This document shows, piece by piece, positions 1 through 58,283 of a DNA stretch of 58,283 nucleotides. A model generated the notes under the pieces. That model had not been told where the DNA came from and did no database searches. It saw only the letters and a list, made by a program, of their open reading frames with translations. Position 1 is the first letter of the stretch. Each line of letters begins with the position of its first letter. A program made the translations under genes and the position numbers. This stretch comes from a virus. The stretch covers positions 1-58,283 of the IMG/VR virus record IMGVR_UViG_3300020477_000026. One strand, written 5' to 3'.

Positions 1-166
1 CCTCAACAACTTCTCCGTCAAACACACGCTTCTGGACGACGATCTCAAACAGCATGTCATCCTTGCCGACGACGATACCCTCGATGAAACAATCACCGCG
101 GTCTTCCATCGGCTTGAAATCCCAGCTGCGGACCACATCACCAATATTTGCTTCGTGCTTATGCAT
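1..166 (-). CDS. Partial hypothetical early protein, N-terminus only
   Basis: Leftward gene that runs out of the window; 55 codons are visible with no stop, beginning MHKHEANIGDVVRSWDFKPM. An AAAGGA Shine-Dalgarno sits just before the ATG at 166-164. Its promoter and leader (up to about 217) are a near-copy of those of the rightward gene at 1593, so the two are probably co-regulated early genes. I do not recognise a domain; the visible part is a small soluble acidic/basic-balanced protein without a signal peptide. Function unknown. Confidence 0.7.
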   Translation of the reverse strand, partial: MHKHEANIGDVVRSWDFKPMEDRGDCFIEGIVVGKDDMLFEIVVQKRVFDGEVVE

Positions 167-217
167 ATCAAATCCTTTCTCTCTCTTGACCCCCTTATCA
201 TCCTATAGCCCCGGCTA
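164..217 (-). repeat. Left arm of ~50-bp inverted repeat (promoter/leader cassette)
   Basis: Read leftward, this stretch (GGGGCTATAGGATGATAAG... to the start codon) matches 1541-1595 read rightward with only a handful of differences, covering the -10, untranslated leader GGTCAAGAGAGAGAA and the ribosome-binding site. The two arms face outward and bracket the cytosine-free island and the 21-base repeats. Confidence 0.85.
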
Positions 218-225
218 CCGGTCAA
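197..225 (-). promoter_or_regulatory. Early-type promoter, leftward
   Basis: On the minus strand TTGACC (225-220) is separated by exactly 17 bases from GATGAT (202-197). The same TTGACC-N17-GAT(G/A)(A/G)T arrangement recurs at 1881 and 2463 and, with a weaker -35, at 1533. This fits a host sigma-70-like early promoter family; function is inferred from recurrence, spacing and position before genes. Confidence 0.6.
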
Positions 226-253
226 CACAGTTGGTCAAAAACGACCCCCCCGC

Positions 254-359
254 TAACCCCTTGATATTACAGGAAGTTGACCCGGGTCAAAGGGTTAACT
301 CATTGATATTACAGGAGAAATTAATTTAAAGTTTTTTTTAACTACTTGATTTTACAGGG
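254..359 (+). repeat. Three direct copies of a 21-base iteron-like repeat
   Basis: Copies at 254-274, 296-316 and 339-359 share TAAC, three variable bases, then TTGATATTACAGGA (third copy TTGATTTTACAGGG). Start-to-start spacing is 42 and 43 bases, about four helical turns, so a bound protein would sit on one face of the DNA. A fourth copy lies at 1501-1521, on the far side of the cytosine-free tract. The tract begins at the base after the last C of copy three. Spacing and number resemble replication-origin iterons or operator sites; which is not known. Confidence 0.8.
277..290. promoter_or_regulatory. Perfect 14-bp palindrome TTGACCCGGGTCAA
   Basis: A perfect dyad lying between the first two 21-base repeats. 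Each half contains the TTGACC hexamer used as -35 in the early promoters, so it could be a dimeric operator or two back-to-back -35 boxes. No good -10 is seen at 17 bases on either side, which favours an operator reading. Confidence 0.5.
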
Positions 360-378
360 TTTTTGAAAAAAATAAATG

Positions 379-407
379 TTGTGTTAAATTAAATTATATA
401 ATATAAT
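379..407 (+). promoter_or_regulatory. Candidate C-free promoter and AT-rich unwinding region
   Basis: Two overlapping perfect TATAAT boxes (397-402 and 402-407) lie in a 40-base almost pure A/T stretch; TTGTGT at 379-384 is 17 bases upstream of the second. The usual -35 TTGACA cannot be written without C, and TTGTGT is a plausible C-free substitute. Transcription would start near 414, just before the first island gene. The same A/T stretch could serve as a DNA-unwinding element next to the iterons. Confidence 0.5.
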
Positions 408-426
408 AATTATAGTAAAAAATTAA

Positions 427-666
427 ATGAGAGAAATGAAAATGAAAAATGTAAATGAAGTTTTTGAAATTGAAGTAAATGAAGAAGATGTTTTTGAGAA
501 TGGTGTGTTAGTAATTGAAGATGTAAGTAATGAGGAGGGTGATGATAGTGGAGTGTTAGTGTATAGTTATAAAGATGTGTATGTATTGATGAGTTTTGAT
601 TTTGGTGGTAGTTTGTGTGAATGTGATGTGTATAGTAGTTTAGATGAAGTAAAGGAGGTGTTATAA
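427..666 (+). CDS. Cytosine-free gene 1, acidic 79-aa protein
   Basis: First gene of the cytosine-free island. The product contains no Pro, Thr, Ala, His or Gln, because every codon for those residues needs C. It is very acidic (many Asp/Glu; e.g. EIEVNEEDVFENG) with alternating hydrophobic strands and one Cys pair (LCECDVY). Start is uncertain: ATG at 427, 436 or 442; none has a strong ribosome site, GAGAGAA before 436/442 being the best. The stop overlaps the next ATG (TAATG). A small acidic β-rich early protein could be a DNA mimic, but acidity also follows from the available codons. No known family recognised. Confidence 0.7.
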   Translation: MREMKMKNVNEVFEIEVNEEDVFENGVLVIEDVSNEEGDDSGVLVYSYKDVYVLMSFDFGGSLCECDVYSSLDEVKEVL

Positions 667-731
667 TGAGTATAGTAAATGATGTTGTTGTGTGGTTTGA
701 AGTATTATTGTGGAGTTATGGAGTAATGTGA
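666..731 (+). CDS. Cytosine-free mini-gene, 21-aa hydrophobic peptide
   Basis: ATG at 666 shares the A of the previous stop (TAATG) and is preceded by a perfect AAGGAGG ribosome site at 653-659, the best in the island. The product, MSIVNDVVVWFEVLLWSYGVM, is hydrophobic and Trp/Val-rich, long enough to be a short membrane-associated helix. It ends at TGA 729-731. The strong translation signal and tight coupling are the evidence that it is real; function unknown. Confidence 0.55.
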   Translation: MSIVNDVVVWFEVLLWSYGVM

Positions 732-803
732 AATAAAAAAGTTGTTGAGTTGAGTTTGAAGATGTGGTATGGTTAATATAGTGAAAATAAAGAGAGAATT
801 AGA

Positions 804-1145
804 ATGTTAAAATATGAAATGAGTGAGTTGAAAGAAGTTAGTGTTGATGAGTTGTTGAAGATTATTGGTTGGGATATTAGTGATTGGTTTGAAGGTGAAG
901 TATTTGAAAGTGGTGTGTATAAAATTGAAGTTGGTAGTAGAGGTGAAATAGAGGGTGTAAGTAAAGTTGAAGTAGTTGATGGTGTGTTTGAAGTAAAGAG
1001 TGTTGAAGAGATGTTGGATAGTTGTAAGGATGAAGAAGAGAGAGAAGAAATGGAAGATTGGTGTTATGTAGAGTTAGATGATGGTGTTGTGAATGTTTGT
1101 GAGTTTGAAGAATATGGATATGATTATTATAGAGTGAGGGGGTAA
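804..1145 (+). CDS. Cytosine-free gene 2, acidic 113-aa protein
   Basis: Second full-length gene in the C-free island, again with no Pro, Thr, Ala, His or Gln. Strongly acidic (stretches such as CKDEEEREEMEDW), with a central EIEGVSKVEVVDGVFEVK segment that reads as β-strands and a Tyr-rich end (EYGYDYYRVRG). A purine-rich GAGAGAA lies about 10 bases before the ATG. Two Cys are present (CKDE, CYVE, CEFE gives three). The family is not recognised; it resembles its island neighbours in composition only. Possibilities are a DNA-mimic/anti-defence protein or a host-takeover protein; neither is shown. Confidence 0.75.
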   Translation: MLKYEMSELKEVSVDELLKIIGWDISDWFEGEVFESGVYKIEVGSRGEIEGVSKVEVVDGVFEVKSVEEMLDSCKDEEEREEMEDWCYVELDDGVVNVCEFEEYGYDYYRVRG

Positions 1146-1163
1146 ATTAGGTATTGTGTTGAA

Positions 1164-1448
1164 GTGGATAGTGTGGTAAGATTAGATATGATGAAAAAAG
1201 AGAGAGAGTTGAATATGATTGAGATGAAATTGAGTGAGATGGATGAGTGGATGGTTGGTGTTAATGATGTAGTAGAGGAGAGTGGTGTTTGGAGGTTTTT
1301 GTTGGATGATGATTGTATAGTTATAGAGGGGGTGAAAGTGGATAGTGTAGATGAAGAAGTGGTGAAGTATAGTAGTGAAGAGTTAGGTTATGAGTTTTGG
1401 GTGAGTAAGAATTATGAATATTGGAATATTAATGTGGGAGGGGGTTAA
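1164..1448 (+). CDS. Cytosine-free gene 3, 94-aa protein
   Basis: Third long frame of the island, GTG start at 1164 or ATG at 1188/1191; the ribosome site does not decide between them. No Pro, Thr, Ala, His or Gln. The N-terminal third (KKERELNMIEMKLSEMDEW) reads as a charged helix, the rest as strands rich in Val, Asp, Trp and Tyr, ending NINVGGG. It stops 28 bases before the island ends and the terminator hairpin begins. No family recognised. Confidence 0.65.
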   Translation: MDSVVRLDMMKKERELNMIEMKLSEMDEWMVGVNDVVEESGVWRFLLDDDCIVIEGVKVDSVDEEVVKYSSEELGYEFWVSKNYEYWNINVGGG

Positions 1449-1470
1449 AAATTTAAAATAATTTAAAATA

Positions 1471-1526
1471 AAAAATCCTTCAGGATCAAGGGGTTACGGG
1501 TAACTGCTTGATTCTAAAGGACTTTT
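1471..1526 (+). terminator. Terminator hairpin closing the C-free transcription unit
   Basis: Left arm AAAATCCTTCAGGATCAAG (1472-1490) pairs with CTTGATTCTAAAGGACTTTT (1507-1526) with few mismatches; the loop contains an inner GTTAC/GTAAC pairing. T residues close the 3' side (1523-1526). The first cytosine after the island (1477) is in the left arm, so the C-free state ends exactly where base-paired structure is needed. The right arm is also part of the fourth 21-base repeat. Confidence 0.6.
1501..1521 (+). repeat. Fourth copy of the 21-base repeat
   Basis: TAACTGC followed by TTGATTCTAAAGGA aligns without gaps to the three copies at 254-359 (TAAC, three variable bases, TTGATATTACAGGA). It lies immediately outside the right end of the cytosine-free tract, so the tract is bracketed by this repeat family on both sides. 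Confidence 0.7.
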
Positions 1527-1532
1527 GCCCTG

Positions 1533-1561
1533 TTTACTAAGAGCCGCGGCTATAGGATGAT
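1533..1561 (+). promoter_or_regulatory. Early-type promoter, rightward
   Basis: TTTACT (1533-1538), 17 bases, GATGAT (1556-1561). The -35 is weaker than in the sister promoters, but the -10, CTATAG extension and following leader are nearly identical to the leftward promoter at 197-225. Confidence 0.5.
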
Positions 1562-1595
1562 AAGAGGGTCAAGAGAGAGAAGGAGATTTGACATG
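1541..1595 (+). repeat. Right arm of ~50-bp inverted repeat (promoter/leader cassette)
   Basis: GGCTATAGGATGATAAG through GGGTCAAGAGAGAGAAGGAG to the ATG at 1593 mirrors 164-217 on the opposite strand. The pair looks like a duplicated promoter/leader feeding divergent genes; homologous recombination between the arms would invert the C-free island. Confidence 0.85.
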
Positions 1596-1856
1596 ATGGA
1601 ATTCAAACTGACCCACGAAGACGGTGACTACCAGGTCTTCCATTCGACCAACCACAGTGACCCTGACCGGATCGGAACGATCGTTGTCGACCATGCTCTA
1701 TGTGGTTCGGCTGCTTATGCATCGTTCGTTGAAGACCAGGAACGTGAGATTGTCGATTATGACCAGCAGCGGTTCTTCGATAACTGGGACTCGGCACAGC
1801 GTTACCTGGAGACGATCTGCTCGATGAGGATCCACATAGGTGAGCTGAGGGGTTAA
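1593..1856 (+). CDS. Small hypothetical early protein, 87 aa
   Basis: The frame is open from 1557, but the promoter -10 occupies 1556-1561 and a strong AGGAG lies at 1581-1585, so the ATG at 1593 is the start (MMEFKLTHEDGDYQVFHSTN). No domain recognised; an acidic soluble protein with an internal CGSAAYASFVEDQE segment. Its base composition is ordinary, in sharp contrast to the C-free genes directly upstream. Confidence 0.7.
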   Translation: MMEFKLTHEDGDYQVFHSTNHSDPDRIGTIVVDHALCGSAAYASFVEDQEREIVDYDQQRFFDNWDSAQRYLETICSMRIHIGELRG

Positions 1857-1880
1857 ACCCTCTTCTCATCTATCACCCTG

Positions 1881-1909
1881 TTGACCGAGTCACCGGGATG
1901 ATGGATGAT
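1881..1909 (+). promoter_or_regulatory. Early-type promoter
   Basis: TTGACC (1881-1886), 17 bases, GATGAT (1904-1909), then AAGAGAGTGAGAG leader. Same layout as 197-225 and 2463-2491. It overlaps the tempting upstream start codon of the next gene, showing that the true start lies further in. Confidence 0.6.
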
Positions 1910-1939
1910 AAGAGAGTGAGAGATTACAGAGAGAAATCG

Positions 1940-2413
1940 ATGACCAAAGTATACAACATCAAGATCACAACCACCGAAGGTCCCCGCACATCCGGAACCT
2001 TTGAGTTCGATGGCCGGACGAAGTCCGGACAGCGTGGCCGGTTCGTTCACTTGCCGAAGAACATCAATTTCAAAGTGCTCAGCAACCGCAAGGGCCGGAT
2101 CATCCCGAAAGAGATGAAGGAGTGCAGTCAGAAGCAAGACATCGAGAAAGCGCTTCACAAGTTCATAACTGAGTCAGAACAAAGTCAGAACGAGCCAGTG
2201 AAAGAGTTCGGAGTGGATACAGAACGAGAGCTGGCAGCTGCTCATGCCAACAGCAATGCAATCATTGCCAAGGCTCTGCAGAACGATCCGGAGCTGCGTG
2301 CATATGTTAACACAGCCATCGATAAGGCCCAAGGCAGGGTCCCAGTCGAGGCTGCACTCGGTAAGCATCATGATGATTTGCTCGAAATCCCTGATTTCTT
2401 GAAGCGCTCGTGA
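1940..2413 (+). CDS. Hypothetical early protein, 157 aa
   Basis: The reading frame opens at 1898 but that codon lies inside the promoter, so ATG 1940 (MTKVYNIKITTTEGPRTSGT) is preferred, with a purine-rich AGAGAGAAATCG leader. The N-terminal ~60 residues read as β-strands with RSGQRGRFVHLPK-like basic segments; the C-terminal half is helical and acidic. No family recognised. A terminator-like hairpin follows the stop. Confidence 0.7.
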   Translation: MTKVYNIKITTTEGPRTSGTFEFDGRTKSGQRGRFVHLPKNINFKVLSNRKGRIIPKEMKECSQKQDIEKALHKFITESEQSQNEPVKEFGVDTERELAAAHANSNAIIAKALQNDPELRAYVNTAIDKAQGRVPVEAALGKHHDDLLEIPDFLKRS

Positions 2414-2417
2414 TGCA

Positions 2418-2452
2418 GAGGAGGTGGGGGCTCTCTCTCACCCCACCTCCTC
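2418..2452 (+). terminator. Perfect 12-bp stem hairpin after the early gene
   Basis: GAGGAGGTGGGG (2418-2429) is an exact reverse complement of CCCCACCTCCTC (2441-2452) around an 11-base pyrimidine loop. No T-run follows, so this may be a Rho-assisted terminator, an RNA processing site or a 3' stabiliser. Confidence 0.55.
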
Positions 2453-2462
2453 ACCCCCTTCG

Positions 2463-2491
2463 TTGACCAAGTGAGAGAGATGAGAGATAGT
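2463..2491 (+). promoter_or_regulatory. Early-type promoter for the AAA+ ATPase unit
   Basis: TTGACC (2463-2468), 17 bases, GATAGT (2486-2491). Fourth member of the family. Transcription would begin near 2498, placing the TCAGA repeat array inside a ~110-base leader before the ATPase start at 2611. Confidence 0.55.
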
Positions 2492-2506
2492 AAGATAGTG
2501 AAAGAG

Positions 2507-2587
2507 TCAGACCACCGAACCATATTTTCAGGACTATTTCAGACTAGGTCAGAATAGATTCAGAATAAAGTCAGAACGGGTCAGACA
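2507..2587 (+). repeat. Helically phased TCAGA(A/C)(T/C) repeat array
   Basis: TCAG begins at 2507, 2528, 2539, 2549, 2560, 2571 and 2581: after the first gap of 21 bases the steps are 11, 10, 11, 11 and 10. The seven-base unit is TCAGAAT/TCAGAAC/TCAGACT/TCAGACA/TCAGACC, with TCAGGAC once. One repeat per helical turn suggests a protein array on one DNA face (operator, partition-like or origin-like site) or a repeated RNA motif in the leader. Two more TCAGAAC copies 11 bases apart (2174, 2185) lie in the upstream gene. Confidence 0.75.
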
Positions 2588-2610
2588 TATAAGTGAGAGA
2601 GAGGTTAGTA

Positions 2611-3471
2611 ATGGCTAAGAAAATTTCAAAGAATGGTAACGTATACTACACTTCGAACGATTCGAAGGGCCGTAGTGCATTCGATCCTAGTTCGTCAGAG
2701 GAGTTCGTCGACTACTACATCAGTGACGACGAGATTCGTGCAAAGCTGGACAAGCGGTTCAGTGTACTAGAGCGTGTTACGCACAAGTGCATCAACGGAG
2801 ACATCTCGTCATTGATCGTGTATGGTCCTGCTGGTGTAGGCAAGTCTTTCGGTGTAAAGGCTGCTCTGGACAATGCAGACTGCCGTTATAAGTTCGTATC
2901 TGGGTATGCTACTAAGATCGGACTGATCAAGACTCTGTACAGCTATCGTCATAATGGTGATGTTGTCGTGTTTGATGACTGTGACTCAGTGTTATTTGAT
3001 GAGACTTCCCTGTCTATCTTGAAGGCTATCTGTGACACTACGGATGTACGTAACGTGTCGTACATTAGTGATAAGCCTATCTATCCTGAGGATGAGACTG
3101 GTGTGATCCCTTCTACGTTTGAGTTTGAGGGTACGGTGATCTTTATCACTAATACGGACTTTGAGAACGTATCTAAGCGTCTTGAGCCTCATACGAAAGC
3201 TATGATGTCACGTAGTGTGTACATCGACTTGGCTATGCGGACTCGTCGGGACTACTTGGTGCGTATCCATCAGGTGATTGATGCTGGTATGCTGGACATG
3301 TTGGGCCTTGCTGTTGACGAAAAGGCCGACATCATAGAGTATATTAATACGAACTATGAGCGGATGAAGGAGCTTTCTTTGAGAGTTGTAGTCAAACTTG
3401 CACAGTTACGTAAGGGTGATGCACAGTTCTGGAAAGAAGAAGCTGACGTAACCGAACTAAGGAGAAGCTAA
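2611..3471 (+). CDS. AAA+ family ATPase
   Basis: 286 residues from ATG 2611 (GAGAGG ribosome site); an in-frame GTG at 2593 lies in the ribosome-site region and is rejected. Walker A GPAGVGKS at about 72-79, Walker B DVVVFDD at about 117-123, sensor-1 VIFITNTD at about 177-183, and an Arg-rich MMSRSV segment that may supply the arginine finger. No nuclease or DNA-binding domain is evident. It heads the rightward early operon behind a phased repeat array, which raises the possibility that it binds that array, but this is inference. Role could be DNA handling, remodelling or a defence-related ATPase. Confidence 0.88.
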   Translation: MAKKISKNGNVYYTSNDSKGRSAFDPSSSEEFVDYYISDDEIRAKLDKRFSVLERVTHKCINGDISSLIVYGPAGVGKSFGVKAALDNADCRYKFVSGYATKIGLIKTLYSYRHNGDVVVFDDCDSVLFDETSLSILKAICDTTDVRNVSYISDKPIYPEDETGVIPSTFEFEGTVIFITNTDFENVSKRLEPHTKAMMSRSVYIDLAMRTRRDYLVRIHQVIDAGMLDMLGLAVDEKADIIEYINTNYERMKELSLRVVVKLAQLRKGDAQFWKEEADVTELRRS

Positions 3472-3669
3472 ATGCAACTGGTAGAAACTGTCGAAACACC
3501 TCAGGATCTTGCACGAGAGTTCTGGGACAGAAAGAATGAGTACCATATCCAAATGTATGAATATGGCAGGTACTCCCCAGAGACGTTCATCAAGCATATG
3601 ATGTTCCTTGGTTGGGACAGAGATGAGCTTGTTGCACTGATGGAGGAAGATGATGAGTACGTCGAATAA
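3472..3669 (+). CDS. Hypothetical protein, 65 aa
   Basis: Starts on the base after the ATPase stop, with GGAG in the end of the ATPase gene, so it is translationally linked to it. Acidic, helical, aromatic-rich (FWDRKNEYHIQMYEYGRYSP) with a charged C-terminus ALMEEDDEYVE. No family recognised; likely a partner or small regulator in the same operon. Confidence 0.7.
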   Translation: MQLVETVETPQDLAREFWDRKNEYHIQMYEYGRYSPETFIKHMMFLGWDRDELVALMEEDDEYVE

Positions 3670-3862
3670 GTTATTCATCGGTGCAGATCCTTTTAAGTCA
3701 TTGCACGGCACATTTAACTATGTGCCAATGACGGAATTCGAACACGATGTGGCAGATGATGTGTGGAACTCTCTGTCATATGATGAAATGTCTCAGTGGA
3801 ATGATGTGTCATTCAGGAAGAAACTGTACAAAAAGTACTGGAAGGAGCGGCTCGATGGATAA
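3650..3862 (+). CDS. Hypothetical protein, 70 aa
   Basis: Overlaps the previous gene by 20 bases; GAGGAAG precedes ATG 3650/3653. Contains an N-terminal NKLFIGADPFKSLHGTFNYV segment and a helical C-terminus with basic KKLYKKYWKERLDG. No family recognised. Confidence 0.65.
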   Translation: MMSTSNKLFIGADPFKSLHGTFNYVPMTEFEHDVADDVWNSLSYDEMSQWNDVSFRKKLYKKYWKERLDG

Positions 3863-4097
3863 GGTTATCGTGCTGTTCTTGGCGTTTACTGTGACAGATC
3901 CGGACGGGGTAGCCATGGATGAACAGTTTCATGTGATGGCAAAAAGGTTTGAGACAGCGGAGAAATGTACGCAGTTCGTAACATCGTGGGGCGGACTTAT
4001 CGAATCTCGTGGCGTCGATAAAGCTATGGAGCTGATCAAAGACGGATACGAGATCAAACTAGAGGAGATCGGGTGCGTCGGTCGTAGGGTGTTTTGA
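3855..4097 (+). CDS. Hypothetical protein, 80 aa
   Basis: ATG 3855 follows AAGGAG at 3842-3847 and overlaps the upstream stop by eight bases; a longer in-frame opening upstream is only the shadow of the previous gene. The first ten residues (MDKVIVLFLAFTV) are hydrophobic, then FHVMAKRFETAEKCTQFVTS resembles a short β-strand plus helix in which a Cys-containing helix follows, a pattern seen in many small secreted phage proteins. No family assigned. Confidence 0.65.
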   Translation: MDKVIVLFLAFTVTDPDGVAMDEQFHVMAKRFETAEKCTQFVTSWGGLIESRGVDKAMELIKDGYEIKLEEIGCVGRRVF

Positions 4098-4252
4098 TGA
4101 AGTTAATTATTGGATTCTGTCTTGGTATTGCATGCATTATTGCATTTCCTGATACCATTACATATGTCTCGGATACTTTCGTAGAGTCTGGTGTCAGAGA
4201 CTTCCTTGTGTCGACTCTGCAGAATATAGGTGATAATGATGTTACGAAATAG
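4097..4252 (+). CDS. Small membrane or exported peptide, 51 aa
   Basis: A short gene starting on the last base of the upstream stop (TGATG at 4095-4099). The product begins MKLIIGFCLGIACIIAFPDT, a clear hydrophobic helix, followed by a soluble tail (VESGVRDFLVSTLQNIG). The next gene begins inside its 3' end. It closes an otherwise unexplained gap in a tightly packed operon, which supports it as real. Confidence 0.6.
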   Translation: MKLIIGFCLGIACIIAFPDTITYVSDTFVESGVRDFLVSTLQNIGDNDVTK

Positions 4253-4475
4253 TGATTATGTCAAACTTATTGCAGCATGTGCTTTTGCTGTAGTAATCGT
4301 CATCGGTCTTGGTGGATGTGGTAATACTGTCAAAGGTGTTGGTGCTGATATCATGAAGATGGGTGACAAACTTATGGAGAAAAAGGAAGATGAAAAGACG
4401 GCTAAGACACTACCTAAGCCTGTTAGTAAATCCCTTTCTCCAGTTCTGGACTCTAAGAAAGGTCAGCAAATATGA
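4236..4475 (+). CDS. Entericidin-like small lipoprotein
   Basis: About 79 residues. Hydrophobic signal (LIAACAFAVVIVIGLGGC) ending in a lipobox LGGC, immediately followed by GNTVKGVGADIMKMGDKL. The C-N-T-x-x-G-x-G-x-D-I pattern after the lipidated Cys is the hallmark of entericidin A/B family lipoproteins, which in bacteria are membrane-active toxin/antidote lipoproteins. The tail beyond is longer and Lys/Pro-rich. AGG precedes the ATG pair at 4236/4239. It lies directly before a second lipoprotein gene. A role in envelope perturbation or lysis timing is inference. Confidence 0.65.
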   Translation: MMLRNSDYVKLIAACAFAVVIVIGLGGCGNTVKGVGADIMKMGDKLMEKKEDEKTAKTLPKPVSKSLSPVLDSKKGQQI

Positions 4476-5125
4476 GAAACTTACTTCTTGTTGGCGCTTC
4501 TGCCATAGCATTATCTGCATGCAGCGCCACGACTCCAACCGCTCTGAAGGTGGAAAAGGACGTCGGAACATTCAAGTACAAGACCGCCGAGGTTGAACAT
4601 CAGGTATCTAATGTTCCTGACTGGTTCTTGGCTCCTCCTAAGGAAGATGATGTTATCTATGCCGTTGGCAGTGCATCCCTTCCTAACCTTCAGCTGGCTA
4701 TCGATATAGCTACTGTCGGTGCAAAACGTACTCTGGCTGACAGGATTAACAGCCGTGTTCGTTCTCAGACAAAGACTTTCATCAGCAAGATTGGTGATGA
4801 TGGGATGGACGCTTCCGTAATGTCTGAGCTAAACCAAGCTACGAGAAACCTCGTTGTTGATGCAGATCTTGGTGGATATCACCAGGATAAGCTGTCGATC
4901 GTTCCTAACGGAACTCAGTATCGTGTGTACGTCCTTCTTGCATATAGTGATGCAGCAGCTCGTAAGATTCTTCGTAATCGTCTGAGCCGTGACCGTGCAT
5001 TGCTGTCTAAGATTAATGCTACCAACGCTTTCAAAGAGCTTGATAGTGTCGTTAAAGACGTCAAGGATGACGAGCACAAGCAAGTAATGCAAGCAGTTCC
5101 TGTTCCTAAGGTCACAACGCAATGA
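4472..5125 (+). CDS. LPP20-family-like lipoprotein
   Basis: 217 residues with a type-II signal (LLLVGASAIALSAC, lipobox LSAC). The mature part has PDWFLAPPKEDDVIYAVGSA followed by an AIDIATVGAKRTLADRI helix, which is the LPP20 lipoprotein domain pattern (PxWFxxPP...YAxGSA...A...A...LA). The ATG overlaps the entericidin-like gene stop by four bases. Sits in the outer membrane or periplasm by prediction. Why a phage carries it is unknown; superinfection exclusion or envelope modification are candidates. Confidence 0.7.
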   Translation: MRNLLLVGASAIALSACSATTPTALKVEKDVGTFKYKTAEVEHQVSNVPDWFLAPPKEDDVIYAVGSASLPNLQLAIDIATVGAKRTLADRINSRVRSQTKTFISKIGDDGMDASVMSELNQATRNLVVDADLGGYHQDKLSIVPNGTQYRVYVLLAYSDAAARKILRNRLSRDRALLSKINATNAFKELDSVVKDVKDDEHKQVMQAVPVPKVTTQ

Positions 5126-5472
5126 AATGGGTCATTGCGTTAGTATTGGTTATAGCGTCCTGTAGCTATGTAAGATCAGCTCAGGCGCTAGAACCTTTCT
5201 CGTTAATCGTCGGTGGACTTAGTATTGGATCATCGTTGAAGACTCTATCGGAGGATCATGCTACTAAGCAGGACCTCCTAGACGTCTATGGTCCATGGAA
5301 ACCTACTGCTGAGTATAGCGTTGAGCAACGGCTGGCTATCGGTCGTATGAGGCTAGAAATCGAAGACGATAGCCGTTATGATTTCTCCAACAAGAGGAAT
5401 GACCTATGCGTAACATTTGGTGTGCTCTGCCCATCATTGCAGGAATATGCACAGCAACTGAAGTTGCAATAG
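5122..5472 (+). CDS. Secreted hypothetical protein, 116 aa
   Basis: Begins MKWVIALVLVIASCSYVRSA, a signal peptide probably cleaved after SAQA near residue 22. The mature part includes a small hydrophobic FSLIVGGLSIGSS segment and two Cys near the end (DLCVTFGVLC) able to form a disulfide. Overlaps the upstream stop by four bases. Third envelope-directed protein in a row. No family recognised. Confidence 0.65.
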   Translation: MKWVIALVLVIASCSYVRSAQALEPFSLIVGGLSIGSSLKTLSEDHATKQDLLDVYGPWKPTAEYSVEQRLAIGRMRLEIEDDSRYDFSNKRNDLCVTFGVLCPSLQEYAQQLKLQ

Positions 5473-5939
5473 GATCTGATTGTGATATTGATCAGGTATA
5501 CACAGAGACAACACAGGCTGTAATCCGTGACTACAAGGTTATTGACAAACAGATCGAGCACTTTCCTCAAATTAATGGTGGCAAGTGTATTATCACTGGC
5601 ATGGCTCGGGTTGGTAGTAGTTGGTATCAAGATCGTGGCTATGCATTTTGGACTGAAGATTTGAGTTTAAGAGAGGCTTGTGACAGGGCATCGGAACGAG
5701 TTAAAACTAATATTGCTGTTCAGAACAGGCCGTTGGTTGTCCGTTCTAAGACGGCTACAAGATGCCGTATCATCGATGGCAAGATCGTTAAGAAGCCTAA
5801 TAAGCAGAAGTGGACATGGAATGAGTGTAGACAATTCAAACACAGACCTTGGTGGGGATACAACTACCCAGACCCTTGCAAAGAGCAGTTCCGACAGCTC
5901 GACGACGGTCGTAGAAAAGGTTACCCCCCTTCGAGTTGA
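5406..5939 (+). CDS. Secreted Cys-rich hypothetical protein, 177 aa
   Basis: Overlaps the previous gene by 67 bases in another frame. N-terminus MRNIWCALPIIAGICTATEV reads as a signal peptide. The mature region has five or more Cys (SDCDID, GGKCIITGMARV, REACDRA, ATRCRII, NECRQF, DPCKEQ), consistent with a disulfide-bonded periplasmic protein. No family recognised. Confidence 0.6.
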   Translation: MRNIWCALPIIAGICTATEVAIGSDCDIDQVYTETTQAVIRDYKVIDKQIEHFPQINGGKCIITGMARVGSSWYQDRGYAFWTEDLSLREACDRASERVKTNIAVQNRPLVVRSKTATRCRIIDGKIVKKPNKQKWTWNECRQFKHRPWWGYNYPDPCKEQFRQLDDGRRKGYPPSS

Positions 5940-6186
5940 TCCTGATGACGGACGACATGATATAACGTGGTACGTCAAATGGTTTGCTACTGTGATAATG
6001 ATCTTTGCAGTTTCCTTCCGTGCAGTGGAGGAAGCTCCTAAGATCATAGACCAGTCGTTAACACTTGTCGGGTTGATAGGATGGTTCTTTGTGGCTTACA
6101 GATGGCATGATAGAGCGCTAATGTTAGTCAATGCTGTGGCTATTCCTATCATGATTATGGCAGTATTGAGATGGTTGTTTAGCTAA
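5821..6186 (+). CDS. Small integral membrane protein, three predicted helices
   Basis: The frame is open from 5680, but codons before 5821 overlap the previous gene and look non-coding, so ATG 5821 (MSVDNSNTDLGGDTTTQTL) is preferred. About 50 soluble Ser/Thr-rich residues precede three hydrophobic segments (WYVKWFATVIMIFAVSF; SLTLVGLIGWFFVAYRW; ALMLVNAVAIPIMIMAVL). The KWFAT...W...DRALMLVNA pattern resembles small membrane proteins of marine phages (DUF6552-like, unverified). Holin is possible by topology but unproven. Confidence 0.6.
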   Translation: MSVDNSNTDLGGDTTTQTLAKSSSDSSTTVVEKVTPLRVDPDDGRHDITWYVKWFATVIMIFAVSFRAVEEAPKIIDQSLTLVGLIGWFFVAYRWHDRALMLVNAVAIPIMIMAVLRWLFS

Positions 6187-6220
6187 ATAGTGTGCCGGAT
6201 TAATAACGGATTTCATAGAC

Positions 6221-6436
6221 ATGACACAAAAGGCAAAAGCAGTTCAGCTGCAGTCTGCGTTTCTGGAATTTATAGATAAGGCTCGAGAACTTGGTTATGA
6301 ATTAGATAGATTTGCATCTATCATTGCACATCCGAGAGTGGATAGCAAGAACTCAATTAATAACAATGTAACACTGAGAGTGGGAGATTATGTTGACAAA
6401 GTGGAACAAGTTGTATTTTCAACATCTAAGGATTGA
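6221..6436 (+). CDS. Hypothetical protein, 71 aa
   Basis: Starts 34 bases after the membrane protein, with only a weak ribosome site. Helical N-terminus (QLQSAFLEFIDKARELGYEL) and polar C-terminus. It is the first small gene of the oxygenase/radical SAM island and overlaps the next gene by 47 bases. No family recognised. Confidence 0.55.
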   Translation: MTQKAKAVQLQSAFLEFIDKARELGYELDRFASIIAHPRVDSKNSINNNVTLRVGDYVDKVEQVVFSTSKD

Positions 6437-6950
6437 GGTAGACAAAGAGAAGATTCTCGATGTCATCCAGAATCAGACCCAAGATTGGCAGGTAGTATGG
6501 GGCCACAAAGACTCCCTACTACCTGTTCTTGGTTTTCAACAAGAAAGGCCAGAGCCATATGAAGATCACAGAGTGGTTACGCAGTATCTTAGATCGGTGG
6601 ATATTATGGGAAGAACAGACCGCAAAGCGCTACAAAAAGAACAGATATCCGTTCTAAAGCAGCTAGGGATTAGAGAGAAGTCATACTTCTCACTGTTCTT
6701 CACTGAGCCTTGTGGGATTGCACCACACACAGATAATATGCAATGCTCGATTAACATTCCTATCAAAGGTGTAGATGATCCAATGTTCTTCGAGGACATT
6801 GATGAATGTACGTCCCCTACACTACCTTTTCTTATGAACGCACAGCAAAAACATTACGCAGAGCAGAGTAAGCAACGACGATACTATTTCCGTATTCATT
6901 TCGAAAAAAGTTATGAGGAGATCCAATGTCAGCTACCGACTTTTACCTGA
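6390..6950 (+). CDS. Putative 2OG-Fe(II)-oxygenase-like (HxD cupin-fold) protein
   Basis: 186 residues; GGGAG lies eight bases before ATG 6390. Residues about 102-126 (LFFTEPCGIAPHTDNMQCSI) carry the H-x-D iron-ligand pair H113/D115 on a β-strand followed by a second strand, as in the double-stranded β-helix of 2OG-Fe(II) oxygenases and Asp/Asn β-hydroxylase relatives. The distal His/Arg are less clear, perhaps within RRYYFRIHFE near 167-176. First of a run of such genes; substrate unknown. Confidence 0.55.
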   Translation: MLTKWNKLYFQHLRIEVDKEKILDVIQNQTQDWQVVWGHKDSLLPVLGFQQERPEPYEDHRVVTQYLRSVDIMGRTDRKALQKEQISVLKQLGIREKSYFSLFFTEPCGIAPHTDNMQCSINIPIKGVDDPMFFEDIDECTSPTLPFLMNAQQKHYAEQSKQRRYYFRIHFEKSYEEIQCQLPTFT

Positions 6951-7522
6951 AGATACCCTCTCAGGTATTCCCCCAATCCCTTAGAAATGAAATTTGGATG
7001 AGAATCCAAGACAACGATTGGGTACCTCGAAAAAGAGTCCTCGAGGACGATAACTATCAAGGTAACATAAGTTGGTGTAAAACGACAATCCATCCATCGA
7101 TGGAAGCTAGATATAAAGAGATATTCTCTAGTAATCTATCTGATCAGCTCAATGAGATCATTAGACCTCAACAGGTACTATTGTCATTGCAGAAGATAGA
7201 TAAGAACAAAGCGTTTGGTGTTCACTTTGATCAGGACATATGTTCGATCCAAATGGTACTAGGAGGTGACAAGTTCACTCCTGTTAAGTTTTGGAATGCC
7301 GATCCTAGAGCCGATAGGTTGTTTCTGGAGTGGGGTAACTTCCCATACCCAGATGCTACATTGAACTACTCTAATGATATATTTTACCTAAATACCACTA
7401 AGTGGCACGACAATAATGGACTCAAGGGTGATAGGTATCTGCTCAGATTCATTCTTAATTTGAATCAACAGAGCCATCTTAACTATGAGTACTTCAAAGA
7501 GAAGTTGAATGGAATACTATGA
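6926..7522 (+). CDS. Putative 2OG-Fe(II) oxygenase-like protein
   Basis: 198 residues; GAGGAGATCC precedes the ATG, which overlaps the upstream gene by 25 bases. H100-x-D102 in FGVHFDQDICSIQMVLGG, distal H161 in TTKWHDNNGLKGDRYLLRFI with R170 or R174 as the candidate 2-oxoglutarate-binding Arg. This is the His-x-Asp...His...Arg order of the superfamily. Substrate unknown; its stop overlaps the radical SAM start, implying coupled synthesis. Confidence 0.6.
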   Translation: MSATDFYLKIPSQVFPQSLRNEIWMRIQDNDWVPRKRVLEDDNYQGNISWCKTTIHPSMEARYKEIFSSNLSDQLNEIIRPQQVLLSLQKIDKNKAFGVHFDQDICSIQMVLGGDKFTPVKFWNADPRADRLFLEWGNFPYPDATLNYSNDIFYLNTTKWHDNNGLKGDRYLLRFILNLNQQSHLNYEYFKEKLNGIL

Positions 7523-8429
7523 ACTGGCGCCTGAGGATAATCACTTCCACAGTATAGTAGCAGATATAACGCACAAGTGCAATATGAATTGTGCAAATTG
7601 CTACATCCCTAATAGAGACGTACCAGATATAGATCTTCACAGGCTTTTAGATTCTATCTCTAAGCTGCCTACGCGTACGTGGATAAGATTGATAGGTGCA
7701 GAACCTACTATGCATCCTAATCTACCGTATATAATACGTGCAATCATTGGACTAGGGCACCGTTGTTCATTAACAACCAACGGTCTCAAACTAGCGTCTA
7801 ACAAATATCTCGACCAGTTAGTCGATGCTGGAGCATACTATTTTCTTATCAGTATGAACGGAGCAGACGACGATATCATTTACAAGGAGCTAGACAGTGG
7901 CTCATATGCTGGGTTAAAGGTAAGGGCGCTAGAGAACGTGTTAAAACGCAAATTAACCGTGAATACAGGCACTATTATAGCAAAAGGTGTCAACGAGATT
8001 ACATTAAAGAGACAACCTGAGTTAGTCGTTGAGGTGGCTAAACGTGTAGGGATAAGGTTCGATCAAAACCCATGGAAACGTATCACACCTGTCCTACGTA
8101 TTAAGAGTGTAGGTGATATAGGTAGAAACATGGGTGGCAGTGCTACGTATCAAATGGAAGACATGATTGATATGTGCCGCAAACAATTTGGAGTAAAAGA
8201 ATTCACAAGAGTCGAAAGCGGGTTGAACTTGCTGAAGCATGGTGATGGACCTTCTTATACATTTGACATACATACAGATGTAGGTTTAATTCATGTCAGG
8301 CTTGTTGACTGGGCTGTAGATGAAGATGGAGTAGTTGATGCAGGAAACAAAAACAGAGGACGATTCACACAAGATTTTAAAATTGCCCCTTTCTTCGAAC
8401 ACGTTAAGAAAAACGAGTTTGGATACTAA
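7509..8429 (+). CDS. Radical SAM enzyme
   Basis: 306 residues. The cluster motif THKCNMNCANCYIP gives C24-x3-C28-x2-C31, binding the [4Fe-4S] that cleaves S-adenosylmethionine. It is followed by an SAM-binding GAEPTMHPNLP (a GGE-like motif) and a partial TIM-barrel pattern. No second SPASM-type Cys set is evident at the C-terminus. The start overlaps the oxygenase-like gene upstream by 14 bases and the TauD-like gene follows directly, so the three act in one pathway by context. Target (peptide, base or sugar) unknown. Confidence 0.88.
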   Translation: MEYYELAPEDNHFHSIVADITHKCNMNCANCYIPNRDVPDIDLHRLLDSISKLPTRTWIRLIGAEPTMHPNLPYIIRAIIGLGHRCSLTTNGLKLASNKYLDQLVDAGAYYFLISMNGADDDIIYKELDSGSYAGLKVRALENVLKRKLTVNTGTIIAKGVNEITLKRQPELVVEVAKRVGIRFDQNPWKRITPVLRIKSVGDIGRNMGGSATYQMEDMIDMCRKQFGVKEFTRVESGLNLLKHGDGPSYTFDIHTDVGLIHVRLVDWAVDEDGVVDAGNKNRGRFTQDFKIAPFFEHVKKNEFGY

Positions 8430-9129
8430 ATTAATTCGACAGAAGTTCAATAAGGACGGGTTTGTTGTATTGCCTCCATGTGGTGCATGGATAAAAGATA
8501 TATCCAATATCTTTGATGGTAATGTGAAAGCTGATAAACATTATCTCAAGGTACGTACGGAGCATGGATATAACGAACACAAAGATATACAAATTGTTTC
8601 AGAGTCGGAACTATTTGGAGAGACTGACGTCCCGTGGCATGCAGATTGGTCTTATGGTCCTGGTCCTTATGATGGCACCATCTTGCAGTGCAATTTCGAT
8701 CAAGCAAACACTCCGACACACTTCGTGGACATGCACACCGTCTACAACGAAGCCTGCAGCGTCTTTGGGAGGGCTCAAGTCGATGGGCTACGTCTCATGT
8801 CGGGTCAGTATTCCCCTCCCGATGATCTAGCATATTGTTTTGACCCGCACTCATTCCGTTATCTAAAACGACATCCAAAAGAGAGAAAAATAGTATTTGA
8901 TCATCCGTTATCAAACCTACCTGTAATGTATTTCAGTCCTGGAACAATAACTAAATATTCTAAAGGGTTCGACATAGACAAATACACTGAGCTGCTAGAC
9001 AAAAACAGCTTTACACACTACTGGGAGCCTGGACAAACAGTTATATGGGATAATTTAAGATATCACCATCGTCGTAGTGAGTTTAATGGTAAACGTGAAC
9101 TGTTGAGGATACAATTCAAATATGCGTGA
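8419..9129 (+). CDS. TauD/TfdA-like 2OG-Fe(II) dioxygenase
   Basis: The frame opens at 8335 inside the radical SAM gene, but conserved sequence begins near LIRQKFNKDGFVVLPP, so TTG 8419 is the likely start (236 aa). Ligands: H and D in VPWHADWSYGPGPYDG, distal His in VIWDNLRYHHRRSEF and Arg in ELLRIQFK. The WHxDxS motif and C-terminal WDN...HH...R are typical of the TauD/TfdA (taurine/2,4-D dioxygenase) family. Substrate cannot be read. Start codon uncertain. Confidence 0.75.
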   Translation: MDTKLIRQKFNKDGFVVLPPCGAWIKDISNIFDGNVKADKHYLKVRTEHGYNEHKDIQIVSESELFGETDVPWHADWSYGPGPYDGTILQCNFDQANTPTHFVDMHTVYNEACSVFGRAQVDGLRLMSGQYSPPDDLAYCFDPHSFRYLKRHPKERKIVFDHPLSNLPVMYFSPGTITKYSKGFDIDKYTELLDKNSFTHYWEPGQTVIWDNLRYHHRRSEFNGKRELLRIQFKYA

Positions 9130-10261
9130 AATAGTAATGGTGTTGAGGGATCTGAAGGGTGTTGAGGATCCTTTAGAAGTGAAGTGGGAAGTAGAAGACA
9201 ATCCTCTAGGTCTCGAGTGGTTCTATGCTCTCAAGCAAAACTTTATAGGTCCGGATGCAATGTGTCCGTTACACCCACTAGAAAAGTCACACTGCCTTAA
9301 TGGTTGGATTGATACAGTGGGTGGTACAAACAATCCTGGTCTAAGAGATATCCCTACAATGTGTGATGAGTTAAACTGGGCTATACGTACAGTAAACAAC
9401 TTCTATAAAGACAAAGGGTATCCACATATAGATTTACACTTTACACCAGAAGCTCTGCAGAGTGATCAATACAGAGACTTAATGAACCAGCTACACCATC
9501 ACTTTGAACTATTGATAGGTCAGGTGTGGGATGTTAGTGACTGGTTCAAGATGGCAAACAGAGAGACAATATATGCTATTCGTGTGCTAAACAATAACTG
9601 CCATCAGATAGAGAATATAATTAACTCAGTCGACTTACAAAAGATTAGTTCTGACAGGAAGACACTACATCAATCGATCATGTTGTCATTCAATGGTATC
9701 AACTGGTTGCATCCAGATAAAGAGAAGAAGCAATACATGAGATATAATGTCACAGACGATGCATATGATTATTGGTCACCTAACTATGAATGGGGGCACC
9801 TGTATGCATATTACTGTCAGCTTGGTAAGAGGCATGTAGAAGCGTTCTACGACGAAGACCCCCACATTGATCACAAGAACATAAGTGGTATAAGATACTT
9901 CACTGGTGAAGCTACAATGAACCTATGTACTATGTTTGCTCCTGGATCTGGTATGCCTAAAGAACAGAGACCTGAGTTTATAAAGTGGCTGGTTGATAAT
10001 GGATTTGATCCTGAGGATAAGAAGAACGCATATGGTCATGGTGTTGTAGCCAGGATTGACCTGCCAATGGATTATAAACAGTACCACGATGAGATAATTA
10101 AACGTAATGATGTATACAAACTTGGATGGAGAGAAAATGGTGTTGAGTCTATCAGAGAGTTTGACTACACGTGGAAAGAGCAAGTGCTCGGAGAAATACA
10201 GATATCAAAGGACATAGATAATGACGAGTTGGAAGCTAAAAGAGCTAGACAGAGAAACTAA
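9122..10261 (+). CDS. Large protein of unknown function in the oxygenase island
   Basis: 379 residues, start overlapping the TauD-like stop by eight bases. No signal peptide or membrane segment. Rich in Trp, Tyr and His with blocks such as HCLNGWIDTVGGTNNPGLRD, HIDLHFTPEAL and GRYFTGEATMNL-like segments (actual: IRYFTGEATMNLCTMFAPGS). No family recognised. Its position between dioxygenase and GNAT-like genes suggests a partner, scaffold or substrate-binding protein of the same pathway. Confidence 0.75.
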   Translation: MREIVMVLRDLKGVEDPLEVKWEVEDNPLGLEWFYALKQNFIGPDAMCPLHPLEKSHCLNGWIDTVGGTNNPGLRDIPTMCDELNWAIRTVNNFYKDKGYPHIDLHFTPEALQSDQYRDLMNQLHHHFELLIGQVWDVSDWFKMANRETIYAIRVLNNNCHQIENIINSVDLQKISSDRKTLHQSIMLSFNGINWLHPDKEKKQYMRYNVTDDAYDYWSPNYEWGHLYAYYCQLGKRHVEAFYDEDPHIDHKNISGIRYFTGEATMNLCTMFAPGSGMPKEQRPEFIKWLVDNGFDPEDKKNAYGHGVVARIDLPMDYKQYHDEIIKRNDVYKLGWRENGVESIREFDYTWKEQVLGEIQISKDIDNDELEAKRARQRN

Positions 10262-10865
10262 CAGAGACTTTGTCGATCTAATAAGATGGGGAATGACATT
10301 CTCTGAAGATCGTAATAAGGATTGGTTTCAACATCTAGTAAATGAACAACACTTATATCATAAATGGACATTGTGTTATGATGAGGATAAGCTCGTAGCA
10401 TTTAGTGCAGTGCAGACACATAAGTTCCCACAAGGATATGCACGACTACTAACTCGTACGTACTACATTCCAGATATCAGGCAAAGTATTGTATCTGCTC
10501 CACACAACCTAAGACCATCAGGTGTGATGGCTGAATATCAATATAAGATGATGAAGGGCTATAAGAGATTTGTCTCTATGGAGCATGTACCTAATAAAGC
10601 AGGAACACGCAGAGCAGCATTACAAAAGGTAATGAATAAGACCATTGGGTTTAAGGTCCTCGAAAGGATGTATCAAACATTCATCGGGGAGGAGGATGAT
10701 TGGCGGCAATGGCAATCAATAGCAACAGAAGTACCAGAAGAGGAATTTGATCTGCCATCGATATCACGAGATGAGTACCTTTCTAGGTTCGTAGTCCCAC
10801 GTCATACCATCGACGAGTTCGAGCCTTCTACAAACGTCGTCCGTGAACTGACCATCAACCCTTAG
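10221..10865 (+). CDS. Putative GNAT-like acyltransferase
   Basis: 214 residues. The part around 48-82 (HKWTLCYDEDKLVAFSAVQT then ARLLTRTYYIPDIRQ) resembles the β2-β3-β4 core of GNAT N-acetyltransferases, and RRAALQKVMNKTIGFKVLER resembles the final helix/strand with the IGF signature. The acetyl-CoA loop (Q/RxxGxG/A) is not obvious. Overlaps the upstream gene by 41 bases. Its last ~100 bases also overlap the convergent gene at 10764-11636. Low confidence in the family. Confidence 0.5.
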   Translation: MTSWKLKELDRETNRDFVDLIRWGMTFSEDRNKDWFQHLVNEQHLYHKWTLCYDEDKLVAFSAVQTHKFPQGYARLLTRTYYIPDIRQSIVSAPHNLRPSGVMAEYQYKMMKGYKRFVSMEHVPNKAGTRRAALQKVMNKTIGFKVLERMYQTFIGEEDDWRQWQSIATEVPEEEFDLPSISRDEYLSRFVVPRHTIDEFEPSTNVVRELTINP

Positions 10866-11636
10866 TGTATATCTAAATCCTGGCTCAGGATCTACTCCAT
10901 GAAAGTCTCTGTTATTAAAGAAATATGACTTGGCATCCGGATCAAGATATATCTTCTCCTTGTTTATAGGATCCCATATGAATGACTTGCGTCCAGCCTT
11001 GAAGAACAGGTTCATGTTATGGTCTCTGTGAGGTTCTACGTGTGCATCTCTATGCACAGGAACCCTCTGACCTGGGAATGTGGTAAAGAACAACACTCTT
11101 CCGATTGTCTTGAATGGTAGTGTCTCAATATAATCAATGATCTTTGGAAAGTACTTTTGTGCTTCGGGCGTCCACTCTGGACTTGTCTTATCCTTCTTGA
11201 AGAATGCATTGTGCTTTAGATACAATCCAAAGAACCATGGTATCATACATGGGAATGCAAAATAGAAGTATGTGTACAGAGCTTGCCGTGGCTCGTCTGC
11301 ATTGGCCATTATGAAGTCTATATCTTTCTTGTGCTCACCATCCCAATCGTAGTAGTCAAGGTCTCTGTATATCTCTGTCCAGCCTTTCAGACCAAGTTCT
11401 TTTTCTTCTTCTGGAATCATCGACCCCATAGTCATACCTTGCTTCATTGAACCACACATGGCAAGGCCTCTTAGACATTCGTGGTGCAACTTATCGTCCC
11501 ACTTTGTCTCTCTAAACCTGTCCATGTTAATTATTGGTCTACGTTTTGCTCCTACACCACAAACAGGAAGCTCTTCATAATCAAAGTGCATCATCCTATT
11601 TGAGCCTTCACCTATTATCTGTGGCTCCATTACCAT
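10764..11636 (-). CDS. Putative 2OG-Fe(II)/Asp β-hydroxylase-like protein
   Basis: 290 residues. VPVHRDAHVEPHRDHNMNLF contains two H-x-D pairs (HRD), and RDFHGVDPEPGFRYTLRVDG supplies the distal His and Arg in the usual order. Membrane-like aromatic block TYFYFAFPCMIPWFFGLYL near the middle is probably a hydrophobic core. First leftward gene after the strand switch; tail overlaps the GNAT-like gene on the other strand. Substrate unknown. Confidence 0.6.
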   Translation of the reverse strand: MVMEPQIIGEGSNRMMHFDYEELPVCGVGAKRRPIINMDRFRETKWDDKLHHECLRGLAMCGSMKQGMTMGSMIPEEEKELGLKGWTEIYRDLDYYDWDGEHKKDIDFIMANADEPRQALYTYFYFAFPCMIPWFFGLYLKHNAFFKKDKTSPEWTPEAQKYFPKIIDYIETLPFKTIGRVLFFTTFPGQRVPVHRDAHVEPHRDHNMNLFFKAGRKSFIWDPINKEKIYLDPDAKSYFFNNRDFHGVDPEPGFRYTLRVDGQFTDDVCRRLELVDGMTWDYEPRKVLIS

Positions 11637-11917
11637 CCCATCATCATCCTCGTTTCCTCCGGCACCATCTCAATAGAAAATGGTGGATCAAATACTGTGT
11701 CGACCACAACAAATGTAATCCCTGGTACCATTCCAGCCTGTTTAATGTTCTGCACTATCTCGTCTGCAAATGGACAGAACGCACTTGTTAGTGTATGTGT
11801 TATAGTGACCTTAGTCTCTTCAATGTCAATTGCGTATATCAAACCGAGATCAAAAACATTAACACTGATCTCTGGATCATACACCTCTCTCAAGTTTTCT
11901 ATTATCTCATCACGCAC
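11630..11917 (-). CDS. MIP18/DUF59 (SufT/PaaD-like) Fe-S assembly protein
   Basis: 95 residues. The N-terminal LREVYDPEISVNVFDLGLIY and following TITHTLTSAFCPFADEIVQNI are diagnostic of the DUF59/MIP18 family: DPE..VN..DLGLIY and TLTS..CP with the conserved Cys. Cellular members (SufT, PaaD) help load iron-sulfur clusters. It sits amid iron-dependent oxygenases and downstream-encoded Fe-S and DUF1289 proteins, so it may support maturation of phage or host Fe proteins such as the radical SAM enzyme. Confidence 0.82.
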   Translation of the reverse strand: MRDEIIENLREVYDPEISVNVFDLGLIYAIDIEETKVTITHTLTSAFCPFADEIVQNIKQAGMVPGITFVVVDTVFDPPFSIEMVPEETRMMMGW

Positions 11918-12140
11918 CGAACTCAGGCCCCCACTTGTGAACCCAGTTCTCAGCTAGATCTTCTGCCCATCGAATATTCTTATCTGTGCACGGTCTCTTT
12001 TCAATTATGTAATTATCTTCGTACATATAAACCCAAAACGTGTTTACGTGTCTCCAGATTACAGCCTTACGTTTATTCTCTGGCATCTCATACGTAGACC
12101 ATATGTGGTGGTTTTGGGACTCTTCTTCATCCTGCGTCAT
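11910..12140 (-). CDS. Hypothetical protein, 76 aa
   Basis: The frame opens at 12182, but AAGGAG lies just before ATG 12140 (MTQDEEESQNHHIWSTYEMP), which is chosen. Trp- and charge-rich (KAVIWRHVNTFWVYMYEDNY). Overlaps genes on both sides by a few bases, as expected in this operon. No family recognised. Confidence 0.65.
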   Translation of the reverse strand: MTQDEEESQNHHIWSTYEMPENKRKAVIWRHVNTFWVYMYEDNYIIEKRPCTDKNIRWAEDLAENWVHKWGPEFGA

Positions 12141-12870
12141 GTAACATATACTCCTTAATCTGATAGAATGGTGTCTTTGCAAATGCTAGACTAAACAATA
12201 TTCTATCCTCTCCAAACGAATGAGCTCTATGGGTCTTCAATGAGTTGAGCAATGTAGGTACAGGATAGCCTTCATGATGTACTGTGTAGCTATACTTAGC
12301 ATATATTTTAGACTCACACAGTTCTACAAACTTAGGATCAAACATACCCTCATATATCTTATCATCACCTTGGCATAGCTTATAGTCAACGTCTGTGTAT
12401 TCCATATAGTCATCCTCATGACCTTTGACGACAACATTTACGACACACGTCTTACGTTTGTCAGTATGCCACCAGTCTGAAGGATTGTGTCCAAACTTGC
12501 TCTTGAAATTTCTGTATGTGAATTGTAGGTCCGTTCTATCTTGCAAAATGTGTTCTGGTATACCCAACCGACGTCCAATGTCTTGTCCAATATACTCAGT
12601 CCACTCCCACCAGTTTAAATCAACTGCAATCCACGGTTTGAATGAGTTCTTCTGAAAATTGTATCTTGTATCTCTCTCGTGATCTTCTGGACCTCTGATA
12701 ATATACACACCTAGCTTATCAACAGTCTTTGGATTCTTGCCATGTGGTATCCATGTTGAGTGTTCTTTGACTAACATATCATGGCACTTTTTTAGCTTAC
12801 GTAAATCAATATCACCTATGCATGCATGTACCATTTGATCATCAGCTAGCAATATCTTCTTCATTTCCAA
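12127..12870 (-). CDS. Putative 2OG-Fe(II) oxygenase-like protein
   Basis: 247 residues (start at the first or third codon, MEMKKILL). H-x-D in SDWWHTDKRKTCVVNVVVKG and distal His/Arg in THRAHSFGEDRILFSLAFAK, separated by about 85 residues as in related phage proteins at 6926 and 38046. N-terminal part has LGVYIIRGPEDHERDTRYNF. Substrate unknown. Confidence 0.55.
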   Translation of the reverse strand: MEMKKILLADDQMVHACIGDIDLRKLKKCHDMLVKEHSTWIPHGKNPKTVDKLGVYIIRGPEDHERDTRYNFQKNSFKPWIAVDLNWWEWTEYIGQDIGRRLGIPEHILQDRTDLQFTYRNFKSKFGHNPSDWWHTDKRKTCVVNVVVKGHEDDYMEYTDVDYKLCQGDDKIYEGMFDPKFVELCESKIYAKYSYTVHHEGYPVPTLLNSLKTHRAHSFGEDRILFSLAFAKTPFYQIKEYMLHDAG

Positions 12871-13073
12871 GGCAGTTGCTCCTCCAAAGCTACATCAGCC
12901 ATTTCAATCCATTCCCTATCGTCATCACTAACGATCCTCCACATCTTCTTTATCCAAGCCATCTGGTCTTCAATTGTGGATCTCATTTCTGGCTTGAGAT
13001 GATCGTTTCTGATAAAATGATTCTCCAACGAATTCATCTTATCAGTCATCACTTCTTTAAGTGTTACCTCCAT
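12861..13073 (-). CDS. Hypothetical protein, 70 aa
   Basis: Longest opening is to 13097, but GGAG in GGAGAAGAAG precedes ATG 13073 (MEVTLKEVMTDKMNSLENHF), which is preferred. Entirely helical, charged, Met-rich. Overlaps the resolvase gene end by 17 bases. No family recognised. Confidence 0.6.
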   Translation of the reverse strand: MEVTLKEVMTDKMNSLENHFIRNDHLKPEMRSTIEDQMAWIKKMWRIVSDDDREWIEMADVALEEQLPWK

Positions 13074-13665
13074 CTTCTTCTCCATATGTACAGACATAAT
13101 AACTATCTATGATATCAGAGATAGGATTACTTCCAGTATACTGCATAATATCTTGTAGGTAAACATTAGTTTCAGCCTCGAATGCTCTACGCATTAGATC
13201 TTTATTGGCGTTACCTTTGCCTGTTGCATGTTTTTTGATTTGTGTAGGTGCTACAGGGAAAACAGGAATATCCATCCTGCTAAGTCTGTACTTCAGAATC
13301 CCTGTATTCTCACCTATATGGAAGACACGACCAGTAGCCGCGTAAGCATAATCTTCTATGTAAACTTCATATACTTCATAGCTTCTAATGATATCAATAG
13401 CCCAACTACTGATATATTTGTACCGTTCGATACTATCCAGGGCGGGCAACTCGTGACCAAAGAATAGAAATGGTGCATTCCAATACTCATCTATTAGTTT
13501 CTTCCTGTTGGTTAGATAATGAATGTCATAGGTCTGAAATGAGTCCACATATGGATCATTCACAGAAACACATATAGCAGGACTTGTGGTGCTATAATCA
13601 ATACCGACGACGTTATTGGCCTTCTTCGTCGTCCCAATCGAAATCATCATCTCCTCTATATCCAT
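13057..13665 (-). CDS. RuvC-like Holliday-junction resolvase
   Basis: About 200 residues; several ATGs (13701 to 13647) are possible and the overlap with the upstream gene argues for an inner one. RNase H-fold motifs are clear: VVGIDYSTTSPAICV (first catalytic Asp on strand 1), VYIEDYAYAATGRVFHIGEN (second acidic residue plus helix), TQIKKHATGKGNANKDLM, and ISDIIDSYYVC (final Asp pair). This is the crossover-junction endonuclease layout; it would resolve branched DNA before packaging, the job done in T4 by gp49. Confidence 0.8.
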   Translation of the reverse strand: MDIEEMMISIGTTKKANNVVGIDYSTTSPAICVSVNDPYVDSFQTYDIHYLTNRKKLIDEYWNAPFLFFGHELPALDSIERYKYISSWAIDIIRSYEVYEVYIEDYAYAATGRVFHIGENTGILKYRLSRMDIPVFPVAPTQIKKHATGKGNANKDLMRRAFEAETNVYLQDIMQYTGSNPISDIIDSYYVCTYGEEDGGNT

Positions 13666-13816
13666 CATCTTCATCCCAATCCAAAAACAACTGCTCACCA
13701 CAATAAGGACAATACTCTACGTTGTATTCTTCTTCATCATCTTCCTGTGGCAACAGTTCGATTGCAAACTCTGCATAACAGCTTTCACACGTATACTCTT
13801 CTACAGGGTCAGCCAT
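13613..13816 (-). CDS. Small zinc-ribbon-like acidic protein
   Basis: 67 residues with CESC near residues 10-13 and CPYCGEQ near 36-39, a four-Cys zinc ribbon, followed by a very acidic tail (FLDWDEDDGYRGDDDFDWDD). AGGAG ribosome site. A TATAAATA octamer lies just upstream (13827-13834) within the end of the reductase gene; it may be a late promoter or chance. Probably binds a protein or nucleic-acid partner; role unknown. Confidence 0.7.
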   Translation of the reverse strand: MADPVEEYTCESCYAEFAIELLPQEDDEEEYNVEYCPYCGEQLFLDWDEDDGYRGDDDFDWDDEEGQ

Positions 13817-13829
13817 TTGCTACTCCTAT

Positions 13830-15743
13830 TTATATTTCACAACCACCTGCAACACAGGCAAGTTCTTGAGCACCTTCAGTCATATCAGAGGATTCATAAT
13901 GAGATAGCAATTCCATCCAATCAACATCCTTAGGCATCTTAGCATCCGTGTCTTTGTATTCCTTTTGATCACAATCTTGATATGGAGCTTGTCTGTATGA
14001 ATGATCTGAGAACGGAAGGAAGCTAACACCACTCATATAATCCCAATTGTTATATACCCATGCTCCTACTTCCATCCACTCTTTCTCCTTCACAGAGATC
14101 GTTACTGACGGCTTATGCTCACACCAGTGCACTTGGTATGTCTTCCACACCTCAAGCTGTTCTATGGCGCTCATATCGGTTCTAAACACGCTATCTGGGT
14201 TAGCTTTCATTGGAAACGAGAAAACATACGTATGCTGAGGTTTGGTTATATCATCCTCTACCGGGAAACCGGCATCGACCATTGCCTTAGCCAACGGATC
14301 TTTTTTGTCAGCTCTAACCGTTCGAATATAATAAGGATTATGCCGAGCATGAATGCCACTTGCAGCATCAACCAACTGAGAAACAGTCCCACTAGGCTTA
14401 ACGCAAGTAACAGCAGCAGACTGATTAACTCCAAGCATTTCTGCATGCTGTTTATTAGCGTCGACCGCAACATCCCTGAGCCTTTGTAACCTATCTGCCA
14501 AACCATCATCTTTTCCGTTCGTTAATGTTGAATCCATAATACCTGTCAAAGAGACCCCAAGCAGTCTCTCTTCTTCACAGTTATCTTTCCATCTCTTGGA
14601 TATGTATTTGAAGTTTGTTAGTGTACTTTGCCACGTGCCGAGGATAGCTGCAAGACGAACTTTACGGTGTAAGTCATTCTCACTGTCATTGGGTCGTACA
14701 ACCACTTCTGTAAGGTTGCAGAACTCTGCATTCCGTAGGATGATTTCCGAGCACGGATTTGTTCCAAAGTCGTAACTGGCATCACGGCGTCCAAATCTTT
14801 CAACTTGCTTTTGGGCAGATTGTCTGTTGAAAATTCCACGTTCACCTGACTTGGAGTCATATAGTGCTTTCCATTCAGCCAGGAATACTCCCACTTCGGG
14901 CTTTTCTGTATAACATGCTGAGTTGTTCGATAATGCTCTTTGTGCTTCATTTTCCCACCATTGTCCACTCTTGGCTGCTCTCATTCTATCATCAGAAAGA
15001 TTAGAAAGAGAAATCAACGCGCTTCTACGTACACCTCCGACGACTACAATCTCAGCAATCTTACAAACGAGATCATGACATTCCAACGACGAAAGTTTTC
15101 TACCTGCCGCACCACGAAACTTATCCACACAAAAGTGAAACAGATCCACTAATGGATCTGGTCCTGAACTACGGCCACCAAATGTCTTTAACACACTACC
15201 TGCAGGTCGAACTTTCGACACATCCCACTTTGGTATCATTCCTGCATATAAATTAGCTATCAACTCCTTTAGAGATTTTGCCCACCCAGTACGAGAGTCA
15301 GCAACAACGATAACAGTATCACTTGAATGAAATTCATCAGCAATAACAGGTAGATTTTGAACGTATTGTCTTTCAACACTAAAACCTACTCCTGTACCAT
15401 TCATTAGAATATATAGGATTTCATCGAAAGCAGTAATACGATCAATAGCAACATACGAACAGTTATAGCCAGCAATATTGTCTCTCTTCAAAGCTGGACC
15501 TGCTGTCATAAGGGAACGCATAGAAGGCATAACTTCTAAGTTTAATGTAGCCTCTTCCAACTCTTGTCTCTGACCATTTATATCAAAGTTGTAGTTCTCT
15601 GACAAATGCTCTTCGAAGAAGTCATAATACCTACCAACGGTTTCTGACCAGGTCTCTCTTCTTCCCTCCTCAGGCAGCCATCTTGAATATCTGCTAAGAT
15701 GAATGTACTCTTGGTACTGCGTTGGTAGATGATTACTGTTCAT
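13830..15743 (-). CDS. nrdJ: Adenosylcobalamin-dependent ribonucleoside-triphosphate reductase (class II)
   Basis: 637 residues. Reduces ribonucleotides to deoxyribonucleotides using B12 radicals. Active-site elements: GYNCSY (C95, redox partner), NPCSEI (N329, C331 thiyl, E333), EFCNL (C342), and the C-terminal CVAGGC pair (C630/C635) that re-reduces the site. PSGTVSQL in the barrel matches the phosphate-binding P-S-G-T. Length and monomeric style fit the Lactobacillus-type RTPR group, somewhat shorter than its ~740 aa. Overlaps thyX; supplies dNTPs for phage replication and implies a cobalamin-containing host. Confidence 0.93.
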   Translation of the reverse strand: MNSNHLPTQYQEYIHLSRYSRWLPEEGRRETWSETVGRYYDFFEEHLSENYNFDINGQRQELEEATLNLEVMPSMRSLMTAGPALKRDNIAGYNCSYVAIDRITAFDEILYILMNGTGVGFSVERQYVQNLPVIADEFHSSDTVIVVADSRTGWAKSLKELIANLYAGMIPKWDVSKVRPAGSVLKTFGGRSSGPDPLVDLFHFCVDKFRGAAGRKLSSLECHDLVCKIAEIVVVGGVRRSALISLSNLSDDRMRAAKSGQWWENEAQRALSNNSACYTEKPEVGVFLAEWKALYDSKSGERGIFNRQSAQKQVERFGRRDASYDFGTNPCSEIILRNAEFCNLTEVVVRPNDSENDLHRKVRLAAILGTWQSTLTNFKYISKRWKDNCEEERLLGVSLTGIMDSTLTNGKDDGLADRLQRLRDVAVDANKQHAEMLGVNQSAAVTCVKPSGTVSQLVDAASGIHARHNPYYIRTVRADKKDPLAKAMVDAGFPVEDDITKPQHTYVFSFPMKANPDSVFRTDMSAIEQLEVWKTYQVHWCEHKPSVTISVKEKEWMEVGAWVYNNWDYMSGVSFLPFSDHSYRQAPYQDCDQKEYKDTDAKMPKDVDWMELLSHYESSDMTEGAQELACVAGGCEI

Positions 15744-16419
15744 TGTTGTTCCCTTCTAAAATCTCTTCCATCAATGGAAATATCTTTGCTATTTCTATTG
15801 CGCACTTTTGTGCTATTTCCCTGTGTTCTTTTTGCGTGCTAGGATCAGTCCTAAGCTCGATATAATGTACCCATGACCTAAGTGTTCCATTCATATACAT
15901 TCTACTCATGGTCAGCCCCTCAGGCAACACTGCTCGGGCTTGTTCTTTTGCAATTGAGTTTCTAATTGCCCACTTATATGCGTCCTCTGCAACTCTAATC
16001 ACTTTTGCTTGAACTGCATAAAATTGATTGATCACTTCATTGTCATCAGCCAATTCAATTGAGTTTTGACGATTCTTTACATCTTGCAATCGTGCTTCTC
16101 TCGTTACAAACTCAAGATCCTTTGTAGGATCAGCATACCTTTGACTAAATTCTTGAAAGCTAAATGATCTGTGTCTCAATATCTGTCTGGCAATATCTCT
16201 TGTTGTTTCTATTTCCAGACATGCATTTACCATTTCCAGAGGTGACCAATGTTTATGTTTGATCAAATACTTTATTAGCTTGGTTGCTGTCTCACTGTTG
16301 TTCTGGTTTGATGGATTAGAAACTCTAGCACAATATGCTACTAACCCTTCCAAATCATCTAGTCCGTGTAAAAATCCTCCGTTCTGTGAATAACTAATTA
16401 GATTTACGTTTGATTTCAT
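15733..16419 (-). CDS. thyX: Flavin-dependent thymidylate synthase
   Basis: 228 residues. ThyX signature RHRxxSxxxxSxRY is present as RHRSFSFQEFSQRY (82-95). C-terminal RSWVHYIELRTDPSTQKEHR is the conserved dUMP/FAD-binding end (R..HF..LR...AQ.E.R). Converts dUMP to dTMP with methylenetetrahydrofolate and FAD. Overlaps nrdJ by 11 bases and the HD-like gene by 26, forming a nucleotide-supply operon with the primase. Confidence 0.95.
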   Translation of the reverse strand: MKSNVNLISYSQNGGFLHGLDDLEGLVAYCARVSNPSNQNNSETATKLIKYLIKHKHWSPLEMVNACLEIETTRDIARQILRHRSFSFQEFSQRYADPTKDLEFVTREARLQDVKNRQNSIELADDNEVINQFYAVQAKVIRVAEDAYKWAIRNSIAKEQARAVLPEGLTMSRMYMNGTLRSWVHYIELRTDPSTQKEHREIAQKCAIEIAKIFPLMEEILEGNNNEQ

Positions 16420-16849
16420 CCTGTATCATCCTATCTAAATCATTATGAACTTCAGGCTTAACACGGATTGCTCCTCGTCTTGCCTGCTCTAAGTAGTTTG
16501 CCAATTCAATCAATAACAATTCCAACCTACATGGGTAATCATCTTGTCTCAAATACTCAATCCTTGGGTGAGGCAACCTACAAAATTGCCATGCTACTTC
16601 TTCAGCTTGCTCACCTATAACTTCTCTTACCTGCTCTCTCTGTAGACCTAAGTCTGGTCCATAATATACAGTTCCATAACAACTATGATAAAGACCACCC
16701 ATACAAATATAATCTGGTGCGTTCATCTCATTCTGTAGAATCTCTGCAACACCTACACAGTGATCATAAAAATCTCCACCACTATGTTTTAATCCTTCAG
16801 GCCATCTTGTAGTGCATTGTTCATGCAACCACTCAACTCTTTTGTCCAT
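16394..16849 (-). CDS. HD-like (DUF6817-type) protein
   Basis: 151 residues from ATG 16849 (AGG ribosome site; a GTG at 16858 is less likely). SGGDFYDHCVGVAEIL followed by MGGLYHSCYGT gives a His...H/YHS pattern like the HD-type helical domain of DUF6817 proteins (LLDH...L.....AGLFHS.YGT). These may be metal-dependent phosphohydrolases but the activity is not established. In the ThyX/primase operon, so a nucleotide-related role is plausible. Confidence 0.6.
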   Translation of the reverse strand: MDKRVEWLHEQCTTRWPEGLKHSGGDFYDHCVGVAEILQNEMNAPDYICMGGLYHSCYGTVYYGPDLGLQREQVREVIGEQAEEVAWQFCRLPHPRIEYLRQDDYPCRLELLLIELANYLEQARRGAIRVKPEVHNDLDRMIQDEIKRKSN

Positions 16850-16988
16850 TATTTTCACCTGCCTTGATAATCTCTTCTATTGTTCTTCCACAACCTATAC
16901 AAATTTGTTTCTCATTCAATGTGCATGTTCCGATACATGGAGAATCTTTTTTTATTTGCTCCGAGCTTCTACGTAACTGTTCAAGCAC
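16833..16988 (-). CDS. DUF1289 family small Cys protein
   Basis: 51-residue gene, GTG start at 16988 directly after the primase stop (TAGGTG), with a GGAAGAGGG ribosome site. The core DSPCIGTCTLNEKQICIGCG and RTIEEI match DUF1289: SPC(I/V)GxC...C.GCGRTxxEI. Four Cys likely bind a metal or Fe-S cluster. It overlaps the HD-like gene by 17 bases. DUF1289 proteins are common in Proteobacteria, so this may be a host-acquired gene. Confidence 0.85.
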   Translation of the reverse strand: MLEQLRRSSEQIKKDSPCIGTCTLNEKQICIGCGRTIEEIIKAGENNGQKS

Positions 16989-18002
16989 CTACACCCTCTT
17001 CCAAACGGACAGTCTCATTTTAGCTTCAAGGCCACTACACGTATTCATATCAATGATCATTTGTAAGTCTGCTTTCTTCATACCTCCAACAATCATCTCA
17101 TTGATATCTTTCTCTCCACTGTCGAATGACCACACAACAATATTATAACCTTGATTAATCACTCTATCCATCTTATCAACAATTGCTTTGTTCCTCGGCT
17201 CGTTATCAAAGATGTAGACTACATTGTCTATATCAAATGGCACATGAGCATCAGAACCAGCCATAGCAATACAATTGTCCACAAACATACTATCAAAAGG
17301 GCCCTCAGTAACATATACACGTTTACTGGCATCGACGTCATCCAAGCCATACAGCTTAGGACGACTTTCGTCCAGCATTATAGTAATGTATCGTAGAGAG
17401 CTCTTAGATAAAGATCGTCCTTGGTAACCAAAGAATTTACCATTTTGAATGAATGGGATAATAAGCCTAGGCTCATCTTTGCTAACCTCTTTAAACTTAC
17501 CAGGAACCATACTGTTAGTCCACTGGTAAAATTTTGGACAATAAAATAATTTAGCATGATACGGATTAGGTATCATGCGTTGATTTATATACTTCTTGAC
17601 TGGATGATCCCAGTCTAATTGAGAGACTTTCTTTAGCTTACGAAGTGGACTACTCGATCTTCTATAGTCAGGAAAGCTCAAAGACGTCTGCTTATTAGGT
17701 GTACTTATATTTTCTTGATTCTCGAGATTAGAAGAATCTTTTAACTTCTCCAGCTTATAAGATTGATATAGACTATGGTCCTGTTCTTCCAAAAATTTAT
17801 CAAACTTTCGTGTCACACCACAGTTATGGCAATAGTATATGTAAGAGCCTTTCTTCTCCAACATGTACCCTCGAGCTTTGAATTTGTTCTTTTGACTATC
17901 ACCACAATACGGACAAGAGAAGTTGAATAGGTTGTTCTTCTGTTTAAAGTTCCGGAAGCGGTTGGATAGCTGAAGAAGGTAACTGCGTTCAATATATATC
18001 AT
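16989..18002 (-). CDS. 61: DNA primase (T4 gp61-like)
   Basis: 337 residues, close to T4 gp61 (342). N-terminal zinc ribbon C30PYC33 and C58HNC61; central RNA polymerase/TOPRIM part with SLRYITIML, RVYVTEGPFDSMFVDN (catalytic Glu) and VVYIFDNEPRN (acidic DxD-like site), then WSFDSGEKDINEM. Makes RNA primers for lagging-strand synthesis with the gp41 helicase encoded at 38744-40108. Confidence 0.93.
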   Translation of the reverse strand: MIYIERSYLLQLSNRFRNFKQKNNLFNFSCPYCGDSQKNKFKARGYMLEKKGSYIYYCHNCGVTRKFDKFLEEQDHSLYQSYKLEKLKDSSNLENQENISTPNKQTSLSFPDYRRSSSPLRKLKKVSQLDWDHPVKKYINQRMIPNPYHAKLFYCPKFYQWTNSMVPGKFKEVSKDEPRLIIPFIQNGKFFGYQGRSLSKSSLRYITIMLDESRPKLYGLDDVDASKRVYVTEGPFDSMFVDNCIAMAGSDAHVPFDIDNVVYIFDNEPRNKAIVDKMDRVINQGYNIVVWSFDSGEKDINEMIVGGMKKADLQMIIDMNTCSGLEAKMRLSVWKRV

Positions 18003-18061
18003 ACTATACCCTGCTTAACTACAAAGTTAATTATACAGGAAATCTCACTAAAGTCAACAGT

Positions 18062-18664
18062 TTATTTGCCCATACCATAAGTATCCATTCCAGCTACAAT
18101 ATGAATCCTGGTATCCACACTTGCATTGACGAATGTGTGCACGTGCCTTGTGTCCATTACTCTTACCTTATTGTCTGCTGGGATGTGGTGTATATCTTTT
18201 CTTTTAGATACAAAGAAGCAATCTATGTCAGTCTTCAACGCAACGTGTGCTCGGACTTCATTATCATGATGCATTGTTAAACAACATGCTGGCATCATGT
18301 TCATTGCTCTAAACCTAAGAATCTTCAATTGTAATAGGTCTTGCATCTCTTGGAACAAATCCCATATAGATGAGGACTTATAAAAGTTATTGAAGAATCT
18401 AAAGTCCGTTTCTCTTACTCTGGGTCTTCTGGGTTGTTTGACAAACGAACCATCGTCCTGTCTTACCAGGTCCCATGCTAAACTACCTGCACCCTGAAAC
18501 ACATCGTTAGGGCTTCCTTTTTGTATTGTGTTTGTGTAGCAGATTTGGTTGAGAGGACCCCAACTTGTTAGTTTGGCATATCTTTGGACATCGGCCAATA
18601 CCTTGGTAGTGTCTGTCTTTAATTCAACTGAGAGCTTTTCAAAATCTTCGTTATGCTCGTACAT
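18062..18664 (-). CDS. Putative 2OG-Fe(II)/Asp β-hydroxylase-like protein
   Basis: 200 residues. HHD in ACCLTMHHDNEVRAHVALKT (H-x-D equivalent) and distal His/Arg in DTRHVHTFVNASVDTRIHIV. The compact spacing (about 55 residues) and R-x-H-V/L...N.....R.H pattern is that of aspartyl/asparaginyl β-hydroxylase-type cupins. Stands alone between primase and the small membrane genes. Substrate unknown. Confidence 0.55.
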   Translation of the reverse strand: MYEHNEDFEKLSVELKTDTTKVLADVQRYAKLTSWGPLNQICYTNTIQKGSPNDVFQGAGSLAWDLVRQDDGSFVKQPRRPRVRETDFRFFNNFYKSSSIWDLFQEMQDLLQLKILRFRAMNMMPACCLTMHHDNEVRAHVALKTDIDCFFVSKRKDIHHIPADNKVRVMDTRHVHTFVNASVDTRIHIVAGMDTYGMGK

Positions 18665-18667
18665 CTT

Positions 18668-18973
18668 TTATCCAAACAGTTTTGCAATCTCCATGTTGCC
18701 TGCCATCATGCCTAAGACCAATGCTCCACCCATTAGGATCCATCTCCATTTTTCAATTGCATCAATCTTCTTCATCAGCTCATCACGTAGATCACCTATG
18801 CGTTCATGTAATTTATCTATCTGTTCGTAATATTGTCTATTGAGTTCGTCTTGCTGGTCTAGCTTTGTTTCGTGGACAACTAAAACTTGCTTGATCTCGT
18901 TACTAACATCAGTTAGCTTTTGTATTGCAATATCTAATCTTGTAATTAGACTTTGATCATCTGGTGTTGCCAC
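18668..18973 (-). CDS. Coiled-coil protein with C-terminal membrane anchor
   Basis: About 101 residues from GTG 18973, chosen because GAGGAG lies seven bases upstream; an ATG at 18988 has no ribosome site. A long heptad-type coiled coil (about 10-75) ends in one hydrophobic helix, WRWILMGGALVLGMMAGN. The tail-anchored coiled-coil form is common in small phage membrane genes near lysis genes. No family assigned. Confidence 0.65.
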   Translation of the reverse strand: MATPDDQSLITRLDIAIQKLTDVSNEIKQVLVVHETKLDQQDELNRQYYEQIDKLHERIGDLRDELMKKIDAIEKWRWILMGGALVLGMMAGNMEIAKLFG

Positions 18974-19211
18974 GTTTAAGCTCCTCAATTTCTTTTTCTA
19001 GTTTCTCAAGTCTTGCAGAAAGTTGAGGAAACTTCTTCATCCTTTCTTCTTCATCAGTTAGGATTTTTAACCCGTATCTATGGCTGGCCCAGGTATATAA
19101 GGAGTCCATTTTGGCATAAAACCAGACACCCGTCCGTGTATCTCTAAACCAACTTTCAGTTGCTGCACCAATTATACTACCTGCAATTGATGTAATTAAC
19201 CAGAACCACAT
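18957..19211 (-). CDS. Small membrane-associated protein, 84 aa
   Basis: Begins MWFWLITSIAGSIIGAATES, a hydrophobic N-terminal helix, then a basic/aromatic region and a C-terminal coiled coil (LSARLEKLEKEIEELKRGN). Overlaps both neighbours. With 18668-18973 it forms a pair of oppositely anchored coiled-coil proteins. Function unknown. Confidence 0.6.
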   Translation of the reverse strand: MWFWLITSIAGSIIGAATESWFRDTRTGVWFYAKMDSLYTWASHRYGLKILTDEEERMKKFPQLSARLEKLEKEIEELKRGNTR

Positions 19212-19420
19212 TTATAATTCCTTTGTAGTGTTCCGTAATCAATTACTTCTAGTAGATATAATCGATCATATAAAGTATTTATCTTTCCAAAGAGCTTGTG
19301 AGCGCGTTCAAGAGATAGCTTCATCTCCTTTAGATCATAATAACTTATACCACGTGCGTGGACCAATGCATGCTCGTTGTGGGGCTTAAACTTCCTTGCC
19401 ACTGGCAGGTCCCCAGCCAA
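19196..19420 (-). CDS. Hypothetical protein, 74 aa
   Basis: Soluble, basic N-terminus (VARKFKPHNEHALVHARGIS) then helices (EMKLSLERAHKLFGKINTLYDRL). Overlaps the DUF1353 gene by 35 bases. No family recognised. Confidence 0.55.
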   Translation of the reverse strand: MAGDLPVARKFKPHNEHALVHARGISYYDLKEMKLSLERAHKLFGKINTLYDRLYLLEVIDYGTLQRNYKCGSG

Positions 19421-19856
19421 AACACCTTACCGACCAATATGCTGAATAGATTTTCCACTTAGGAACAGATGGATTAGCAGCTTTCATACCCAACAAGAAT
19501 ACCTTATCGGATAGTTGTCTTCCCTTCTTCCATGTGGCTTTGTCCATTCCTTCTGAATGATAGTATTTGCGTAATGCGGCATACAAATGGTCATGGATTA
19601 CAGCTGCTCTAGCAACATCCCATGGTGCAATCACGTTCCACACAATACGAGGAACAGAAGCTAGGTCAGTCCACATGCCCTTTTTGCATGTAATTCTACC
19701 AGTATTAGCAACGTCGGCTCCAACTTCCTGCAATAGGTCCCAGTCAACCTCAGTCATTCCATGACCTTTTACAGTGAACGACAACGACTTCTCCAACTTC
19801 CATTGCTTGGGAGGAGTAAACTCAGCACTGATCTTTCCGTTAAATTTACAACTCAT
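19386..19856 (-). CDS. DUF1353 family protein
   Basis: 156 residues. KGMWTDLASVPRIVWNVIAP followed by ARAAVIHDHLYAAL is the DUF1353 signature (G..TDLASVP......G.....A..IHD.LY), with conserved Asp and His residues that may bind metal. Common in phages near lysis and tail genes; biochemical role not established. Adjacent to the spanin pair. Confidence 0.82.
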   Translation of the reverse strand: MSCKFNGKISAEFTPPKQWKLEKSLSFTVKGHGMTEVDWDLLQEVGADVANTGRITCKKGMWTDLASVPRIVWNVIAPWDVARAAVIHDHLYAALRKYYHSEGMDKATWKKGRQLSDKVFLLGMKAANPSVPKWKIYSAYWSVRCFGWGPASGKEV

Positions 19857-19857
19857 G

Positions 19858-20334
19858 TTATTTTCCTAATATGTTCTTAAATTTGTTTAGTAAACCAGCC
19901 TCTTCGGCTTTCTTATTTTGCTTTTCAGCTTCTTCCATCATCTGTTTATTAGCCTTATTTGTATCTTCAATCTCTTGATACTGGGCTTCGTAATACTTCT
20001 GGTATGCCTCAATAATGCTTTTTTGTTGTCTAACTAACATCATTATCTTTGTCATATTAACGGATAATGCTTCATAATCTTTGTCTGTAAGTCCAAATAA
20101 TACTGGATCATACCTTTTCTTTTCTAGCGTTTCAAAGATATCCTTTCCATTAGCTTCAGTAATGATATACCATGAAATACGATCAAGAACAACTTGGTCG
20201 ACAGCAGGTAAATCGAGTGGTACTCTATCAGCCGGTTGGTATTCTACCTGTATTGGCTTGACGCTACTGCATCCTGATATTAGGATTAGCAACCCCAGGG
20301 CAAGTCCTATTGGCTTGGCTCTTTCTATCAGCAT
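19858..20334 (-). CDS. Outer-membrane spanin candidate (Rz1-like lipoprotein)
   Basis: 158 residues with lipobox ISGC after IGLALGLLILISGCSS. The start lies inside the 3' end of the i-spanin-like gene in a different frame (71-base overlap), the classic Rz/Rz1 arrangement. Unlike short Rz1 proteins it has a long periplasmic coiled-coil region (EAYQKYYEAQYQEIEDTNK). Would fuse inner and outer membranes in the last step of lysis together with the protein at 20264-20749. Confidence 0.6.
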   Translation of the reverse strand: MLIERAKPIGLALGLLILISGCSSVKPIQVEYQPADRVPLDLPAVDQVVLDRISWYIITEANGKDIFETLEKKRYDPVLFGLTDKDYEALSVNMTKIMMLVRQQKSIIEAYQKYYEAQYQEIEDTNKANKQMMEEAEKQNKKAEEAGLLNKFKNILGK

Positions 20335-20749
20335 TGACTTCTTTTTCCTTCAGTGGGACTCCGGAGAGTATCTCAAAACATCTAAGAGTATCTTTGGATC
20401 CCTTGTTAATAATTCTTTCCAACACCTTTGGCTTTGCAGCACTCATCTTACCAATATCACGAGCACCAAGCAGCTTAGACACCTTGTTGAACTTCTTGTC
20501 CATCAGCTCAACAGTTTGCCTTGACCTAGCCAAATCAGCTTGGACCTTCTTAGTTAGCTCAGATGACCTTTTGAGATCAGCCTTTGTCTGAGCTATAACT
20601 TGTTTTTGTTGTTGAACAGCGCCTTCTAGTTTAGCTTGATTCTCAGCATATATTCTCATCTTCTCTTGAGTATCGGTGTAGTACCAATACCCAAGACCGC
20701 CCATAGCAACCATTAAAACAGCCATCATGGCAGCAAGTTTGAGTCCCAT
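20264..20749 (-). CDS. Inner-membrane spanin candidate (Rz-like)
   Basis: 161 residues with an N-terminal transmembrane helix (LAAMMAVLMVAMGGLGYWYY), then a long coiled coil (residues ~30-100) and a C-terminal Cys-containing tail (NRTCPGVANPNIRM) similar to other phage i-spanins. Contains the start of the lipoprotein gene in another frame. A late-promoter-like GATAAATA lies just upstream (20775-20782). Confidence 0.65.
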   Translation of the reverse strand: MGLKLAAMMAVLMVAMGGLGYWYYTDTQEKMRIYAENQAKLEGAVQQQKQVIAQTKADLKRSSELTKKVQADLARSRQTVELMDKKFNKVSKLLGARDIGKMSAAKPKVLERIINKGSKDTLRCFEILSGVPLKEKEVNADRKSQANRTCPGVANPNIRMQ

Positions 20750-20774
20750 ATTTTAACCTCCAGTTTCCTGTGGT

Positions 20775-20782
20775 TATTTATC
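20775..20782 (-). promoter_or_regulatory. Variant T4-type late promoter before the spanins
   Basis: GATAAATA on the minus strand, one base from TATAAATA, 26 bases upstream of the i-spanin start. Position before late lysis genes makes it plausible. Confidence 0.4.
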
Positions 20783-21335
20783 ACTTCCTCATATTAGCTA
20801 ACGGATTTTCTAGCGCTCGTTTAATTTGCTTGTTCGTTTTTTCTTCCAACACTTTCATTTTGTTGGTGATGCCATCTTCCAAGCTATCCATTCTATTATT
20901 GATTCTTTCACGGAGATTATCATTACGATCATTCTCCTTGTCAATCATCTTACGAGTTGAATCTTGTATACTTTTAACTCTTCGTTCTATACTTTCAACC
21001 AGCCTTTCTGTACGAACAATCTCACCCTTGAGATCATTCTTAATTACTCTGGCTTCATCTCTGGTCTGTATAGCAGAGTCTTCAATAACCTTTTCCATCT
21101 TTTGCAATGCGTTCATATCTGTACGTAGTATTGACAGTCTTTTATCAAATCCTGATAAATCTGGTGCTACGTATGATTCTATCTTCTCCTTCATATCCAT
21201 GTAGTCTTTCCAGAATTCAAATCCTGCATAAAGACCACCTCCGAGTGTCGACAATGCTGTAACTATTACAAATATCTTCCCACCTCGAAATTTGACACCG
21301 GCAAATTCAACTTCTGTTTTGCCGTCGTCTGACAT
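20781..21335 (-). CDS. Membrane-anchored coiled-coil protein, 184 aa
   Basis: A short soluble N-terminus (EVEFAGVKFRGGKIFVIVTA) leads into one hydrophobic segment (ALSTLGGGLYAGFEF), then a very long charged coiled coil (about 45-175). AGGAG before the ATG. Such proteins recur near lysis/structural genes of marine T4-like phages, but no function is known. Confidence 0.65.
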   Translation of the reverse strand: MSDDGKTEVEFAGVKFRGGKIFVIVTALSTLGGGLYAGFEFWKDYMDMKEKIESYVAPDLSGFDKRLSILRTDMNALQKMEKVIEDSAIQTRDEARVIKNDLKGEIVRTERLVESIERRVKSIQDSTRKMIDKENDRNDNLRERINNRMDSLEDGITNKMKVLEEKTNKQIKRALENPLANMRK

Positions 21336-21340
21336 TTTGT

Positions 21341-21460
21341 TTATCTCCTTCTTCTTTTCCTTTTCTTGTCTTTTGGTTTATACAGTTTAATTCCTACGTA
21401 AAGACCTGCACCATACGATATAATAACAGATCCAATCCAAAATAGACCTAACGTACTCAT
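21341..21460 (-). CDS. Tiny membrane protein with basic tail, 39 aa
   Basis: ATGA overlap with the stop of the 604-aa gene at 21457-21460. Product: a single hydrophobic helix (LGLFWIGSVIISYGAGLYVG) then KLYKPKDKKRKRRRR, an extremely basic cytoplasmic tail. Fills an otherwise empty gap; its end carries the ribosome site of the next gene. Could be a small holin-like or regulatory membrane peptide. Confidence 0.65.
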   Translation of the reverse strand: MSTLGLFWIGSVIISYGAGLYVGIKLYKPKDKKRKRRRR

Positions 21461-23271
21461 TTGTACTGCATTTGCACTAATGCATTATGTGCAGCATCAC
21501 TTTGTCCCATTAAAAAGTAAGCTGCTATGTTGTTGTCAGATATTTCACCATCTGGCATTCTGCGGTCGGTGAAAAATCCCTGTGTGTCAGGCAGTTGTTT
21601 GGTGGCATCAAAGAAGCTCTTTTGCGCACCCAACACGTTCATAACGATTAGCGTCTTAACCTGGTTGACGTTAGAATACTTACCCTTATCACCCATCTTC
21701 TTCATTATTTTCTTAGCAGCTTTTTCCTTAGCTGCCTTCTTAGCTTCAGCCTTCTTTTGAGGCTTAGGTTTAGCTTTAGCTTGAGGCTTTGGTTCAGGTT
21801 TCTTAGCCTCTGCAACCTTAACTTCTTTTGGCTGCTCTTCAGTATCTTCGGTGTCTTCTACACTATCAGATCCACTAGCCTCTTCTGGTTCTGGCTCAGC
21901 GGCGGCTTTTGGTTCTGGCTGTACGGATTCTTGTTCTGGCTCTGGTTCTGGTCCCGCATCTGCGGTTTCGGGTTCTGGCTCTGGGCTGTCGGTTCCACTT
22001 TCCGACCCTGGGCCAGAAGATTGTGATGTATCTGGTTCACTGCTTGAGGTACTCGGACCCACATCTGGCATCTCCATTTCTGCTTCTACTTTGGCCTCCA
22101 ACGTTGGGCCTGCTGTAGCTCCAGTATCCGATGAACTTGGTCCTACGTCAACATCTAACGATGCTGTTTGTATTGGTGCTACTTCCATTGTAGGAGGTGC
22201 AATATCCATTTGTATTTCAGCTTCTACTGACTCCGTTGTTGGCATTGGCTCAGAACCTGGTTGTGGTCCTGGTCCTAAATCAATTGGTTGTATTGTTACA
22301 TCACCACCTGGCCCAATACCTACATCATTATTACTAAAGATATCTACAGCCACATCAATTGTCTCTTGGTCAAATGTTTGTAGAGCAACAAACTGTTCTA
22401 TTGTTTGTATAGATTGTGTAACAATTGTATTGACGACATTGTATATCACATTAACTGTAACATCATCAAACAAAGGACCTATGCCTAAGTTAATATCCCT
22501 ACCAGAGACTTCTATTGCCAACACTGTTATTCCACCACTAAATGCAAAATTACCTTGGAACAATGTATTTGTTAATGCATTGGTAGCACCAGCTGCTGAT
22601 AGTGTTTGTGTTCCTAACAGAGTTGTAGTAGTACCATCAACCTTTCTTATTCTAAAGTGAATAGAGTCAGCTGAGTCTCTCTTTTCTACTCTTATTGACC
22701 ATGGAACCTCACCACCCCTGTTTATATCACTATTGATAGAACTCATATCAATGCTTTGTATATATGTTGACCCTATTCCTGTTTGTCCAAGTGTGCTATT
22801 AAAGTTGCCACTACCTGTTATCTCTGCACACTTATCTGTTCCTAGGTCACCACACGTATTTCCATTTCGTAATTTTGCAGGACCTTGACCACCCCAGTCA
22901 GATGTCATATCTCCACCAAACTTTTGATTCCGACCCATAGAATTAACCTTAGAGTCAGTTAACAGATCACCTGTCTCTGGATTAGTAACTGTAGTAGTTG
23001 TTGTGGTAGTGGTAGTTGTGGTCGTTGTTGTAGTGCCAGTACCTGATGTTTCTACTGTCTCAGATGTTACTGACTCTTCTTCTACTGTTACACCTGGTGT
23101 GCAAAGACCACTTTGTGTTTCTGGACAAATTGAATTGGCATTAGAAGATGATGGGAATACCAAAAGGAAGACCAATAACAAAAGCAGCAATACCGATAGG
23201 GTTAATCCACCCAAACTCAGAAGGCTCTTCGGTATCACGCTCGGTGGTGGCATAGTCGTCAGGCTGAGCAT
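21457..23271 (-). CDS. Low-complexity exported protein with poly-Thr tract, 604 aa
   Basis: N-terminal hydrophobic segment (LGGLTLSVLLLLLLVFLLVF) then SSSNANS, a likely signal or anchor. A run of 15 or more Thr lies near residues 79-94 (encoded by 22990-23033), followed by a β-rich domain to ~320 (e.g. DSIHFRIRKVDGTTT), an acidic Pro/Glu/Ser linker with repeated EPEPE, and a Lys/Ala helix (KKAEAKKAAKEKAAKKIMKK) before a folded C-terminus. No family recognised. Might be a surface or virion-associated adhesin-like protein; mature protein could be O-modified at Thr, which is speculation. Confidence 0.65.
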   Translation of the reverse strand: MLSLTTMPPPSVIPKSLLSLGGLTLSVLLLLLLVFLLVFPSSSNANSICPETQSGLCTPGVTVEEESVTSETVETSGTGTTTTTTTTTTTTTTTVTNPETGDLLTDSKVNSMGRNQKFGGDMTSDWGGQGPAKLRNGNTCGDLGTDKCAEITGSGNFNSTLGQTGIGSTYIQSIDMSSINSDINRGGEVPWSIRVEKRDSADSIHFRIRKVDGTTTTLLGTQTLSAAGATNALTNTLFQGNFAFSGGITVLAIEVSGRDINLGIGPLFDDVTVNVIYNVVNTIVTQSIQTIEQFVALQTFDQETIDVAVDIFSNNDVGIGPGGDVTIQPIDLGPGPQPGSEPMPTTESVEAEIQMDIAPPTMEVAPIQTASLDVDVGPSSSDTGATAGPTLEAKVEAEMEMPDVGPSTSSSEPDTSQSSGPGSESGTDSPEPEPETADAGPEPEPEQESVQPEPKAAAEPEPEEASGSDSVEDTEDTEEQPKEVKVAEAKKPEPKPQAKAKPKPQKKAEAKKAAKEKAAKKIMKKMGDKGKYSNVNQVKTLIVMNVLGAQKSFFDATKQLPDTQGFFTDRRMPDGEISDNNIAAYFLMGQSDAAHNALVQMQYK

Positions 23272-23277
23272 AATCTG

Positions 23278-23781
23278 TTAATCCTGATTCTCGGAATTCT
23301 CCGTCGTCGGCTCCGAGTTCATCGTCGTTTGTTTTTTTTTATAAAAAACAGAATCAGATGGTGCTTCTTCCCAGTTTTCGTCCCATCCTTCAGATGCTTC
23401 TGCTCCAATCTTTCCTCTATATGGACATGGTGTTCCAGCCATTATCATAGCATCAAACACTCTTGCATCTTGGCACATAACTGCCACACCAGCAACCTTC
23501 ATACCCATACCATAAATTTGTCGAGCTAGTTTTATTCTTTCACAATTTTCATCAGTAATTGTTACACCAGAAGCAAATCCAAATATCTGTGTTTGAATAG
23601 CTGCACTAGCTGCACTCTTACACACATCCGAATTGTTTACTACAATAGATGGTGCTGAAGCAGTAGGTGGTGCTTTGTCAGTTACCACTGTGGAACTGAC
23701 TGTATTTGTTTCGGCGGCCTGTACTGTCAAGATATTCATGAAGCTGAGGAGCACAGCCACCAGCAGAACTTTCTTTGCCAT
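23278..23781 (-). CDS. Secreted hypothetical protein with conserved Cys, 167 aa
   Basis: Signal peptide MAKKVLLVAVLLSFMNILTVQA, cleavage after VQA. The core NSDVCKSAASAAIQTQIFGF, ITDENCERIKLARQIYGMGM and AGVAVMCQDARVFDAMIMAG with PCPYRGKIG holds four Cys, consistent with two disulfides. Acidic C-terminal tail. Similar small periplasmic proteins occur in marine T4-like phages beside structural genes; function unknown. Confidence 0.65.
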   Translation of the reverse strand: MAKKVLLVAVLLSFMNILTVQAAETNTVSSTVVTDKAPPTASAPSIVVNNSDVCKSAASAAIQTQIFGFASGVTITDENCERIKLARQIYGMGMKVAGVAVMCQDARVFDAMIMAGTPCPYRGKIGAEASEGWDENWEEAPSDSVFYKKKQTTMNSEPTTENSENQD

Positions 23782-23819
23782 GCGGTGACTCCATTATACT
23801 TCTTCGACTATTTAGTCAA

Positions 23820-24365
23820 TTAGTACCGTTGCTTGTGCTTCTTTTTACGTGTATATTGCTTTTTAGATTTAACAACTTGGTGTCTTCTAAAAGGTGAGTT
23901 TTTATGAAATAATACGTTGTGTGTGCGTTTTCCACTCCAGTGTGCGGCATTATCTCCTGTACCAACAACACCAGAACCTGTTGCATTAGCTGGTGCGTCT
24001 TCACCAAGGAAACTAGCTGCAACAGCTAAATCATTTGTTAAATCGATGTCTTCGTTAAGTAATCTATCTTCATCCCATTCACTATGTTCTCTTACAAACC
24101 ACAATGCTGCGGCATAAGATGCTATTTTTGAACGACCACCAGGTATCTTAGCTAACAATCTCTTCAACTTCAATACCATGTTATCAAAGATTTTGAATGA
24201 GTTTCTTTGTTCTTGTGTACGTTTATTCTTTGGTACTATAACTTTGCCATCTTTATCAATCACACCAGTTTTGTATGCAGGGAATTTCTCAAATGGTGTT
24301 ACTAACCTTTTGAGGAACTGGTAGACCAACACTGAATCAAATATTCCTGAACTTGGTATAGCCAT
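23820..24365 (-). CDS. T4-like structural-region protein, 181 aa
   Basis: Starts MAIPSSGIFDSVLVYQFLKR, with LVTPFEKFPAYKTGVIDKDG following, then a helical stretch and a strongly basic tail (KSKKQYTRKKKHKQRY) suggesting DNA or head contact. Overlaps the next gene by one base. Its place among virion-type genes supports a structural or head-associated role; not assigned to a T4 gene. Confidence 0.6.
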   Translation of the reverse strand: MAIPSSGIFDSVLVYQFLKRLVTPFEKFPAYKTGVIDKDGKVIVPKNKRTQEQRNSFKIFDNMVLKLKRLLAKIPGGRSKIASYAAALWFVREHSEWDEDRLLNEDIDLTNDLAVAASFLGEDAPANATGSGVVGTGDNAAHWSGKRTHNVLFHKNSPFRRHQVVKSKKQYTRKKKHKQRY

Positions 24366-24745
24366 TAAATTAACCTTAGTCGTTCAACTACATATTCATC
24401 CATCGGTATAGACGATGAAAGATATACAATATTATTTATCTCTAATCGTTCTGGGAGTATTTGTAATAAAACCAAAAATGGTTTTAACAAATGTAGGTAT
24501 TGATCCAGACGAACAAAAAGCAGCTTAACAGCTGCTTCCGGTGTAAAAACGTTGGTCAAAACTACAATGTGGTTCAATATTAAGCGTTCTTTAAGCTCAC
24601 CAGTTTCGAGATATTTGTTGAATAGTCTCTTGATATATTTAAATCTCTTCAAGTCATCATAAAATTCTTCAGTAGACTGACATTGAGGATTATCATAAAA
24701 CCTTGCGGCAAATAAGAGAAAATTGTCCTCAGTTAATATATTCAT
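24365..24745 (-). CDS. Conserved-looking phage protein, 126 aa
   Basis: All-helical: LTEDNFLLFAARFYDNPQCQ, EEFYDDLKRFKYIKRLFNKY, GELKERLILNHIVVLTNVFT and VYLSSSIPMDEYVVERL. It resembles a widespread uncharacterised protein of marine T4-like phages that precedes or follows head and neck genes. No catalytic motif. Recognition is from memory of pattern, not a search. Confidence 0.6.
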   Translation of the reverse strand: MNILTEDNFLLFAARFYDNPQCQSTEEFYDDLKRFKYIKRLFNKYLETGELKERLILNHIVVLTNVFTPEAAVKLLFVRLDQYLHLLKPFLVLLQILPERLEINNIVYLSSSIPMDEYVVERLRLI

Positions 24746-24750
24746 TTAAT

Positions 24751-25263
24751 TTATGAAGCGTCCATCGTGCCTTGTACGTTTGATCCAGTTTCGTTAGAAC
24801 TCTTACTTGTAACTATCCAAGCAGCACCATTCCAAAGCAATGAAATACTTTCTCCAACAGTTTGGAATGTATACGTACCTGCAGATCCCAATCCAGTAAA
24901 ATCAACATCGGTAGTATTATCGACGTTCTTTGCAACAACAATCTTGACGTGTCCGACTGTAGTTGCGTTTGCTAATGTTGTTTGACAATTATTGTCATCA
25001 GCATCCAATTGTGAAACAGTTTTTGTTAAGCTCAAAGCAGCATTGTTAGAGGTTACGTTCTCTTGTGTTACAGCTAACACTTGGCCAACGGTGAGAGTTG
25101 TAATCTCAGCGTTGGCCATCTTAACATTAGCTGTAATGTCACTAAAGAACGTGTTAACAGTCACCTTCTGAGTGTTGGCAGTTCCCGAAGTGTTTGACAC
25201 TAATACAAGAACGTCTGAATTTGCTGGGGCGCCACCAGCACCCAATCCGGTGATCTTAGGCAT
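24751..25263 (-). CDS. Virion structural protein candidate, paralogue A
   Basis: 170 residues, Thr/Ala/Asn-rich β protein starting MPKITGLGAGGAPANSDVLV. The C-terminal half (ANATTVGHVKIVVAKNVDN ... GESISLLWNGAAWIV) aligns with the neighbour at 25266-25748 (ANGNAIGQIKVIVHKTDG ... DTAVCMWTGAAWVV), so the two are tandem paralogues. The Lxx/W-x-G-A-A-W end is like tail-fibre or capsid-decoration domains. Not assigned further. Confidence 0.6.
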   Translation of the reverse strand: MPKITGLGAGGAPANSDVLVLVSNTSGTANTQKVTVNTFFSDITANVKMANAEITTLTVGQVLAVTQENVTSNNAALSLTKTVSQLDADDNNCQTTLANATTVGHVKIVVAKNVDNTTDVDFTGLGSAGTYTFQTVGESISLLWNGAAWIVTSKSSNETGSNVQGTMDAS

Positions 25264-25265
25264 GG

Positions 25266-25748
25266 TTAACCGACAATCGTATCTGCGTCACCCGAGCTAC
25301 CAGAAGCAGCACTGAGGACTACCCAAGCCGCGCCAGTCCACATACAAACAGCTGTATCACCAGCGTCTGTGAATGTTAGATTGGTGAAACCTGATTTAGT
25401 TGCAGGGGTACAGACGGTTGATCCACCATCTGTTTTATGAACGATTACCTTAATCTGACCAATAGCATTACCATTTGCAAGTGTGGATGCAGTAGTATCT
25501 GTTGTGGTCAAAAATGTAACAAACGTGTTCGTGCTAACAGCAGCACTAGACGATACTGTTTGATCATCATATCCTTCACCAGATGTTGGGAAGGCCAAGT
25601 ACGATGGAATCTCATTGAACAGCGTCTTGGTTGTGATCTTCTTGTTTGTTGGACTTGAACCAGCAGCGTCATCAATGATGTGAAGTACATCAGTGTTGGC
25701 AACTCCCGAGCTCAGTTCCGTTAAAGCTGTAATTTTTCTATCAGCCAT
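25266..25748 (-). CDS. Virion structural protein candidate, paralogue B
   Basis: 160 residues; N-terminus MADRKITALTELSSGVANTD resembles the head-binding start of some tail fibres (KIT.L.....). C-terminal β domain shared with paralogue A. AGGAGT ribosome site; the leader contains a CCCC-GCTA-GGGG hairpin (about 25769-25780) followed by TATATAAA. Probably a virion surface protein. Confidence 0.6.
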   Translation of the reverse strand: MADRKITALTELSSGVANTDVLHIIDDAAGSSPTNKKITTKTLFNEIPSYLAFPTSGEGYDDQTVSSSAAVSTNTFVTFLTTTDTTASTLANGNAIGQIKVIVHKTDGGSTVCTPATKSGFTNLTFTDAGDTAVCMWTGAAWVVLSAASGSSGDADTIVG

Positions 25749-25831
25749 TTCTTACTCCTTTATATAAACCCCTAGCGGGGAATGCTACTCCAGGCACGCA
25801 CGCAGCGTCCTAGATCACCTAAACATATTTA

Positions 25832-26032
25832 TTAACCCAGTGTGACACCTGTGAGAACTTCACGTGAACCACTAGAAGAACCAGCAGTAGTTGTTAGTGT
25901 GTTTACAGTGTCACCAGTTTTTGTAACTGCTGTTCCCCAAATAGCTGTACCTGCATCAGGACCACCAACAGCTGAACCACCACCGTGATCACCATCAACA
26001 TGTTGATGGTGATCTTTGGCATTATCTAATCC
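25832..26032 (-). pseudogene. Gly-rich coding-like fragment without a start codon
   Basis: A 66-codon frame with protein-like content (DHHQHVDGDHGGGSAVGG ... AIWGTAVTKTGDTVNTLTT) ends at TAA 25834-25832. Directly upstream in frame is TAG, and no ATG/GTG/TTG follows before the conserved-looking part. An ATG at about 26022 is in another frame and would need a -1 shift. The AIWGTAVTKTGD segment recalls MGLWGTAHASAD of the neighbour gene at 26038. Either a degraded paralogue, a programmed frameshift or a base-call error. Confidence 0.5.
25987..26014. repeat. Perfect 28-bp palindrome
   Basis: GATCACCATCAACA joined to its exact reverse complement TGTTGATGGTGATC with no loop. It lies at the 5' end of the start-less fragment, 24 bases past the stop of the gene at 26038. 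It can extrude as a cruciform or form an RNA hairpin; no T-run follows. Could be a processing site, protein-binding dyad or recombination scar. Confidence 0.75.
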
Positions 26033-26037
26033 CTATA

Positions 26038-26661
26038 TTAAGCAACAACTGTTTCTGTTACTGCAGTCAAGCCTGACATTACTAGTGATGCAGCTAGGTT
26101 AGTTCCACCACGTACTGTATCAGATATTGTTCCACTGTTAAGTGAAATGTTATGTCCACCTATTGTTAGAACGTCTCCAACAGACAGACTTAAACTTGTC
26201 TTTGTAAACTGCAGTCTGTTTGCATCTGAATTACTTGAATCGTAATCTAGTGTGTAGTCACCTTGACCAGCACTCGATTGGTTACCATTGTCAACTGTGA
26301 ATTGTGGTGTACCAGCAACTGTTACTTCCTCATCGTAAGTTACTTCAACTGTAAGTTGTGCACCACCATCATTAGCAGAGATATCTGTAGATGCAGTTGA
26401 ACCTTTAATAAATCTTATATGAGTAATTGTTGGTGCTCTTAAACCAGTTGTATCAGTTGAACCAGCTAAGTTTCCGATTGCAATTAGTACTTCTTCTTGC
26501 GCAGACGCATTGTCATTGCCTGAAGCAGCAGTACCAGCTTTTTGTACCCATCCTGATTGATTTGCAAAGATATCCTGTTTCTTATAATCTGCATTTTCGT
26601 CAGTAGGGTAATTTTTAGGCTTGTTATCAGCACTAGCGTGCGCTGTTCCCCATAAACCCAT
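26038..26661 (-). CDS. Virion structural protein candidate, 207 aa
   Basis: Begins MGLWGTAHASADNKPKNYPT, a pattern of a head/neck-associated family in marine T4-like phages (WGTA...NKPK......GWV...G). Residues ~80-200 form a β-sandwich-like region (THIRFIKG, LTVEVTYDEEVTVAGTPQFT, LTIGGHNI) resembling bacterial surface domains found in phage capsid or fibre proteins. TAATG overlap with the small gene upstream indicates translational coupling. Confidence 0.65.
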   Translation of the reverse strand: MGLWGTAHASADNKPKNYPTDENADYKKQDIFANQSGWVQKAGTAASGNDNASAQEEVLIAIGNLAGSTDTTGLRAPTITHIRFIKGSTASTDISANDGGAQLTVEVTYDEEVTVAGTPQFTVDNGNQSSAGQGDYTLDYDSSNSDANRLQFTKTSLSLSVGDVLTIGGHNISLNSGTISDTVRGGTNLAASLVMSGLTAVTETVVA

Positions 26662-26783
26662 TAGTCTTCTCCTTTAGTTAGTGTCTTCATATATTCAGAC
26701 GTTTTTTGTAATTTCAATTTCCCATATTTATCTGTAAGCCGAGCTTCTTCTTCCTTCGACTCTTTTTTCTTTGGTTCAGCCAT
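26661..26783 (-). CDS. Small charged protein, 40 aa
   Basis: Both ends overlap neighbours as TAATG (26781-26785 and 26659-26663), so it is a coupled link between two structural genes. Product MAEPKKKESKEEEARLTDKY and GKLKLQKTSEYMKTLTKGED is highly charged and helical. No family recognised; perfect fit to an otherwise unexplained gap supports it. Confidence 0.7.
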   Translation of the reverse strand: MAEPKKKESKEEEARLTDKYGKLKLQKTSEYMKTLTKGED

Positions 26784-29761
26784 TAGTTATAGTGTCCTGA
26801 AGCTGATCTCACACCATGACGTTTTGATTGTGTTTTATCAATAGCCATTGGATCTTTCTTTTGGTGAGCCGGACTCTTTGATAAGTCATGGCCACCAGCT
26901 ACAACACCTAATGCTTTTGGAGAATGTTTCATGTGCTTTTGCATTTCTTCTTTTTCAGCCGGCTTGGCTTGATTATACCTATGCAAAGCAGCCTGTGCAA
27001 CAGTTGGGTGGACCTTTTGCTTTCCACTATCAAAGTGCACACCATCATGGTTATGACCAACAGAAACAACTTTTCTCAATTGCATGGCAATATGTTCTGG
27101 CTCTTCTTTAGATGACTTTGTCACTCTATGACCAGAACGCTCAGTTTCACCAACCTTGGCTCCTCCACCTTTACGAGCTTCTTCAATCTCTTCGATTGCT
27201 TCTTGCTGCTCTGGTGTGTAATCTTCTTTCATTTTCTTCTTTTTGTGACCATGGTTCATTTCAGAAATGACTTCGAGGTCATTACTATCAACAATTTCAA
27301 TACCATGTTCAAACTGTACACTATACCAAGCTACTTCTCCATCAACTGGATCAGCATGCTCTCCATGAACACACTCACCTTCACCATACTGTTCATGAGC
27401 AACCTGCTTCATGCACATATGTTGTACATTGGCTGGATTCTCATCTGCTTCAGCTAGTGCGGCAAGTTCTTCATCTGACCAAAATGTTTCAGCATGTTCT
27501 CGAGCTACGGCATGACCACCTTTCTCTTTACTCTTCATATGGTCCGACTTATTGTAGAACTTCTTGGCAATTGACATATACTTTGCAGCAACTTCTGAGT
27601 TTCCAGAGCTACCAGCTTGTTTAGCTTTCTGGTAGTAATGCTTAGCAAGTTCTGCAGCCTGACCTGCACTTCTTACTTTTTCATCTCCAGCGCCTTCTTC
27701 AATTGTAATTTCAGTTTCTTCGTTATGTCTTTGAAGTTGTTTTTGAATCTTGGGATGGTCCGAGATACCAGGAGTTATCTTCTCCATTTTCTTAACAGCA
27801 CCAGTCATATTGCCACCAGAATATCTCTTGTCAGCAACAATACCAGCGGCTTGTTTAATTTGGTCTGACGTAAAACCAGAAGGCTTCTTTTTGAATGTCT
27901 TCATTCCATCACCAGAAGCCATGCGTTTCATAGCACCTTCTTTCATGGCTTTTTTGATAGCCTTACGACGATTGTGAAGATACTTGTCAGATTTATCTAC
28001 GTCACCATCGTTGTCAATGTCATCATCTTCTTTACCAACTGGATCAAGTTTTCCTTTGCCTCTCAATCCTTGGGTGAAGTCCATCTTTGGAGCCTTCATG
28101 GTAAAATTTCTTTCCATGATGTCCTCATAGTCATCAAGGAATGCATTAACCTGTGTTGACAAACCAATGCTTTCTTCAATTTCAACTTCTTCAGAAGCAT
28201 ATGCAGGTTTGCCCATATTGGCTCTTTGCTTTTTAGCTTGATCTTTGACAGCTTTAAGTTTTTGTTTTGCCAAACTTGCAGCAGCCTTTTGTTGAGCTAT
28301 CTTTTTCTGAGCCTGCATCTTAGCTTGAATTTTATCCGTCTTAGCTTGGATCTTTTGTGTTTTTCTTTCAGCAGCATCTGCACGACCTTGGGTCGACATT
28401 CTACCAGCTGCCATTCTACCAAGTTTCATGGCTCCTCTACCAGCAGCCATGGCTCCTTTACCAGCTATTTTAGCGGTACCCATAACTGCTTTACCGCCTA
28501 ATCTTGCCATTGCACCGACAAGCTCTTCTAGCTCTTCGTAAGAGGCTTCGTTGATTAAATTATCGAATTCATCATCCGACATCTCAACTACATAGTCAAG
28601 CATTTCCTCGGTGAACATTTCGTTGTAGTCAACACCTTCTTCAACAGACTTCTTTTGCTTTGAAGAAGTCATACGATGATGGCTATATAGATCATCATCA
28701 TTTTCCCTTTTCTTAGCTATAGCAGCCCTGATTCTCTCAGCTCCAGCTTTCTGTCTTGCAGTTGCCATTGGAGCTGCTTCATCAACTTCGATATCTTCTT
28801 TAGCAACCTTTTTACGAGACATAGCGTCTTTGAAAGCCTGTGCTCCACCAGTTCTTGGACCACTGGGTTTCGGCCGAGCATAGGCCTGACCTTTATTGAT
28901 CTTTTTCATAAGAGCCATATAGCCTTTAGTAACTCCAGCTCTATTGTAGAATGAGTCTTTGGCTTCATCAACTTCGATGTCTTCCTTAGCAACCTTTTTC
29001 TTTTTCATGTCGTTAAGGTTGAATTTCTCACCCTTCCTATTCATCCGGATGCCTTTTTTCCAATCATCTTTCGAAACGCCTTTGTCACCATACATTTCTC
29101 TATGAGCATACCATCCGTCATCAACTTCCATTTCGTCAATATCATCATCTTCTTTAATACCAGCAACGGTTCTCTTGACAATTTCCTTACCACCTTGAGC
29201 AGTGCCTTTAGCGGTTGATACAGTACCGGCTGCACCACCTTTACCGGTGTCTTTCAAGCCACCCACAACACCTTTACCGGCTGCTACAGCACCTCCGGCA
29301 ACACCTTTTGCAGCTCCCTTAGTAGCAGCTGCTGTTCCACCAGCAACACTACCAGCAACCTTACCTGTTGTCCTTGCGGCACCACCAGCAACCTTGCCAG
29401 CAGTCTTCATCGTACCACCAGCAACCTTACCAGCTACTCTTGCTGTACCACCAACAGCTTTACCAGCTGCTTTTGCTGCACCACCAATGGCGCTACCAAT
29501 TGCACCACCAATGCTTTCTTTTACATGCCTGACCCTAACACCAGAATCTTTGGCATCATCAACTTCTGTATCAGAAAGTTTCTCTCCAACTTTGATACCA
29601 CCATGAGCTGCTAGCTTCTTGCCAACTGCCTTGACAGTATAGTGTGTTCCATTAGGGTGAGGCTCGAGATGCATCTCCATTGCCTCTAGTACTTCTTCTT
29701 CGTTATCTAAAACAGCCTTAGCTGCATCTAAGACGCTATCTGAAAATCCAAACCTGTTCAT
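26783..29761 (-). CDS. Large head-internal/prohead-core-like protein, 992 aa
   Basis: N-terminal MNRFGFSDSVLDAAKAVLDN, then an Ala/Gly/Lys repeat region (~85-180; units like AGKVAGGT), a duplicated KVAKEDIEVDEA segment, an EF-hand-like DDDIDNDGDVDKSDKYLH, and a C-terminal basic tail. Several (V/I/L)xE followed by A or G (VDE|A, INE|A, IEE|G) match T4 prohead protease gp21 sites, implying cleavage during head maturation. Late-region context. Likely packaged inside the head; assignment to gp67/68-type core or internal protein is inference. Confidence 0.65.
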   Translation of the reverse strand: MNRFGFSDSVLDAAKAVLDNEEEVLEAMEMHLEPHPNGTHYTVKAVGKKLAAHGGIKVGEKLSDTEVDDAKDSGVRVRHVKESIGGAIGSAIGGAAKAAGKAVGGTARVAGKVAGGTMKTAGKVAGGAARTTGKVAGSVAGGTAAATKGAAKGVAGGAVAAGKGVVGGLKDTGKGGAAGTVSTAKGTAQGGKEIVKRTVAGIKEDDDIDEMEVDDGWYAHREMYGDKGVSKDDWKKGIRMNRKGEKFNLNDMKKKKVAKEDIEVDEAKDSFYNRAGVTKGYMALMKKINKGQAYARPKPSGPRTGGAQAFKDAMSRKKVAKEDIEVDEAAPMATARQKAGAERIRAAIAKKRENDDDLYSHHRMTSSKQKKSVEEGVDYNEMFTEEMLDYVVEMSDDEFDNLINEASYEELEELVGAMARLGGKAVMGTAKIAGKGAMAAGRGAMKLGRMAAGRMSTQGRADAAERKTQKIQAKTDKIQAKMQAQKKIAQQKAAASLAKQKLKAVKDQAKKQRANMGKPAYASEEVEIEESIGLSTQVNAFLDDYEDIMERNFTMKAPKMDFTQGLRGKGKLDPVGKEDDDIDNDGDVDKSDKYLHNRRKAIKKAMKEGAMKRMASGDGMKTFKKKPSGFTSDQIKQAAGIVADKRYSGGNMTGAVKKMEKITPGISDHPKIQKQLQRHNEETEITIEEGAGDEKVRSAGQAAELAKHYYQKAKQAGSSGNSEVAAKYMSIAKKFYNKSDHMKSKEKGGHAVAREHAETFWSDEELAALAEADENPANVQHMCMKQVAHEQYGEGECVHGEHADPVDGEVAWYSVQFEHGIEIVDSNDLEVISEMNHGHKKKKMKEDYTPEQQEAIEEIEEARKGGGAKVGETERSGHRVTKSSKEEPEHIAMQLRKVVSVGHNHDGVHFDSGKQKVHPTVAQAALHRYNQAKPAEKEEMQKHMKHSPKALGVVAGGHDLSKSPAHQKKDPMAIDKTQSKRHGVRSASGHYN

Positions 29762-30045
29762 TTTGTGTCTCCTTTTTGAACTCTGTTTCTTAACCTTCTG
29801 AAGATTTCGTTGTCGTCCTCAACAGCGTCCATGAAAATTGATAGTAATTTGTATAGTTTCTTTCGTAATCTTGGAACCATTAGACTTTTTTCACCAGTCC
29901 TAATAGCTCGTCTCATCAATTCCAGATCTTTACGATCTTCCATACCAAGTAATAACAATCGTTGCAAGTTCTTGGGTACGACATTTTCATCAAGGTCCTG
30001 TGCAAGTTCTTCATGTTTATTTATAAATTCTTCGAACTTCTTCAT
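29758..30045 (-). CDS. Small helical structural-region protein, 95 aa
   Basis: ATGA overlap with the next gene. All-helical and charged: EFINKHEELAQDLDE, KNLQRLLLLGMEDRKDLEL, RLRKKLYKLLSIFMDAVEDD. Occurs as a link between the two giant internal-protein genes. A TATAAATA octamer at 30018-30025 falls inside its coding sequence and may be chance. No family name known to me. Confidence 0.6.
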   Translation of the reverse strand: MKKFEEFINKHEELAQDLDENVVPKNLQRLLLLGMEDRKDLELMRRAIRTGEKSLMVPRLRKKLYKLLSIFMDAVEDDNEIFRRLRNRVQKGDTK

Positions 30046-30293
30046 TAGCTTTCTACCTTAGAACCCGCTCTCCACTGCTTGCAACTCCAATATCTAGCTT
30101 TTGTTCTAGGGCCTGGATTGTCACAATTATGCCGTGCACGAAAAGACTTTCTCCGTTTAGGGGAATCCCTTTTAATTGATAGGTTTGGATCACCAAACCT
30201 TACTGTTTTATCATTACCAGTTTTAGGATCCTTTACAGTAACTTTAAACTTCTTAGGACCACCTGGTGTTCTTTGAATCTTACCGTATGCCAT
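30045..30293 (-). CDS. Small basic conserved phage protein, 82 aa
   Basis: Starts MAYGKIQRTPGGPKKFKVTV, continues TVRFGDPNLSIKRDSPKRRK and ends with SFRARHNCDNPGPRTKARYW and SCKQWRAGS. Strongly basic with two conserved Cys. This protein is widespread in marine T4-like phages (DUF5754-like by memory) and may bind DNA. Shares one base with each neighbour's stop/start. Confidence 0.7.
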   Translation of the reverse strand: MAYGKIQRTPGGPKKFKVTVKDPKTGNDKTVRFGDPNLSIKRDSPKRRKSFRARHNCDNPGPRTKARYWSCKQWRAGSKVES

Positions 30294-33200
30294 TAGCTTG
30301 GATCCTTCTCTTCATATCTTGCAAATGGTCGACCACCATCTATTGAGTAATGCTTTGGTCTATTTTTATAAGACAGCTTCTTGATAGAATACCCCTTTGC
30401 CTTCATATCTTTATGAATTTTATGAGCAGACACTTCTTTGTTTGTGCTCTCAGGACTTCTTGAAAGTCCTCTATCTGTATCAACTTTCTTCAAAGGAATC
30501 TTTTTCTTTACAGTATGATACGTTCCATCATTCTTACCAGGCATACTATATGTGCCTTTGTGGTATTCTACTGTAGCGTGATGATCATCATCCTCCTTCA
30601 CTTCTTCTTTAGTATAACCTTGCCTTCTCATTTTTTTCTCAGTAGCAGACATCGACTCTTTTTTCTTCGGAGTCACCATCCTCATAAGAGGTGCATTCTT
30701 ATAAGCCTTTGTCATAAGAGTATTGATTGCTTTAGCCATTGCCTGGTGTTGTCTCAAAGTAGCAGCAGGCCCCATCTTATATGCTTCTAACTGCTCACCA
30801 TCAGGCTCATAGCTATTCATTTGAGATTTTTTCATACCGTGATGCACACTTGCATCAAAGGCACCTGACTTACCTACTGTAGATGGATTCTTTAAAGGAT
30901 CAGCATAATTAGCTTTTTTCTTCAACTTCTTCTCTGCTCTTTCTCCACCTTCAAATCTTTTTGTTTGTCTATGAGCATCTTTTTTGCCATATAAAAAATC
31001 TATATAAGGATCCTCTTTTTCTGTACCAGAGTGTTTGTCATACTTCTTAGCAGTTTTAAGTGCATCACCTTGAGATTTCAAGTGATAGCTTGCTAATGTT
31101 TTTGTACTGAGTTCTAACAAATCAGCGCCTGATCTTTCTTCGTTTTTGCTATCTTTTTTCTGATCCGGTTTTTCACGTTTTTTCTTCAATCGATTCAAAA
31201 ATTCAGTCCGTTTTTGCATATCAGAATGATCACTTCTCCAATCTTCATTGGTATCTGGCTTCTTAGCTTTGTGTGCAGCCTCATGATCCTTCACCAGTTT
31301 GTCAACGGCCTTTTCTCTTTTTCTCTGTTTCATCTTGTCATGGATCTTTTTAGCAGCATAAAGACCAGCACCTGCAACTACAGCCTTACCAGCATGATCA
31401 CCAACTTTGGCTCCAATATCTTGACCAGTCATCATGCCATCCCAGCCACCAACTGCACCACCAATTGTACCACCAGCAACTCTTCCCATTTGTCTCCCGA
31501 CGAATCCTTCCTGTTGAGCGTCGTTGTGCATAATATCAGCAAACTTTTGGCCTTCTTTAGAAGATTGTTTCTTACTTATTTTCCAACCTTGCTTTTGATT
31601 ATGATGAACGAGTTTACCTAAAGTTGTTTTCTTTGCACCACTAGGATGTTCCAAATCTACTGATACTTCACTTATTTGACCTGAATTCACTTTCTTTTCA
31701 GCTTCCTTTTCAGCCGCTTGTCTCTTTATCAATTTATCAAGAGCTTTTTCTCTTCTTCTCTTTTTTATCTTGTCAGCAATCCCTTTACCAGCACCGGCAG
31801 CAGCGCCAATCCCTGCTCCTACTGGGCCACCCGTTACGGCGCCAATTGCACCGCCCAAAACCGCTTTCCCGATAACTCCTTCGTCAACATCACTTTTAGC
31901 ATCTTTATCTAAAACTTTCTTTTCTTTGACCTGTTGCATTGGTGGATTTAAAAACAACTTGACATTGCCTTTTTGTTTACCCTTTGGCTCTGGCTTTGCA
32001 GCAGCTCCTGGTGCATCTGTGTTTTGGTCTTGAGGAGCGTTCTCCTTAACAGTTTTCGTCGTATTCTTTTTGAAGTCTTTGAGGCCTGGTCGTGACCGCG
32101 GGAACGCGTACTTTTGCTTCTTCATTAAGTCAGCTAATTCTTTACCAGCTGGGATAGGATCTTTACGATTAGTCCATCCAGCTTCATCAACTTGCTTAAC
32201 TTTCTTTTTCGATTGGATTACTTTGTCACCAGTCGTTCCTGCATTTGTTGTTGCACCACTACCCATTGACTGATAGTTTTCTTGTGACCAACTAACAGCG
32301 CTTTTTGCTTTAGGAAAAGCCTTGTTTTGTTTCTTTGGATCTTGCTTTATCCTATAGGATGTCTTATAGGATTTTCGTTTTCCTTCACTATCACCAGCTT
32401 TAACATTATAGTTTTGTTGGCTATATGCTTCAAATTGATCATCCTCACTAACACCAACTTTTGCCTTTGAAACTTTCTTAGCGGTTGTACCTAGATGACC
32501 TGATTTTGCCAACTTATCATGAGCTAATTTAACACCAGAATATCTGTTGTCTACTTTCTTAGTAGACAGCTTTCTGTGCCCTCTAGCATCTGATGCTTTT
32601 GTTGAATATTCAGAAGCTGTCTTGGCTGAGATCTCAGCAACTGGACGATACCCATCACCACTTTCACCAGGTGTTGCTTTCTTCCAGAATGCAGTAGCCT
32701 CTGGTGTACCCCAATCGAGTACATACTCAACTAAGTCTGGACGTGCAAGGAATGCATTGAGTTTGTTCCATGCAACTTGTTGAGGTGTATGCCTACTATT
32801 CTTATCCCATTCTTGAATCCCTGCATCGTATACTTCTTTGAGTACACTATATGGAACATTGTGCTCAATAGCCTTTTCTGTTAGCTTTTTAACTTCTTTC
32901 TCAGACAATACATAGTCATTGCACATAATACTATCAACAAACTTGAAGATTGTTTCTTCTACTGTTGGTTGAGCTTTGGCAGGACGCTTGTTTGCTGTTC
33001 TTGCATTGATCTCTTTATATTTTTCTTTTGTTTTGAAAGCAGGAGTTTTCTTGGCCACATCAACACTAACTGGTGTTGGTGTCTCGAGCAAATTGATGTA
33101 CTCAGAGAAAACTTCATTAACTTTCTTTGTTCCACGACTTTTCAGTCTTATTAGTTCTGCCTTTCTCATAACTGGTAGCATCCTCTTTGCTATACGATTG

Positions 33201-35146
33201 ACGATGGCTTGCTTTTTAGCAACCCTTTGATCAACCATAATTTTCTCTTGGGGTGTTAATTTATAGTACTGCACTCCTTTCTTACCAGCAACACGCTTAC
33301 GTATTGCACGAATGGCTGCCTTACGAGCTCTTTGAGCTATATTCTTTTCAGGTGCCTTTCTACGAGCCATCATTCTTTTGGCACGAATCATTTTTGGACG
33401 GTGGCGTCTCATTATCATCTTACGTTGAATTCTTTGCTTGTATGTTAATGCTTCGTCAATTTCACCTTCATTAGTAAAGTCTTCAAATGCCTCGTTTGCT
33501 TTCTTAGCTACTGATGTGGCAATTGCCATTTTCTTGTCCATAGGCATGTTTGGATTATCCCTTTTTATTGCTTGAGCCACTTCTTCTCTTTTTCGTTTCT
33601 CAGCGGCAGTTAATATTTTTTCTTTTATATCCTTCTTTGATCTAATTGTACCTGTAAATGGAGCATCTTTTCTAGCAGACGGAGTTACAGTTGGACCTGA
33701 AAGGTACGGACCTTCTAAAATGGTCGACTCATTCATAGCATGTTTCTTTGCAATATCCTTAGCGTGATGATCAATATCTATATGAGATTTTTCATGTTTG
33801 TGTAAATTAAAAACAACTGTATGGCTATAATTCACCTTACCTGTTTTTTTGTTTGTGCCATGATTTTTAACTCTCATACGATATTGCGTATCACCATTTA
33901 GAGGCTTAGTTCCAAGTTTACCGTGATCTTTATCGGTATGATGTAATCCGGAACCACCAATTTGCATGTAAGGAGTTTTACGATCCTTTCCATAATGATC
34001 TCTAATAGCATGCGTGCCTGTTACCGTATGATATATGTTGCCATGCTTTTTTCGATCCTTATGGTAGTCACCAGAAGGCTTGCCAATCTTTTCGTTAATG
34101 TGAGGAAGAAAGTTCTTTTCAATATGCTTTGCTGTCTTAGGATAATCTCTCTTTGAAGATGCCTTTACCTTCCACGACTTACCATCATGATGCAGTCCAA
34201 TTTGACCCATCATAGCACTTTTGTTCTGTTTAATCTCAAGATTGTGATGTTTACCACTAGCATGAATTGTTCCGTCAGGGGCATCTGTAGAGGAACCAGC
34301 ACTACCTTGACCCTTCTTTTGCAAGCCATGCTTTTGAAGGTGGCCGTTTACCTGTCTTTCATAAGCAAAGCCGCCTTCTGCTTTCTTTTCTGTAATGTAC
34401 TCTTCAAACTGCTCATCTGCTCTGGAAGGACGTTTCATTATACCTAACTTTCTATCTAATGCAGCACCATGCAGCTTGTCCTGCATCTTTTTTCTTTTTG
34501 TCTTTGGTTGTTCTCTAGGATCTTTACGTGCAAAAGCTCTTTGCTGGAATGGTGATAGCTTAAAGTTAACGATTTCTTCAATCTCTTCATTAACATGTTT
34601 CATTATTTCATGAGCATGTGGATGCAAGGCTTTAGGTAAGCCTTTCTTAAATGACTTGTGATCATTAGACTTTGCATGAGCACGCATCTTAGTGCCAGAA
34701 ATACCTTCTGTACCTTCTGCGTCAGGATCTCTTTTGCCTGCTGAATGAATTTTGATTGATTTGTAGTTGTAGTGTCCATGAGAACCCTTCTTACCATTAT
34801 ACTTGTGAAGAAGGGAATGAAACTCTTTTTCACGATCTCCGGCAGCTACAACAGTCAAATGATCATGACCAGCTGCGTGTAGACGTGAGGCATGGTGCAG
34901 TAAAGTAGGATGTTCTTTAGATGAAACAGATACGTTTACACCTTTAGGAGCAACCTTCTTTAAATAACCTAGCTTTTTGTGGGGGTGAATGGGATTCTTT
35001 TCTTTGTCATGGCTATGAGACGCAATAACGTGTGCAGACGCACCCTGGCGTTTGGCCTCTTTATGCACCGCGTGCATCAATTTTTCGTGGCCTGTAGTTG
35101 GAGGATTCATCCTTCCAAAGGCCATGACAGCTCTTTTTTCCGTCAT
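30293..35146 (-). CDS. Giant head-internal polyprotein with nucleotidyltransferase and nuclease-like domains, 1617 aa
   Basis: Residues 1-190: nucleotidyltransferase fold; AFGRMNPPTTGHEKLMHAVH holds the T-x-G-H site and EGISGTKMRAHA the ISxTxxR-type motif, as in NMN/cytidylyltransferases. About 270-340: SSTDAPDGTIHASGKHHNLEIKQ gives a D...ExK PD-(D/E)XK-like pattern. About 600-720: extremely basic Arg/Lys segment. C-terminal half: repeated Gly/Ala 'GKAVLGGAIGAVTGGPVGAG'-type membrane-like stretches and acidic linkers. Many (V/I/L)xE|(A/G) sites (ILE|G, IDE|A, VDE|A, VDE|G) suggest maturation by a gp21-type protease into several peptides packaged in the head and injected. A TATAAATA promoter is 46 bases upstream. 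Confidence 0.7.
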   Translation of the reverse strand: MTEKRAVMAFGRMNPPTTGHEKLMHAVHKEAKRQGASAHVIASHSHDKEKNPIHPHKKLGYLKKVAPKGVNVSVSSKEHPTLLHHASRLHAAGHDHLTVVAAGDREKEFHSLLHKYNGKKGSHGHYNYKSIKIHSAGKRDPDAEGTEGISGTKMRAHAKSNDHKSFKKGLPKALHPHAHEIMKHVNEEIEEIVNFKLSPFQQRAFARKDPREQPKTKRKKMQDKLHGAALDRKLGIMKRPSRADEQFEEYITEKKAEGGFAYERQVNGHLQKHGLQKKGQGSAGSSTDAPDGTIHASGKHHNLEIKQNKSAMMGQIGLHHDGKSWKVKASSKRDYPKTAKHIEKNFLPHINEKIGKPSGDYHKDRKKHGNIYHTVTGTHAIRDHYGKDRKTPYMQIGGSGLHHTDKDHGKLGTKPLNGDTQYRMRVKNHGTNKKTGKVNYSHTVVFNLHKHEKSHIDIDHHAKDIAKKHAMNESTILEGPYLSGPTVTPSARKDAPFTGTIRSKKDIKEKILTAAEKRKREEVAQAIKRDNPNMPMDKKMAIATSVAKKANEAFEDFTNEGEIDEALTYKQRIQRKMIMRRHRPKMIRAKRMMARRKAPEKNIAQRARKAAIRAIRKRVAGKKGVQYYKLTPQEKIMVDQRVAKKQAIVNRIAKRMLPVMRKAELIRLKSRGTKKVNEVFSEYINLLETPTPVSVDVAKKTPAFKTKEKYKEINARTANKRPAKAQPTVEETIFKFVDSIMCNDYVLSEKEVKKLTEKAIEHNVPYSVLKEVYDAGIQEWDKNSRHTPQQVAWNKLNAFLARPDLVEYVLDWGTPEATAFWKKATPGESGDGYRPVAEISAKTASEYSTKASDARGHRKLSTKKVDNRYSGVKLAHDKLAKSGHLGTTAKKVSKAKVGVSEDDQFEAYSQQNYNVKAGDSEGKRKSYKTSYRIKQDPKKQNKAFPKAKSAVSWSQENYQSMGSGATTNAGTTGDKVIQSKKKVKQVDEAGWTNRKDPIPAGKELADLMKKQKYAFPRSRPGLKDFKKNTTKTVKENAPQDQNTDAPGAAAKPEPKGKQKGNVKLFLNPPMQQVKEKKVLDKDAKSDVDEGVIGKAVLGGAIGAVTGGPVGAGIGAAAGAGKGIADKIKKRRREKALDKLIKRQAAEKEAEKKVNSGQISEVSVDLEHPSGAKKTTLGKLVHHNQKQGWKISKKQSSKEGQKFADIMHNDAQQEGFVGRQMGRVAGGTIGGAVGGWDGMMTGQDIGAKVGDHAGKAVVAGAGLYAAKKIHDKMKQRKREKAVDKLVKDHEAAHKAKKPDTNEDWRSDHSDMQKRTEFLNRLKKKREKPDQKKDSKNEERSGADLLELSTKTLASYHLKSQGDALKTAKKYDKHSGTEKEDPYIDFLYGKKDAHRQTKRFEGGERAEKKLKKKANYADPLKNPSTVGKSGAFDASVHHGMKKSQMNSYEPDGEQLEAYKMGPAATLRQHQAMAKAINTLMTKAYKNAPLMRMVTPKKKESMSATEKKMRRQGYTKEEVKEDDDHHATVEYHKGTYSMPGKNDGTYHTVKKKIPLKKVDTDRGLSRSPESTNKEVSAHKIHKDMKAKGYSIKKLSYKNRPKHYSIDGGRPFARYEEKDPS

Positions 35147-35191
35147 CAGGTTTTCCTCGGACTAGACTGATTCTGAGATATATTCAAGAAC

Positions 35192-35199
35192 TATTTATA
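35192..35199 (-). promoter_or_regulatory. T4-type late promoter
   Basis: Perfect TATAAATA on the minus strand (CTTATAAATAG), 46 bases upstream of the 1617-aa gene start at 35146, followed by a leader with GAGGAAAACC ribosome site. Matches the T4 late sigma (gp55) consensus and predicts late expression of the head-internal genes. Confidence 0.75.
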
Positions 35200-35212
35200 A
35201 GAATATCATTCT

Positions 35213-35452
35213 TTAGTAAGCGTTGGCTCTGGCTTCATTTTTCTCTTGGATACGCATAGCATCCCAGTTTTCTCTGGCTTCGTCCCAAAGGTCTGGATTG
35301 CCTGCTTCTGCCCAAAGAATATATGCTAAACGGATCGAATCACGATCAGCTACATCATGGTGAAAGTCTTCGTCAGCTTCGATCATTGCCTCTGCAGCAC
35401 CGAGATAATTTTCCTTCACCTCGTCGTGCATGGCTCTAATTGGTACACTCAT
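35213..35452 (-). CDS. Small acidic hypothetical protein, 79 aa
   Basis: MSVPIRAMHDEVKENYLGAA then helices rich in Glu/Asp/Ala (AMIEADEDFHHDVADRDSIR; AYILWAEAGNPDLWDEAREN). One helical-repeat-like unit (TPR-like in appearance). No family recognised. Confidence 0.6.
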   Translation of the reverse strand: MSVPIRAMHDEVKENYLGAAEAMIEADEDFHHDVADRDSIRLAYILWAEAGNPDLWDEARENWDAMRIQEKNEARANAY

Positions 35453-35461
35453 AATAGTCTC

Positions 35462-36214
35462 CTAATTGATTAGTGTAAATGGATTTAATTTCTTTGTGCC
35501 TGGGGCTACGGAGTATTTAGAAGATCTCGAAACGCTCTTTGCTTTTAACTCTGATTGCAGCTCAAAATTCCCTGTTCTGCTACCAACTCTAAGCATAATA
35601 CGATTAGATCCCGTCTTAAACAGAGGAATCTCGTTTCCCAGGCCCAATGGATCCTTTCCACCTATTCTATAAAAATCATCTCCTGTTTGCATGTAATATG
35701 CTGGTTCAGCCTTACCAAAATTGTAATGTAATGTTGCAATGTAACCTATGTCAACATTAATGGTCTCTCCAATATTCTTTGTAGGTTGAGTAGCAAGGTA
35801 CTCTTTCATCTGTTCAGGGGAAACACTATGTGGCTGAGATCTCTCAGTCTTCGTACTATACATTGACAGCTTATCAGGATCAAAGGAATACTTCTCTGCC
35901 ATGTACTTTTTAATGTCAGCAACCCAATCTTTTATGTTAGGGCTCTTGTTGATTTCTTTCAACAAGGCATCAGTAGCCCGAGACTTAGCATCGGGTTTCA
36001 CCTGCCACATACCATCATCATAAAAATATCTAATATTGTGTAGGTTATCTGTATGATTCATTTTAACTTCGACCCATGTTGAACTTGGGCCTGTAATTAA
36101 TATATCTGAATATTTTGAACTCACCTTTGGTCTTGTAGCATTAAAGCCTTCTGGTAACCCATTATCTATTTCACGAGCAACATCAATCTCATACAGCTCG
36201 TCTCTTCGGGCCAT
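35462..36214 (-). CDS. PD-(D/E)XK nuclease-like protein, 250 aa
   Basis: Core motif: KYSDILITGPSSTWVEVKMN gives D37...E49-V-K51, with an upstream Glu in an N-terminal helix (YEIDVAREIDNG), the order of the PD-(D/E)XK restriction-like nuclease fold. C-terminal 150 residues are β-rich with GSNRIMLRVGSRTGNF. Start shares a base with the stop of the gene upstream (36214). Could process DNA during packaging or degrade host DNA; not assigned to a T4 gene. Confidence 0.6.
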   Translation of the reverse strand: MARRDELYEIDVAREIDNGLPEGFNATRPKVSSKYSDILITGPSSTWVEVKMNHTDNLHNIRYFYDDGMWQVKPDAKSRATDALLKEINKSPNIKDWVADIKKYMAEKYSFDPDKLSMYSTKTERSQPHSVSPEQMKEYLATQPTKNIGETINVDIGYIATLHYNFGKAEPAYYMQTGDDFYRIGGKDPLGLGNEIPLFKTGSNRIMLRVGSRTGNFELQSELKAKSVSRSSKYSVAPGTKKLNPFTLIN

Positions 36215-36555
36215 TATACTTCTTTCTGATTAACTCCTCTGACTTTAAATGGCCAGAATCCAACCCCTACGGATTCTAGCCAAGTCTTTGTATATTCAGA
36301 GTTCTTGTGATAGTTTTGCTCAGAAGTAAACCATTGTGTTTGATACATCTCTATGATACCAACATCATTTTGCTTCAGGACGTATGAAACGGGCAGGTCG
36401 ACTTTATAGCCTTTCCTGATCCCTATCTGCTTAAACTCTTGTAGTAGCTTTTTGCCAAGGTGATCCTCAAAATGAGCCTTCTTCCATGAATCTATTGTCC
36501 ATGGTTCATCCGGCTCATCTAATGAGGATTGTAAAGCAATTGTCACTTGCCACAT
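36214..36555 (-). CDS. Hypothetical protein, tandem paralogue 1, 113 aa
   Basis: Shares with the next gene the pattern MxQW/VxxxxS...D..WTIDSWKKAHFEDHLG...QWFTSEQNYHK...WPF. The pair are thus diverged tandem duplicates. Small α/β protein with no catalytic motif visible. No family recognised. Confidence 0.65.
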   Translation of the reverse strand: MWQVTIALQSSLDEPDEPWTIDSWKKAHFEDHLGKKLLQEFKQIGIRKGYKVDLPVSYVLKQNDVGIIEMYQTQWFTSEQNYHKNSEYTKTWLESVGVGFWPFKVRGVNQKEV

Positions 36556-36557
36556 TA

Positions 36558-36890
36558 TTATGCGTCAGCTACTTCACCCTGTGTAATAATTTCACGTGTA
36601 AATGGGTATGATAAGCTGTTATCACTCATGTATGTGCTTACACGCGTTCCAAGATCGTGGTATGCTGCCTCAGAAGCAAAATATTGATTGCAATGCATAA
36701 CATTGTCAATCAATTCCCACTCTGCAGTCGAAGATCCGTACAGGTTATTATCTGTACCAAGAGCACGACGAGCATTGTTGTGGTCTGCACCCAATGCATC
36801 TACAAAGTGCTTTTGTTTCCAAGAATCAACAGACCAAGTCTCGTTGTCGAGCTTTGAAACAAACTTCGACCGTACTTTCCATTGTGCCAT
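36558..36890 (-). CDS. Hypothetical protein, tandem paralogue 2, 110 aa
   Basis: MAQWKVRSKFVSKLDNETWS then VDSWKQKHFVDALGADHN and NQYFASEAAYHDLGTRVSTY...YPFTREI, matching paralogue 1 in order and spacing. GGAGG ribosome site. Preceded by a good TATAAATA late promoter (36936-36943), so the block 35213-36890 is probably late. Function unknown. Confidence 0.65.
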   Translation of the reverse strand: MAQWKVRSKFVSKLDNETWSVDSWKQKHFVDALGADHNNARRALGTDNNLYGSSTAEWELIDNVMHCNQYFASEAAYHDLGTRVSTYMSDNSLSYPFTREIITQGEVADA

Positions 36891-36919
36891 TATTTCCTCC
36901 GTTAACGAATTAAATAGTT

Positions 36920-36933
36920 AGTGTTCGAACACT
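36920..36933. promoter_or_regulatory. 14-bp palindrome in late leader
   Basis: AGTGTTCGAACACT is a perfect dyad in the untranslated leader between the late promoter at 36936 and the gene start at 36890; it would form a short hairpin at the mRNA 5' end or be a protein-binding dyad. Confidence 0.5.
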
Positions 36934-36935
36934 GA

Positions 36936-36943
36936 TATTTATA
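36936..36943 (-). promoter_or_regulatory. T4-type late promoter
   Basis: Perfect TATAAATA (minus strand, GATTATAAATATC) 46 bases before the gene at 36558-36890, the same distance as at 35192. Confidence 0.72.
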
Positions 36944-37151
36944 ATCCTAAAACCCTAGAAGCCTTGTCCAATCCCTTTTTTGGATTGTAACTGTCACGGA
37001 AATACTCTTCTAGCTGTTCCATATAAAACGAAACATCACCATCAGTCTGCTCTTTGGCATCCTTGAATAAGTTGACAAGAGATCGTGTGTCAATCTTATC
37101 CGGACCGTCGAAAGCAGCTGCTCGGTAAGACTTACCTGGTCGTTGATGCAT
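36939..37151 (-). CDS. Hypothetical protein, 70 aa
   Basis: MHQRPGKSYRAAAFDGPDKI then helical acidic part (LVNLFKDAKEQTDGDVSFYM) and a basic end. Overlaps the next gene by 20 bases. The late promoter of the downstream unit overlaps its last codons. No family recognised. Confidence 0.55.
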   Translation of the reverse strand: MHQRPGKSYRAAAFDGPDKIDTRSLVNLFKDAKEQTDGDVSFYMEQLEEYFRDSYNPKKGLDKASRVLGL

Positions 37152-37377
37152 AAATCACCTCTGCGTCACTCTTTGCGGATTTCAAACTCGTACGATGAAA
37201 GGGGACATGATCAAGGATTTGTATCTTGTACTTCTTACGATAATGATCGTTAGGATGCACAGTAGCTACCTTCATATCCATTACTCCATCTTGACCATGA
37301 CGTAATGCATATCCTTCATAATATACAAACCCAAGGTCACTCCTCATTCTACACCATCTTATAGGATCAGTCAACAT
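37132..37377 (-). CDS. Hypothetical protein, 81 aa
   Basis: Starts on the base after the 37378 stop region. MLTDPIRWCRMRSDLGFVYY, then β-strand-like YKIQILDHVPFHRTSLKSAK. Small soluble β/α protein; no family recognised. Confidence 0.55.
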   Translation of the reverse strand: MLTDPIRWCRMRSDLGFVYYEGYALRHGQDGVMDMKVATVHPNDHYRKKYKIQILDHVPFHRTSLKSAKSDAEVIYASTTR

Positions 37378-37572
37378 CTAATTCTCCAAGTTTACGATAT
37401 CAGTATCTGTTAATCCAACAGCCTGTCTCAATGCATTGTTCTTTGCATACTTAGACTTAGGGACTAGCTTGTATGTTTCCAAGAAATAATGGACGTAAGC
37501 ATCTCTGCATTTTTGTTTGTCGGCTTTTTGTAGTCCATCTAAAAAATCTTGAGCAGCTTCAGAATAATACAT
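37378..37572 (-). CDS. Small helical protein, 64 aa
   Basis: GAGG lies before the ATG. MYYSEAAQDFLDGLQKADKQ, then KCRDAYVHYFLETYKLVPKS: helical, one Cys. First gene of a short leftward block 36939-37572. No family recognised. Confidence 0.55.
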   Translation of the reverse strand: MYYSEAAQDFLDGLQKADKQKCRDAYVHYFLETYKLVPKSKYAKNNALRQAVGLTDTDIVNLEN

Positions 37573-37601
37573 ATTTTACCTCGATCTCAAGTTCCTCTTA
37601 T

Positions 37602-37609
37602 TATAAATA
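37602..37609 (+). promoter_or_regulatory. T4-type late promoter on the rightward strand
   Basis: Perfect TATAAATA (ATTATAAATAC) pointing right in a region where all neighbours run left. It serves a ~100-base unit containing a ribosome site, a 15-codon frame and a strong terminator. Confidence 0.6.
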
Positions 37610-37646
37610 CTTTCACGATTTAAGTCAACACCAACTAGGAGCCAAT

Positions 37647-37694
37647 ATGTTCGACTCCGCATCTCCTACAAAGTCAAAAGGTCCAGAGGCATGA
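37647..37694 (+). CDS. Possible 15-aa peptide gene or small RNA, rightward
   Basis: TAGGAG six bases before ATG 37647; encodes MFDSASPTKSKGPEA, ending inside the terminator hairpin loop region. Promoter TATAAATA 38 bases upstream, terminator immediately after. Such a complete miniature unit could make a peptide or a ~100-nt RNA antisense-oriented to the surrounding operon. Confidence 0.4.
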   Translation: MFDSASPTKSKGPEA

Positions 37695-37713
37695 TGCCAC
37701 CTGGACCTTTTTT
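37676..37713. terminator. Bidirectional intrinsic terminator
   Basis: AAAAGGTCCAG (37676-37686) pairs with CTGGACCTTTT (37701-37711), the loop containing an inner GGCAT/ATGCC pairing, followed by T6 on the + strand and by TTTT on the minus strand. Serves the rightward mini-unit and the leftward one at 37712-37867. Confidence 0.8.
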
Positions 37714-37804
37714 AGTTTCCTACATCAGACTGAGCACCCGAACCCCACGGATCTCTAAAGACATCGTACTCTCTTCCTCTGTCAAATTCCTGTTGGAATG
37801 ACAC
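37712..37804 (-). CDS. Possible 30-aa peptide gene, leftward mini-unit
   Basis: GTG 37804 to TAA 37712: MSFQQEFDRGREYDVFRDPW followed by GSGAQSDVGN, protein-like in composition. The ribosome site is weak. A perfect TATAAATA late promoter lies 56 bases upstream (37860-37867) and the shared terminator directly follows. Could instead be a small RNA. Confidence 0.4.
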   Translation of the reverse strand: MSFQQEFDRGREYDVFRDPWGSGAQSDVGN

Positions 37805-37859
37805 TTGCCACTAGGCTAAAGAACGTCCCCACGCTCCATGCACCTATAATCTGATGTAG

Positions 37860-37867
37860 TATTTATA
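37860..37867 (-). promoter_or_regulatory. T4-type late promoter (leftward mini-unit)
   Basis: Perfect TATAAATA on the minus strand (AATTATAAATACT) in the gap before 37804. With 37602 it makes a convergent pair of late promoters 250 bases apart around one terminator. Confidence 0.65.
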
Positions 37868-37873
37868 ATTATA

Positions 37874-38059
37874 TTACCCTTGATCGTTCTGGTCAACGAA
37901 AAATTTTGGTGTGCGTCCACCAAATGCACCACCGAGATTAAGATGTCTTGCAAGACTTTGTGCCTCAGACTTCTTGGGAAATGAACCAACTACAAGTTCA
38001 GTTGCTATCTCAACAATAATCCATCTCTTTTCTTTTTTCTCTATCCTATACCCTTTCAT
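37874..38059 (-). CDS. Small hypothetical protein, 61 aa
   Basis: MKGYRIEKKEKRWIIVEIAT, then KKSEAQSLARHLNLGGAFGG: β-strands then a helix, the layout of a small nucleic-acid- or protein-binding domain. Overlaps the end of the oxygenase-like gene by 14 bases. Similar short proteins occur in marine T4-like phages; no name known. Confidence 0.6.
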   Translation of the reverse strand: MKGYRIEKKEKRWIIVEIATELVVGSFPKKSEAQSLARHLNLGGAFGGRTPKFFVDQNDQG

Positions 38060-38747
38060 GGTACAACTCCTTTAGGAAGTCTTTCATCTGCTCGAAGGAC
38101 TTCGATCTTATACTAAACCTAAACATTTTACGAACATCACCTTCAGCATATGCTCTATGTGAGTGTGTAGAATTAATCAACGCACATTGATAAAAGTAAT
38201 TAACATATTGATCTTTATCAGTTGGATCATGATAGCCAGTACTAAACGTACCATCTTCTCTTCTATATTGTATTGGTCCGTATGAATATGCTGTCCATGT
38301 ATCATCCCCTAACAGGATGTTTAAACTGCATTTAACGCTGTCACAGTGCCACCTGTGCTTAGACCATGGTTGTTGTACCCAAAATGCAATAGAGTCATCT
38401 TCTGTTAACTCTAAATGATCTTTCAATGCCATAATGTAGCTAAAATCAACTGAGCTTTCTCTACACTGCTCAAATGTCCATATGCTGTGAGTTAACCAAT
38501 CGTCTGTTGTCTTACCTTGGGAATCAACCCTTGCTCCACTTTTTGTACCCATAGCTATGTCATGTAGCTTGAGTAACGTATCATACTCTAACATTTTCCA
38601 ATTTAATGAATATACTTCATCGGTATCATAATAAGGCAATGACTCTGGTCGTTCCATAACCTGGCCAGTATGATAGACCATCTCAGCCTTACCTGATGGA
38701 GGTATATAGTTAGCTTGTTCAAAATCGTGGAAAGTGTCTTTGGTCAT
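38046..38747 (-). CDS. Putative 2OG-Fe(II) oxygenase-like protein
   Basis: 233 residues. H-x-D in SKHRWHCDSVKCSLNILLGD and distal His/Arg in LINSTHSHRAYAEGDVRKMF, about 75 residues apart. ATGA overlap with the gp41 helicase gene upstream, so it is co-translated with replication genes. Substrate unknown; resembles proteins at 6926 and 12127 in layout. Confidence 0.55.
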   Translation of the reverse strand: MTKDTFHDFEQANYIPPSGKAEMVYHTGQVMERPESLPYYDTDEVYSLNWKMLEYDTLLKLHDIAMGTKSGARVDSQGKTTDDWLTHSIWTFEQCRESSVDFSYIMALKDHLELTEDDSIAFWVQQPWSKHRWHCDSVKCSLNILLGDDTWTAYSYGPIQYRREDGTFSTGYHDPTDKDQYVNYFYQCALINSTHSHRAYAEGDVRKMFRFSIRSKSFEQMKDFLKELYHERV

Positions 38748-40108
38748 TTGAATCCTTCAAATGCTTCCTTCATCCTTTGGTTAGTTTCTGACTGATCAAA
38801 TACTGGTATATCATCGAGCAAGTCATCCTGTGCGTGTTGCTCAACTGTGTAGAATGTCATCTTAGCTCTGTCAACACCTACAACAAACCTTCTATTAAGA
38901 GCTGGGTCACTATATCTGTTTTTCAACTGCTTGATCATTATCTGTCCTAGATCATCTAGTTCTTCTGTGCTAATAAGTGCAAACATGAAGTCAGCAGTGG
39001 CCGGAAGACCGAAGCTCTCCGAGGTGTCCTCAAGGCCCAGATCAGAACTCGTGTAACCCGATCTAGTTGTTTGTGTTGCAGAGACGATCGGCACGTCAAA
39101 TTCCACTGACAAACCTCGTAGCTCCTCTGCAATTGCCTTGACATACGTATACGAATTGACTCCTGCTCCATAACGAATCCTTGAGCTCATGCATATATTC
39201 AGATAATCAATATAGATAATATCAGGAACAAAATTCTTCTTTGTCTTTAATTCCTGCAAAAGATGTCGGAAGTGGTTACTACCTGCTCCAGTAGTAGGAT
39301 ACTCCTTGATGATAATCTTACCTTTGTGATTATCCTTAATTCTATTTATTTTCTTCTCATACACATCTTTTTCATAGGTACGTAACTCATCCATTGTCAC
39401 GCCCATTAGGTTTGCGTCAATACGTTCTGCAATCCTCTCCTCAGCCATCTCTAAGGTTACATAGAGAACATTCTTGTTGTCTCTAAGATTGCCTGCCGCA
39501 CAATGACACATGAACATACTTTTACCAACCCCAGTCCCAGCTAAACCAATGTTAAGGGTTTTCTTGGATAATCCACCGTTTGTGATCTCGTTAAACAACT
39601 CCAAGTCAAAAGGTACTTTTTCTTCCTTCTGATGATACCATTCGTATCTGGCATCAGCATCTTCTATTAAGTCATGTCCAATATGAGGATCAAAGTTAAC
39701 AGCCAAAGCATCGGAAAGGATAGTAGGTAGTGCACCCTTACCTTTGTCACTCTTACCATCGATCACTTGGATCGATTCCATAATGGCATTGTATATGGCT
39801 TTATCTTGACAGAACTTCTCAGTCTGGTCAAGAAGCCAATCCATCTGTTCAGCAGGTTCTTCTAACTTCTCTACAATATCTTTTGCAGCACCATGCTGCT
39901 CTTCAGTTAGATCATCAGCATTAGACAGATCAATAAGTACAGCGGGGCCCGAAGGAGCACGGTTGTACTTCTCGAAGTAATCAAATACAAGAGAGAATAT
40001 CTTGCGGTCTGTATAGTCGTGAAAGTATTCAGGCTTAAGGTAAGGAACTACCTTACGTATATATTCTTCATTCTGTATCAGATTCGACAGTATCGTCTTC
40101 TCTATCAT
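38744..40108 (-). CDS. 41: Replicative DNA helicase (T4 gp41-like, DnaB family)
   Basis: 454 residues (T4 gp41 is 475). Helical N-terminal domain, then RecA-like core: Walker A AGTGVGKS (190-197), Walker B in PDIIYIDYLNICMS, and Arg-finger-containing LKNRYSDPALNRRF near the end. Unwinds DNA at the fork and works with the primase at 16989. Overlaps uvsX by 41 bases. Confidence 0.93.
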   Translation of the reverse strand: MIEKTILSNLIQNEEYIRKVVPYLKPEYFHDYTDRKIFSLVFDYFEKYNRAPSGPAVLIDLSNADDLTEEQHGAAKDIVEKLEEPAEQMDWLLDQTEKFCQDKAIYNAIMESIQVIDGKSDKGKGALPTILSDALAVNFDPHIGHDLIEDADARYEWYHQKEEKVPFDLELFNEITNGGLSKKTLNIGLAGTGVGKSMFMCHCAAGNLRDNKNVLYVTLEMAEERIAERIDANLMGVTMDELRTYEKDVYEKKINRIKDNHKGKIIIKEYPTTGAGSNHFRHLLQELKTKKNFVPDIIYIDYLNICMSSRIRYGAGVNSYTYVKAIAEELRGLSVEFDVPIVSATQTTRSGYTSSDLGLEDTSESFGLPATADFMFALISTEELDDLGQIMIKQLKNRYSDPALNRRFVVGVDRAKMTFYTVEQHAQDDLLDDIPVFDQSETNQRMKEAFEGFK

Positions 40109-41123
40109 TTACCATCCCATAGCTAAATTCATTCTTGGCCCATTGATCAATAATCATCATAACATCTTCAGTGAAGTACTTCTCTGGCTCTTTGTAAATA
40201 GCCTTTGGATATACTTTACCTTGTGGTGTTTCAATTCGATTAGCTGACTTGTTCCAAACACCTGCCTCTATACCAGCTTCCACCATTCCGTAGTACCGGT
40301 CAAGCCCTGTATCGTATCTTAGTAGAACTTCTACTGTTTTGTTCTCTTTGCTTAATCGAGACTTAAACATCTTGACCTTGATAATGTTACCAACAATCTC
40401 AGTACCATCACGTTCCTTCTTCTTACCAAGGTATGCAATGGTAGATGCGGCATACTTTAGGCCTGCACCTCCACCCATCTCCTTAGTAGGAATGTAACTA
40501 CCAATCACTTCATACACATGATTAGTAACTAGCATTGGTACATTGACCTTGGCTAGCTTCAAAGTAAGAACTCTGAATGCACCTTTGATTAACTGAGACT
40601 TTGTCATGTCTCTAACATCTTTACCAGCAGTACTATCTTCAACTTCCTTCTGTGTAGATAGAAGGCCCAACGAATCAAGGACCATCATCATAGGAGGTCT
40701 CTTATCTTCTGGAGTCTTTTCATACTGCTCAATCACATTAAGAGCATGTGTTCTAAACTTCTGGATTGTATCAGGTTCAGCAACAATAACTCTCTGAGTA
40801 TCGATTCCTCTAGTTTCCATCATCTCCTTTGTGACAGCTGCCTCTGTGTCATAGAACACAACCCCACCATCAGGATTGTCTGTAAGGAATTGTGATACAA
40901 CTCCGAGAACAAAGAACGTCTTACCAGTTGCACTCTCACCTGCAAACGCTGTTACCTTATTATTTGGTACACCTCCATAGATACTACCAGACAACACAGC
41001 ATTGAGAATATACGATCCAGTATCAATGGTCCCACTATACTCTCCACTAGCTAATCCATCGGCCGCAATGGATGTGTCCTCATCTTTTATGTCTTCGGCC
41101 AAGTTTCTAAAAAAGTCACTCAT
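40068..41123 (-). CDS. uvsX: UvsX RecA-like recombinase
   Basis: 351 residues. Walker A AGESATGKT (61-69), Walker B MMMVLDSLGLL, and RecA-core TNHVYEVIGSYIPTKEMGGG with PTKEMGGGAGLKY, the T4 UvsX L1/L2-region signature. Drives strand exchange and recombination-dependent replication. Acidic C-terminal tail (DREDDTVESDTE). Located between gp41 and a membrane protein as in marine T4-like phages. Confidence 0.93.
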   Translation of the reverse strand: MSDFFRNLAEDIKDEDTSIAADGLASGEYSGTIDTGSYILNAVLSGSIYGGVPNNKVTAFAGESATGKTFFVLGVVSQFLTDNPDGGVVFYDTEAAVTKEMMETRGIDTQRVIVAEPDTIQKFRTHALNVIEQYEKTPEDKRPPMMMVLDSLGLLSTQKEVEDSTAGKDVRDMTKSQLIKGAFRVLTLKLAKVNVPMLVTNHVYEVIGSYIPTKEMGGGAGLKYAASTIAYLGKKKERDGTEIVGNIIKVKMFKSRLSKENKTVEVLLRYDTGLDRYYGMVEAGIEAGVWNKSANRIETPQGKVYPKAIYKEPEKYFTEDVMMIIDQWAKNEFSYGMVNDREDDTVESDTE

Positions 41124-41127
41124 ATTT

Positions 41128-41943
41128 TCACCTTACGTTTAAAATATCTTTTGTGTCAAGTTCTACAATCCCTTTGCGTCTGTAGTAACTCTTTCTTTTT
41201 GGTTTTGTTAAACCAATGTTAGCAGCTAGAAGAAGCAAAACAGCCAAGGGATCGAACACAATAATAACAAAAATAATAGTCCACCGAACAGCTGTTTCCA
41301 ACTGATCTGTTCCCACGTTTGATCCGTACACGAGCTCAGCAACATACCTGATAGGTCCAACGTCAGCCTCCAGCTTTATTTGTTCTTTTTGGAGCGTTGC
41401 TCTCTTAGTTTGGAGAGCTGAGATTGCACTTGCAGCCTCATCGATAGATCCATTAAGGTCATCTCGTTCTTCTCGTTGGGACTTCCTGACTGCAAGGGAG
41501 CCATCGGGTCCTCGAATGCGGTCGTACTCGATAAGAGTCTGAACTTGAGAATCGAGCTGGGAGATAACGTTTTCTGCATCGGTAATAATCCTCTGTTGAC
41601 GGTTTATCTGCTTATCCAATTGGGATATCTGTATTGTATTATCCCCCGATTGCAGGGTTTGGTCAATATGGGCTTTCGATAAAAATCCAAATATTCCTAA
41701 ACTTGTAATCAGCATTAGTAGAATTACTGCACCACTGAGATAGTATTTCAAGAACTTGGGTGTTATTTTCCAATTCTGATATAGCCAGGACACAGTTACT
41801 AATTTGGCAACTTCAAGTGACGTGCCCATTATTGCAACTGGAATAACTGCAGCTGCAAAGATTGCTACGAGCCCAACAATAGAGTAGTAAGCTGCTATAG
41901 CTGAAACAGCAATAGCAACAAAAAGCGCTAACCAATGAATCAA
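41128..41943 (-). CDS. Four-helix membrane protein with coiled coil
   Basis: 271 residues. Three N-terminal hydrophobic segments (WLALFVAIAVSAIAAYYSIV; LVAIFAAAVIPVAIMGTS; YLSGAVILLMLITSLGIFGF), a long coiled coil (about 105-205) and a final helix (WTIIFVIIVFDPLAVLLLLA) with a basic end. A DUF4407-like layout. Similar genes sit beside uvsX/gp43 in marine T4-like phages; may tether replication or act as a membrane regulator. Unproven. Confidence 0.65.
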   Translation of the reverse strand: MIHWLALFVAIAVSAIAAYYSIVGLVAIFAAAVIPVAIMGTSLEVAKLVTVSWLYQNWKITPKFLKYYLSGAVILLMLITSLGIFGFLSKAHIDQTLQSGDNTIQISQLDKQINRQQRIITDAENVISQLDSQVQTLIEYDRIRGPDGSLAVRKSQREERDDLNGSIDEAASAISALQTKRATLQKEQIKLEADVGPIRYVAELVYGSNVGTDQLETAVRWTIIFVIIVFDPLAVLLLLAANIGLTKPKRKSYYRRKGIVELDTKDILNVR

Positions 41944-42212
41944 CTGTTATATACTTTTGTAAGCTGGTCTCTAAACTGTTCGACCTTATCCATTCGGTTT
42001 GGCCAATAGATATATTCTTTCTCAGGATTCTTCTGTAGATTGTTCAGAAGAGGCATAATCATATTGTACAGACTGTCGATCTTATTCTGTACATCACTAG
42101 AAACTGCCTGGGCTTTTTGTGCTGCCAGAACACTATCTTGAACTGCATCTAACTCTTCGGCATCCATTGCTGTGAAGCCAAAGTCAAAATCCATACCAGG
42201 TTTAACTGCCAT
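41940..42212 (-). CDS. Small protein coupled to DNA polymerase, 90 aa
   Basis: Start ATG 42212 overlaps the gp43 stop (TAATG); a longer frame upstream lies inside the polymerase gene. MAVKPGMDFDFGFTAMDAEE, a helix, then KNPEKEYIYWPNRMDKVEQF. The FDFGF...MPLLNNLQKNPEKEYIYWPNR pattern is widespread in marine T4-like phages just after gp43; function unknown, perhaps a replication accessory factor. Confidence 0.72.
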   Translation of the reverse strand: MAVKPGMDFDFGFTAMDAEELDAVQDSVLAAQKAQAVSSDVQNKIDSLYNMIMPLLNNLQKNPEKEYIYWPNRMDKVEQFRDQLTKVYNS

Positions 42213-44821
42213 TAGAAATAATCCTCCAACGTAGCCTGTCCTTGTTCTACCTTCCACCCAATAGTTTCTGTGATAGTCTTCATCGGTTCAAGAAAGCTCT
42301 TCTCAAACTGTTTCTGATAATCAATATACTCTTCCACACCAAATTGTTTTGGTAGTGCTTGTGCAATTGAGATGACATTCTCACGAGCAGGGTTCGGTAG
42401 TTTCAAGTAACAGAACTTAATTTTATCTCCTTCATAGACCGGATTGTATGTATTCACTAAATCATACCTATCCAGCATATCATTATAAACCAGTGCCCCA
42501 CGTACATGGATTGGTGTACCTTTAGCATAAATTCTCGGTCCTTGACCTTTATATTTAGCTAAACCCTTAACCCCACGTGGGAACGCAATGTCTTCAAACG
42601 CAGACGAGAAGAACTGCTTTCTAAACGATTCAACAAAGTCTAACAAGCTACGTTCATCTTGCTCCATGATAATCCGTATAGCTTTCTTCATGTTGTCTCT
42701 ACAGATCAAAGGAACAGACGATCGTTGAGTCTCTAGTCCCATAATCTTCATATATGGTTCTTTGAACCTTGTGCCTTCAAGATCAAACACATGCAATGCA
42801 TACCGCTTCTTAGCTGTCCATATACCTTTGTCAGCAAGAGCCTCACGCTTCATGAACATCTTCTGTTCATAAGCATTCATATACGTAGCAAGTTTATTGT
42901 ACACCTTATCAATATATGGTTCAATAATCTTCTCAGCAGCACGGTCCATCCAGTCGATGATATTATCCGTAGTAGGCGTCTTTCCTTCAAAAGTTTTATC
43001 AACCAGCCTGTCAAGAGTGATATACATCGAATCTGTATCACACGCAATAACATAGTCTTCTCCTTCTGTACCAAGCGTCTTATTCATCCAATCGTTTACA
43101 TGCTTCTCAGCCCAACGAATGGACAATTGCCCGGACAGTGTTATTGATTCAGCATATCGAATATCAAACCATCTGAAGTACTGGTTACCTAGTGCACCAT
43201 AAGCACTGTTCAGCTGAATCTTTTTAGCCATCTGCATATTGTCTAATTTAGCAATCTCAGCAGATAGGTCTTCTCCAGTATCCTCTTGCTTCTGTCTAAC
43301 CTCGAGCATTTGCTTCTTGTATACAACACGGTCGTTGTACATCTTTTCCATTAACTTCGGAAGGAATCCTTTGAAGTCTTTTGTATACAATGCACCAGAG
43401 CCAGCCATAGCAAAGTTATTTGTTTCCAACCATTCTCTTAGTTCTTGGTTCTCATCAAGGTAGCCATTAAGCATCCTATCGATATGTATACCAGAGTATG
43501 GATGTATGATCTCTTTTGGTATCTTATATGAGTCCATTCCAACAAACGTGTCGGGACCAATATTATATTGCATAATCAAATGAGGGTATAGACTATTCAA
43601 GTCAAACGAAACAACCCACTTATGCATACCAGTCTGAGGATCCTTAACATATGCACCCTCAACTTGTCGTTCCTTCTCTTCAACTTGCAACAGAGGAACA
43701 ACAACGTTTCTTTCATACAGATAGTTATGTATGATGATATCCCACATCCGGACAGATGTAAATGCGTCCTGCATATTGACTTTACCATCGTAAGCAATGG
43801 CATATGCTAGCTCGAGCAGTCCTAGTTTCTTATCCAGTTTATCGACAAGCTCAACGTCCTTGATGTTGTACTCAATGAACTTCTGGTAGTCATTCTTATA
43901 CAATGACATCAGTCCATCATACTCACTATAGTCCAACTTCTTCTCACCAAGCTCAACACTACAAATATTATCTAGTGAGTAGCTCTCTTGCTGCGTATAT
44001 GTAAACTTTCTATACAGAGCAAGGTAGTCAAGAATGTTGATACCTAGTATCTCTGTAGCCCGTCTGATTCCTCTCGACTGACCTCTTTCTTGCCATGCAC
44101 TAACAGCACGGCTTTCCTTGAACGAACCATCTTGTTCATTCTGGTACTTGAAGTCAATCTTTTTATGAGGACTCAGACGGAGAGCAGTTTCCTGATCAAA
44201 GAGATTAATGATCCTGTTAATGATGTATGGTATATCGAAGTTCTCGACGTTCCATCCAGTAACAACATCAACCTTTAACTCTTCCCACAGATTGAGAAAA
44301 TCCAATAACAAGTGGTGCTCACTATCAGACTTGATATAAGTTACATCAGGTCTATCATTATCAAAATCACCACAACCTATAACATACACATGGTCTCTGC
44401 ATTTGATACAGATAGCAGTGATCGGCTTAGCTGCTTCTGTGATGTCAGGGAACCCTTCATCAGCAGCCACCTCAATATCAATGTTAGCAACAGTGATAAG
44501 AGAAGCGTCATATTTAACAGTGCCAGGAAACGCCTCATTAAGAAACACATACAGATGGTTAGTCAGTCCATAGATTTCATAACCTTTGACATCCTTAAAC
44601 TTCTTTATGTGCTCTCGACATTCGAATATATTCTCGAAGTCGATTCGTTTGACAGGTTTGCCTTTTAGGCTAGTAAACTCAGAGTTGCCTCTAAACTTAT
44701 CTGTTGCAACGAACATATGTGGAGCGTAACGAACACGGTCAGTAAAACGACGTCCGTTTTCATATCCTACGACATAAATGTTATTGCCGAGGAGGTGCGC
44801 ATTGGTATAGAATTTACTCAT
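42212..44821 (-). CDS. 43: Family B DNA polymerase (T4 gp43-like)
   Basis: 869 residues (T4: 898). Exonuclease motifs: ANIDIEVA (D115/E117), NVENFDIPYI (D196), YNIKDVELV (D322). Polymerase motifs: A, SFDLNSLYPHLIMQYN (D407); B, KKIQLNSAYGALGNQYF (534-549); C, ACDTDSMYI (D595/D597). The last residues TLEDYF form the clamp-binding tip. Replicates the phage genome with gp45, gp44/62, gp41 and gp61, all encoded in this window. Confidence 0.97.
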   Translation of the reverse strand: MSKFYTNAHLLGNNIYVVGYENGRRFTDRVRYAPHMFVATDKFRGNSEFTSLKGKPVKRIDFENIFECREHIKKFKDVKGYEIYGLTNHLYVFLNEAFPGTVKYDASLITVANIDIEVAADEGFPDITEAAKPITAICIKCRDHVYVIGCGDFDNDRPDVTYIKSDSEHHLLLDFLNLWEELKVDVVTGWNVENFDIPYIINRIINLFDQETALRLSPHKKIDFKYQNEQDGSFKESRAVSAWQERGQSRGIRRATEILGINILDYLALYRKFTYTQQESYSLDNICSVELGEKKLDYSEYDGLMSLYKNDYQKFIEYNIKDVELVDKLDKKLGLLELAYAIAYDGKVNMQDAFTSVRMWDIIIHNYLYERNVVVPLLQVEEKERQVEGAYVKDPQTGMHKWVVSFDLNSLYPHLIMQYNIGPDTFVGMDSYKIPKEIIHPYSGIHIDRMLNGYLDENQELREWLETNNFAMAGSGALYTKDFKGFLPKLMEKMYNDRVVYKKQMLEVRQKQEDTGEDLSAEIAKLDNMQMAKKIQLNSAYGALGNQYFRWFDIRYAESITLSGQLSIRWAEKHVNDWMNKTLGTEGEDYVIACDTDSMYITLDRLVDKTFEGKTPTTDNIIDWMDRAAEKIIEPYIDKVYNKLATYMNAYEQKMFMKREALADKGIWTAKKRYALHVFDLEGTRFKEPYMKIMGLETQRSSVPLICRDNMKKAIRIIMEQDERSLLDFVESFRKQFFSSAFEDIAFPRGVKGLAKYKGQGPRIYAKGTPIHVRGALVYNDMLDRYDLVNTYNPVYEGDKIKFCYLKLPNPARENVISIAQALPKQFGVEEYIDYQKQFEKSFLEPMKTITETIGWKVEQGQATLEDYF

Positions 44822-44847
44822 ATTACTATACTAATCGATGTCTGGGA

Positions 44848-45078
44848 TTAGGTCAACACATTAATTGTGGATTCGTGGGGATTTGGAATTGTTTCTAATT
44901 TAGCAAATCTGTCGTATGTGATAATGGCAACTTCTGTTGTTGACATAACTCTACCTTGGTAGTCGACGTGCTCAGTTCTGTGCAGATGCGTAAACCCATT
45001 TGCAGATTGCAATGGTATCATGAACGTTGAATATAACGATGAGATTACACCAATTGGCTCAATTGGGCTAACTGACAT
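44848..45078 (-). CDS. Hypothetical protein, 76 aa
   Basis: MSVSPIEPIGVISSLYSTFM, then THLHRTEHVDYQGRVMSTTE: β-rich, no motif recognised. Overlaps the lysozyme gene end by 11 bases and sits just before the gp43 gene. Confidence 0.5.
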   Translation of the reverse strand: MSVSPIEPIGVISSLYSTFMIPLQSANGFTHLHRTEHVDYQGRVMSTTEVAIITYDRFAKLETIPNPHESTINVLT

Positions 45079-45511
45079 CCCTCATCCTAGCTACGAGACG
45101 TTCAGCCCGTGCACCAACTTGATTGTACCATCTACTATCAACCATCTCATCGGCTGCTTCATTCCAGTTCTGAGAATCAACTCCGCGTTTCATTCCTTTG
45201 AACTTCGACAGTCTTGGATATCCGAGGTTGAACATCATATTAGCAATTATTTGCTGAGCCTCTTCTGGCAAGCTGTCGAATTCCGGATAAAGTCTGCTGC
45301 AGTCAGACAAGACTGTTTCGATATCTTGGTCGAAGGCTTCAACGCATCTATCGGGTGAGACAGGGGTGTCAACGGCAAGCCCATGTTCTGGGTCATCTTC
45401 TCTAACAAGATGACCGATCCCAAAAGTAGGATAGCCGAGATGATCAAGGTAGATCCTATGTACAATACCTTCATCTATTTCTAACTGCCTTCTTAACTTA
45501 TCTACATCCAT
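45068..45511 (-). CDS. e: T4-type lysozyme (glycoside hydrolase 24)
   Basis: 147 residues. EIDEGIVHRIYLDHLGYPTF and GIGHL reproduce the T4 lysozyme site: E14, D23 and T29 have the same spacing as E11, D20, T26 of T4L. C-terminal helices include AQQIIANMMFNLGYPRLSKF matching T4L's RRAALINMVFQMG region. Cleaves peptidoglycan at lysis. Located next to replication rather than with the spanins. Confidence 0.92.
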   Translation of the reverse strand: MDVDKLRRQLEIDEGIVHRIYLDHLGYPTFGIGHLVREDDPEHGLAVDTPVSPDRCVEAFDQDIETVLSDCSRLYPEFDSLPEEAQQIIANMMFNLGYPRLSKFKGMKRGVDSQNWNEAADEMVDSRWYNQVGARAERLVARMRDVS

Positions 45512-45600
45512 TATTCACCTCTCAGTTATAAAAAGTGCGGGCTAACCGTGGGCACCGCGCGTGTGTATTAAGGCACAACCCTTCCGGGGGGCGGACCCTG
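45512..45600 (-). other. G/C-rich structured gap between Hsp20 and lysozyme genes
   Basis: Unusually G/C-rich compared with its surroundings (CCGCCCCCCGG, CGCGCGG). Read leftward it ends GCGGTGCCCACGG...AGCCCGCAC followed by TTTTT (about 45530-45537), a possible imperfect terminator hairpin after hsp20 and before the lysozyme ribosome site. No gene seen. Confidence 0.35.
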
Positions 45601-46086
45601 TTATTTAGCTGAAACTTTCTGGGCCCCTTCTTGAAGCAAGGTCTTTTTAGAAGACCCTAAAACTACTTTTCTTGGTTTTAACTGTTCCGGAATAAGCCGG
45701 ACGAAATCAATAACCAAGACTCCATCGACTAAGTCGGCTCCTTCGACTTCGACAAACTCTGCAACTGAGAATGCCTTTTGAAACCTACGAGTCCCGATGC
45801 CCTTGTGGACATAGTCCCGAGCCTCTTCTTCGGTAGGATTCTTCTCACCAGTAATGGTGACTTTGTTTTCTTTGACTTCAACATCTAACTCCTCTTTGCT
45901 GAAACCCGCTACTGCTAACTCAATTGAGAAGCGGTCGTCATCATGCTTAATGATGTTATAAGGTGGATACCCTTGTTGGCTAGTGTTATGGCCAACGGAT
46001 GCTAGAGTTTCAAACATACTATCAAAACCGATAGCAGTGGAACGAAAGGGATCAAAAATGTTATGAAGATTGCTATGTGTAACCAT
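45601..46086 (-). CDS. hsp20: Small heat-shock protein Hsp20
   Basis: 161 residues. α-crystallin domain from about 40: PPYNIIKHDDDRFSIELAVA, GFSKEELDVEVKENKVTITG, EKNPTEEEARDYVHKGIGTR, ending with A-x-V-L-V-I-D type GADLVDGVLVIDFVRLIPE. N-terminal FDSMFETL as in IbpA. AGGAGGT ribosome site is very strong. Holdase chaperone; common in marine T4-like phages, probably aiding virion assembly. Confidence 0.93.
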   Translation of the reverse strand: MVTHSNLHNIFDPFRSTAIGFDSMFETLASVGHNTSQQGYPPYNIIKHDDDRFSIELAVAGFSKEELDVEVKENKVTITGEKNPTEEEARDYVHKGIGTRRFQKAFSVAEFVEVEGADLVDGVLVIDFVRLIPEQLKPRKVVLGSSKKTLLQEGAQKVSAK

Positions 46087-46153
46087 TGTTACCTCCTATT
46101 AAAGCAAGGTTAAATTAATGCACCTCTTATGAGCGTGCATACTCAATATAATA

Positions 46154-46161
46154 TATTTATG
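46154..46161 (-). promoter_or_regulatory. Variant late promoter before hsp20
   Basis: CATAAATA on the minus strand, one base off TATAAATA, 68 bases upstream of hsp20, followed by TATTATATT which could alternatively be a sigma-70 -10. Confidence 0.35.
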
Positions 46162-46169
46162 CTTGAAAG

Positions 46170-46289
46170 TCAACAGTTTTCATCTGGTTCATAAATATAT
46201 TTTGGTCTTTTCTTGGGTTCCATACTACGGTATTTCAACAACAAATACCAAAGAAGAACTTGCTTTTTAATTCTGTATATAATTCTCAT
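46170..46289 (-). CDS. Possible small basic/hydrophobic protein, 39 aa
   Basis: ATG 46289 lies in the 3' end of the SGNH gene in another frame; product MRIIYRIKKQVLLWYLLLKY then RSMEPKKRPKYIYEPDENC. Basic amphipathic start and a PKKRPK(Y/F)IYEP tail. GAGAGA about 10 bases before. Explains most of an otherwise empty 180-base gap; real or not is uncertain. Confidence 0.45.
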   Translation of the reverse strand: MRIIYRIKKQVLLWYLLLKYRSMEPKKRPKYIYEPDENC

Positions 46290-47001
46290 AGTGTTCTCTC
46301 AGTGCATAGAAAATTAATTCATTACCTAACGCGTTTGGATGTGCATCTTCATCACCACCTATTGTATAATGATCAAATTCTTTTTCTTGATGGTGTCTAA
46401 AAAAGTGATCTATGTTCCATCCAGCAAGCATTCTGTTTGGTGGCCATCCAACAAATCTATCGTTTATTAGATGCACATGCGGTGACTTTAATATCTGTTG
46501 ACCATACATATGAATATCATACCGCTGATATGGATTTGGTTCTGGTCCTTGTATGAATACATAATTTATATTCATAGATTCTAATATCGTTTGAAGTGAC
46601 CAAATTAACCTTATAGTCTCATTTACGATCCCTTGTAGGTTTTGTAACTTATACTTATCCATTGTCTCACAAATTTCCAAACAGCCTGGAAAGTTCTCGA
46701 CTTGTACAGCATATGTGGTCTCAGGAGAGAACGATCTCCATGGTGACTCATGATTAAATGATATTCTGTCCCACTCTGACCACATTACAACAACAAAGTC
46801 AATGTCCTTGAACTGGACAATTGCATCAAGCGTTTTACTGTATATCTCTCTGTTGCTAGCACCCATCTGAGCTTTGTTCGTCAATCTTAGATTTAGGTCT
46901 TTAGCTAACAGCTCAGGCCATATTGGGAATTGTTCTAATCCAATTGTCTTAGCATAATGTGCAGCAAAGCTACACCCCGTTACTACTAATCTCTTTTTCA
47001 T
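46267..47001 (-). CDS. SGNH hydrolase-like protein, 244 aa
   Basis: N-terminal MKKRLVVTGCSFAAHYAKTI carries block I with Gly-Cys-Ser in place of GDS, and C-terminal DEDAHPNALGNELI the D-x-x-H block V, as in SGNH/GDSL-type esterases. NKAQMGASNREIY supplies the block II Gly and Asn-like residues. Likely de-acylates or modifies a glycan or lipid; substrate unknown. One of three such genes interspersed in the replication block. Confidence 0.65.
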   Translation of the reverse strand: MKKRLVVTGCSFAAHYAKTIGLEQFPIWPELLAKDLNLRLTNKAQMGASNREIYSKTLDAIVQFKDIDFVVVMWSEWDRISFNHESPWRSFSPETTYAVQVENFPGCLEICETMDKYKLQNLQGIVNETIRLIWSLQTILESMNINYVFIQGPEPNPYQRYDIHMYGQQILKSPHVHLINDRFVGWPPNRMLAGWNIDHFFRHHQEKEFDHYTIGGDEDAHPNALGNELIFYALREHYENYIQN

Positions 47002-47602
47002 CGGCTAACATCTTTAATTCTGTCACAGGCATATCACCGGTTTTATAACTGTTAATTGTTGTCTTGAATACAATGATGTATCTTATTGCATTGCACAATC
47101 TTGATACTGGCAGAGATGCATGTGGTAGCCTTGCTGGAAAAGAGATTACTCGTCCTTCTTTATAAGGTGCTACACCTACCTGTGTACCATCACGATCAAA
47201 GAATCCTGTTCCACCACCCCAGTTATGTTGCCATGCACATGGCATATACATAAATGTCCAATGTCCATCGTCATGATGAGGTACTCCCTCCATACCATAT
47301 GTTGCTGCATTACCATAAACTCTTTTAACTGTAACAACATCAGGACCAATAATACGTTGTTCAATTTGGTCCCACAACCTGGGCATCAGTCCTTTATCTT
47401 TTTTGAAGCCACAATTCCAATAATTGGTCCCCTCATTAAAGTTATTTCCTTCGAGAGAGTTTTCAGTTCTATTTTGCTTGGTACCATCTTGGCGGTAAGC
47501 CCAGGCAGTTTTTCCATACTGCCAAATTCCTTGAGATAATAATTCGAATAACTCCACCTGCAAATCAAAGTCAATGCAGTTATCATGTAATTTTAATGTC
47601 AC
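46970..47602 (-). CDS. 2OG-Fe(II) oxygenase (prolyl 4-hydroxylase-like)
   Basis: 210 residues. GVPHHDDGHWTFMYMPCAWQ (H-x-D), GGGTGFF, then GRVISFPARLPHASLPVS with distal His and IRYIIVFK Arg give the complete H-x-D...H...R site in P4H order. Overlaps regA by four bases and the SGNH gene by 32. Related genes are common in T4-like marine phages; hydroxylation target unknown. Confidence 0.8.
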   Translation of the reverse strand: MTLKLHDNCIDFDLQVELFELLSQGIWQYGKTAWAYRQDGTKQNRTENSLEGNNFNEGTNYWNCGFKKDKGLMPRLWDQIEQRIIGPDVVTVKRVYGNAATYGMEGVPHHDDGHWTFMYMPCAWQHNWGGGTGFFDRDGTQVGVAPYKEGRVISFPARLPHASLPVSRLCNAIRYIIVFKTTINSYKTGDMPVTELKMLADEKEISSNGV

Positions 47603-48000
47603 TTTTTCTTTCCTATGTTATACTTTGCCACTAGTTCCCATTGATCTTTATCTTTGAACGGAATAATTTTTACCTGACTAAGAGGTGCTATTGGATCTGA
47701 AGTTGTGTTAGGATCGTTAATGTTTACCAATCCCCATTCAGCTAATAAATTTGTTATTGTGTTGCGTCTTGCAATATCTTCAGCTGTAATGCTAGACGGC
47801 TTGCCATCTAATTTGAATAGCTCTTTAAAGTGAACTATGTAGTATCTACCTTGCTTGTGTAGAATGTGACAGCTCTGAAATAGTTTTCTGTCTTTTCTTG
47901 AAGCCACCCCAATGCGTGTTAATGTCTCACGCACTTTCAAAAAATCATCATCCTGTTTCAGAGATACTTCTACTAAGGAATCAATTACTGTTTGATTCAT
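47599..48000 (-). CDS. regA: RegA translational repressor
   Basis: 133 residues. DDDFLKVRETLTRIGVASRK, KLFQSCHILHKQGRYYIVHF and QWELVAKYNIGKKK match T4 RegA (FLKV.ETLTR.G....D..L.QSCHIL.K.G.YYIVHFKE, W.L..KY.IG). Binds early mRNAs at their start sites and shuts off translation, including replication genes. Lies in the T4 order next to gp62. Confidence 0.94.
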   Translation of the reverse strand: MNQTVIDSLVEVSLKQDDDFLKVRETLTRIGVASRKDRKLFQSCHILHKQGRYYIVHFKELFKLDGKPSSITAEDIARRNTITNLLAEWGLVNINDPNTTSDPIAPLSQVKIIPFKDKDQWELVAKYNIGKKK

Positions 48001-48385
48001 TACTAATACCTCCGCATACCTTTGTTCTTATATCGTTTATTTGGTCGGAGGATAATATAGCTAGAGCTTGCTCAGCTTTCTTTGTGGAATAATCAAAATA
48101 TAGTTTAACCATCTCTAAATCATTACTATCCTCAGCCTTCACCCATTTCGAAAATCTTTTTTTGGGCCTTATGCTATTTAGCAGATATTCATATTGGAGT
48201 CTGTTATCCAAATGTGGATACCCGTTCATCTTATTGCTATACATTAACGTATCAGCAAAATAGGATAGAGATTTGTTGGTCAAAAACGGAACATAAGCAT
48301 CTTCAGCTAGCTTATCATTATCAGTATCAACCATTAGATTCTTTTTGTTATGGTTAATACTATTCACATAATCAAATGGTTTCAT
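47981..48385 (-). CDS. 62: Clamp-loader small subunit (T4 gp62-like)
   Basis: 134 residues, shorter than T4 gp62 (187). MKPFDYVNSINHNKKNLMVD, PFLTNKSLSYFADTLMYSN, MNGYPHLDNRLQYEYLLNSI and RPKKRFSKWVK are the conserved blocks of gp62. Forms the clamp-loader with gp44 (51225-52163). Overlaps regA by 20 bases; separated from gp44 by inserted SGNH and small genes. Confidence 0.9.
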   Translation of the reverse strand: MKPFDYVNSINHNKKNLMVDTDNDKLAEDAYVPFLTNKSLSYFADTLMYSNKMNGYPHLDNRLQYEYLLNSIRPKKRFSKWVKAEDSNDLEMVKLYFDYSTKKAEQALAILSSDQINDIRTKVCGGISNESNSN

Positions 48386-48849
48386 TTTAAATCCAACGTA
48401 AGTTGTTGTAAATCATATTCATAATTTCGAGAATCTTCATTGTCTCTTAATAACCATGCACCATTGTTGATGTGAAATCTATGAGCCATCTCGGTCTTCG
48501 GTGATAATGTTACTAATCTTTCATATTCATTATCCATTGCCCAGTCTCTCAAGTCAAATATTATTTGCCTGCCAGCTCTTGGTTTATATGACCAAACTGT
48601 ATATGCAACAACAATTTTATTGTGCTCCCAATTACTTTGATGCTTTAGATTGACTATGTCTCTTACATCTGTCGGTACTTTAGGCAATGTAGCTGTGCAA
48701 ACTACTGCATCTGGATCTTGAAAGGCCCCACGACAAAAGATTGGACCCATACGTCTTCTCCATTCAAAAGAGAGACCTGGTCTTACTGGATCATCTGCAA
48801 TCGGCGCCCACGTATCAAAATCACTTACTGGTAGTTTTGAAAACATCAT
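48382..48849 (-). CDS. Possible GNAT-like protein, 155 aa
   Basis: ATGA overlap with gp62. HNKIVVAYTVWSYKPRAGRQ and IIFDLRDWAMDNEYERLVTL then KTEMAHRFHINNGAWLLRDN read like the C-terminal half of a GNAT domain (helix, strand, A..FY...GF). The acetyl-CoA loop is not clear. Low confidence in function. Confidence 0.45.
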   Translation of the reverse strand: MMFSKLPVSDFDTWAPIADDPVRPGLSFEWRRRMGPIFCRGAFQDPDAVVCTATLPKVPTDVRDIVNLKHQSNWEHNKIVVAYTVWSYKPRAGRQIIFDLRDWAMDNEYERLVTLSPKTEMAHRFHINNGAWLLRDNEDSRNYEYDLQQLTLDLK

Positions 48850-49666
48850 CTATTACCCTATTCATCACTTCTGCGTTATACTGATTGTTCTTAATTCCTG
48901 GGTGCATTAAGTCTCGAGCAAAGTCCCCTTGTATACCCATATGCCGAAACTCCTTTACCTGTTCACTTTTACTATCTTCCGGACATAAAAATATTGCATT
49001 GTTCGAATGACATAACCACTTTATTCCATCAAGACATTTAGTCCATCTTATCATACAAGCCTGATCATTGAACAAATGTTGTAATCTCTTTTCCCAATGT
49101 GGATCATCTTGTTGTACAGTAACTACATCCCAACGTTGAAAAGGTTCGTTGTATACTTCTGTCCTTGTCGATATCCATGGGTTAGTCATAATTACGTAGT
49201 TTGGTTTCACCTGTTCAATGTAATACCTTAACACCCTATAATATGTATCAATACCAAAACCCGGAAGACCAAAATTAATGTACCTATATCCTCTTGTAAT
49301 GCTATTCATATAATGAGTCATGTACGGCATCGTCTCTTCTATTGGTACACCTGTTCCAAACGTATTGCTATCACCCAACCAAAGGACTCCACCTTTTTGT
49401 GCTGTATAGTCAGGTTGTGTACCATCATGTCGGAAACCTTGAACTGTAATATGGTAATCAATTTGTTTGTTGATCCACCCATTCTCTTGCAGCAGTCTTT
49501 TATTTCTTTTATGCTTTAGATGTTCATTATACCTTTCTTCAGAGTCTGTTGGAAACCAAGACACAGTTTGCCCATAGTGCTCGGAGATCCAATGGCATGG
49601 AGTCTGGTTGAAGTCTTCTAGTTGATATGGAATGTGTTGTAGCCATCCAATCTCTTCTAGCTTCAT
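48821..49666 (-). CDS. SGNH hydrolase-like protein, paralogue A
   Basis: 281 residues. Block I GGVLWLGDSNTFGTGVPIEE (G-D-S-N), block II YINFGLPGFGIDTYYRVLRY, block V ARDLMHPGIKNN (D..HPG). Aligns throughout with 50233-51234 (VIYIGDSNVLGMGI; MGMHGHGIDAYYRILKYYIE; IKWLCHSNN), so they are paralogues. Likely esterase/deacetylase acting on envelope glycan or lipid; substrate unknown. Inserted between clamp-loader genes. Confidence 0.75.
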   Translation of the reverse strand: MKLEEIGWLQHIPYQLEDFNQTPCHWISEHYGQTVSWFPTDSEERYNEHLKHKRNKRLLQENGWINKQIDYHITVQGFRHDGTQPDYTAQKGGVLWLGDSNTFGTGVPIEETMPYMTHYMNSITRGYRYINFGLPGFGIDTYYRVLRYYIEQVKPNYVIMTNPWISTRTEVYNEPFQRWDVVTVQQDDPHWEKRLQHLFNDQACMIRWTKCLDGIKWLCHSNNAIFLCPEDSKSEQVKEFRHMGIQGDFARDLMHPGIKNNQYNAEVMNRVIDDVFKTTSK

Positions 49667-49809
49667 TCTTGACTAGTCCATTCGTTTAAGCAGACATCAC
49701 ATGCACAGATCTCATACTCAACACCATTATCATCCTGGCCACGAACCACTACAGCTCGTTCCATGGCATCTTCATTTATCTCTTTGCTGCAATAGTTGCA
49801 CGTCAGCAT
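49663..49809 (-). CDS. Small zinc-ribbon protein, 48 aa
   Basis: ATG 49809, stop TGA overlapping the next ATG (ATGA at 49663-49666). MLTCNYCSKEINEDAMERAV then VEYEICACDVCLNEWTSQE: CxxC near the start and CxCxxC near the end, a compact zinc-binding knuckle. Overlaps the upstream gene by 38 bases. Tight coupling and metal motif support it. Confidence 0.7.
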   Translation of the reverse strand: MLTCNYCSKEINEDAMERAVVVRGQDDNGVEYEICACDVCLNEWTSQE

Positions 49810-50008
49810 CGGTCTCTATCCATACCCTGGCTCCACACGATAGGGGTTTATCGGGTGAGTATATAATCTTACTCGGACCCAATATTTCAATTTCATGAGC
49901 ATAGTCATTGCTCTTACTTGTCTTACACGTAATTACAGGTTCACGTTCACCAGTCTTGTGATTACGTCTAATCACATGCATATTGATATGTATGCGTTTC
50001 TTGGTCAT
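49772..50008 (-). CDS. Hypothetical β-rich protein, 78 aa
   Basis: MTKKRIHINMHVIRRNHKTG then REPVITCKTSKSNDYAHEIE, GPSKIIYSPDKPLSCGARVW: strand-rich, basic, two Cys. Its stop lies within the zinc-ribbon gene. No family recognised. Confidence 0.6.
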   Translation of the reverse strand: MTKKRIHINMHVIRRNHKTGEREPVITCKTSKSNDYAHEIEILGPSKIIYSPDKPLSCGARVWIETDADVQLLQQRDK

Positions 50009-50236
50009 CTACATTTCTTCATCAATACACATCATACTCTTGACGTGATTAGCTTCTGGGTAAACACTCTTCCCAAACTCTTCCAAACCTTTCCAATGTT
50101 TGTTAATATACTGCTCACATAAATCCACCGTTTCAAATCTTAAAGGTACACCATGACGTGCTTCAACCTTTACAGAATCTGGATACGTCATTGGTTGTGG
50201 CATGAACATTACTATTAGGATAAAAATTGACTTCAT
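50009..50236 (-). CDS. Small exported hypothetical protein, 75 aa
   Basis: N-terminus MKSIFILIVMFMPQPMTYPD reads as a short signal peptide; mature part has two Cys (VDLCEQYINKHW and SMMCIDEEM) that could pair. Four-base overlap with the SGNH gene. The F-x-T-x-x-x-C-x-x-Y pattern resembles other small secreted phage proteins. Function unknown. Confidence 0.55.
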   Translation of the reverse strand: MKSIFILIVMFMPQPMTYPDSVKVEARHGVPLRFETVDLCEQYINKHWKGLEEFGKSVYPEANHVKSMMCIDEEM

Positions 50237-51234
50237 AGTACATACTCCATAAGGTCCCTGAGCACATTAGCATTCCTTGCATGTGCCTTTGGACCTTGGT
50301 GTGAAAGCTCACGACTCATATCCTCAACACGAAACTTATTATCAAAACGAGCAACAATGCTATCTCGGTAGCTATCATCGACATCTTCTTCCACTGCCAA
50401 CAGATCCACGTTGTTGCTGTGACATAGCCATTTGATTGCATCCAAGTTTTTGTACCATCTTGTATAGCCCATGACCGTGTGAAAGTATTGTACCAAAGCA
50501 TCTTCTTTGTCCATCTTCAATTGTTCTCGTATTAATTTATTGGCTGTAATAGAATACCAATGACCTATTGCATCACTAAAGTACTCTGTTCTAGCCCCCT
50601 GCCACGGGTGAGACATTACAATAATGTCCGGCTGTATTTCCTCAATATAGTATTTCAAAATCCTGTAATATGCATCTATCCCATGGCCGTGCATGCCCAT
50701 GTTCAAATACCTTTTATCTTTTGTCTTTGAACACGAGTAATGTGCTTTGTATGTAAACGAGTCTTCGAGCATTATTCCCATACCTAGTACATTGCTGTCA
50801 CCAATGTATATTACACCACCTGTATCTTCCAGGTAGTCCGGAGTCGATCCATCATGTCGGAAACCTTGCTTACAAAAGTAGTAATCGTTTTCCTTCATAG
50901 TCCCGTCTGGATTTATCCAACCACTTTGTTTTAACCACTTCTTCTTTTTGCTCCTCATATTCTTTTTCCAGTTGCGTTCAATATCAGTAGCATACTCTTT
51001 TGAATGACAAGGAAACTCTTGATCGTTCAATGATGCTGCAGCATTGGTATGCATAGGAGGAGTATAGTCATAGGCAAAATCTTTATTCTTATATCGATTG
51101 CCTGGTAGTATTGTCAGAGGACCTTTTTCGTAAGTATTGTCTCTGATAAACGACTGGCCAATATCTTTGAGTTCTTTTACGATATCCCAGTCAAAATCCG
51201 TTCTAAATCTTTCTAGTAGCGTCTTTACGTCCAT
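50233..51234 (-). CDS. SGNH hydrolase-like protein, paralogue B
   Basis: 333 residues, about 50 longer at the N-terminus than its paralogue at 48821. GDSN in GGVIYIGDSNVLGMGIMLED, Gly block RYLNMGMHGHGIDAYYRIL, and a C-terminal SRELSHQGPKAHARN where block V has S/H-Q instead of D..HP; loss of the Asp would alter catalysis if this is the site. Overlaps gp44 by ten bases. Confidence 0.72.
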   Translation of the reverse strand: MDVKTLLERFRTDFDWDIVKELKDIGQSFIRDNTYEKGPLTILPGNRYKNKDFAYDYTPPMHTNAAASLNDQEFPCHSKEYATDIERNWKKNMRSKKKKWLKQSGWINPDGTMKENDYYFCKQGFRHDGSTPDYLEDTGGVIYIGDSNVLGMGIMLEDSFTYKAHYSCSKTKDKRYLNMGMHGHGIDAYYRILKYYIEEIQPDIIVMSHPWQGARTEYFSDAIGHWYSITANKLIREQLKMDKEDALVQYFHTVMGYTRWYKNLDAIKWLCHSNNVDLLAVEEDVDDSYRDSIVARFDNKFRVEDMSRELSHQGPKAHARNANVLRDLMEYVL

Positions 51235-52163
51235 TCAGCTTCTGCCATAATTTCAGTTAAACATGCAACGGTGTTTATTTCTTGATCAGCAACAAAGGCA
51301 GCTTTATGTTGGTAGTCTGCCAAAATTAAAACCACTTGAGGTACACTTTGTGGTTTAAGAATATTGCTAGCCTCATTATATATGTTTCTCATTAGGACGT
51401 GTGATTCTGTGTCGAGGTTTTGTCCGACCCACTTACGCATCTCTGTAAAGTTCTTGTCTTTAAGAAGTTGTACAAGCGTCTTAAAGCTCTCATCGGATAT
51501 GTTAGTAAGGATCCCACTATCAATAGACCCAGAAACAGAGTACCGTTGTAACTCATTTAACACTCTCCTCCAATCAGGAAACCATCTTTGAACAAGTTCA
51601 GCAACAACCTTTTGGTCAAAGCTAACATCTTCATTGTTTAAGATGCCACACGTACGTTTAAAAAACTCAGCAGCAATCTTAGGTTTAGATTTATTTTTAA
51701 TCTTGAAGTCAATAACACTGCATCTGGAATGCAGTGGTTCAATAATCCTGTTCTTGAAGTTACAGGTCATTATGAATCCACAGTTCTTAGAGAACTCTTC
51801 CATAAAGTTTCTAAGGGCCGGTTGTGTTGACTGAGGATTAAGATAGTCAGCTTCGTCTAAGATGACGTACTTTCTTCCACCAACCAACGATACAGACGAC
51901 GCAAACTGCATAATATCATTTCGAAGAGTGTCAATATTCCCAGATAGACTGCCATTAATGACAACATAATCACAATCCAGCTGTTCAAGCATAGCTTTTG
52001 CAACCGACGTTTTACCGACACCTGGCCCTCCTGATAGCAATAAGTTAGGAACATTCTGCTGATCAACAAACGTCTGGAATGTCTGCTTTAGATCAGAAGG
52101 TAGTATACAGTCGGCTACTGTCTTTGGACGGTATTTCTCCACCCACAGGTAGTCTTCACGCAT
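51225..52163 (-). CDS. 44: Clamp-loader ATPase large subunit (T4 gp44-like)
   Basis: 312 residues (T4: 319). Walker A GGPGVGKT (45-52), DEAD Walker B LDEADYL (101-107), sensor 1 IMTCNFKNRI and SRC motif HSRCSVIDF with the Arg finger (~146). N-terminal WVEKYRPKTVADCILP is the classic RFC/gp44 start. Loads the gp45 clamp using ATP with gp62. Confidence 0.96.
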   Translation of the reverse strand: MREDYLWVEKYRPKTVADCILPSDLKQTFQTFVDQQNVPNLLLSGGPGVGKTSVAKAMLEQLDCDYVVINGSLSGNIDTLRNDIMQFASSVSLVGGRKYVILDEADYLNPQSTQPALRNFMEEFSKNCGFIMTCNFKNRIIEPLHSRCSVIDFKIKNKSKPKIAAEFFKRTCGILNNEDVSFDQKVVAELVQRWFPDWRRVLNELQRYSVSGSIDSGILTNISDESFKTLVQLLKDKNFTEMRKWVGQNLDTESHVLMRNIYNEASNILKPQSVPQVVLILADYQHKAAFVADQEINTVACLTEIMAEAEWT

Positions 52164-52185
52164 AATATAAATCTCACTTCATTCA

Positions 52186-52860
52186 TTATTTAAAGTCGGA
52201 ATTCTGTTCAACAGCAATCCAATATACCAGACTTGGTCCATCAGCATTTAGACTGGTAAATTGTGAGATACCTCTTGACGTAATCCTCACATTGTAATCA
52301 TAATTCATAATCTTGATGTTTTCAACTTTGAAGATAAACCTAAACTTATGTCCAGTTTTATTGTCCTCAATCACTTCATCATATGTGTCCGAACCTCTAT
52401 CTGAGCTGTTAAGGGCAGACAAAGATATATTCTCATCACCACAAATAGCAACTTCTGGTAACTGCATAACACTAGCAGCACGCAGAACATTTTGTATCTG
52501 ACGTTGAGTAACTGTAATGTCAACATCAGGATCTGGCAAGTCAATACTATCCTTCGGTGGTGTAATAATCATCTCAGGATCTGCAAACCGATAGTTTACA
52601 GTCTGAGCATTGCCATTGACTTTAACATGGTGTGAGTCAAAAGTCAACTGCGGCTTCTCAAATAATCCCAACACACCTAAGAAACGATTGAGATCATAGA
52701 TTGCTCCACCAGATGGAAAACTATCATCTAAAGTAGCTACAGCCATAATGCTCTTTTGAGCAGAGACTGTTGACAACTTCGTTCCTTGTTTTAGTTCTAC
52801 TGAAGGGTTAATTAACGAGAAGTTCTTCAGTACGTTCACTGTATCATTACTAAGTTCCAT
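52186..52860 (-). CDS. 45: Sliding clamp (T4 gp45-like)
   Basis: 224 residues (T4: 228). N-terminal MELSNDTVNVLKNFSLINPS and LKQGTKLSTVSAQKSIMAVA, FLGVLGLFEKPQLTF match gp45 (L...T...LKNFA.IN....GN.L.T.S....I.A). Trimeric ring that tethers gp43 and also activates late transcription through gp55/gp33. Position next to gp44 is the T4 order. Confidence 0.94.
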   Translation of the reverse strand: MELSNDTVNVLKNFSLINPSVELKQGTKLSTVSAQKSIMAVATLDDSFPSGGAIYDLNRFLGVLGLFEKPQLTFDSHHVKVNGNAQTVNYRFADPEMIITPPKDSIDLPDPDVDITVTQRQIQNVLRAASVMQLPEVAICGDENISLSALNSSDRGSDTYDEVIEDNKTGHKFRFIFKVENIKIMNYDYNVRITSRGISQFTSLNADGPSLVYWIAVEQNSDFK

Positions 52861-52861
52861 A

Positions 52862-53743
52862 TCACTTCTTCTTTCCTATTTGTTCTTGGTCAGCAGTAGC
52901 TGATGCACCTATGCTAGCCAGTGCCTGCAGACTACCACCATAAACAAAACTACCAACGTGCTGTAGTTGAATCCATGGAGCCAACCATACCTTTAATCCA
53001 GCCTTCCGAGCCCATTGGCAGAACATATAATCCTCAGACAAATAACGTCTTGACTCAGGATCAATTAATGCTTGGAAGAACATCATGATTTCTCTTGTGC
53101 CATCAAAATGTTCTGTCCGAACATGATCAGGTTTGTAACTAAAACCACCAGGTGATAGTTCTGAGTCCTCCCAATAAGCATCCCTAAACTTTTCTAGTGC
53201 CTCACGCTTAATCATCATAAATCCAGTTCCACCTTCTAGCACTTCAGCCGGCTCATCTAGTTGAACTTCTTTAGTACCAGGAACAGGATTGAATACGTAA
53301 TCACCAACAAAGCTATCTAATATGTTTGGATCTTCATCAGCATGACCTTGATCTGTAGCAGCCTTAATCTTCTCCCAAGCAATACACTTCTTAGGATAAG
53401 GAGCACAAAGGATATCATACTCGTTATTAGGATCCTCATGGTCTTGCAAAGCTAACATAGATATCACATCATTAGCTTGGAAACCAATGTCACTATCAAT
53501 AAAGAACAGGTGTGTAAAATCCTCGTTACGTAGAAACTCATCACAACAGTAGTTTCTAGCTCGAGTAATTAGACTCTCATTAAACAGATAGTAATACTTC
53601 AACTCAATTTGATAATGCATGCACAGTGCTGACAAGTCGTTAGTTGACTTACAGAACATACCAGCACACATACCTCCATACATTGGAGTTGCTACAAATA
53701 ACTTACGTCGACGTAGGTCGTCGATCTCAACTTTAATTTCCAT
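52862..53743 (-). CDS. Glycosyltransferase-like protein (family 2 fold)
   Basis: 293 residues. KLFVATPMYGGMCAGMFCKS opening strand, ESLITRARNYCCDEFLRNED and THLFFIDSDIGFQANDVISM with the D-S-D metal site, then EGGTGFMMIKREAL and EDYMFCQWARKAGLKVWLAP, typical of GT-A glycosyltransferases. May glycosylate phage or host surface molecules or DNA. Located directly after gp45. Substrate unknown. Confidence 0.75.
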   Translation of the reverse strand: MEIKVEIDDLRRRKLFVATPMYGGMCAGMFCKSTNDLSALCMHYQIELKYYYLFNESLITRARNYCCDEFLRNEDFTHLFFIDSDIGFQANDVISMLALQDHEDPNNEYDILCAPYPKKCIAWEKIKAATDQGHADEDPNILDSFVGDYVFNPVPGTKEVQLDEPAEVLEGGTGFMMIKREALEKFRDAYWEDSELSPGGFSYKPDHVRTEHFDGTREIMMFFQALIDPESRRYLSEDYMFCQWARKAGLKVWLAPWIQLQHVGSFVYGGSLQALASIGASATADQEQIGKKK

Positions 53744-54506
53744 CTATAAACTCCAATACTTTGGTCCATGCACCAATATAATCAAACTTGTTATCAGGGT
53801 TAATGTTTCGTACTTTTAACGAAGGTGTTATTCTTACACCACCCCCATTAACCACTGTATGAATACAATTAGGATTGACCCAAGCACTTCTCAGACCTGT
53901 TGTTATAGCATCGTACAATGGCTCTGGTACTTTGCTCCAATCATCCCCACCTTCTCTCATATACTTCCAGAATGGATACTTCTCCATAATGTCTGGCTCG
54001 AGGTGTAATCTTTTACCTGGTCTGTCTTGTGGTAAAGATTCACTAAACCACAAAACAGATCCAGGGCCTCCCTGGTAGCCGTAGAAGTTTAATCTTGCTT
54101 CAAGGCCGGCGCCATCTGTATGAAGATGAGGACATACACCATCACTACCATTACAAATTAACGTTGGCCAAAACAACTCGATTCCATACGGCTCGAGTTG
54201 TGGATTAAGCGCTTCCATTGTTCCACGCATCAAGTCTTTACTGTTAGGAATAATCTCTAACTTGCGCGCACCCTTTTCTTCTCTATCTAAATCCTTACCA
54301 TACTTGATATTGAATTCAGGGTTCTCAGCTACAAGAGTATGAATAATATCTTTCGGTAAGTTAAGTTCAACTTCATCGAATACCCAAGGTAGTAACTCAT
54401 CAAGATAATCTTGATCTTCTTTAGTCATAAACAGCGGGCTACTAACACAAAACGATCTATTGTCTTCAAACGATCTAGTTAGCCAATGGTATAAATCAAG
54501 ATTCAT
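53733..54506 (-). CDS. Putative 2OG-Fe(II) oxygenase-like protein
   Basis: 257 residues from ATG 54506 (MNLDLYHWLTRSFEDNRSFC); an earlier in-frame start at 54545 lies in the upstream gene. H-x-D in VCPHLHTDGAGLEARLNFYG, GPGSVLWF, distal His in WVNPNCIHTVVNGGGVRITP with following Arg. Similar in layout to P4H/cupin oxygenases. Substrate unknown. Confidence 0.6.
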   Translation of the reverse strand: MNLDLYHWLTRSFEDNRSFCVSSPLFMTKEDQDYLDELLPWVFDEVELNLPKDIIHTLVAENPEFNIKYGKDLDREEKGARKLEIIPNSKDLMRGTMEALNPQLEPYGIELFWPTLICNGSDGVCPHLHTDGAGLEARLNFYGYQGGPGSVLWFSESLPQDRPGKRLHLEPDIMEKYPFWKYMREGGDDWSKVPEPLYDAITTGLRSAWVNPNCIHTVVNGGGVRITPSLKVRNINPDNKFDYIGAWTKVLEFIDGN

Positions 54507-55011
54507 ACTTTTTGTCGTGCTCCTTCCCAACACCATAAGAGCCATCGTACTGATTAAGACTCTCAGCTTTCCATAATAGGAACTGAGCTACTCGAGTATG
54601 CTTTTTGATATAAGCCTCTCCACAATTGACGTGCAACGCTCCAGCCATCACACCATTATAACCACTGTCATATAAACCAGACGTGATAAACAAACCATTA
54701 CGGTTTAGTGTTGATCTCGTAATAACAAAACCAGCTTCATCAGGTCCAAGATGAATTAGACCTTCCATAATTATCTCATATGTACCTTGTTGCAGATGCC
54801 AGAATCCTTCTGTGTCTGTCGGGTGGTACTTGATAGTTTTTACTGGCTCACTACCACGGTGCTCTTTATCTTCTTCACTAATTCGAAATGGCTTATTGGA
54901 AATACGTTGAATCGATTCTATTCTCAAGTCAATTGCATTCGGTTGGACATCACCAGGCTCATATCTAGATAATGAGCTCTGGCTATTTTCAGATGCCAGA
55001 TGTATCATCAT
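54496..55011 (-). CDS. dCTP deaminase/dUTPase-family protein
   Basis: 171 residues. QPNAIDLRIESIQRI (motif 1), EAGFVITRSTLNRNGLFITS (the RSSxxR-type phosphate site), GLYDSGYNGVMAGALHVNCG and HTRVAQFLLWKAES match the trimeric dCTP deaminase/dUTPase family (QP.S.DLR; RS...R.G......D.GY.G......N). In such enzymes dCTP becomes dUTP or dUTP becomes dUMP for ThyX. Whether it deaminates dCTP or only cleaves dUTP is not decidable here. Confidence 0.8.
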   Translation of the reverse strand: MMIHLASENSQSSLSRYEPGDVQPNAIDLRIESIQRISNKPFRISEEDKEHRGSEPVKTIKYHPTDTEGFWHLQQGTYEIIMEGLIHLGPDEAGFVITRSTLNRNGLFITSGLYDSGYNGVMAGALHVNCGEAYIKKHTRVAQFLLWKAESLNQYDGSYGVGKEHDKKYES

Positions 55012-55611
55012 TTATTCATCCTCCGTAAAATGAGCTAGAAGAACAATATAATGAACAGCCTTTAACAGATCCTTTCTGTTATATCCATCCTTCTTACCAT
55101 AACGCATTAGATACTTAATTGCTGTATCTCTTGTTGTTGTAGCAGCACTACCAAGAGTGTGCCAAACATCAGTCGTCTGGATCTCTTCTTTACCAACATA
55201 ATGACCAGCATATGTCGTCCCAATATATTGAAGACATTCCTTCAACATCTTATCTTCACCATAACGAAACTTAGATACGATCTCATCATGCACATCAAAG
55301 TCTGTTGGTGGGACACTCATATCAATCTCCTTTTCGACTTTGTCTTGTATAGGCTTGCCCCACAAGTCAGCAGGAACATCCTCCCGGACAGGATACACTT
55401 CCGGACCTTTATCCTTGCTCAACTCCAATCGTACAGGATATGCTTCCGGCTGTATCGGCTTGCCCCACAAGTCAGCAGGAACATCCTCACGAATAGGATA
55501 GACTGGGATTTCAGCTAATACACTAGCAGCATCAGCAACTGAGGTCAAATCATCATTATCAGAAGTCAACCCTTCCATCAAAGCATCTGGCTTAGGTCTA
55601 ATCATTACCAC
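55012..55611 (-). CDS. DUF3310-containing protein with internal duplication
   Basis: 199 residues. C-terminal domain DVWHTLGSAATTTRDTAIKY, LMRYGKKDGYNRKDLLKAVHY and IVLLAHF is the phage DUF3310 pattern (helices with IKY..R...K....DL.KA..Y). N-terminal region contains two copies of REDVPADLWGKPIQ, 35 codons apart, encoded by a ~49-bp direct repeat (55346-55394 and 55451-55499). The repeat may be a short binding peptide. Biochemical role unknown. Confidence 0.7.
   Translation of the reverse strand: MVMIRPKPDALMEGLTSDNDDLTSVADAASVLAEIPVYPIREDVPADLWGKPIQPEAYPVRLELSKDKGPEVYPVREDVPADLWGKPIQDKVEKEIDMSVPPTDFDVHDEIVSKFRYGEDKMLKECLQYIGTTYAGHYVGKEEIQTTDVWHTLGSAATTTRDTAIKYLMRYGKKDGYNRKDLLKAVHYIVLLAHFTEDE
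55346..55499 (-). repeat. Direct repeat (two ~49-bp copies, 105 bp apart)
   Basis: Copies at 55346-55394 and 55451-55499 share GGCTTGCCCCACAAGTCAGC and neighbouring bases with few differences. The offset is 105 bp, exactly 35 codons, so the duplication stays in frame inside the DUF3310 gene. Confidence 0.85.
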
Positions 55612-56459
55612 GTTCTACCTCCACATAAGTTATCGATATACTCCATGTTATATCGAGCATCGTCTATTAGATCATTCTCTTCTGTTAGGAAGTCAAAGTC
55701 AACCTCTTTGTCAAACTTTCCATGGTTTAAGCCAGTAGGACTACTATCAAATCTTATACCATTCAATCCAGCCCACACAGCAGCCGAACTATCCCACGTA
55801 TCAATTAGCTCAACAAATTGTTGCACTAAACAGATCTCATTGGGACCTTCGGTCATTCCTAAGAAATGAAACTTCTTACCTTTCTGCTTGATACTCTTGA
55901 GATCAAACCTCTTATTGATCTCACGCATGAACTTCCACCTTGATAAAAACTTCTGCATTCTATAGCTATCGACAGTCCCCACCTGATGCATCTCACAACC
56001 ATATGCTATAGGGATGTTAAGAATACTAAACGCTACGTAATCAATACCAGGATGATGGAATGCCCAACCATAGGATGCAATCAGTCCTTCAAGGTCTCCA
56101 GCCTCAGCTTGAGGACAGAAGAATGTACCTATACCAACATCACGACATTGTGGTATCATTTCAAGAGCAGCATCCATTGTCCTCTTTGCTGGTTCTTTAG
56201 GATAGTCAGATAATACAAGATAATCAGCACCAACTTTCAAAGCCATATCAATTAGCTTTTCAGTTGGATACATTGGCTGACAGCGTTTGTACATTTCAAA
56301 TGCACTATTATCTAAAATGACTTCCCCATTACAATTACGATAGAAATCAGCATACCCTTCATCTTCCTCAACTAAATGAGCAAGCGCTAGGTGTACCGGA
56401 CGACTATGAACTAGGGGTAAATGTGGGGTAGGTACGATATGACAAAAATCAATGGACAT
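55605..56459 (-). CDS. tRNA-guanine transglycosylase-like (DpdA-type) protein
   Basis: 284 residues, TIM-barrel-like. ILDNSAFEMYKRC, ADYLVLSDYPKEPAKRTMDA (catalytic Asp candidate), GIGTFFCPQAEAGDLEGLIA, FHFLGMTEGPNEI and AAVWAGLNGIRFDSSPTG (second Asp) follow the TGT/DpdA order. Next to queD and folE it suggests insertion of a 7-deazaguanine base, in phages usually into DNA (DpdA) rather than tRNA. Lacks the usual TGT zinc site. Assignment is by pattern. Confidence 0.65.
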   Translation of the reverse strand: MSIDFCHIVPTPHLPLVHSRPVHLALAHLVEEDEGYADFYRNCNGEVILDNSAFEMYKRCQPMYPTEKLIDMALKVGADYLVLSDYPKEPAKRTMDAALEMIPQCRDVGIGTFFCPQAEAGDLEGLIASYGWAFHHPGIDYVAFSILNIPIAYGCEMHQVGTVDSYRMQKFLSRWKFMREINKRFDLKSIKQKGKKFHFLGMTEGPNEICLVQQFVELIDTWDSSAAVWAGLNGIRFDSSPTGLNHGKFDKEVDFDFLTEENDLIDDARYNMEYIDNLCGGRTW

Positions 56460-56814
56460 CAGGATTCCTCAATAATATAGCTCCATTCTCACCATCTTCA
56501 CTGACCTCGATCTTTATCTTACGGCCAGGATAATGTTGTTCTATATATTTAGCTAAGTCTTCAGCAAGCATCTCACAACTTTTGTGATCTATTTCCATCG
56601 TACCATTACCATATAACTTTTCAAGTTCACGCTTAAACAGAATGAACTCAATCTCTCTATCATCATGAAATACTTGCACTTGTACATTGAAGTGAAACAT
56701 ATGACGATGGGGATAAGCTAGAAACTCAATTCCCGGCATCTTATCGGCATCGGGCCACCGATGTATTCCTTCCTTCTGGAAGGTTACAAAAATCCACGTG
56801 CTATTCATAGCCAT
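56449..56814 (-). CDS. queD: 6-carboxy-tetrahydropterin synthase-like (QueD)
   Basis: 121 residues. TFQKEGIHRWPDAD and PHRHMFHFNVQVQVFHDDRE carry the His ligands (H, H-x-H) of the QueD/PTPS zinc site in the phage variant with WPDA. C-terminal RKIKIEVSEDGENGAILLRN holds the conserved Glu. Second step of preQ0 biosynthesis after FolE. Overlaps the TGT-like gene by 11 bases. Confidence 0.78.
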   Translation of the reverse strand: MAMNSTWIFVTFQKEGIHRWPDADKMPGIEFLAYPHRHMFHFNVQVQVFHDDREIEFILFKRELEKLYGNGTMEIDHKSCEMLAEDLAKYIEQHYPGRKIKIEVSEDGENGAILLRNPDVH

Positions 56815-56829
56815 AACAAATTCTCCATG

Positions 56830-57276
56830 TTAAAAGTTCATCTCAGCACTCACCGTGCCATGATAAGACTTTAGTTTCTTATTCAATTGCCACACATTAT
56901 CATTAGCCCGATTAAAGATTTCTATCAATCGGTCTTCGGTGAGGTAATCCGGAAGGAGGAAGAACTCAGTTATCCCTCCCATACCATCTAGTGTACCAGA
57001 CGGTAAATCAAAATGCTCCTCTAGCTGAAAGTCTTTTGGACATAGTGCTTTAAATGCATGCTCCATACCAAAAGCTGCCGCTCGAGCAAGACTGTAAGAC
57101 TCACTACTGCAGTAAACAGAAGCAAGTTCCTCAATCTTAAATAAATCGTAGCCTGGGTGATGAAATTTTGAACTCTTCCCAAAACGGTCCTCCAATAACC
57201 TACTATGTGACTTGGATATACCAGTCTTGTAAGCCTGCTTGTCATTACAACTCCACTTGAGCAAATAATTATTCAT
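56830..57276 (-). CDS. Unknown protein in the deazaguanine block, 148 aa
   Basis: MNNYLLKWSCNDKQAYKTGI then SRLLEDRFGKSSKFHHPGYD and YSLARAAAFGMEHAFKALCP. The YLLKW...AYKTGIS...R....F opening and a later acidic helix resemble GIY-YIG/T5orf172-type domains, but this is weak. Sits between folE and queD, so may act on the same pathway. No firm family. Confidence 0.55.
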   Translation of the reverse strand: MNNYLLKWSCNDKQAYKTGISKSHSRLLEDRFGKSSKFHHPGYDLFKIEELASVYCSSESYSLARAAAFGMEHAFKALCPKDFQLEEHFDLPSGTLDGMGGITEFFLLPDYLTEDRLIEIFNRANDNVWQLNKKLKSYHGTVSAEMNF

Positions 57277-57286
57277 TGGTCAACTC

Positions 57287-57988
57287 TCAGTTTAAGATAG
57301 ACAGTCCTCTTGCAATGTTGAGGAACTCACGACGCATCTCAGATGACTGCTCAGCAAACACACCCTCGACAGCTAGTGTACAAGTGCTTGATCCAGTATC
57401 TTGAATCCCTCTACTCTTTACACAATAGTGCACCGCTTCAAGATATACAGCAACATCAGGTGTACCAGTAACAAACGAGATCGTTGCAGCAATCTGCTCA
57501 GTCAGTCTCTCTTGGACTTGAGGGCGCTTTGCAAAGAACTCTACGATACGATTCAACTTAGACAATCCAAGAACCTTAGCCTTAGGAATGTATGCAACAC
57601 AGGCCTTACCATCAATCACAACAAGATGGTGTTCACAGTTAGATTGGACATTGACATTACGTTCAACCACAAATGAGCCAGGTGAGTTCTTACCCATCTT
57701 ATTCTCAATCGTAGTACACTTAGGAAACTGGCTGTAATCCAATCCCCAAAAGATTTCTTTGACCCACATCTTAGCAACACGATTAGGTGTATCCATCAGT
57801 GAGTCGTCAGTAAGATCAAGACCGAGCGCCTTTAGTGCCTCAGTCATCTGACCTTTGATGAGCTCAATCTTTTGCTCAGCAGGCATATTTACCTTATCGG
57901 TCATTGGTGTTTCAAGACCAATGCTTTCCAGATGGTCTTTTACTTTCTGACCCAATACAGGATCAGACTTATAATCGGGGTGGCTCAT
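57287..57988 (-). CDS. folE: GTP cyclohydrolase I
   Basis: 233 residues from ATG 57988, which overlaps the upstream stop (ATGA) and has GGAGAAAAG before it; an in-frame start at 58018 is inside that gene. Zn ligands: Cys and His in VQSNCEHHLVVIDGKACVAY and Cys in VHYCVKSRGIQDTGSS; GLSKLNRIVEFFAKRPQVQE is the conserved core. Opens GTP to dihydroneopterin triphosphate, first step of preQ0 and of folate synthesis. Confidence 0.95.
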   Translation of the reverse strand: MSHPDYKSDPVLGQKVKDHLESIGLETPMTDKVNMPAEQKIELIKGQMTEALKALGLDLTDDSLMDTPNRVAKMWVKEIFWGLDYSQFPKCTTIENKMGKNSPGSFVVERNVNVQSNCEHHLVVIDGKACVAYIPKAKVLGLSKLNRIVEFFAKRPQVQERLTEQIAATISFVTGTPDVAVYLEAVHYCVKSRGIQDTGSSTCTLAVEGVFAEQSSEMRREFLNIARGLSILN

Positions 57989-58283
57989 CTTTTCTCCTTC
58001 TCCGGTGGCAGTTCCCACGGGAATATAATCCAGTCTTTAGTATCTATTGATTTAGCTTTGAAGTCAACATTAAATATACTGGACGTCCTTTCCCACAATG
58101 CTGCGGTTTTTATATTTTGTTTGACACGGCGTGGACCTAGAACATTGGCATCTGCAATATCTTCGAGTATTTGTGAGAATGTTTCACCAGAGTCGTTGAT
58201 ATCGTCCACTAGCAGAACCTGTTGATCACGAGACAAATAAAGACTTTCTTTGATTGCTCCGTCCCTCAATTGCCAAGTAATAC
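57985..58283 (-). CDS. Phosphoribosyltransferase, C-terminal part (truncated by window)
   Basis: The frame is open to the window edge (…ITWQLRDGAIKES), so the 5' end is missing. QVLLVDDINDSGETFSQILE is the PRPP-binding motif of type I phosphoribosyltransferases (D-D-x-x-x-S/T-G-x-T), followed by a hood-like IKTAALWERTSS and KDWIIFPWE typical of xanthine/hypoxanthine-type enzymes. Probably salvages purine bases, or supplies 7-deazaguanine nucleotides; the base specificity is unknown. Confidence 0.82.
   Translation of the reverse strand, partial: ITWQLRDGAIKESLYLSRDQQVLLVDDINDSGETFSQILEDIADANVLGPRRVKQNIKTAALWERTSSIFNVDFKAKSIDTKDWIIFPWELPPEKEKR

Follow-up and report, generated by a model that had tools for sequence, protein, structure and literature searches.

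The + strand of the viral DNA analysed here, a stretch of 58,283 nt referred to as the window, lacks C completely from position 356 to position 1476. This run had been noted in the preliminary description and is borne out by base counts: there are 0 C in 1,121 nt, the - strand is without G in the same interval, and C accounts for 0.227 (~23%) of the bases elsewhere in the window. Assuming independent bases, the probability of such a run is ~10^-125. The other C-free runs of the window do not exceed 39 nt, and its G-free runs reach 55 nt at most. Because the 189 non-coding nt between and around the genes of the island are likewise devoid of C, the constraint is not about codons; a codon-level cause was rejected accordingly, and the earlier proposal of a constraint on DNA or RNA is upheld. 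That the island might be a one-off is countered by a C-free island of nearly equal size in an unrelated virus, recovered in two independent assemblies. C-free islands thus look like a real, so far undescribed type of viral element. We consider the chances about even that islands of ~1 kb are a general, convergent element of bacterial and archaeal viruses, which would render strand and transcript immune to a widespread cytosine-directed activity through genes written with A, G and T only, whose products do without Ala, His, Pro, Gln and Thr. As to its role, our leading though tentative reading, at a probability of roughly 40%, is that the island represents a central early control region, most likely a T4 oriE-type replication origin that is opened by transcription and whose exposed strand has been purged of C. 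Natural three-base genes recurring in unrelated viruses would reveal a new selective force acting against each C on one strand.

Among 158 comparison viral loci (1.36 Mb), the minimum of C or G per 1,000 nt was 85 and the longest run free of C or of G was 94 nt. C-free runs of at least 183 nt occurred in only 8 of 369 gammaproteobacterial genomes and mostly represented tandem repeats or resided in reduced or low-C genomes. The preliminary description had proposed to look for the island in related phages, but the search came back empty: no C-free run of ~100 nt or longer was found in 49 records of T4-like relatives chosen via gp43 or in 48 records sharing the iteron described below, and no C-free island was present in the 112 kb checked of Phage C48C1, which is related at the gene left of the island. 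Nothing similar was found in the open-licence PMC texts searched for a viral C-free island, in agreement with the earlier statement that no such phage element has been described. The phage island is known from just one assembly; another record (G005) matches window positions 34115-58283 with 99.95% identity but ends short of the island. This single source is what could speak for chance, low complexity or an assembly artefact, but the low probability of the run, the intact coding frames, a sequence that is neither a simple nor a tandem repeat, and the identity of the second island in two separate metagenome assemblies leave hardly any room for such an explanation.

The window is a fragment of a T4-like phage, encoding gp43, gp41, UvsX, sliding clamp and clamp loader and a class II ribonucleotide reductase; the nearest named gp43 proteins are 47-48% identical and come from cyanophages. 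Record G005 extends the phage sequence by 18 kb, so that 76 kb of an incomplete genome are known. Island and surroundings comprise the following features:

1-166, - strand: partial leftward gene (MHKHEANIGDVVRSWDF...), adjoining the island
177-227, - strand: leftward promoter/leader arm, TTGACC-17-GATGAT, inverted copy of 1531-1581
254-274, + strand: iteron 1, TAACCCCTTGATATTACAGGA
277-290: perfect 14-nt palindrome TTGACCCGGGTCAA between iterons 1 and 2
296-316, + strand: iteron 2, at a spacing of 42 nt from iteron 1
339-359, + strand: iteron 3, at a spacing of 43 nt from iteron 2, containing C 355
356-1476, + strand: C-free island, 1,121 nt, 0 C
379-407, + strand: candidate promoter TTGTGT-17-TATAAT inside the C-free run, predicted from sequence, with a putative transcription start at ~413
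427-666, + strand: ORF1, 79 aa, acidic (pI 4.05), start may be 436 or 442
666-731, + strand: ORF2, 21 aa, preceded by AAAGGAGGTG, start overlapping the ORF1 stop (TAATG)
804-1145, + strand: ORF3, 113 aa, acidic (pI 4.05)
1164-1448, + strand: ORF4, 94 aa, acidic (pI 4.11)
1476-1521: iterons 4 (inverted) and 5 (direct), forming a strong hairpin (z ~-5) and containing C 1477
1531-1581, + strand: rightward promoter/leader arm
1593-1856, + strand: first rightward gene, ordinary C content, 87 aa
2611-3471, + strand: AAA ATPase, phrog_1250 (T4-like phages)

The iteron is a 21-nt repeat (TAACnnnTTGATnTTACAGGa), of which three copies lie to the left of the island and one inverted and one direct copy to its right. 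The C-free stretch fills exactly the interval between the inner repeats, which face inward, and the bounding C's (bases 355 and 1477) belong to copy 3 and inverted copy 4, respectively. Transcription diverges at the island, with gene 1-166 on the - strand and the genes from 1593 onwards on the + strand, and a 51-nt inverted repeat (177-227 vs 1531-1581, 86%) supplies both outward promoters with their leaders. The hairpin at 1476-1521 is terminator-like for transcripts of the - strand. The product of the leftward gene shares 38% identity with a hypothetical Phage C48C1 (Kyanoviridae) protein; no homologues were found for the 157-aa protein encoded at 1940-2413. The iteron also lies between divergent promoters in two further viral records (L091 and L094) in which the island is absent, so that iteron and island are separable. 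Of note, the repeat TAAGTnnTTGATTTTACAGGG(TTTTT) is present in 48 IMG/VR stretches from many different viruses (L091:576-631; L094:4024-4079; L095-L140), arranged either directly near divergent promoters or as inverted copies resembling terminators, and in just 13 places across 85,000 prokaryote genomes. It is thus a site common to viruses.

Within the island, open frames are not expected by chance, as stops make up 11.6% of codons in random sequence of island composition. Frames of 79, 113 and 94 aa would arise in random C-free composition with probabilities of 6e-5, 9e-7 and 1e-5, respectively. The frames moreover display a gene-like codon-position bias (G 50% at position 1, A 41% at position 2). 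Judged by these measures, they are real genes, three or four in number and small. Their products are acidic and lack Ala, His, Pro, Gln and Thr, since the codons for these residues need C. ORF1 has a weak match to phrog_12689 (E 0.0012), no homologues of ORF3 were found in phages or IMG/VR, and alignment-free structure prediction was poor for ORF3 and ORF4 (mean pLDDT 45 and 60, respectively).

The second island emerged when IMG/VR was scanned for ~100 C-free bases preceded by a start codon and a strong ribosome-binding site. The collection scans required 14 fixed bases and could thus detect only cases with the given motif on the sense strand. Two records (L207 and L208) were returned, which share one sharply bounded C-free run of 1,024 nt; its three ORFs (78, 107 and 67 aa) are all on the C-free strand. 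They derive from a tailed virus of ~67 kb with terminal redundancy, whose family B polymerase is nearest to those of haloarchaeal tailed viruses (23% identity) and whose promoters look archaeal; it is unrelated to the window phage. The island occupies positions 8,075-9,098, where genes diverge, and lies close to the minimum of the cumulative GC skew at 7,635 (maximum at 37,283). TTAAG-based repeats flank it, and the bounding C's again fall within the repeats. Although the median divergence between the two genomes is 40 bases per 1,000, the island and ~600 bases to its right show 0 or 1 base difference (G478/G479 ~7,876-9,775; L211), which could reflect strong conservation or recent exchange. 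The search motif is present in roughly one gene in a thousand; extrapolation from one independent match suggests, as a guess, that many more islands exist.

The first gene of the archaeal-type island encodes a winged-helix protein, an ordinary-C paralogue of which is encoded just outside (39% identity, E 4e-15; L207:2444-2689 and 1279-1515 for the pair, one with and one without C). Because the same kind of protein is thus written with and without C, the C-less rule belongs to the place. At 24 C sites of the outside paralogue, the island copy carries A 10, G 8 and T 6 times, and replacement of Ala by Ser (4) exceeds that by Val (2), although subsequent substitutions may have obscured the initial ones in a pair of 39% identity. 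In the phage, C has a share of 0.196 at the first codon position of the other + strand genes; in the island, G rises there from 0.311 to 0.502 and T merely from 0.187 to 0.212. This pattern fits avoidance of C and not plain C-to-T conversion. A mutational explanation, in which a cytosine deaminase of host or phage repeatedly turns C of the exposed strand into T, would yield an exact zero together with a sharp strand bias, and the non-template strand of open regions is the usual target of such enzymes. However, T is not the main replacement in either data set, and Q and CGA codons would have turned into stops, yet the frames are intact. Deamination as a route, as suggested in the preliminary description, is therefore disfavoured and we regard it as improbable; the C-to-T exchange that marks deaminase-hypermutated DNA appears neither in the codon-position shares nor in the paralogue pair. 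Bisulfite-type or deamination conversion was likewise rejected, because C is replaced about equally by A, G and T, and the base-call or conversion artefact that had been considered is judged not to apply, even though the phage island comes from one assembly. The winged-helix pair also provides a natural experiment on the adaptation of a protein to a three-base code.

The two readings that we consider most seriously place the constraint on DNA and on RNA, respectively. In both viruses the C-free run continues past the nearest promoter-like site, the promoters having been predicted by eye; 3.2% of comparable AT-rich windows are free of C or G for the phage (57 nt, phage relatives) and 0.11% for the archaeal-type virus (first 41 nt). 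Overrun of the promoters, borders formed by repeats and the position at a skew minimum make us lean towards the DNA level. The competing possibility, nearly as likely as the origin, is that the first early operon has been kept without C, allowing its mRNA to be produced or to persist under conditions in which C-containing RNA would fail. An RNase with C-containing sites (MazF, cutting at ACA, or others), a chain terminator derived from CTP such as the ddhCTP of prokaryotic viperins, or a shortage of CTP might be responsible, and the island genes would then be take-over or counter-defence factors. It is known that mRNAs without ACA withstand MazF, and such mRNAs are in biotechnological use for single protein production. 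They resemble the island in that a base motif which an RNase requires is missing from the transcript, but they are engineered, whereas the island lacks one whole base in coding and non-coding parts and its RNase is only postulated. Viperin-type enzymes of bacteria and archaea have been described as makers of ddh-nucleotides with antiviral activity (PMC9642334). A C-free messenger would explain why the sense strand is the C-free strand and why the predicted mRNA is without C from promoter to terminator in both viruses, and a penalty of this kind would act on every single C. In the phage, ORFs and gaps of the transcript, whose ends are predicted, are C-free up to the terminator-like hairpin at 1476-1521, and C returns only within this hairpin; the archaeal-type island contains, close to its 3' end, a T10 tract that resembles an archaeal terminator. 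Hardly any structure is predicted for the transcripts. On the other hand, the lack of C extends upstream of the recognisable promoters in both viruses, the borders are repeats and not transcript ends, the C-directed agent is only postulated, and the sense orientation of the second island provides no independent evidence, because it was forced by the search motif. Position cannot separate an origin from an early mRNA, since early operons also start at divergence points.

Predicted folding energies are -9 vs -41 kcal/mol per 150 nt for the phage transcript and -2 vs -31 for the archaeal-type one. Selection for an unstructured single strand or RNA, easing unwinding, loading of helicase or SSB, or translation, might do without any C-specific agent, as G-C pairs are impossible in either strand. 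Weak folding is automatic, however, once C is absent, a few C's would hardly matter, and the complete absence of C across 1 kb in two viruses would be left unexplained; we consider this explanation about as improbable as deamination. The total absence of C would fit a penalty on each C better than a graded effect. The preliminary description had also proposed an R-loop-forming origin with maximal GC skew. Its origin part gains from the iterons, the divergence point and the skew minimum of the second virus, but the R-loop part, resting on GC skew, is weakened: the predicted preference for an RNA:DNA hybrid over the duplex places the phage island at the 44th percentile of its own genome and the archaeal-type island in the top 0.6%. 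On this prediction, a simple energetic case for R-loops fails at the phage island but not at the archaeal-type one. Regions of GC-skewed R-loop formation such as human CpG-island promoters resemble the island in that they are transcribed, divergent sites whose sense strand is rich in G and poor in C; they are skewed but not C-free, and the phage island combines an ordinary hybrid preference with depletion of GG (0.61 of expectation).

In the origin model, proteins bound to the flanking repeats would act jointly with transcription from the internal promoter to open the intervening DNA. While the template strand is covered by RNA or being copied, the non-template (+) strand would be exposed as a single strand. 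If an activity of the infected cell targets C in single strands, each C on the exposed strand would be costly, and selection could have purged all C, from genes and gaps alike. Candidate agents are a C-specific nuclease for single-stranded DNA, such as an endonuclease like DenB of T4, or a deaminase with subsequent repair. An active origin, the opening of the strands and an agent directed at C are components that we infer. The origin model is favoured because inward-facing repeats form the borders and divergent promoters within the 51-nt inverted repeat flank the island, because the second virus has a 1,024-nt run with repeats on both sides near its GC-skew minimum, and because the C-free runs exceed the promoter-like sites in both viruses. 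Skew around the phage island is not measurable, since the window extends just 355 nt to its left.

The RepEA/RepEB proteins belong to the T4 oriE-type origin. T4 oriE has evenly spaced iterons and an early promoter, and oriE as well as oriF/oriG lie near points at which transcription changes direction and base composition shifts (PMC3016281). At oriF, an R-loop leaves the non-template strand sensitive to cleavage of single-stranded DNA (PMC3016281), and cytosine-containing single-stranded DNA is cut by T4 DenB (PMC6071114). Like these origins, the island resides in a T4-like phage and combines evenly spaced iterons, early-type promoters and a strand switch (PMC3016281): there are three iteron copies at 42/43 nt plus an inverted and a direct copy, the switch is present at the phage island, and the compositional shift is seen in the archaeal-type virus. 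T4 oriE differs in being located inside gene 5 and in not being C-poor (minimum 150 C per 1,000 nt), whereas the phage island is a 1.1-kb C-free segment with its own genes between the repeats. A relative of DenB was found neither in the known 76 kb of the phage nor in the archaeal-type virus, in a search without positive control and with an incomplete phage genome; this absence from the known parts proves little. If the island is an origin, it would represent a new principle of origin design; if it serves defence, this would indicate that a C-directed nuclease, deaminase or CTP analogue is widespread.

A scan for GAD repeats returned mostly GAA/GAT repeats, and one candidate (L223) was set aside. 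A further record (L220) has a C-free run of 359 nt in one gene and is a weak third case only, because its neighbours are C-poor too. Early genes of AT-rich phages such as L220 and L003 resemble those of the island in being small with little C on the sense strand, but the neighbouring units of L220 have 5-15% C and L003 11%, i.e. the depletion is graded, with no zero over 1 kb and no sharp repeat borders. The L220 locus (8797-13711, - strand) is an array of single-gene cassettes with C at 5-15%, each with a promoter TCGTATATTCACGTATAATAAAAAA, and the T4-like relative L003 carries at 2900-3400 an array of genes with Gly-Ser-Tyr-Asp repeats (GGCTACGGCGATGGC...).

The phage encodes GTP cyclohydrolase I, a QueD-like protein, a QueE-like protein (weak radical SAM match) and a NodU-type carbamoyltransferase (window 57287-58018; L089:4728-5198, 5800-6705 and 7293-8735). 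These genes suggest synthesis of 7-deazaguanine and perhaps modified DNA bases in the phage; should its G be modified, no modified base would be present on the island's - strand. An early cluster at 6390-10261 of the window contains a radical SAM protein, a TauD-type protein and possibly further oxygenases.

Follow-up and report, generated by a model that had tools for sequence, protein, structure and literature searches.

The window analysed here, a stretch of viral DNA of 58,283 bases that is apparently a fragment of a virus genome, contains an open reading frame of 1617 codons in which a predicted adenylyltransferase-type domain, a nuclease-like domain and a strongly basic module are joined. 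We propose, with a probability of about 0.6, that a T4-like phage makes its product late in infection as a polyprotein of the head core, fused from internal proteins that were once separate and capsid-targeted. A packed transferase is itself already known from related phages; what is new, as judged from sequence comparison, is its fusion to the nuclease with putative targeting and cleavage signals retained inside the fusion, which was not found elsewhere in our sample. On this reading, recognisable targeting leaders connect a 'cytidyltransferase' that is widespread among T4-like phages, and unexplained there, with the route taken by T4 internal proteins; the reading also predicts a HhaI-fold nuclease as cargo of the phage head and names exact cleavage sites that can be tested by mass spectrometry of cultured relatives. 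The features are listed in Table 1.

Table 1. Features of the 1617-aa reading frame and its surroundings (window coordinates; aa numbering of the 1617-aa protein).
Feature	aa	Position	Strand	Basis
Whole ORF, predicted head polyprotein	1617 aa	30293..35146	-	modules separate in relatives
HIGH-superfamily adenylyltransferase-type domain ('cytidyltransferase' of PHROGs)	1-190	34577..35146	-	phrog_3041, E 6e-54
Predicted prohead-protease sites VNE(187)/IEE(191) after transferase	185-191	34574..34594	-	site list; inferred
FEEYITE, putative internal capsid-targeting/cleavage element before nuclease	247-253	34388..34408	-	alignment and 7-mer motif
Predicted PD-(D/E)XK nuclease domain, HhaI-like fold	254-475	33722..34387	-	alignment A4 and AF2 model
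Short shuffled module around KRDNPNMPMDKKMAIATSVAKK	505-552	33491..33634	-	9 other ORFs, varying contexts
FEDFTNE...IDE, putative internal targeting/cleavage element before basic module	554-565	33452..33487	-	comparison with L004 leader
Conserved very basic module	566-676	33119..33451	-	found in 43 ORFs
FSEYINLLE, third targeting-like element	680-688	33083..33109	-	third-ranked motif site
DUF5824-like module	741-807	32726..32926	-	L016 aligns here in a part that overlaps its PF19141 match, 2e-18
Two glycine-rich zipper-like stretches with basic tails	1090-1274	31325..31879	-	PF21724 and Gly-zipper_YMGG matches
T4-type late-promoter word TATAAATA		35192..35199	-	46 nt upstream of ATG of 1617-aa ORF
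Further TATAAATA		36936-36943	-	46 nt before gene starting at 36890
Further TATAAATA		30018-30025	-	gap before gene starting at 29761
250-aa gene upstream, distant nuclease-domain paralogue		35462..36214	-	hhalign with A2, E 3.3e-6, probability 87.8
Downstream gene for a basic protein of 992 aa, probably another head polyprotein		26783..29761	-	PHROG matches and motif site

By its sequence the window phage is T4-like: its DNA polymerase has its best matches in Synechococcus phages (47-48% identity), UvsX and a DnaB-like helicase are recognised with PHROGs, and further translations were read as a clamp and clamp loader. The frame first reported in an earlier note on this DNA was borne out by an ORF check, and an in-frame TAG six codons 5' of the ATG excludes an N-terminal extension. 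The ORF sits between the helicase and primase genes, as does the 'cytidyltransferase' gene of Syn30 and S-SZBM1; in these two phages and in P-SSM2 that gene is near the helicase and accompanied by head-related genes.

Relatives encode the modules singly or fused in other ways. In our sample of 91 nuclease and 142 transferase ORFs, the window's phage alone joins transferase to nuclease, a rarity that holds for this sample only, since the two large searches each covered at most 80 loci. The lack of a second phage with this fusion would suit an assembly or frameshift artefact that joined separate genes into a single ORF. We consider such an artefact highly improbable, however, as the same junction stands in a second contig (the joined ORFs L002 and L100 both come from it, and it is identical to the window over aa 1-344), these modules are often fused in other ways, and all 1617 codons are open without a stop. 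Joins of transferase to basic module alone were seen in 13 ORFs, the longest of which (L126, at least 1486 aa) runs off its contig. The claim that nucleotidyltransferase, nuclease and basic parts share one ORF stands, whereas 'polyprotein' in the sense of a product that is cut is something that we infer.

Residues 2-190 fall in phage cytidyltransferase families of PHROGs. With the full-length protein as query, 523 phage records match at 1e-5, none of them spanning 80% of it, and among the matches listed nearly all hit through this domain. Other profile searches gave little: the domain scores 14.8 bits with PF01467 (CTP_transf_like), under the curated cut-off of 21 that the relative L016 clears with 27.4 bits, NCBIfam matches are weak only, and a transferase profile run against PDB sequences yielded a single match at chance level (E 0.6). 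An AlphaFold2 model built from 71 rows (pLDDT 90.2) was matched by VIA-align to PPAT (8xsv; Z 14.9, rmsd 2.6, 147 aligned), NadD (Z 13.7) and NMNAT (Z 13.3), and the top Foldseek match is NadD 4wso (E 6.1e-5). These structural matches thus place the modelled aa 1-190 in the adenylyltransferase-type HIGH fold, in keeping with the nucleotidyltransferase fold that the earlier note had anticipated. The TxGH and ISGTxxR motifs on which it relied are present as T17-x-G-H20 and ISGTKMR (from 149) and are kept among relatives, with T17, G19, H20, S150 and R155 invariant in 71/71 rows that were picked by similarity. Motifs of the (H/T)xGH and ISxTxxR types are those of HIGH-superfamily nucleotidyltransferases. 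The name 'cytidyltransferase' is a label and not a result, and the predicted fold is at least as suggestive of an adenylyltransferase acting on small molecules as of an enzyme that modifies proteins. Two transferase paralogues share one locus in L032, L057, L062 and L075.

The D...ExK segment of the second domain was also found as claimed: in an alignment of 46 rows, E59 and K61 are present in 46/46 and D46 in 42/46. The AlphaFold2 model of this domain (pLDDT 90.9) matches HhaI endonuclease best (6uke; Z 11.6, rmsd 4.1, 186 aligned), followed by a homing endonuclease (6.6) and then HinP1I and Hjc resolvases; Foldseek returned no match for it at E <= 0.001. On this model the segment at aa 254-475 is a D...ExK site on a restriction-endonuclease fold resembling that of HhaI-type nucleases, as the suggestion of a nuclease-like domain required, and DNA cleavage is its predicted activity. 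P-SSM2 PSSM2_192 is homologous to it (26%, E 2e-9) but is standalone and leaderless. PADLOC gave no match for either the transferase or the nuclease domain, and a weak REase_II match (E 0.022) for the 250-aa upstream neighbour, which had no phage match of its own.

The third component, the strongly basic module, was likewise correctly noticed (aa 561-680, pI 11.9). Beyond it, aa 690-860 match 16 ORFs in relatives, and segments past aa 860 had no phmmer match in the relatives' loci searched. The glycine-rich stretches match PF21724 (DUF6861; 3.1e-6, 27.2 bits, under the cut-off of 28) and Gly-zipper_YMGG (0.015). The whole protein is basic in nearly all parts, as would be expected if it served chiefly as a scaffold or to condense DNA in the core and carried its enzyme domains as passengers, cut up or inactive once matured; gp21 cuts up the core proteins of T4 (PMC5694885), and in phiM12 gp159 (L014:7341-9149) the basic and DUF modules persist beside a transferase whose motif has decayed to TVEH. 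Against this, both domains keep their active-site residues strictly, though in alignments chosen by similarity, and we regard a mainly structural role as quite unlikely.

Homology, and not the number of sites, gives the best support for a head polyprotein. T4 IPIII starts MKTYQEFIAE, and leaders resembling it are present in 57/95 transferase ORFs compared with 41/1278 minus-strand ORFs; among the open PMC papers listed on cyanophages, there was no mention of capsid-targeting leaders in the 'cytidyltransferase' family. The 1617-aa ORF has no N-terminal leader of this T4 internal-protein type. Standalone nucleases of the nearest group carry the leaders MLKFRGFITE, MKRFKHYISE, MKSFYEHLTE (a few residues in), MLSFRKYLSE and MHRFLSFITE, which end in [IL]xE with the nuclease domain starting directly after, and the internal FEEYITE of the window aligns with the first of these, the N-terminal leader of the standalone L099. 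Similarly, the window's FEDFTNE...IDE is comparable to the L004 standalone leader MLKFTDFIKEE...DEAW, and the boundary of the basic module reads MLKFTDFIKEEQETDEAW in the standalone form and FEDFTNEGEIDEAL in the window, a hydrophobic-x-E (a loose pattern) being found here in 32/40 rows. No standalone homologue aligned at FSEYINLLE. Among 58 non-redundant complete nuclease rows (7 rows lacking the anchor and one with an incomplete start are not counted), 35 have fewer than 9 aa before the domain, and of the 23 with at least 9 aa upstream a cleavage site is present in 13, including the window's phage through its identical contig copy, and lacking in 10, so that many nuclease relatives may not be packaged.

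The earlier note had also pointed to many gp21-type sites, and here the bare count proved weak while particular sites are backed by homology and by a motif model trained on leaders. There are 24 [LIV]xE sites in the protein, with 14 outside the domains compared with 8.6 by shuffling (P 0.039) and 8 inside compared with 5.3, these sub-counts coming from concatenated pieces in which two border sites drop out. The raw xxE count was rejected as cleavage evidence as too weak against shuffling, and so was a crude regular expression whose 3 internal sites were matched by 187/2000 shuffles. A first leader model of 12 columns, which carried a start-methionine bias, put T4 IPIII above all control positions but one and did not single out the internal sites, 29-335 of 4557 control positions scoring as high (29 for aa 253, the best of them). 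A second model had 7 columns and stricter training on 53 leaders of other phages, some of them belonging to standalone relatives of these modules, and was compared with 4617 control positions in 12 proteins. With it, aa 253, 560 and 686 are the top three sites of the 1617-aa protein, equalled by 1, 6 and 6 control positions respectively (T4 IPIII scores at 17/4617), a result that is post hoc because the model was shortened after the 12-column version failed.

The presence of the transferase family in virions is reported for five cyanophages. The T4-GC190 'putative citidylyltransferase' was found in S-SM1 virions (PMC3037559), and the P-SSM2 member of that cluster, PSSM2_194, is the transferase; S-SZBM1_140, which starts with the capsid-targeting-like leader MRFRQFIIE, was detected in virions together with its neighbour S-SZBM1_139 (PMC9146016); NMNAT was reported in S-SCSM1 virions, with S-CBWM1 cited likewise (PMC9602691); and ORF154 of S-CREM2 was found in virions (PMC10665884). 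Membership of this transferase family was sequence-checked for S-SZBM1 and P-SSM2 and follows the authors' naming for S-SM1, S-SCSM1, S-CBWM1 and S-CREM2. Since injection was proposed in PMC9602691 and entry into the host in PMC10665884, an injected nucleotidyltransferase is not the novelty that the earlier note had supposed. PSSM2_194 and S-SZBM1_140 share with the window the transferase family and a gene near the helicase, but are only ~360-425 aa long, with their own N-terminal leader and no nuclease fusion.

The authors of PMC9602691 and PMC10665884 themselves warn of co-purification, and the transferase and nuclease could act late inside the infected cell, in metabolism or replication, and never be injected. 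The position of the 1617-aa gene among replication genes and the many leaderless nuclease relatives would fit such a role. It is nevertheless unlikely in view of the frequency of IPIII-like leaders in transferase ORFs, the reports from five phages' virions, and the boundary sites retained inside the fusion.

Late expression is suggested by the promoter word upstream of the gene, although WATAAATA is not enriched window-wide (8 matches compared with 7.6 expected). Counting redundant rows, the word lies within 150 nt upstream of 21/141 transferase, 21/88 nuclease and 12/42 basic-module ORFs, compared with 122/1634 plus-strand ORFs of at least 120 aa. Under the head-core reading, the gene would be transcribed late and its product would be carried into the prohead core by the internal targeting elements it has kept, and there a gp21-type protease would cut in trans after xxE, at about aa 187/191, 253, 560/565, 678/688 and further sites. 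The fragments released into the DNA-filled head, to be ejected with the genome, would be an adenylyltransferase-type enzyme of ~21 kDa, a PD-(D/E)XK nuclease of ~25 kDa and basic peptides that bind DNA. The transferase would then most likely make a dinucleotide cofactor of the NAD type straight after entry, and the nuclease, kept inactive in the capsid, would most likely cut host or competing DNA. We advance only tentatively, and at somewhat less than even odds, the fuller proposal of an injection polyprotein, in which internal targeting elements and cutting in trans by the prohead protease would serve to deliver an adenylyltransferase together with a nuclease of restriction-endonuclease fold, in a fixed ratio and as the DNA enters; if true, this would be an unusual means of loading several enzymes.

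T4 IPI-III and Alt, with which the protein had been compared from the outset, are head-packaged and injected, with a targeting leader and cleavage after xxE, but are separate genes with one leader each. We know of no transferase of the HIGH fold and no nuclease among them. The comparison holds in that relatives' leaders match that of IPIII, and Alt is processed after ITE-6 and LTE-619 (PMC5694885, available text). Polyvalent proteins, as described in the accessible part of Iyer et al. 2017 (PMC5512222), also unite a number of effector domains in a single polypeptide that is predicted to be injected, but there embedded peptidases are described as freeing the domains, whereas here the prohead protease would cut in trans; no peptidase family is among the Pfam matches of the 1617-aa protein. 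Among the open PMC papers listed on phage polyproteins and packaged nucleases, no such system was found.

The neighbouring 992-aa protein carries FDNLINE at 405, with a motif score equalled by 3/4617 control positions. It also contains repeated KVAKEDIEVDEA units and an EF-hand/dockerin-like stretch, DIDNDGDVDKSDKYL, in common with P-SSM2 PSSM2_195. DUF6267 (PF19782) proteins, of which none was seen in the window, neighbour two of the relatives' genes (L005:6756-7979 and L057:4857-6056); they begin with the capsid-targeting-like leaders MENFSEFITE and MKSFQTYLTE and have a K-x-DG motif (KWDGAP, KYDGSP), which we take to resemble that of nucleic-acid ligases, making a packaged ligase a possible candidate function. 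Elsewhere in the window, a radical SAM protein is encoded at 7509-8429 on the plus strand (Pfam, 1.1e-13), and several of the genes around it look like ones for 2-oxoglutarate oxygenases.
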